Source: a virus
Length of the DNA: 25,654 nucleotides
Virus record (IMG/VR): IMGVR_UViG_3300026182_000007
Span: 1 to 25,654 of that record
Strand: one strand, 5' to 3'
The notes under the pieces are model-generated. The model had not been told where the DNA came from, ran no database searches, and saw nothing but the letters and a program-made list of their open reading frames with translations. Positions 1 through 25,654 of the stretch are shown piece after piece. The stretch's first letter is position 1; each line of letters begins with the position of its first letter. Made by a program: the position numbers and the translations under genes.

Positions 1-130
1 TGAATTAGAGAAAGAGATTGAGGGATTAAAGAGTCCCAAATTAATGTATAAGCGTCCGGGTGGAGAGGACCATGAGAAGATAACTGATTTTTTAGATAAT
101 GTAGAGAATAGATTGCAAGCATTAGAGTAA
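1..130 (+). CDS. C-terminal end of an unrecognised upstream protein (partial)
   Basis: An open frame enters from the left edge (first full codon at base 2) and ends at a TAA at 128-130. About 42 residues are visible. They are highly charged and mostly helical in character, running from ELEKEIEGLKSPK through MYKRPGGEDHEKI to a last stretch of about 16 residues (DFLDNVENRLQALE) with heptad-like spacing of hydrophobic residues, so a short C-terminal coiled coil is likely. The stop overlaps the ATG of the next gene (TAATG), which suggests translational coupling and a shared transcript. Position before a PAAR gene would fit a baseplate hub or hub-associated protein, but nothing visible identifies a family. 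Confidence 0.75.
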   Translation, partial: ELEKEIEGLKSPKLMYKRPGGEDHEKITDFLDNVENRLQALE

Positions 131-999
131 TGGCAATATTAGTACCTGGTCCTGGATTTATAGGTAATGGATTAAACTGGATATTTTTCCCACCACCGAA
201 TGGATCAATAATGGGTACAGCGTTTCCACGTATGGGAACTAATTTAAATATATGGGAAATAATAGGACAGATCAGTATTACTGCAGTAGGAACAGTAGAA
301 TGCGGGACACCACCAACTGGCGAATTAATCACAAGTATTACAGTATCCCCATGTTCATCGCCTTCGCGATCAGGGAAGGGAGTAACTGTATTATTAGGTG
401 GGGTAGGCGATATACCAGAGATGTTATGTCCAATATTCAATGCACCATTTGTAACATATAATACTATAGCAGGAGCAGCAAAGACATTAATATTACCACA
501 AGCAATCAATGGATATTACACAGAGAAATATTTGTGGGATGCCGGGATAGCATTTAGTGAGATGCATATGGGTAGTGAAGCAGAAGTAATGCCATTAGAT
601 AATATAAGAGCAGTAAGTCGTGGAGGATATGGGGTAATGAAACCGATACCAAAACCGATAAGGATGAAGCGATTAAGGGTAAAGGATATACCAAGGCAAA
701 CTGGTATGTTACCAGTGGACACGTTATTTCCAAAAACTCTGCCAGAGGCAATGACGGTAGGCCCATCGTATTATGAGAAAGCATCAGCAGGATCAAATTA
801 TTTAATAGGATATCCACCATCATTAATAAGAATATTAAGATTTTTCTTTACTATTAAAGTAACAACAACATGTCCACCGTATGTGTATATATTTTTCGCA
901 CATTTAGATGTAGAGAACAATTGGGATCATCATAAGAGGAGAGTAGCATATAGAGTAGCAAGGAATCGTAATCCACCACCCTATCCACCACCTATATAA
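130..999 (+). CDS. Unrecognised proline-rich protein, probably virion-associated
   Basis: 289 residues, not recognised. The N-terminus (MAILVPGPGFIGNGLNWIFF, then PPP) is hydrophobic and Gly/Pro-rich but does not look like a signal peptide, having no basic n-region. The middle is Gly/Thr/Ser/Ile-rich and probably beta. Residues about 170-195 are strongly basic (KPIPKPIRMKRLRVKDIPR). The tail after residue 250 has HH, RR and a proline-rich end (PPPYPPPI). Valine is written almost only as GTA (17 GTA, 2 GTG, no GTT by hand count), unlike the T-ending codons of the giant genes downstream. The ATG overlaps the previous stop, and no Shine-Dalgarno is seen. Its place between a hub-side gene and the PAAR spike-tip gene suggests a structural or assembly role near the baseplate hub; this is inference from position only. 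Confidence 0.7.
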   Translation: MAILVPGPGFIGNGLNWIFFPPPNGSIMGTAFPRMGTNLNIWEIIGQISITAVGTVECGTPPTGELITSITVSPCSSPSRSGKGVTVLLGGVGDIPEMLCPIFNAPFVTYNTIAGAAKTLILPQAINGYYTEKYLWDAGIAFSEMHMGSEAEVMPLDNIRAVSRGGYGVMKPIPKPIRMKRLRVKDIPRQTGMLPVDTLFPKTLPEAMTVGPSYYEKASAGSNYLIGYPPSLIRILRFFFTIKVTTTCPPYVYIFFAHLDVENNWDHHKRRVAYRVARNRNPPPYPPPI

Positions 1000-1024
1000 T
1001 AAGTACCAAGTAATAAAATAACAA

Positions 1025-1336
1025 ATGTCATTAGCACCAAGTGGAATAAGTCGTTTTGGAGATTTATCATCAGGTCATCAATGTTATTATCCTGTTGTAT
1101 TAGTTACTGCATCACCAGATGTAGCAGTAAATAAAATATTTGCTGCTATGGAAGGATGTATAACAAAAACCCATAGTTGTCCAAAGACGCCACCACATAT
1201 GGATGTAATAAAGAAAGGATCAAAAAAGGTTCGGATTAATAAATTTGGAGCAGCACAAATTGGTAGTATATTACAACCAGGTGCTGCAGTTATGTGCGAG
1301 GGATCACATTCTGTATATGCAACAACTGGCTGGTAG
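1025..1336 (+). CDS. PAAR-domain baseplate spike-tip protein (T4 gp5.4-like)
   Basis: 103 residues, the usual size for a stand-alone PAAR protein. PAAR proteins are small zinc-binding cones that sharpen the tip of the gp5/VgrG-type spike, which punctures the host envelope. Visible hallmarks are the opening SRFGDLSSGHQC (His18), a central THSCPKTPPHMDVI (His50, His58), the beta-repeat GSKKVRINKFGAAQIG typical of the family's 'G-S--V-ING--A-R-GD' strands, and a closing AAVMCEGSHSVYA (Cys91). Three His plus one Cys is the expected Zn set, with His18, His50 or His58, and Cys91 the best candidates. It lies upstream of the wedge genes, as gp5.4 lies just before gene 6 in T4. The leader (1000-1024) is A-rich with no clear ribosome binding site. 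Confidence 0.88.
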   Translation: MSLAPSGISRFGDLSSGHQCYYPVVLVTASPDVAVNKIFAAMEGCITKTHSCPKTPPHMDVIKKGSKKVRINKFGAAQIGSILQPGAAVMCEGSHSVYATTGW

Positions 1337-1358
1337 TGGTATCGCAACGTAAAAAATG

Positions 1359-1367
1359 TGCTATAAT
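1359..1367 (+). promoter_or_regulatory. Extended -10 promoter for the 47-residue gene
   Basis: TGCTATAAT (1359-1367) is a perfect extended -10 element (TGnTATAAT) in the 53-base gap after the PAAR gene. No good -35 hexamer lies 16-18 bases upstream, which is normal for extended -10 promoters. A start near 1374 would leave a leader of roughly 15 bases carrying AGGAG. The sequence CTATAATATA also resembles a degenerate late-type TATAAATA, so it could instead be read by phage-modified polymerase. Confidence 0.55.
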
Positions 1368-1379
1368 ATAAGAAACTAT

Positions 1380-1384
1380 AGGAG
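1380..1384 (+). promoter_or_regulatory. Strong Shine-Dalgarno (AGGAG) for the 47-residue gene
   Basis: AGGAG sits 5 bases before the ATG at 1390, near the ideal spacing. It is the only textbook ribosome binding site in front of a gene in this window; the others have none or only a weak purine run. It fixes the start of the 47-residue gene. Confidence 0.75.
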
Positions 1385-1389
1385 ATCAA

Positions 1390-1533
1390 ATGGCAATTCG
1401 TAGATCATTATCAGGTGAAGAGAGTATTGAAGCAATACCAAAGAAAACACGACAAGGTAGAGGAAAGCATACAAAATATGCTGCTACATCTAGGAATCAA
1501 AAAAAGAAACGTTATAGAGGCCAAGGTAGTTGA
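1390..1533 (+). CDS. Small very basic conserved phage protein, function unknown
   Basis: 47 residues from an ATG with AGGAG 5 bases upstream to a TGA at 1531-1533. It begins MAIRRSLSGEESIEAIPKK and ends with a Lys/Arg-rich tail (NQKKKRYRGQGS), with KHTKYAATSR between. The opening and the 'KYAATSRN' stretch match my memory of a short conserved hypothetical protein found next to baseplate genes in marine T4-like cyanophages; I know no function for it. The composition (about 15 Lys/Arg, two acidic clusters only at the start) suggests a disordered nucleic-acid- or acidic-surface-binding peptide. It is too short for a folded enzyme. It has its own promoter-like element and the best ribosome binding site here, so it may be made in larger amounts than its neighbours. 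Confidence 0.8.
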   Translation: MAIRRSLSGEESIEAIPKKTRQGRGKHTKYAATSRNQKKKRYRGQGS

Positions 1534-1715
1534 ATAAAGTAGAAGATGTACCAGAATGGTCAAAAGGTCCAGTACGAAGACCAGTAGACATAGGAAATTC
1601 TTTTCATAATTCGGGTATGGTATTAATTACCGATCCGAAGAGTGATAAGTATTTGGATCAAAGTAATAAAAGAAAAAACAAGACTCAGGATAAGAACGAG
1701 AAAAACGAGACATAA
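1530..1715 (+). CDS. Small hydrophilic hypothetical protein, TTG start coupled to upstream stop
   Basis: 61 residues. The proposed TTG start (1530-1532) overlaps the upstream TGA in a TTGA arrangement, typical of translational coupling; there is no in-frame ATG before residue 30. It reads MNKVEDVPEWSKGPVRRP, then a middle with NSFHNSGMVLITDPKSDKYL, and ends in a Lys/Asn/Glu-rich, probably disordered tail. I do not recognise it. Reality is supported by tight packing between two genes and by the absence of any other frame explaining 1534-1710. Against it are the small size, the weak start and low-complexity tail. The stop codon lies inside the late promoter motif for gp25. Confidence 0.6.
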   Translation: MNKVEDVPEWSKGPVRRPVDIGNSFHNSGMVLITDPKSDKYLDQSNKRKNKTQDKNEKNET

Positions 1716-1718
1716 ATA
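1711..1718 (+). promoter_or_regulatory. T4-type late promoter (CATAAATA) before gp25
   Basis: CATAAATA matches the T4 late consensus TATAAATA at 7 of 8 bases and is followed by further A/T (TAATAAAA). Late promoters of this family need only this -10-like box, read by host polymerase with gp55/gp33. Transcription would start near 1724, leaving a leader of about a dozen bases before the GTG at 1737. The box overlaps the TAA of the preceding small gene. Confidence 0.6.
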
Positions 1719-1736
1719 TAATAAAATCGTGTCATT

Positions 1737-2129
1737 GTGCCATCATTTGTCTCGTTTAAAGATCTTAAGATCACATTTAAGCCACACCCAATAACTAATG
1801 ATCTGCAGTTATCAAAAGATGAAGCTGCAGTAAAACAAGCTGTTATTAATTTAATAATGACAGTACCTGGTGAACGTCCATTCCAAAGTGCGATTGGATC
1901 CGAATTAAATCGATTATTATTTGAACAATTTGATTATGGTGTAGCTGCACAAATAGAAACTGAAATTAAGAGTACAATTAATAACTTTGAGCCAAGGGTT
2001 AATATTAATAGTATTGACGTAACACTTGATTATGACGCTAATGCATTTGCAGTGCATTTAGAATATGATATACGTGGTCGCACAGATATGCCTAATAGTA
2101 TCGATTTCCTACTCCAGAGAACACAGTAA
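1737..2129 (+). CDS. 25: Baseplate wedge subunit gp25
   Basis: 130 residues, the normal size for gp25 (T4 132). gp25 is the small lysozyme-fold-like wedge protein that joins gp6 and gp53 in the inner baseplate and starts the sheath. The family hallmarks are the opening SFKDLKITFKPHPITNDL, then DEAAVKQAVINLIMTVPGERPF ending at residue about 50 with the conserved 'GERPF', then GSELNRLLFEQFD and a C-terminal beta pair before FLLQRTQ. The start is a GTG with no Shine-Dalgarno; I chose it because the protein then begins MPSF, as I recall for cyanophage gp25. The TAA overlaps the gp6 ATG (TAATG), so the two wedge partners are likely translated in a coupled way from the late promoter just upstream. 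Confidence 0.95.
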   Translation: MPSFVSFKDLKITFKPHPITNDLQLSKDEAAVKQAVINLIMTVPGERPFQSAIGSELNRLLFEQFDYGVAAQIETEIKSTINNFEPRVNINSIDVTLDYDANAFAVHLEYDIRGRTDMPNSIDFLLQRTQ

Positions 2130-3940
2130 TGAAGTATACCCAATATAGTAATTTAGATTTTGAGAGTATTAAGGTAACTCTTAGAGAGTATTTACGAGCA
2201 CAAACAGACTTTACTGATTTTGATTTTGACGGTTCAACGTGGAGTAACTTACTTGATGTTTTAGCGTATAACACATATTATACAGCATTTAACACCAATA
2301 TGGTGGTAAATGAATTATTTTTAGAATCTGCTACGTTAAGAGATAACGTAATTACATTAGCAAAGCAATTAGGTTATAAGCCTAAGTCGGTAGTTGCACC
2401 AGAAGCAGTAGTAAACTTTAAAGTAACATTTACGGGAACATACCCATCTTCAATAATTCTTAAGAAAGGTACAGGTTTTGTAACAACATTTGATGATACA
2501 TTGTATAGATTTGTTGTTATTGATGATTGGAAAGTTCCTGTTACTGCGGGAGAAGCATTATTCAATAATATTAAATTATATGAAGGTACTGTAGTAGAAG
2601 ATACGTATGTAGTTAAAACAGCAAATGCGAGACAGAAATTTGTTTTAAAGAATGGAAGTGCAGATACTAGTAGTATTAGAGTAAAAGTTTATCCTACTGC
2701 AACTTCTTCATCTTTTGTATATTACACTCAAATTGATAATATTATCGATATAGGTAGTAAGGATAATATTTTCTATGTTGATGAAAGTTTAGATGAACAA
2801 TATCGTCTTTTCTTTGGGGATGGTGTTATTGGTAGAAAATTAGTTAATAATGAATTAGTTAGGATTTCATATCTAACTACAAGTGGACCAGCAACTAATG
2901 GTGCTTCTAAGTTTTCATTTAGTGGTATTTTATTAGATGTGAGTGGTAATAGTTACCCAATGCAAATATCTAATGTTACTACTGTCTCAAATGCCTCTGG
3001 TGGATCGGAACTTGAGAACATAGACCAAATCAAGTTCAATGCTCCAAAACTTTACTCATCGCAGAATAGAGCAGTTACAGCAGCAGATTATGGAGCAATA
3101 GTACGTAAGATCTATCCATCAGTATCTGATATCATTGTTTATGGTGGAGAAGAGGAAAGATACCCTGAATTTGGTAAAGTAAAGATTTGTATTAAACCAA
3201 ATAGCGGATCTAATCTATCAGCGTTTACAAAACAAGATATTGTACAAAAATTAAAGGATTATGCTGTTGCTTCGGTAACACCCGAAATTAATGATCCTTC
3301 GGTTGTTTATATTGAATTGGATAGTAAAGTAACATATAGTATAAACAAAACTAATCAATTCCCAGAGGAAATAAAAACAAAAGTTATTAAAGTAGTAGAT
3401 GATTACTCACATCAATCAGAAACAGAGAAATTTAACGGTAAATTTAGACACAGTAAGTATATTGGTGTAATTGATGAAGCAGATCAATCAATTATTTCTA
3501 ATATAACAACAGTTATGTTGAGGAAGGATTTTTATCCTGCCATCAACTCAACATATTTTTATGAATTATGTTATCAAAATTCATTTAAAAAGTCTTGTGC
3601 TGGACCAGTTATCCAAAGTACTGGGTTTGTTGTTTCCGAGTATCCAAATTACGTTGTTTATTTTGAAGATAGGGATCTCGGAAATGAACTGGGATCTATT
3701 GTCCTATATAGAATAGATTCCGCTACTGGTGATAAAATTATCTTAAACGATAGTCTTGGAACAGTAGATTATGATAGAGCGGAAATATTGTTACATGATT
3801 TAACTATTATCAAAGGTACAATGTTTGATAATAGAATTGAAGTTCGTGCCGAACCTGCAATTTTTGATATTTCTGCTGCACGAAGTCTTTATTTAGATGT
3901 AGATATATCAAATAGCAAATTTGCGGTATACCCAGAGTAA
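2129..3940 (+). CDS. 6: Baseplate wedge subunit gp6 (baseplate J-like)
   Basis: 603 residues (T4 gp6 660). gp6 forms the continuous inner ring of the baseplate and belongs to the gp6/Mu gp47 baseplate-J family. In order: a helical N-terminus with LLDVLAYNTYYTAFN at about 41-55 and NELFLESATLRDNVITLAK with LGYKPKS at 61-87, both conserved in phage gp6; the strand-rich middle with RLFFGDGVIGRKL (FGDG at 229-232); and the conserved RAVTAADYGAIVRKIYP at about 313-330, followed by VYGGEEERYPEFGKVKICIKP. Residues after about 470 are a beta-rich C-terminal part that joins neighbouring subunits. The ATG overlaps the gp25 stop. A 6-base gap separates it from the next gene, so gp25, gp6 and the gp7-like gene form one transcription unit. 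Confidence 0.95.
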   Translation: MKYTQYSNLDFESIKVTLREYLRAQTDFTDFDFDGSTWSNLLDVLAYNTYYTAFNTNMVVNELFLESATLRDNVITLAKQLGYKPKSVVAPEAVVNFKVTFTGTYPSSIILKKGTGFVTTFDDTLYRFVVIDDWKVPVTAGEALFNNIKLYEGTVVEDTYVVKTANARQKFVLKNGSADTSSIRVKVYPTATSSSFVYYTQIDNIIDIGSKDNIFYVDESLDEQYRLFFGDGVIGRKLVNNELVRISYLTTSGPATNGASKFSFSGILLDVSGNSYPMQISNVTTVSNASGGSELENIDQIKFNAPKLYSSQNRAVTAADYGAIVRKIYPSVSDIIVYGGEEERYPEFGKVKICIKPNSGSNLSAFTKQDIVQKLKDYAVASVTPEINDPSVVYIELDSKVTYSINKTNQFPEEIKTKVIKVVDDYSHQSETEKFNGKFRHSKYIGVIDEADQSIISNITTVMLRKDFYPAINSTYFYELCYQNSFKKSCAGPVIQSTGFVVSEYPNYVVYFEDRDLGNELGSIVLYRIDSATGDKIILNDSLGTVDYDRAEILLHDLTIIKGTMFDNRIEVRAEPAIFDISAARSLYLDVDISNSKFAVYPE

Positions 3941-3946
3941 TATTAG

Positions 3947-6900
3947 ATGAATACACAGATTTCTTCTCTAATTAAAGATCAGCTGCCAGATTTTATTGTC
4001 ACTGAGTATGATAATTTTGCTAAGATTCTTGAGGGTTATTATCATCAAATAGAAAGTACAGGACAACCTGTAGATCTTATTAGTAATCTCTCGACATATC
4101 GAGATATAGATTTTTACGAAAAGCATTTATTAAAAGAAAGAACCACATTAGAAGTTTCTATTAATACTACTGATGAAACAATCACAGTAGCAGATGCTCA
4201 ATCATTTCCAGATAGGAATGGTTATATTAAAATTGGTGACGAAATTCTGTTCTATAAGGAAAGAACAGACACACAATTTAAGGAAGTATCACGTGGTATC
4301 AGTGGATCTACCAAATTAGGTGATTTATATACAGAAACTAGTTTTATTTCTTCTGAATCTTTATCACACACAAAAGGTGTGAATGTAGATAATTTAAGTC
4401 ATTTATTCTTATATGCTCTAGTAAAGTCGTTTGAAAGTGAATATCTAGAGTCTTTTCCTGAAAAATATTTAAAAGAGGATGTTGATAAGAGAACTCTTAT
4501 CAAAAACATCGGAACTTTCTATAAAGTAAAGGGTAATGATAAATCCATTAGGTTTATCTTCAATACTATTATTTCAAAGAGTGCTGATGATATTCCAACA
4601 ACATATAATCCAAAAGACCACACAGTAAAGATCTCTACATCTGATTGGGATTCTTCTTATGGCATCCAAGCAGTTGTTTTATCTGGAGATGCAAACTGGT
4701 TAATTGGAGAAAAGATAGTACAGCAGGGAGATCGTAATTTACCAGGTGTTTCTTATGCTTCTGCTATTGTAGAGAATGCATATCAGATTGGAACAGTTAA
4801 TGGATCTCCATTATGGAATTTTATATTAAACCCATTTACCATTAATGGCGATTTTGTTATTCCACAACAAACAGTTTTAACTAAACCCATTTCGCAGTCT
4901 ATGGCGAATGGAGATTTAATTACTGTTGATTCTACATTTGGTTGGAAGGATCAGGAAGGAATGGTTGTTGTTAATGGTGAGCAAATCAAGTATTCTGCTA
5001 AATCAGCACGACAATTCACTATTAAAAATCGTGGAGTCATCTATCAGATACACAGTAAAGGTGATAAAGTTTACAATTACTCCACAGCAAAGGGTGTAAC
5101 ATCTAATGGAGTGGTTTCTTTATTGGTTTATGGTATTTTAACAAGTTTAGATACTGATTCGTCAACAAATTTATCACAACCTGGTGATAAGATCCAAATT
5201 TCAAAACCAGGATTTGAAACTAGAGATCCTATACTATATGATGAATTTAGTCAAAATTATAGATGGAAAGTAAATATAAATGCTGTTGGTCCATCAGTCC
5301 CTCTAAACCCAGTCATAGCAGCGAGTTTGAGCGACTACATTGCTGATGTTTCATCGATATATGAAGATGAGCAATATTATTATATTGCTACTTCTAGTTA
5401 TCCTTCTACTCATATACTACCATCTACTGTTAGTGCCACATTAGTAGATCCAAATTTATTAAAACTTATTCCCAAAAAGACAACTACTACTACTGAGGTG
5501 TTTAGTACACCCAGAGATGAAATTGGTGTTTTTGTTGATGGAACAATTGCATATAGTTATAAGGACAAAAATTTAATTGAATATGGTCCTATTACTAAGT
5601 TTAATATAAAAAATAGAGGTGCTGGTTACCAAAAACCTCCATATGTTCTAATTGATGGGAATCCCAATAAAGCAACTGCTGTTTTAACTGGTAATAGTGT
5701 TAGTAATATTGTAACAATAGATAAAATAAATTACACCACTGCACCTTCAGTAGAAATTGTTAGTGGTAGGAAAGCAGATCTAAGACCAATTATAACATCT
5801 GGTGCGGTTACTAGTATACTTATTTTAAACGGAGGAGAATACTATTCTTCACCTCCCGCTATTATTATTGGTGACAAAGTAGGTAAAGGAAAATTTGCTG
5901 AATATATTGCAGTACTTTCCGATGGAAAGATTGTAGATACAATTAAAATTGATGGTGGAAAATATTATACGCAAGAGAATGTTACTATAAATCTGGTGCC
6001 AGATGCTTATTCTAATAGTGCTACAGCGACAGCAGAAATTTATGAATGGACTAAAGACAGATATGTTACCAACAAACAGAATTTTGACAACAACGGTGGG
6101 GTAGTTGTCACTAATAATGATAATGAGAGTCATTATGGTGTAGTTGTTAATCCCAAACTTTTAAGATATAGATTAGGTGATAGTTTAACATCATCAACAT
6201 TAGAAGAAACTACTGTTGTTGCACACTCACCTATTCTTGGTTATGCTTATGACGGTCATCCCATATATGGTCCATATGGTCATTTAAATCCTCTTGATAA
6301 GAATTCTGATATTGTCAGAATGAATAGTGGATATAATCTGAAGGCAGATAGATCAGATGGTCCTGTTTTGGACAATGCTCCATATCCTATGGGCACATTT
6401 ATCGATGACTATCAGTGGGTTGCTGATGTTAATACAGGTAAAACTAGGTTAGATCGTAATAATGGTAGGTTCTGTGTCACACCAGAATATCCTGCTGGTG
6501 TTTATGCATATTTTTTGACTATTGATGAAGATCAGGAACCAGTATTCCCATATATCTGTGGATATAATTTTTATTCGATTCCAGTAGCATCTAATTATGA
6601 ATATAACATCAAGCAAAGTTCTTTGCCAAGAAATGCCAAACGTCTTTATATTTCAGGTACTTTAAAGAATGGTGATGGAGAAATTGCTATCATCGATGAT
6701 GTTTCATCAGGATCAGTCTCTTCTGTTGTTGTAGAGGACTCTCAACCATCTTTTACGGTAGGTTCTAGGATTTATGTTGATAATGATAACACAGGTGGTA
6801 AAGGCGCTGCTGGGGTAGTTTCCTTGACATATGGTAAATCTGTCAAATCTTTAGAATCTAGAGCACCTGCTGCAAATTTATTGACTTCATTGACACCATT

Positions 6901-9900
6901 ATATTCATTTGCTGGTGATATTATCACTCAACCTTCTACTGGTGCTACTGGTGAATTATTACGTGATATTATTGAAGAAACATCTTTTGTTGTTAGAAAT
7001 GTACAGGGCAAATTTGAACCAGAATTAGATCTTACTGTAGGAACATCATCCAAAACAATTAATTCTAGTTCTGTTGTGATGAACCTTTTACTTTCACAGG
7101 ATAGTAGTTATACAAAGGATGCTACTTTATCATTAGTTAAAAAAGCAGATACTAGTGATGTTATTGCTAGTGGAAAAGTTTTATCAGCGACAAATGATCA
7201 AAATGCTGTTCGTGTACTTGTAGAAGTTGGAGATTTCAACGATTTTATCAATTATCAGGATGGAGATACTATTTTAAAGAGTAGTAATGTTGCTAATACA
7301 GCAGGAACTGAAATTGAAATCGTAAAGCAGTTAAGTGAAGATATTGTTATTATTAGCGTACAGGATAATATTGCTATTGTTGAGACTGATGGTGATCACA
7401 ATATGGCAGAAGGAGATGTTGCCAATATTGAGGTTGATCCTGATGAATCAATAACGGAATCAACATATTGGGTAAGAAAAAAGAAATTCCAAGAATTTGA
7501 TTTAGTTCCACAAGGATTCAATGGAAAATTGAATGATACTGGTATTGGACATTCTAGTTTAGTTGCATATGGTAGAGATTATGTTGCTGGCACATATAAT
7601 GATGTAGAGTTAATTTTTAGTGACCATAATAAAGATAGAGAAAATATTGGTGCTGTAGGTGCATCAGGAAATGCTAAAGGAAAAATTATTGTTCCTTCTA
7701 CTAATTTTGATGGTAGTGGTAGTATTTCATCAATTGAAATCATTGATGGTGGAAAAGGATATTCTGTAGATGATATCGTGACAGTTAACCCTACTGATGT
7801 TCCTAAGATAGATCCTTCTGCTTCAAATGTTACTATTTCACCTCCACCAACAGCACATTACCAGAATGAAGATATAGCAGAATCTTTTGCAATTTATAAG
7901 TTTACTTTAGGTTCTCCTGATCCAACATGGCACCCAACTATACAAGATGCATGGACAGATTTTACTACTAATGTTCTGCCATCACAAGTAGGTGTATCAT
8001 TTTGGACTTATCAGGATCATGAGTTTTTAGTTGCTGATGGTAGTGCAATTTCTGTAAATGATCATTTAATTATTGATAATGAAATTGTAAATGTAGTAAG
8101 CGTTACAGGAGATACAATTAAAGCTAGTCGTACTCATTTTGGTACATTTTCTACAGAACATATTGTGAATTCTGGGGTTTCCCTTTTAGAACCCGGCAGT
8201 ACTCCATCAGATATTTCTTCTGATATAGGATACTTTGATGATGTTATTACTGTTACTACGACAACATATGCTTTTGGTGATTATATAAAAATTAATAATG
8301 AGATTTTAAAGGTTGTAAGTCTATCTGGAAATGATCTTACTGTCGTTAGAGGACAAGTTGGAACATATCCACAATTGCATTATACTGGAGATATGGTTCA
8401 GTTATACACATATACTGAAAATGTAACTACACTAACTACAGTTGCCCCAATTGCTACTAATGTAAGATTGTGGTATGTCAGTAAAAATGATAATATTTTT
8501 GAAGTAACTTATTCGATATCTAGTGATGCACCTGCTCTGACAGATCAGATGTGGTTTACTGGAGATAATAATTCAGAGATTAACATTGGTGCTGTTTTTA
8601 AAGAGTATCCTGATACCGCACCAAAACCACAATATAGACTCATTATTGATGGAGTTGAAAATCCATCGTACACAATGCGAGTTGGTTCTGTTTTTACAAT
8701 GGATGCTGTTGATTCGCATCCAATATGGATTGTTCATGATTATACAACATCACTAGCTAGTGATGGTGTGGCATTAGTAATGGATTCTTATAATGCAGTT
8801 AGTGGTGTTACTAATAATGGAATTAATCAACCTGAAGCAGCTCCACAAGAGCAAATAGTATTTACACCACAGCATCCAGGAACATATTATTATGTTTGTG
8901 CCACGCATCCCGAAATGAGTGGTATTATTACCGTCGAAGGTGATGCGAGTAATTCTATTCCTTTGATTAGTGTTCATAATATTGGTTTGGGTGTTGATAG
9001 AACAGATGCAATATTAGATACGGTATATTCATTAGCAGAAGGAGATCAATTAAAGGTTAATGATGAAATTTTAAAGATTATTGCTGTTGATAATACAACT
9101 AGAAAGGTTACTTTCGATAGGGCACAAGAAAATACTATTAAAGTTAATCATCCTTTAAATGATAATATAGTTGCTTATAGACCACACTATAGATTTACTT
9201 TCAATCAAAAGATTTTTGGTAGTGATGCTAATGATCCTAGAGTCATTTCATATGACAAGGAAACTCATAAGTTATTAGTTGCTTTCGATTTTATACATGA
9301 AGGTGCTACTAACCCTAGAGTAATTACAGAAATTTCTTCTTTCTTTGATCACAGTAATCCATCAAAGACAGTTTCTATCTCCAAAGCATATGATATATTA
9401 GAGAAATTACAATTCTCACCAGATAATACCAATTTTGAAACTAATCCAGTATTACAGATTCAAAAGTATTATTTTTACAAATTTGATACTAGTCATCCAT
9501 CTATGCTTGGTTCTTATTTGGATATTTCCACAAGTCCCAATTATAATATCTTTACTGAAGAGAAAGAAGTTGGATTGATTGAACCTGGCAATGCAGGTGC
9601 TCAAGTTAGAATTAGATTGGGTTATGGTCCTAATATTGGTGATGTAAAGAGAAAAACAGTTAATTTTATATCTTATTACTACTTCTTAACTACAGAAGAA
9701 ATTGATACTGGCGGTTCTTATTTGAGTGTGCGAGAAGATCCCCTCGCTGGTGATAATACTATTATATACACAACTGATAATAAGTTTGTTTATAATTTAG
9801 ATAGAGTTCCACAATATGATGGAACTGGTGATATTAGATATAGAGGAAGATCTGTTGGCAAAATTGCTTCTATTGCATTAGACAATTTGGGTTCCGATTA

Positions 9901-12900
9901 TATCTCTATGCCTAGAATCAAAGGAGTAGTTCCTGCACCAGAGTACAAAGCAGAAATAGAATGTATTAGAGATATTTTAGATCTAAATGTAAAGGAATTA
10001 GTTCTCAAGAGTTCTGGTAAAGGATATTCAAAACCAGAAGCAGTAGTTTCTAATGGTGATGGCACTGGTTTGAAAATTAAAGTAACCAATGTTAACGGTT
10101 CTATTGTTAAGGCAGAAATTATAAGCAAAGGATCTGGATACACATACACACCAACAATTGATGTTATTGAAACTGATAATAAGATATTTTTTAAATCAAA
10201 TGAAATTGGTATACCGAAAAGTGTTAAATTCATTAAATATGGTTCTGGATATCACAATGATAATTCCATTATTCCATTTTTTACGTCACCTTATATTTTT
10301 ACCCTATCAAATTTTGATACAGATGCTTTTCGGATTGGGGAAAAAGTTGAGCAGCGAGTTAATGGATTAGTTGTAGCATCTGGTACTGTTGCTAAGAATG
10401 GTTGGACATTTGGATCCAATATATTGAGAATGGATAACATCACTGGTGTTTTTAGAGAAAATTATTCTATTATTAATAAGAATCGTGGAAACAAGACTGC
10501 TTTTATTGTTTCTATTGAATATTCCAAATTTAATCCTATTACTACAACTAGGGAAAAACAATTAGGTAGATTTTCTTCAAATAGAGGATACCTTAATTCT
10601 GTTAATCAAAGAATTACTGATTCTGATTTTTATCAAGATTATTCTTATGTGATTAGGTCAAGAACTCAAATCAAGGATTGGCGTAATGCAATCAAAGAAA
10701 CAACCCATCCAGCTGGATTTAAAGTATTTGGTGAGGTTTATTTAGAATCAGAAGCATCTACATTAATGGATGTTGCTCAAGACAATACAGAAAAACACAC
10801 AACATATGTTGTTCTTCCTCCGGTAAAAGTTACATCTCTTTCCACAAAGAGAACAATTACACAGAGATATTTCACTGCAATTAATCATCAAATTGAAAGA
10901 GGACAAGGTTCTGTCGCATTCGATGAATTTGATGAAACTTTAACAAGAACCAGAGAAATTACATTATCACCTGCTTTTGATGGTGTTTTTGATTCTTCAA
11001 CTGGTTTGCAAGTAGGAACAACTCAATTTAGTATTATTGATAAAAAAACTGGTCTTGCTTACCAACCATTTAATGAGCAGGAATTAATGATTACTATTGA
11101 TGGTGTTGCTCAGCGGCCAATAACTTCATTTAGAGTTATTGGTAATCAAATCAAATTCTACGAACCGCCACTTGGTGAGAGGACTTCAGAAGGTCAAATT
11201 GTATCTCCACAAACTTTTTATGGTAGAGCATTTAAGTTTTCTGAAGATATTAATAATGTTCGTTATTTGAAGAGGTTGAAGAATATATCAGATGATTTTG
11301 ATGGCAGACAAAAGAACTTTGATTTGTATTGGGAAGATGGAAGTATTGTTAAAACAGATTTGGATGAGAACTTATTGATATACCTTGATAGTATACTACA
11401 GCAAGGATCTTATACTATTAAAAGATTTGTTAGTAACAATAAGACAGATAGACTTATATTCAAGAAGGCTCCGAAAAATTATGCAGATCTGCATAGTGAT
11501 GCTCCAAAATCTTTGCAAAATGAGCAATATTTTTATGGTCAAAGTGTTGGAAATTATCAAAGGATGCATATTGATGAGAATGTAATTCCTTATAGTCGCA
11601 CAAATTCTTATATTATTTTCGATAAAGAGAATAGCGTAAAGGGATTTGATGATCCATTGTATGCATATGTTTATGTAAATGGTGTTTTACAACAAGATTT
11701 AGATTCTTATATAATCTCTGGACCATCCATTAGATTCCACAAACCACTAAAATTCAGCAAACAATCTGATGGATCTTATATCACTGATAAAGTAGATATT
11801 TTGTATTTTTATGGAAAGAATTATCAACCAACAGCAACTTGTTTTGATTTTGAAAGTGATGTTTTCTATAACAGAACAACAATTACATTTGATGGCGCGA
11901 ATACTTATGATAAATTTTTAACATGGTTTGGTCCACAAGCATCATTAAGTACTTACGTTTACCAAATTCTTGATGGTAAAAAATATTTGTTTGGAAATGT
12001 GTTGCGTGTTGTTCCATCTGCAGGAAATACGTGGGTGATGGATTTACAATCACAAAATGTAAAGTTCAATGTTAATGGTAGAGTATATTTTACAAAATCT
12101 CGTTCATTAGATGGTTCTAATGAAATAGATATTTCTTTCGATGATATTAATATTCAATATAACACTAATACACAAGGAGAAAGACTTCTGAATAGATCAG
12201 AAATTAATATTTTATCATGGGCAGAAACTGGTGATAACTTAGATAGTTATCAGCATACAGGGGAATTGTTTAAAGAACACCCAACACTTAAAAAGAATGA
12301 TCGTATTAAAATTGATGGTGAGTTTGCATATCGTGATGTTAAGAGTGTACCTTTCTTTGCGAAATCAAAAGAATATAATGATGGTCATCAAGTATCAAAT
12401 AGTTTCTTTTCTAAAATTGCTGTAAGTGAATATAATGGAAAAAAACTTGGTGAAGGATTCAGTATTACTGCATCACTTACAAATGATACCATTAGTAAAC
12501 TTGACTGGAATAGAAGAGATCTTGAATTATATTTTGATAATAACCTTTTATTGAGTCCAACTGCTTATAATTATTACACACCACCCATTATCAATTTCAT
12601 ACCAGTTGATGGTAATGGTGGTGGAGCAAAAGCACAAGTTTTGGTTTATGGTGGACAAATCATAGACATTATTTTAGTTGATGGTGGATCTGGTTACACA
12701 AATTCACCAAAAATTGTAGTTTCTAGAGGATACGATATTATTCGTATTGATGATACTTTTGAATCTTCTGCTACAATCAAACTTCATAATGCTGGTTATC
12801 AAGGAAGTTGGGCTGGTATGAATCCTAGTACTGTTTGTACTATTAATTTGTGGCGGCGAGAATTAATGGAATCTTTTGCTGTCTTTATTCTTCCTCCCGT

Positions 12901-13621
12901 TACGGGACAAATTACTATAGTTGGTCAAACTCTTATTGCGTTTGATCCAGGTTTAAATGCTTTAGAAAGATCTATTACTCAAATAGTGACACCTGCTGAT
13001 GAAAGCGTTGCGATGTCAAATGATTCCACTACTTATATTGAGAATGATATTGAATGTAAAATTAATGCTTCTTACTTAACATATGAGCATCCTGTTACTA
13101 AACATACTTATTGCGGTATGCTTGATATGTTACAAGAACCAGTAGAAAATCCATCATTGTATAATCAAGGTAAATTAGGATCAACTGTCGCTTCGTTTAT
13201 GGAATATCTTTATACTGATGTTGGTACATTGGGTACTGGTATTAGTTTAGAGCAATTTGAAATTTTCTACCCATTCATTTTGATTAATCAAAATCCTGGT
13301 AACTGGATGGAAAACTATGAGGTTGATTATAGTTCTATAACAACCACTGGTGTATTATTCAATCCAGGCATTCCTTCCATCTCTAATCGTGCTGGATATC
13401 TTAGTAGTGTTTTTAATCCAGGAGATACTTGGATGTACATTACAGGATCTACATCACACTTCCCTGCAACTGGTAAATTATTAGTTAATGGAGAGATTAT
13501 TAGGTATAGTGGAACTCTCAATGATGATCGTTTTATCATATCTGAAAGAGGTGTTGATGGAACTACAGAAGTATCTCATGATGCTCTTGATTATTTCCGT
13601 GAGTTAGGCAAGTATAATTAA
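3947..13621 (+). CDS. 7: Giant gp7-like baseplate wedge protein with YHYH and cupredoxin-like domains
   Basis: 3,224 residues, about three times T4 gp7 (1,032). gp7 is the backbone of the wedge that nucleates its assembly with gp10, gp8 and gp6. The N-terminus (LIKDQLPDFIVTEYDNFAKI; NLSTYRDIDFYEKHLL; then FPEKYLKEDVDKRTLIKNI near 170-190) is the gp7-type start. A conserved core recurs at about 2215-2260 (YQDYSYVIRS, IKDWRNAIKETTHPAGFKVFGE). Between and after these lie inserted beta modules: six 'NGEI-Y/RG-GT-H' units, several GxGY repeats (about 549-700, 1240-1285, 1973-2105, 2886-2945), a YHYH-type domain (757-880), a cupredoxin-like segment (1575-1665), and three 'NGVLQQ' units (2379-2625). 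The frame is uninterrupted over 9.7 kb. The gp7 assignment rests on the N-terminus, the core and the position between gp6 and gp8. Confidence 0.85.
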   Translation: MNTQISSLIKDQLPDFIVTEYDNFAKILEGYYHQIESTGQPVDLISNLSTYRDIDFYEKHLLKERTTLEVSINTTDETITVADAQSFPDRNGYIKIGDEILFYKERTDTQFKEVSRGISGSTKLGDLYTETSFISSESLSHTKGVNVDNLSHLFLYALVKSFESEYLESFPEKYLKEDVDKRTLIKNIGTFYKVKGNDKSIRFIFNTIISKSADDIPTTYNPKDHTVKISTSDWDSSYGIQAVVLSGDANWLIGEKIVQQGDRNLPGVSYASAIVENAYQIGTVNGSPLWNFILNPFTINGDFVIPQQTVLTKPISQSMANGDLITVDSTFGWKDQEGMVVVNGEQIKYSAKSARQFTIKNRGVIYQIHSKGDKVYNYSTAKGVTSNGVVSLLVYGILTSLDTDSSTNLSQPGDKIQISKPGFETRDPILYDEFSQNYRWKVNINAVGPSVPLNPVIAASLSDYIADVSSIYEDEQYYYIATSSYPSTHILPSTVSATLVDPNLLKLIPKKTTTTTEVFSTPRDEIGVFVDGTIAYSYKDKNLIEYGPITKFNIKNRGAGYQKPPYVLIDGNPNKATAVLTGNSVSNIVTIDKINYTTAPSVEIVSGRKADLRPIITSGAVTSILILNGGEYYSSPPAIIIGDKVGKGKFAEYIAVLSDGKIVDTIKIDGGKYYTQENVTINLVPDAYSNSATATAEIYEWTKDRYVTNKQNFDNNGGVVVTNNDNESHYGVVVNPKLLRYRLGDSLTSSTLEETTVVAHSPILGYAYDGHPIYGPYGHLNPLDKNSDIVRMNSGYNLKADRSDGPVLDNAPYPMGTFIDDYQWVADVNTGKTRLDRNNGRFCVTPEYPAGVYAYFLTIDEDQEPVFPYICGYNFYSIPVASNYEYNIKQSSLPRNAKRLYISGTLKNGDGEIAIIDDVSSGSVSSVVVEDSQPSFTVGSRIYVDNDNTGGKGAAGVVSLTYGKSVKSLESRAPAANLLTSLTPLYSFAGDIITQPSTGATGELLRDIIEETSFVVRNVQGKFEPELDLTVGTSSKTINSSSVVMNLLLSQDSSYTKDATLSLVKKADTSDVIASGKVLSATNDQNAVRVLVEVGDFNDFINYQDGDTILKSSNVANTAGTEIEIVKQLSEDIVIISVQDNIAIVETDGDHNMAEGDVANIEVDPDESITESTYWVRKKKFQEFDLVPQGFNGKLNDTGIGHSSLVAYGRDYVAGTYNDVELIFSDHNKDRENIGAVGASGNAKGKIIVPSTNFDGSGSISSIEIIDGGKGYSVDDIVTVNPTDVPKIDPSASNVTISPPPTAHYQNEDIAESFAIYKFTLGSPDPTWHPTIQDAWTDFTTNVLPSQVGVSFWTYQDHEFLVADGSAISVNDHLIIDNEIVNVVSVTGDTIKASRTHFGTFSTEHIVNSGVSLLEPGSTPSDISSDIGYFDDVITVTTTTYAFGDYIKINNEILKVVSLSGNDLTVVRGQVGTYPQLHYTGDMVQLYTYTENVTTLTTVAPIATNVRLWYVSKNDNIFEVTYSISSDAPALTDQMWFTGDNNSEINIGAVFKEYPDTAPKPQYRLIIDGVENPSYTMRVGSVFTMDAVDSHPIWIVHDYTTSLASDGVALVMDSYNAVSGVTNNGINQPEAAPQEQIVFTPQHPGTYYYVCATHPEMSGIITVEGDASNSIPLISVHNIGLGVDRTDAILDTVYSLAEGDQLKVNDEILKIIAVDNTTRKVTFDRAQENTIKVNHPLNDNIVAYRPHYRFTFNQKIFGSDANDPRVISYDKETHKLLVAFDFIHEGATNPRVITEISSFFDHSNPSKTVSISKAYDILEKLQFSPDNTNFETNPVLQIQKYYFYKFDTSHPSMLGSYLDISTSPNYNIFTEEKEVGLIEPGNAGAQVRIRLGYGPNIGDVKRKTVNFISYYYFLTTEEIDTGGSYLSVREDPLAGDNTIIYTTDNKFVYNLDRVPQYDGTGDIRYRGRSVGKIASIALDNLGSDYISMPRIKGVVPAPEYKAEIECIRDILDLNVKELVLKSSGKGYSKPEAVVSNGDGTGLKIKVTNVNGSIVKAEIISKGSGYTYTPTIDVIETDNKIFFKSNEIGIPKSVKFIKYGSGYHNDNSIIPFFTSPYIFTLSNFDTDAFRIGEKVEQRVNGLVVASGTVAKNGWTFGSNILRMDNITGVFRENYSIINKNRGNKTAFIVSIEYSKFNPITTTREKQLGRFSSNRGYLNSVNQRITDSDFYQDYSYVIRSRTQIKDWRNAIKETTHPAGFKVFGEVYLESEASTLMDVAQDNTEKHTTYVVLPPVKVTSLSTKRTITQRYFTAINHQIERGQGSVAFDEFDETLTRTREITLSPAFDGVFDSSTGLQVGTTQFSIIDKKTGLAYQPFNEQELMITIDGVAQRPITSFRVIGNQIKFYEPPLGERTSEGQIVSPQTFYGRAFKFSEDINNVRYLKRLKNISDDFDGRQKNFDLYWEDGSIVKTDLDENLLIYLDSILQQGSYTIKRFVSNNKTDRLIFKKAPKNYADLHSDAPKSLQNEQYFYGQSVGNYQRMHIDENVIPYSRTNSYIIFDKENSVKGFDDPLYAYVYVNGVLQQDLDSYIISGPSIRFHKPLKFSKQSDGSYITDKVDILYFYGKNYQPTATCFDFESDVFYNRTTITFDGANTYDKFLTWFGPQASLSTYVYQILDGKKYLFGNVLRVVPSAGNTWVMDLQSQNVKFNVNGRVYFTKSRSLDGSNEIDISFDDINIQYNTNTQGERLLNRSEINILSWAETGDNLDSYQHTGELFKEHPTLKKNDRIKIDGEFAYRDVKSVPFFAKSKEYNDGHQVSNSFFSKIAVSEYNGKKLGEGFSITASLTNDTISKLDWNRRDLELYFDNNLLLSPTAYNYYTPPIINFIPVDGNGGGAKAQVLVYGGQIIDIILVDGGSGYTNSPKIVVSRGYDIIRIDDTFESSATIKLHNAGYQGSWAGMNPSTVCTINLWRRELMESFAVFILPPVTGQITIVGQTLIAFDPGLNALERSITQIVTPADESVAMSNDSTTYIENDIECKINASYLTYEHPVTKHTYCGMLDMLQEPVENPSLYNQGKLGSTVASFMEYLYTDVGTLGTGISLEQFEIFYPFILINQNPGNWMENYEVDYSSITTTGVLFNPGIPSISNRAGYLSSVFNPGDTWMYITGSTSHFPATGKLLVNGEIIRYSGTLNDDRFIISERGVDGTTEVSHDALDYFRELGKYN
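5590..6045 (+). repeat. GxGY beta repeats in the gp7-like protein (first cluster)
   Basis: Residues about 549-700 hold three to four units of the pattern 'I-I-(N/D)-G-G-x-Y---P-V-I---(10-20)-G-V--I': FNIKNRGAGYQKPPYVLI, INYTTAPSVEIV, ILNGGEYYSSPPAIII and IKIDGGKYYTQENVTI. The same pattern returns at nucleotides 7665-7800, 9865-10260 and 12600-12780 of this gene. Such repeats are beta-structured surface modules common in marine phage structural proteins. Confidence 0.75.
6215..6592 (+). other. YHYH-type domain inside the gp7-like protein
   Basis: Residues about 757-880. It opens with HSPILGYAYDGHPIYGPYGH (Gly765 to His779), the signature opening of the YHYH family ('GYA-DG-PIYGPYG'). It continues with PMGTFIDDYQWV, then LDRNNGRFCVTPEYP (Asn839-Gly-Arg), GVYAYFLT (the position of the family's YHYH, here Tyr853-Ala-Tyr-Phe) and VFPYICG (866-872). 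Cys843 and Cys871 might pair. YHYH domains are common in secreted proteins of marine bacteria and have no firmly known activity that I can cite. The match is by recognisable motif order. Confidence 0.8.
8669..8941 (+). other. Cupredoxin-like (type 1 copper) segment inside the gp7-like protein
   Basis: Residues about 1575-1665. After a strand (YTMRVGSVFTMDAV) comes SHPIWIVH (His1591, His1597), then a loop containing SGVTNNGINQPEA, then QIVFTPQHPGTYYYVC, closing with CATHPEMSGIITVEG (Cys1651, His1654, Met1657). The Cys-x2-His-x2-Met loop has the same spacing as amicyanin, and 'HP-x-W/Y-I ... TNNG ... PGTYYYVC--H--M-G-I-V' is the pattern of single-domain cupredoxins. With His1591 as the fourth ligand, the type 1 copper set is complete on paper. 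Whether metal binds is not shown. Confidence 0.78.
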
Positions 13622-13626
13622 CCCTG

Positions 13627-13640
13627 TATAAATATAAATA
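13627..13640 (+). promoter_or_regulatory. Tandem overlapping T4-type late promoters before gp8
   Basis: TATAAATATAAATA contains two exact copies of the late consensus TATAAATA, at 13627-13634 and 13633-13640, offset by 6 bases and sharing TA. They lie in the 62-base gap (13622-13683) between the gp7-like gene and gp8, the longest gap in the window. Starts near 13640 or 13646 would give a leader of about 38-44 bases with no Shine-Dalgarno. The orientation drives gp8 and the large gene after it. Confidence 0.8.
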
Positions 13641-13683
13641 AGACAGAAATCAAACCCCGTTCACCGTATCTAGTATTTTTTCA

Positions 13684-15555
13684 ATGGCTGCTATAATCTC
13701 CGAAAAGTTTAGAATTTTTAATGCAAAGCAGTTCTTAGAGTCTTTGACTGAAGGCGCTACGGACACATCCGCAGATCGATCTAGGATGTATTTCTTTGTA
13801 GGACGACCTCAAGCATGGAATTCGTTCCTAGAAATTTATTCCATCGATGGTGGATCATTCAGTGCAGGTCAATCAGTATATGTTGGTGCTGATTGGGCAA
13901 ACGCTACATTTAAAGGAACTATCGAACAAGTACTAGATAATAGTTTAATTTTATCTTCTATTGGTCCTTTACCAACATCAGCACCATCATTGGGATCTTT
14001 ACTAAAGGGTTATGATGGTTCTGCAAATACGAACGTTACAGCAAATACTGGGGTTTATAGGTATTCTAGGAATGATGTTCCTCCAGTTCCTTTAGATAAC
14101 CAGGTAGAAAAATACGATATATATGACGATATCATTGCATCTAAGAGGATTACTTCTTCTTATGCAAGATCAGTAATTCGGAGATACAATTACGATCAAA
14201 TCACTAATCCTAGATTTGATATGTGGAAACCTGATTATTCTGATACTCCAGCTGGTGGTGGTCAGATTGGTAAATCCACAGGTACGGGTGCTACTTCGAT
14301 TTCTAACGCAAAATTTTACGTTATGAATCAAAGGTATGAGGTGTTTAAGTGCATCTATAATGGAGAAAGTGTTGCAAATCCAAGTGGAGTTGATGTTCAA
14401 CACGAACCATTTACTGCTCCTTCTGCTGGATTGGGTACATATGATGCTGCTACACGCAATTTCACTGCTCCTGATAATTCATATATTTGGAAGTATTTGT
14501 TCACCATCCCAACAGATGATGTCTTAGCATTTCTTTCAACTGATTTTATGCCTATTGTTGAATCTGCTGAACCCACTAGGGTTGCTACCGAAGCGGCCGC
14601 AGTTGATGGATCAGTTGATGTTGCTGTAATCAAGAATGTTGGTGTAGATCTTCCTAATGCAGGTACATATTATGCACCAGTTCTTGGTGATGGTACTGGT
14701 GGTATTGTTAAAATTGTAACCACTGGTGGTGCAATTGATACTGCTGAGTTGGTTCAAGTTGGTTCTGGTTATACCTATGCCACATGTCCTATTATAACCG
14801 GCATTCCTCTTGGAACTGCAGGTAGTACAGAAGCAATTGGTTTGTTCTCTGATAGTGCATTTACTACTTCAGAAACAGTAAATTCATCTGACACTCCTTC
14901 TTTAGAGATAATTCTTTCACCACAGGGTGGACATGGTTCCGATTTAGAGACAGAATTGAATGCTAAGCGAGTAATGACAAATATTCGCCTCACTTTCATC
15001 GAAAGTGCTGGTGATTTCCCTGTTGATAATGATTTCCGTCGTATTGGCATTATTAAAGATCCTCTTATTCCTGGTGGCGGTGATTTTGCTACCGATGATA
15101 CTCTTAACGGATTGTATGCTGTTAAGATTACAAGTACAACAGCAGATTATATTCCTGACGAAACAATCAGTCAGACAGTTGCTGGAGGGACTGCATTGGG
15201 TCAAGTAGTATCTTGGACGCGAGATGTACCTGGAACTGTTCCGACACCTTCTACACCCGGTAGCGGCGTGTTGAAGTACATCCAATCACCACAAGTACAT
15301 CAAAACAATGGTGTTGTTAGAGCATTTGAATCTAGTGCTGCTAATGCTATTACTGGCGATCAATCCAATGTACCTGGAACTGTCCATCATGATTATGCAA
15401 ATGGTACATTATTATTGGGTTGCACTTTTAATAGTGGATTGGCATCTCCCGAACTTCAAAACAATAGTGGAGATCTCATATACATAGAGAACAGAAGACT
15501 AATTACCAGAGCTCCTGATCAAATCGAAGATATTAAATTAGTCATCGAATTCTGA
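13684..15555 (+). CDS. 8: Baseplate wedge subunit gp8
   Basis: 623 residues; T4 gp8 is 334, but cyanophage gp8 proteins are, as I recall, around 600. gp8 binds the gp7/gp10 part of the wedge. Visible family features are the N-terminus AAIISEKFRIFNAKQFLESL, RMYFFVGRPQAWNSFLEIYS (about 34-55), and the long conserved DVPPVPLDNQVEKYDIYDDI with RSVIRRYNYD and NPRFDMWKPDY (about 130-190). Further on are KFYVMNQRYEVFKCIYNG and SYIWKYLFTIPTDDVLAFL, the characteristic 'Y-V----YEVFKC--N' and 'YIWKYL-TI' pair. Residues about 314-376 are an inserted GxGY repeat (VQVGSGYTYATCPIITGI). The C-terminus (YIENRRLITRAPDQIEDIKL) is also typical. It has its own tandem late promoters; the ATG lacks a Shine-Dalgarno. 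Confidence 0.9.
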   Translation: MAAIISEKFRIFNAKQFLESLTEGATDTSADRSRMYFFVGRPQAWNSFLEIYSIDGGSFSAGQSVYVGADWANATFKGTIEQVLDNSLILSSIGPLPTSAPSLGSLLKGYDGSANTNVTANTGVYRYSRNDVPPVPLDNQVEKYDIYDDIIASKRITSSYARSVIRRYNYDQITNPRFDMWKPDYSDTPAGGGQIGKSTGTGATSISNAKFYVMNQRYEVFKCIYNGESVANPSGVDVQHEPFTAPSAGLGTYDAATRNFTAPDNSYIWKYLFTIPTDDVLAFLSTDFMPIVESAEPTRVATEAAAVDGSVDVAVIKNVGVDLPNAGTYYAPVLGDGTGGIVKIVTTGGAIDTAELVQVGSGYTYATCPIITGIPLGTAGSTEAIGLFSDSAFTTSETVNSSDTPSLEIILSPQGGHGSDLETELNAKRVMTNIRLTFIESAGDFPVDNDFRRIGIIKDPLIPGGGDFATDDTLNGLYAVKITSTTADYIPDETISQTVAGGTALGQVVSWTRDVPGTVPTPSTPGSGVLKYIQSPQVHQNNGVVRAFESSAANAITGDQSNVPGTVHHDYANGTLLLGCTFNSGLASPELQNNSGDLIYIENRRLITRAPDQIEDIKLVIEF

Positions 15556-15591
15556 TTTTTGTCAACTTAAAACAGACGGTAGAATAATACG

Positions 15592-18500
15592 ATGCCACAG
15601 AAGACTAATATCAAAGCAGCTCCTTATTTTGACGATTACGATCCGAGTAAAGATTTTTATAAAGTACTGTTCAGACCATCTTACCCTCTTCAGGGTAGGG
15701 AACTAAACACTTTACAATCTATACTGCAGAATCAGGTAGAGAGTTATGGCAAATACACCTTCAAGCAAGGTGACTTAGTTGTTCCTGGAGAAATTGGACT
15801 TAACAAGAAATTAGATTTTGTTAAGTTATCTTCTGTATCTGAAGTTGCTGTAAGTATTGATGGGGAAATTATATATCAAAAGTATGATATTGATGGATTA
15901 GTTGGACAGAAGGTTAATGGATTATCTTCTGGGGTTGTTGCTCTTATTGTAGATATAACTAAATCCACAGATAATAATAACGATACTTTGTATGTTAAGT
16001 ATCTAACTGCTGGTTCTGGTGGTGATGAAGAAACTTTTAGACAAGGTGAAACAATAGAAGTAGTTGATGGTGTTAATTCTCCTTTGCTTGTTGTTGGAAC
16101 TGACGGTAGTGTTCTACCTACCAATGTTGCTGTAACAGATCCTGATACTGGTGCTGTCACTTTCATTGAAAGTGGGGCAATGGGTTATGCTTCTGCTGTT
16201 AAGGTTGAAGAAGGTGTTTATTTTGTTAATGGGTTTTTCGTAAGAAATGATGCTTCTTTACTTATTGTTGATGGATATGGTGATCAACCATCTGTTAAAG
16301 TAGGATTTACAGTATCAGAATCTATTTCTACGCCAGAAGGAGATAATACTCTTTATGATAATTCTTTTGGATCATCTAACTTTGCTGCTCCAGGAGCACA
16401 TAGGTTAAAGATTAATCTAAAATTAACTAAGTATTCTTATGATGCTATACCAGATAAGAATTTTATTCAACTTTTATCTGTTAAAAATGGCACAATACAA
16501 CGTCAAGTTAAAGCAGCTAATTATTCATTAATAGAAAAGACTCTTGCTAGTAGAACATATGATGAATCTGGCGATTATATTGTAGATAATTTTGATATTG
16601 ATCTTCGTGAATATTATCAGAAGGATGGGAATTTAGGAATTTATTCTTTGGGAATAGATGAAACCGTCAATGGTCTATCTCCATCTGAAGCTAGTGAAAA
16701 ATTGATCGCATCCATCGGACCAGGTAAGGCATATATTCGTGGATACGAAATCATAAACAAGGAAACCAAATATTTAGAATTAGATAAGGCAAGGGAAACA
16801 TTAACACGAGATAATGTTAGTATTAAATCTACTGGATTAGCAAAGTTTACCATTAGTAATGTATACAATACTTTACCATTGAATGCTGATGGTGCAGATC
16901 TTACGGCATACCCAACAGTATATTTGAATTCTGTTCCTAATGATGGTACTATTGGATCTAATGATACAGAGGAAGCACTCAATTATTTACAAACTATTGA
17001 TAGAAGAGGTCTTACCTTTGATAAAGATTATGGTATTAAAACCATTTATATAGAAGCTTCTATTGGATTGGGCACTATAGATGAGACTAGTATTGAAGCT
17101 AATACTCCATCTAATATGGCAGATTTGAAGACATTATGGTTTATACAATCAAGAACTAATGCTGGTGCAGTATCTACAGTTGAAACAGTAAAAACAATTT
17201 CCTTCGCTAAAGTAACTAGGCCAGAAGTTGGTGATGTTAATTCTCAATATTTGCAATTAACTCTTTATGGTAGAAAAGACTTTTTAGATGATCTCTTTAT
17301 TGAGTATGATGATAATGTTGGAACTAGGAGGAGATTGTTATACAATTCACTTGCTAATGCTCAGCAAGAGATTGATGAAGTAGGTCATATTGTTGATTAT
17401 AATCAAACTATTACACCTCTTATTGGTGTAATGAAACCAAAGGATTTTAGTGCTGTTAAGAGAGCCGATGGTTTTAATCAAGATACAGACATTATTTACT
17501 CTAAAGGAAGACTTGCTGACGGAAGTCAATTATATAATGGAATTTTCTCTTTATCCTATTTCAACCCAGTATTCTTTACTAAACTATTAGTAGATTCTGA
17601 TATTTCTTCTGATTTTACTTCAGGTAAGTATATTACTGGATCATCTAGTGGTGCATATGGAGTAATCGAAGGTGATTCTAATGGTTATCTTTCTTCTGGC
17701 AAGAGTCTTTTTGTAAAGACATTATCTGGTACTTTTGAGTCTGGAGAAACAATTTATAGTGAAGATGGTGGAATTCTACGTATTGCACAAGAAAATACGA
17801 TTTCACATTTTGTTGTTTCCAGACAAGGAACAGGGTACACAGTAGATGCAAAAATGTTTGTCAATGGCATTTCTTTTGAACCAACTGATATCTTTATTGG
17901 TATTAATGGTGGAACTGTATACAAAGCAGAAATTAAGAATCGTGATGCAGTTAATGTAGTATATTCAAATCCACCAATTATTGATGTTAGTGGTACTAAT
18001 ACTATCCCTGTAAATATCATTCCGGTGTTGTTTAAGAATACAGTAACTACATATTCAGCACAGAATGTTAAGTCTATGTATTCCACTTTCGGATCATCTA
18101 ATATTTTCACTGCTGATGTGGAAATGACTAATACAGATTATGCGTCTACTATTGCTGTAACTGAATATACATTCTCCGGCACTAAAGGATATAGGTATAT
18201 TGAATGTAATGGTTTTGGTATTAATATACCAGATCTTATTCAGGGTGATATTATTCAGTTCAACGACACGACTGGTCGTGTTAATAAGTTTGTAGTTGAG
18301 CATGTAACTAATGCCGAAGGTACTAATAAGTCAAGAATTTATTTCAATGGAGCATTACCAGATAGCATAACAGCAGAATCTGTTGTTAAAATGCGTCCTA
18401 TTGTAAAGGATACTGCTAGTTCGACACTGTTATACCCAACAGGAAGTAAAGAAGTTAGTAGTTTGATTAAAAATTCTGCAGATACTAGAATTAAGTATTA

Positions 18501-21500
18501 TATTAGAAGGGATTTTATTACTAGTGGTACTGATACTGGAGGAAATATTACTTTTGTTGCTCAACTTGGTTTTGGTACACAAAGATTTGCAGAGTATAAC
18601 GAGAAGGATTTCTTAATTACTGTTCTTGATAAGGGTAATTCCAATACTGTAAGTACAGGAGATATTATTTACGTTTCTCCTGATTTTGTAGAAACGAAAA
18701 ATTTTGCTGACGAAACTTCTGGTTTATCTTCAGGAAGTATTACATTAACATTCCCATCTAATTATTTTGGTACAAATGTTACTAGTTTCCCCAAATTAAA
18801 GTTAACTGCTACGATTGAAGTAAGTAAAGCAAGGCCAAAAGTAAAAAATGTTGTTAAGAATAAGAGAATTGTTATTACTGCTGGTGGTGATAAAGTTGTT
18901 CCTTTACGTGGTATTAATTATGATAATGATAGTACAGAGTCATACACATATTCTGATGCATTTAAGATTAAGTATGTTTATGAAGGAACTAGTCAAACAT
19001 CACCAACTGTAGATGTAAATGGTAATTTAATTGTTGGATCAGATATAACTCATAAGTTTACATTTGATGATGGTCAGAGAGATACTTTTTATGATGTTTC
19101 TCGACTTGTATTAAAACCAGGATTCACTGCACCGAGTGGTATTCTTGTAGTTGCTTTTGATTACTTTGAACATTCACAAGGAGATTTCTGCACCATTGAT
19201 TCTTATGTACATGAAGATGGTGTTGTTGCTGATGAAGTTCCCAACTTCAATTCAAATGTTCATGGTATAGTCAGCTTGAGGAATGTTTTAGATTTCCGTC
19301 CTAAAGTAGATTATAATTCAGTTATTACTGGTTTTCAAGATATTTCTTTATTATCTCAAGCAGAATATATCAATTTCACTGGACCAGGTGGTGCTGTTTC
19401 TAGTACACCAGCTTCAAGTAAAATACTTCCATATACAGTATCGTTTAGTGAATCTCAGTATTTGGATAGAATTGATGGTGTCTTCTTAAATCAGAAAGGA
19501 GAATTTCTTATTAAGACAGGCAATTCTTCACTAAACCCATCTAAACCAGAAATCATTGAAGATGGTATTCCTTTGTATTATATGTACATTCCTGCTTTCA
19601 CACAAACAGGTAAGGATGTAAGGATTTTACCAGTTGATAATAAGCGTTACACGATGAAAGACATCGGTAAGCTTGAGAAAAGAATTGAAAGATTAGAGTA
19701 TTATACTACTTTAAGTATCCTAGAACAGCAAGCATTGAATATGCAGGTTAAGGATTCTTTGGGTCTCGATAGAATCAAGAGTGGTTTTATTGTTGATAAC
19801 TTTGAATCTCATAATATAGGGAATTTAAGTTCTCTTGATTATAAGTGTTCTATTGATTCGCAACAATCTGTATTGCGTCCACAAGTAAAAGAGGATAGTT
19901 TTAAATTAAAAGAGCTTTATACTAAAGACTATCAAAGAAGTATTGGTGGGTATGTAAATAACAATGATGTTATTACATTACCTTATAGTGATATTGTATA
20001 TGCGTCAAACACATTTGCCACTAAAACAATCAATCCAAACCCATTTGTTGTTATTCAGTATGTTGGGGATGCATCATTAGAACCAAATATTGATCAATGG
20101 TATGATACTACTGTGGCTCCGCTTGTAACAGATAATAATACAGGTTTATATTCTATATTCCTATCTAGGGATGTAAAGGAAAGTTTCTCTAGTATTTACA
20201 ATTCGTTTGTAATTAACTGGGTTGGTGTTAATAAAACTTTCTATAATATCAATTCTCTTGCTGTAAATAATACATCTAGTGCTGCAGCATCTGTTGGTAA
20301 TGCATCTGTTGGAAGTTCTTCTAATGTAAGTCCACAAAACAATGAGATTGCGAAGGGTGTTGGATATAAAACTATTAATGGCACGAGTGTTAGTGATGCC
20401 TTGAGATTTTTTGCTAGGTCTATTCCAGTTAAATTTTCCCTTAAGAGATTAAAGCCAAAGACACAAGTTCATGTGTTTATGGAGAATAGGGATGTTAGTA
20501 GATGGGTCAATCCTGATTCTAGGTTTACTGGTGTTTCTGGCAATTCTTTAACTACATTCAATAATGACATCATTACTGATGAATATGGTAATGCTAGTGG
20601 TATTATTTTAGTACCTGCAGGATATGCTCCAAAGCAGAACATATCATGGACAGGAGATCTTAATACATTGCAGTATGATGATACTTCAGAAGAAGTTCGT
20701 TTTGCTACTGGTATAAAGACTATTCGTTTTACATCTAGTGCAACAGATTCAAATAAGGATGCTGTAGATACATATGCTGAAGTTAAGTTCTATGCAACTG
20801 GTGTTCTTCCAGAGAATCCTGCTTCTATTATTTCAACTGTACCAGCATTCTTTAAAGCAAATGAGGGTGTTCAATTAATTGATAGTAATACTGAGAATAC
20901 TGCTAGACCCAATCCACTTGCACAAACATTTAAAGTAGAGAACTTTGATGGTGGTATGTTTGCTACTGGTGTGGATCTATTCTTCAATAAGAAGAGTTCT
21001 TCTATTCCTATTCGGGTTTATTTAACTAATATTGACACAGAAAAACCAGGTAAATATGTTGTACCTGGATCACAAATTACATTATATCCAGATACTTTCT
21101 TGAAAGTTTATTCTTCTGGAAATATCACATTAAAGATTGGTGAATATATTACTGGTAATAGATCACTTGCTTCTGGTCCTCTTGCAAAGATTCTTGATAA
21201 GAATAATTTTGAAGTAATAGCAAATAGTAATGGTGAGGTTTCTGTTGCTAACGATCAAGTATATACTTTTGTTTTAGATAATCATAACGGAACTTCTTTC
21301 TTAACTAATGAAGATTTAACTGTTGGGTCAGTTACCACATATAATAACGCAAATAATGCAACTATTGGTCTTAAGATTCCCAAAGATTCGGGTAGTGTAA
21401 CTAGTTTAAAATCTACCAATCTTGGATCTGGATATGAGGGAGCAACTATTACTATAGAGAGTCCTCAATTGCCTGGTGGTAGTAATGCAACAGGATCTGC

Positions 21501-23700
21501 TAAAGTATCAAATGGTCAATTATATCTAGCAGAAGTTGCTATATCTGGTAGGGGTTATACAGAAGCACCTGCTATTGTTGTTCGTGGTTCTGGTCAAGGT
21601 GCTACTGGTGCAGTAATTGAATCTGAAATTACTATTAATGAACCAGCAGTTAGAATGGGTATTGCTATTGACACAGAAACAAATGTTAGTTCAATAACAC
21701 CAACTAAATTTGAGTTTGATTATCCTGTATATCTACAAAACAATACAGAATATGCTTTAAATATTGAATGTGATAGTACAGAATATGAGATGTGGGCATC
21801 ACGATTGGGAGAAACCGATATTTCTTCTGGTTTAGTTGTTAACACACAACCTTTGTTAGGTTCTGTATTTAAATCACAGAATGTAGATAATTGGACAGAA
21901 GATCTATTTGAAGATATTAAGTTTGTTCTTTATAGAGCAGAATTTGATCTTACTAGATCTGCTGAATTATTGATTAAAAATCAGGACTTGGGTTATGAGA
22001 AATTAGAATTAGATCCTGTAGAGACATATGCTTTAGCAAATAGTACTGCTACTTCTGAATTGTTTAAGAATAATAGTAATATACTCAAGTTTGCTCATCG
22101 CGATAATGGGTATGAAAGTACTGGAAAATCTAAAGTTCATTTTAAAGGATTTGATGATTTCTCTGGATTTGACAGTAATGATATAGAATCTTCTTTGTTT
22201 GGGGTTTCTAATAGTGGTGTTGATACATATACTATTGTTGGTCCCAGTAAGGCATCTACTACTGGATATGGTGGTGGAAATACAATACTTGCTTCTTATA
22301 ATAGGAAGTATGAAAAACTTTATGCACAGATCCCATACTTACAAACATCAGGTACAAAGATCGAAAGTTTTGTATCTACCACTAATATAGTTCCTATAGA
22401 TTCTACTACAGAAAATTATGCTTCATATTCTGTATCTGATATGGAAACTACATTCTTAAATGAAGAACAGTATTTCTTAAATCAGAAGGTAATTGCTTCA
22501 GGAATTAATGAGACAATCAATAATATCGAGAATTCTCTTCTTTATAAGATTAAACTTTCTTCTGATACTTCTCATCTTTCACCATTGATTGATTTAAGAA
22601 ATGCTTCGGTGAAAACTATATCTAATAGGATTGAGAATAATATAGGTAAAGAAGATCGTTATGGTAAGAAATATCAAATTCTTCAACTTTATCCAGTATA
22701 TAAATTCACTGTTAGTGGTAATGTTCAAACGGGTACAGATACTGTAATTCCGATTACACTTGGTCAGAATGTCAAAGGTTTGACATCTACTGCAGAATCT
22801 GAAGTTCTGCGTGTTGATGGTAATGATATCTATGTTAAGATTAAAAATTCTTTGCGGTTTACTGTTGGTGAAGAATTATATTTCAGTACTCAATCTGTGG
22901 GTGATGGTGATTTGAATGCGATAACTGTAAATATTGCTAGTGATGGTATTTTTGAAATTCTTCCTAATTTCGTTACTGGAAATACAGTTACTGCATATAA
23001 TCCTTCTTATAGAAGTGAGAAGTATGAAAATACAATTAATGGTAAGATAGTTATTTGGGATTCCAAAACCAAGACTCTTACTGTAGAAAATGATAAGCAA
23101 CCTATTAATAGTAATTATATTAGTGCTATTACTTTAGGTAGTGATTATGCTAGATCCAGTATAACCAGTGGACAAATTGCTGATATTTTCCGTGTAGGAG
23201 ATATTATCGATTTTCAAAATTCTGCATTAGAAACATCTAAATATGCAGAAGTCAAATCAATGTCACTCTCTGATGGTATTGATTATGTTCCTGAAACAGG
23301 TTCTGTAAATACTTCTGCTCTTGCTAAGTATGTTACTAAAGAGATTTTTATTGATAATCCTGCTACTGCAATTAATACATATATCACTTTAAATGTAAAG
23401 GATATTTCTGATGTACATGTACTTTATAAGATTAAACCTGCTGCATCACAACAGAATTTCAATGATTTAAATTGGGAGTACTTTAATGGTACTGGTGGTC
23501 CTGATGATTCAAACAAGATTGCGACAGCAGAGAATAGTATTTCTGGACAATATGAGAAACAATCTTCTTATCAAGAGTTGAGATATACTGTGAGTGACAT
23601 GCAAGAGTTTTCTTCTTTTGCAATTAAAATTGTTATGAGAACACCTGATCCTGCTTATGTTCCTAAGATTCAAGATATAAGAGCTGTTGCTTCTTATTGA
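15592..23700 (+). CDS. Giant DUF4815-type virion structural protein (outer wedge/fibre attachment)
   Basis: 2,702 residues. The N-terminus (PYFDDYDPSKDFYKVLFRPS; LQGRELNTLQSILQNQVE; FKQGDLVVPG) is the DUF4815 signature. Other family blocks follow: GKAYIRGYEIINKETKYLEL near 380; FDDGQRDTFYDVSRLVLKPG to LRNVLDFRPKVDY (about 1155-1245); DIGKLEKRIERLEYYTTLS (about 1357) with GFIVDNFESHNIG; ARSIPVKFSLKRLKPKTQVH (about 1606); and NPLAQTFKVENFDGGMF (about 1770). It ends FAIKIVMRTPDPAYVP, IQDIRAVASY. GxGY units are inserted at about 738-803 and 1937-2013. Members are tail/baseplate structural proteins. Directly after gp8 is where T4 has gp9 and gp10, so an outer-wedge, pin or fibre-socket role is inferred. 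The 36-base gap upstream (15556-15591) has no clear ribosome binding site. Confidence 0.85.
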   Translation: MPQKTNIKAAPYFDDYDPSKDFYKVLFRPSYPLQGRELNTLQSILQNQVESYGKYTFKQGDLVVPGEIGLNKKLDFVKLSSVSEVAVSIDGEIIYQKYDIDGLVGQKVNGLSSGVVALIVDITKSTDNNNDTLYVKYLTAGSGGDEETFRQGETIEVVDGVNSPLLVVGTDGSVLPTNVAVTDPDTGAVTFIESGAMGYASAVKVEEGVYFVNGFFVRNDASLLIVDGYGDQPSVKVGFTVSESISTPEGDNTLYDNSFGSSNFAAPGAHRLKINLKLTKYSYDAIPDKNFIQLLSVKNGTIQRQVKAANYSLIEKTLASRTYDESGDYIVDNFDIDLREYYQKDGNLGIYSLGIDETVNGLSPSEASEKLIASIGPGKAYIRGYEIINKETKYLELDKARETLTRDNVSIKSTGLAKFTISNVYNTLPLNADGADLTAYPTVYLNSVPNDGTIGSNDTEEALNYLQTIDRRGLTFDKDYGIKTIYIEASIGLGTIDETSIEANTPSNMADLKTLWFIQSRTNAGAVSTVETVKTISFAKVTRPEVGDVNSQYLQLTLYGRKDFLDDLFIEYDDNVGTRRRLLYNSLANAQQEIDEVGHIVDYNQTITPLIGVMKPKDFSAVKRADGFNQDTDIIYSKGRLADGSQLYNGIFSLSYFNPVFFTKLLVDSDISSDFTSGKYITGSSSGAYGVIEGDSNGYLSSGKSLFVKTLSGTFESGETIYSEDGGILRIAQENTISHFVVSRQGTGYTVDAKMFVNGISFEPTDIFIGINGGTVYKAEIKNRDAVNVVYSNPPIIDVSGTNTIPVNIIPVLFKNTVTTYSAQNVKSMYSTFGSSNIFTADVEMTNTDYASTIAVTEYTFSGTKGYRYIECNGFGINIPDLIQGDIIQFNDTTGRVNKFVVEHVTNAEGTNKSRIYFNGALPDSITAESVVKMRPIVKDTASSTLLYPTGSKEVSSLIKNSADTRIKYYIRRDFITSGTDTGGNITFVAQLGFGTQRFAEYNEKDFLITVLDKGNSNTVSTGDIIYVSPDFVETKNFADETSGLSSGSITLTFPSNYFGTNVTSFPKLKLTATIEVSKARPKVKNVVKNKRIVITAGGDKVVPLRGINYDNDSTESYTYSDAFKIKYVYEGTSQTSPTVDVNGNLIVGSDITHKFTFDDGQRDTFYDVSRLVLKPGFTAPSGILVVAFDYFEHSQGDFCTIDSYVHEDGVVADEVPNFNSNVHGIVSLRNVLDFRPKVDYNSVITGFQDISLLSQAEYINFTGPGGAVSSTPASSKILPYTVSFSESQYLDRIDGVFLNQKGEFLIKTGNSSLNPSKPEIIEDGIPLYYMYIPAFTQTGKDVRILPVDNKRYTMKDIGKLEKRIERLEYYTTLSILEQQALNMQVKDSLGLDRIKSGFIVDNFESHNIGNLSSLDYKCSIDSQQSVLRPQVKEDSFKLKELYTKDYQRSIGGYVNNNDVITLPYSDIVYASNTFATKTINPNPFVVIQYVGDASLEPNIDQWYDTTVAPLVTDNNTGLYSIFLSRDVKESFSSIYNSFVINWVGVNKTFYNINSLAVNNTSSAAASVGNASVGSSSNVSPQNNEIAKGVGYKTINGTSVSDALRFFARSIPVKFSLKRLKPKTQVHVFMENRDVSRWVNPDSRFTGVSGNSLTTFNNDIITDEYGNASGIILVPAGYAPKQNISWTGDLNTLQYDDTSEEVRFATGIKTIRFTSSATDSNKDAVDTYAEVKFYATGVLPENPASIISTVPAFFKANEGVQLIDSNTENTARPNPLAQTFKVENFDGGMFATGVDLFFNKKSSSIPIRVYLTNIDTEKPGKYVVPGSQITLYPDTFLKVYSSGNITLKIGEYITGNRSLASGPLAKILDKNNFEVIANSNGEVSVANDQVYTFVLDNHNGTSFLTNEDLTVGSVTTYNNANNATIGLKIPKDSGSVTSLKSTNLGSGYEGATITIESPQLPGGSNATGSAKVSNGQLYLAEVAISGRGYTEAPAIVVRGSGQGATGAVIESEITINEPAVRMGIAIDTETNVSSITPTKFEFDYPVYLQNNTEYALNIECDSTEYEMWASRLGETDISSGLVVNTQPLLGSVFKSQNVDNWTEDLFEDIKFVLYRAEFDLTRSAELLIKNQDLGYEKLELDPVETYALANSTATSELFKNNSNILKFAHRDNGYESTGKSKVHFKGFDDFSGFDSNDIESSLFGVSNSGVDTYTIVGPSKASTTGYGGGNTILASYNRKYEKLYAQIPYLQTSGTKIESFVSTTNIVPIDSTTENYASYSVSDMETTFLNEEQYFLNQKVIASGINETINNIENSLLYKIKLSSDTSHLSPLIDLRNASVKTISNRIENNIGKEDRYGKKYQILQLYPVYKFTVSGNVQTGTDTVIPITLGQNVKGLTSTAESEVLRVDGNDIYVKIKNSLRFTVGEELYFSTQSVGDGDLNAITVNIASDGIFEILPNFVTGNTVTAYNPSYRSEKYENTINGKIVIWDSKTKTLTVENDKQPINSNYISAITLGSDYARSSITSGQIADIFRVGDIIDFQNSALETSKYAEVKSMSLSDGIDYVPETGSVNTSALAKYVTKEIFIDNPATAINTYITLNVKDISDVHVLYKIKPAASQQNFNDLNWEYFNGTGGPDDSNKIATAENSISGQYEKQSSYQELRYTVSDMQEFSSFAIKIVMRTPDPAYVPKIQDIRAVASY
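21400..21640 (+). repeat. GxGY beta repeats in the DUF4815-type protein
   Basis: Residues about 1937-2015 hold two adjacent units: SLKSTNLGSGYEGATITIES, a Gly/Ala-rich link, then LAEVAISGRGYTEAPAIVVR ending in GQGATGAVIE. The layout matches the cluster in the gp7-like protein and the single unit in gp8, so this is a mobile or shared structural module, not a feature specific to this gene. Confidence 0.75.
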
Positions 23701-23701
23701 T

Positions 23702-23890
23702 ATGCAATATCTCAAAGTAGAAGGTCACGAGAATTATGTGAGAGATATGAATACGGGAGCAATTATTAATACTACACCAAAAGCATCTGGATCTTTTTCG
23801 GGTGAGTTCCAAAATGCCTTGAAAGAACTAAATACTTTAAAGGAAGAAATGTCCGAAATTAAGTCCCTTCTCAAACAGTTAGTCAAATGA
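23702..23890 (+). CDS. 62-residue coiled-coil protein before the fibre gene
   Basis: 62 residues from the ATG at 23702, one base after the stop of the giant gene. An in-frame TTG 15 bases further up overlaps the giant gene; I prefer the ATG because the protein then begins MQYLKVEGHENYVRDMNTGA, close to a short conserved protein I recall from marine T4-like phages ('VEGH-N-VRD-NT-AI-NT'). The C-terminal half (FQNALKELNTLKEEMSEIKS, then LLKQLVK) is an amphipathic heptad helix, so an oligomeric coiled coil is likely. Its stop overlaps the next ATG (ATGA). Function is unknown; position between the outer wedge protein and a fibre suggests a connector, capping or fibre-assembly protein. Confidence 0.78.
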   Translation: MQYLKVEGHENYVRDMNTGAIINTTPKASGSFSGEFQNALKELNTLKEEMSEIKSLLKQLVK

Positions 23891-25654
23891 CATTAAGAAA
23901 TGTAACAAAGTCTTTTAATTTAGAAGATCAACGGCAGGAAATTAATGTAATTGCTGCTGATCTGGCAACGTTTTATGATAATGACACGGACTCTGTTTCG
24001 ATTACTGGTGAATTAGCAACTCCTGGATTTGTTGTTAGTGATCAGGGGAATGTTACTGGTGTAGGATCAATCAAACTAAATCAATCAAGTCTTGGTGATG
24101 CAGGTACTTCTCCAAATGTAATTATTGATCCCACTGGTAATTTCACCAGTACTGGTGAAATAAGAAGTGGAGGAAATCCACATGAAGGTACTGCAGATGG
24201 GTCACATCTGAATACTGGTAGTGGTGTATCAGCGAGTTACAGTAATGCAGCATCTTTCTTGTGGCGAGGTTACACAACAGGTAACTCAACTCCCACCAGT
24301 TCTATATCAGTAGCAGGAGACGCAACGTTCGTTGGCAACCTAACAATGAGCGGTGCGACTAGCTGGGTATCAGCCTATCAGATGCTCACTGGTAACCCTG
24401 CTGTAGGTACTGCAACAGCTATAGGAACCGATATGCTATCTGGTTCTTCGGGACAATTCACTAGTAAGACTTCAAGTGCTAGCGCAAGTAATACCATTGC
24501 TTGGAGAGGTTATCATGGAACCACCAGAACCTCACTGATTACTGCAGGAGGAGCCGCCACGCTCAAAGGGAATGTTCTGGTAGGCGATACTACTACTACT
24601 GGTACTTATGTAAAGGTCACAAGAAGCGATACAGGTAATGTATGGTCTGGAAATAATGCAACTGATAATACGTCTTCAATCACAGCAGCAGGAAACGCAA
24701 CTTTCGCTGGCAGCCTAACCTTAGGTGATTCGAGTACTGGTAACTACAGTAGTCAAAGCAGCACATCCATTGGTTTTTATCAAAGCAATAGTTCAACTGT
24801 TTATATCAATGGAACAAGCGGAGCCGCCACTTTTACTGGTGATTTATCTGTATCCGGCAATTATTCTCTAGATCTTGATTTACCTGTTGATAAAGAAATT
24901 AATATCGGTGGAATAGGTACAATTTCGATTGGTGGCACTAATACTACTGATTTTCTAATTGAACCTGATGGAGCTGTAAGACTATATTACGGTGTTGATG
25001 ATAGATTCGGAACATCCCCTTCAGGCGCATATGTTGTAGGAGATATTACATTTATCGCTGGTGGTAGTAGTGTATCATACAATTATCTTGATATGTTAAA
25101 TTGGAATGAAGCGCATGGTTGGGGTAATCATGCTATTCAAGGATATTTAACTAGTGAGACTGATACTTTACAGACAATTACAGATAGAAATGGTGGTAGC
25201 AGTTCTACAACTGGAGATATTATAGTAAATAATCTTACAGTTCAAGGTAATGCTACTACTCTAACATTCGTGAATACTCCTGTTGTTTCTTTGCAGGTAG
25301 ATAATCATGAAATTGTATTAAATTCTAAAGAAGGTAAATTTACTGGTGATGTAACAGCAAATGATAATTTAATTAGTAATGTTAATAGCACCGTTGGTAT
25401 TGAGGTAGGTGCTTCTATAATAATATTTGATAATGCACAAGGTTTAACTCTTGGTACTGCAACAGTAGATTCGATTACTCCTGCTTCTAATGAGATTAGA
25501 ACGAGTATAAATTTTGGACCAAATGTTGGTCCTGTTAGTCCTGGAGAACTTACAATAAGTGCTCCTGGATCAGGATATAGTCAAGATACAGGTGTTGCTG
25601 TTACAGGTGGTACTGGTACTAATGCTACTTTTGATATTCTTGCAGTTTCAGGTC
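23887..25654 (+). CDS. Tail-fibre-like protein, 3' end outside the window (partial)
   Basis: The frame is open from the ATG at 23887 (overlapping the previous TGA) to the window edge, giving at least 589 residues. The N-terminus (MTLRNVTKSFNLEDQRQEIN) is a short helical anchor of the kind shared by cyanophage fibres. The rest is Gly/Ser/Thr/Asn-rich and beta. Residues about 126-318 contain four repeats ending in 'SI-A-G-ATF-G-L--G', each preceded by an aromatic start (WRGY, WRGY, WSG, FYQS). After these come LNWNEAHGWGNHAIQGYLTS, a block common in marine phage fibres, and a GxGY unit (ISAPGSGYSQDTGVAVTGGT) near the end. It is likely a receptor-binding or fibre subunit; the receptor-binding tip lies beyond the window. 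Confidence 0.8.
   Translation, partial: MTLRNVTKSFNLEDQRQEINVIAADLATFYDNDTDSVSITGELATPGFVVSDQGNVTGVGSIKLNQSSLGDAGTSPNVIIDPTGNFTSTGEIRSGGNPHEGTADGSHLNTGSGVSASYSNAASFLWRGYTTGNSTPTSSISVAGDATFVGNLTMSGATSWVSAYQMLTGNPAVGTATAIGTDMLSGSSGQFTSKTSSASASNTIAWRGYHGTTRTSLITAGGAATLKGNVLVGDTTTTGTYVKVTRSDTGNVWSGNNATDNTSSITAAGNATFAGSLTLGDSSTGNYSSQSSTSIGFYQSNSSTVYINGTSGAATFTGDLSVSGNYSLDLDLPVDKEINIGGIGTISIGGTNTTDFLIEPDGAVRLYYGVDDRFGTSPSGAYVVGDITFIAGGSSVSYNYLDMLNWNEAHGWGNHAIQGYLTSETDTLQTITDRNGGSSSTTGDIIVNNLTVQGNATTLTFVNTPVVSLQVDNHEIVLNSKEGKFTGDVTANDNLISNVNSTVGIEVGASIIIFDNAQGLTLGTATVDSITPASNEIRTSINFGPNVGPVSPGELTISAPGSGYSQDTGVAVTGGTGTNATFDILAVSG
24181..24845 (+). repeat. G+C-rich internal repeat block of the fibre gene
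   Basis: Four protein repeats end at SISVAGDATFVGNL (from residue 139), SLITAGGAATLKGN (216), SITAAGNATFAGSL (264) and YINGTSGAATFTGD (about 305). At DNA level, 24313-24344 and 24688-24719 match at 28 of 32 bases, and an 11-base string GGAGCCGCCAC occurs at both about 24550 and 24820. Hand-counted G+C for 24181-24840 is 301/660 (46%), against 30-33% in the next two 60-base lines. Confidence 0.8.

Follow-up and report, generated by a model that had tools for sequence, protein, structure and literature searches.

We identified a domain that is almost certainly homologous to the cupredoxins, and which bears the ligand set of type 1 copper sites, in the interior of a 3224-aa baseplate protein encoded by a 25.7-kb viral contig fragment (IMG/VR record IMGVR_UViG_3300026182_000007, positions 1 to 25,654; this whole stretch of DNA is hereafter the window). 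Sequence comparisons place it in a widespread group of putative viral cupredoxin modules, fused to gp9 connectors, tail fibres and tail spikes. The known roles of blue-copper domains are those of electron carriers, in solution or in the membrane, and of components of copper oxidases. The open-licence literature that we searched contained no report of phage-tail cupredoxins, nor any description of blue-copper domains as conserved components of a tail, although this is weak evidence of absence. One paper on viral contigs with nirK (PMC8115048) and one on S-CREM2 (PMC10665884) turned out to be unrelated.

The gp7-position protein and its cupredoxin-like domain

The gene order of the window runs from a PAAR-motif protein (1025-1336) through gp25 (1737-2129), a gp6-like baseplate wedge protein (2129..3940, plus strand), the 3224-aa protein (3947..13621, plus strand) and a gp8-like baseplate wedge protein (13684..15555, plus strand) to a 2702-aa DUF4815 protein. 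This order matches that of S-CAM3 and S-CAM1 and points to a Kyanoviridae-type phage, whose host is inferred from its relatives. In S-CAM1 a ferredoxin-annotated gene (L006:908-1561) lies in the baseplate cluster between the PAAR gene and gp25, where the window has no counterpart. The 3224-aa protein matches PHROG 4406 (virion structural protein) and PHROGs 2885 and 708 (baseplate wedge), and its orthologues lie between gp6 and gp8 in S-CAM3, S-CAM1, S-PM2 and other phages, in some records under the name VrlC. As a large ORF between gp6 and gp8 that is homologous to cyanophage VrlC and structural proteins, it qualifies as a VrlC-type gp7-position wedge protein. T4 gp7 is missing from these phages and has apparently been replaced by VrlC (PMC7029224). 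The initial annotation had spoken of a gp7-like virion component; the location of the domain in the middle of a baseplate wedge protein is supported by the gp6/gp8 synteny and the PHROG matches, but homology to T4 gp7 has not been shown, and the protein is better seen as a predicted VrlC-type replacement standing in the place of T4 gp7.

The cupredoxin-like domain spans residues ~1548-1668 (nt ~8588-8950, plus strand), as delineated by profile matches, an AlphaFold model and Foldseek. A type 1 copper domain had earlier been predicted at 8669-8941 (residues 1575-1665), a span which lies inside the domain and is slightly short, as it omits the N-terminal strands. The four ligands named with it were found exactly at their codons in the ORF at 3947-13621, all on the plus strand: His1591 (8717..8719), the predicted first, N-terminal copper ligand; Cys1651 (8897..8899), the predicted thiolate ligand; His1654 (8906..8908), the predicted second His ligand; and Met1657 (8915..8917), the predicted axial ligand, a Met at this position being usual but not obligatory in type 1 sites. 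The equatorial His, Cys and His follow the order and register of type 1 copper cupredoxins, and the closing loop, CATHPEM, has the Cys-x2-His-x2-Met spacing of amicyanin, just as had been proposed. Within the domain coding sequence, window positions 8744-8769 match their own reverse complement (26 bases, 92%) and contain an 18-base palindrome, catcactagctagtgatg.

A profile built from 37 viral domains, without any sequence of the gp7-position locus, matches residues 1570-1665 with the four ligands aligned (E=2.2e-16), and this is its only significant match among the 64 ORFs of the window. Searching the PDB with a profile of 48 viral copies recovered 37 distinct sequences at E<=0.001, all of them copper proteins or cupredoxins, including NirK (9e-8), rusticyanin (1e-6), plastocyanin, amicyanin and auracyanin. 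In the rusticyanin alignments that were inspected, the His, Cys, His and Met of the viral family are in register with that protein, His1591 falling on its copper His. The domain is present at the same place in S-CAM3 (50% identity) and S-CAM1 (43%), and the P-SSM2 tail spike carries related cupredoxin copies and scores above the Pfam Copper-bind cut-off (23.3 versus 21.2 bits). Alone, the window copy stays below the curated cut-offs of Pfam Copper-bind and Cupredoxin_1, so that standard annotation overlooks it, and single-sequence searches of Pfam, NCBIfam and the PDB gave copper-protein matches only below threshold. Assignment to amicyanin proper (TIGR02657 equivalog) was rejected at 19.2 bits against a cut-off of 110.2, the loop spacing alone being shared; we took the matches to Cep192, PstS and a toxin-subunit model for chance similarities. 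The agreement of independent-profile match, ligand register and ligand conservation bears out the earlier claim of a type 1 copper cupredoxin-like domain, with metallation unproven.

AlphaFold predicts a confident beta-sandwich for the window domain (pLDDT 87), whose best PDB folds in Foldseek are amicyanin and plastocyanin (probability 1.00, but TM only 0.38-0.41 and rmsd 7-9 A). For a shorter family representative (L044) the model reaches pLDDT 97.6, and each of its 50 listed PDB matches is a cupredoxin or a copper enzyme with a cupredoxin domain, rusticyanin scoring best (TM 0.54-0.63). Hence the cupredoxin fold expected from the initial annotation, a Greek-key beta-sandwich of about 8 strands, is supported by these models for the viral family, and more weakly for the window copy alone. 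Given the low TM and high rmsd of its top matches, which also count against a copper site, the window copy may deviate from solved cupredoxins, for example in the long segment that separates its His and Cys strands. The PDB matches of the window model include a cupredoxin-like protein with zinc, and the predicted site could be occupied by Zn or another metal.

The window copy shares with amicyanin, plastocyanin and rusticyanin the strand order, together with the amicyanin ligand order His...Cys-x2-His-x2-Met, and is linked to these proteins by the profile matches and, more weakly, by the fold matches. Unlike these proteins it has no signal peptide and is not a separate protein, being part of a virion protein; its segment from the His to the Cys strand is longer, and its orthologues often have an axial Ala. 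In most small cupredoxins the first copper His is followed by Asn, and His-Pro is known from multicopper oxidases. Position 1592 of the window protein is Pro rather than Asn, a further point against the copper reading.

Insertion and ligand conservation at the gp7-position locus

To avoid ligand-based circularity, orthologues were gathered with the 300-residue stretch that follows the domain; conservation counts from an earlier scan in which Cys and His were mandatory were excluded as evidence. The resulting 94 proteins (the window, 80 contigs and 13 phage records) comprise 46 with the domain, 47 with a junction of 3-7 residues in its stead, and one from a contig that is too short. In the window lineage the inserted cassette occupies residues 1289-1671 (7811..8959, plus strand; 381 aa between anchors), and in S-CAM1/S-CAM3-like phages it measures ~210 aa. 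These alignments, with their near-constant junction, show the cupredoxin domain to be a lineage-specific insertion in the gp7-position protein. Residues 1289-1550 (window 7811-8596), the cassette part upstream of the cupredoxin, show by eye apparent beta-type repeats like those elsewhere in the 3224-aa protein; S-CAM1/S-CAM3 lack this part or have a much shorter version of it.

Among 30 distinct orthologous copies, His1591 and Cys1651 are each retained in 29 and His1654 in all 30, whereas position 1657 is Met in 12, Ala in 17 and Thr in one. The free variation of His, Cys and His among homologues that would have refuted the initial annotation is therefore not seen; only the axial Met is variable, and its replacement by Ala in more than half of these copies speaks against the copper reading. 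One copy without the first His (L028) lies at a contig end. When the window is compared with its relative L004, the domain is 83.6% identical with its ligands kept, as against 96-97% in the flanks, and dN/dS is 0.091/0.123 (about 0.74) in the domain versus 0.013/0.060 (about 0.21) in the flanks. Thus change is faster within the domain than around it, while the ligands stay.

A single orthologue, L128 (IMGVR_UViG_3300020478_000060; 78% identical over the flank), has kept the domain and lost the site, with His replaced by Asp, Cys by Val and Met by Ala. This weighs against copper binding and raises the alternative, which we regard as unlikely, that the module is a cupredoxin-derived beta-sandwich serving as an Ig-like structural or adhesive element, metal-free in the virion, whose His, Cys and His persist as core packing. 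The unconserved Met of this locus would fit such a module, as would the copper-poor cytoplasm in which phage proteins fold, which counts against copper loading in general. At the same locus, though, His, Cys and His belong to the best conserved of 125 positions, and L128 itself changed three of its four site residues together with other signature residues remaining, as would be expected if these residues were kept for metal and not for the fold.

Related modules in gp9, other tail proteins and cells

Cyanophage gp9, the baseplate-tail fibre connector, ends in the same domain (L122:4989-5303; L124:3998-4309; also L286-L290 and further IMG/VR loci of L291-L370). In a set collected by the gp9 N-terminal region only, with the ligands unused, 75 of 80 distinct C-termini are cupredoxins and five are unrelated. 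His, Cys, His and Met are all invariant in these 75, whereas the residues that separate Cys, His and Met are variable. This pattern, which packing in a metal-free module does not readily account for, is the strongest evidence, albeit from alignments alone, that the site is used. In T4-type phages of Aeromonas and E. coli the match to cyanophage gp9 is confined to the N-terminal part, and for this reason the cupredoxin C-terminus of cyanophage gp9 looks like a cyanophage-side replacement.

In all, 353 of 50,697 phage records, mostly of Synechococcus and Prochlorococcus phages, contain the sister module in gp9 connectors, fibres and spikes, with up to five cupredoxin domains in one locus. Several loci (L100, L063, L049, L076) have tandem domains, some of which lack ligands (e.g. 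YYQCGVNSSM in L100); in L089 and L100 some tandem copies are without any ligand, which again would suit a metal-free structural role. The modules of gp9, the P-SSM2 tail spike/fibre, the S-SCSM1 long tail fibre and a P-SCSP2 structural-region protein are homologous to the window copy and have the full ligand set; they differ from it in residing in other proteins and positions (C-terminal in gp9) and in a shorter loop, and are annotated merely as connector, tail fibre, spike or hypothetical. In the Actinomycetia phage DSL-LC01 (L009, 7041-8411) a cupredoxin is nested in the YHYH domain of a 456-aa protein beside collagen-repeat genes. The window protein also has a YHYH domain (PF14240, residues 679-861, 5981..6529, plus strand; E=6.9e-26), but apart from its cupredoxin. 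A regular pairing of the two domains was rejected, as a YHYH-like motif was matched by regular expression in only 6 of 121 domain-bearing ORFs.

Among cellular proteins, the closest relatives that we found are cupredoxins of Nitrosopumilales and proteins of marine Flavobacteria, the latter with up to 70% identity to the viral query and with N-termini similar to lipoprotein signals. Their domains have the same ligands as the viral family, but in contrast to the viral copies these are cell-surface proteins of bacteria and archaea, the archaeal ones being membrane proteins with longer Cys-to-Met loops. A quick FastTree analysis grouped the gp7-position copies in one clade (support 0.99) and placed the flavobacterial copies among the phage tail copies, leaving the direction of transfer unresolved.

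Predicted copper occupancy and role

On balance we favor, with moderate confidence, the interpretation that a cupredoxin-fold domain with the type 1 ligand set was accommodated in a tolerant loop of the gp7-position wedge protein as an exposed, copper-stabilised accessory module. Its optional insertion, its fast evolution and the sister copies in fibres and connectors lead us to infer that it faces outward on the baseplate. It would then capture a single copper ion, whether after lysis or out of seawater, and this metal would lock the beta-sandwich, leaving the domain as an exposed accessory surface, for host or particle binding or for spacing, and not as an electron-transfer protein. That copper is bound in the virion is somewhat probable in our estimate; we know of no such virion on which metal has been measured, and found no such measurement in the papers searched. 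The preference for an accessory or adhesive role over a redox one is only tentative. The roles suggested in the initial annotation had likewise been offered, rightly, as speculation.

In T4, gp9 is the point where fibre signals enter the baseplate. A trigger or sensor can accordingly be envisaged for the domain, found in a wedge protein and, in relatives, in this fibre connector: the Cu(II)/Cu(I) state of what are by nature redox sites, or transfer of copper to a site on the host surface, would alter baseplate conformation or sheath firing upon contact with the photosynthetic outer surface of the host. We consider this improbable. About half of the surveyed gp7-position orthologues lack the domain and L128 has lost the site, so neither is required for firing, and no partner docking surface has been identified. 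A required redox trigger is thus unlikely in the gp7-position protein, and a more active role in gp9, where the site is invariant, cannot be excluded.

HxH iron sites in marine phage tail fibres have been proposed to act as a metal Trojan horse or decoy (PMC11705849). By analogy with these, copper on the virion might be recognized by a metal-uptake or metal-binding surface protein of the host, and the cupredoxin modules do sit on fibres, spikes and connectors. The iron-binding fibres (T4 gp37, Alteromonas phage R22Y) resemble the present case in that a metal is proposed on a phage tail, but they would hold iron along a trimeric needle by His pairs, with an unrelated fold and unrelated ligands. 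In contrast to iron, copper is often toxic for marine Synechococcus. With no host receptor known and analogy as its sole foundation, we give this possibility little credence.

With such a domain recurring in other tail proteins of these viruses, its site fully conserved there, marine phage tails may carry copper, although no metal has been measured. The broadest form of this idea, in which cyanophage virions are copper metalloparticles, with gp9 of most marine cyanomyophages and some gp7-position wedges, fibres and spikes holding loaded type 1 sites that act in host attachment or baseplate switching, is speculative and in our judgment rather doubtful. In T4, gp9 is a trimer at six positions. 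Were the gp9 site to hold copper in Kyanoviridae, every particle of these very abundant ocean viruses would bear several baseplate copper ions, which would affect host recognition, virion stability and marine copper speciation. For experiments, the gp9 C-terminus is a better target than the window copy, and L128 provides a ready-made negative control. The family also allows fibre and connector regions to be named that so far carry the label hypothetical. Adjoining gp9, a 1154-aa baseplate wedge protein contains a cupredoxin-like stretch that is more divergent (NHP...FSYFCRYHALMGN; L122:6267-6683 and the L124 equivalent), and several such sites may therefore be present on one baseplate.
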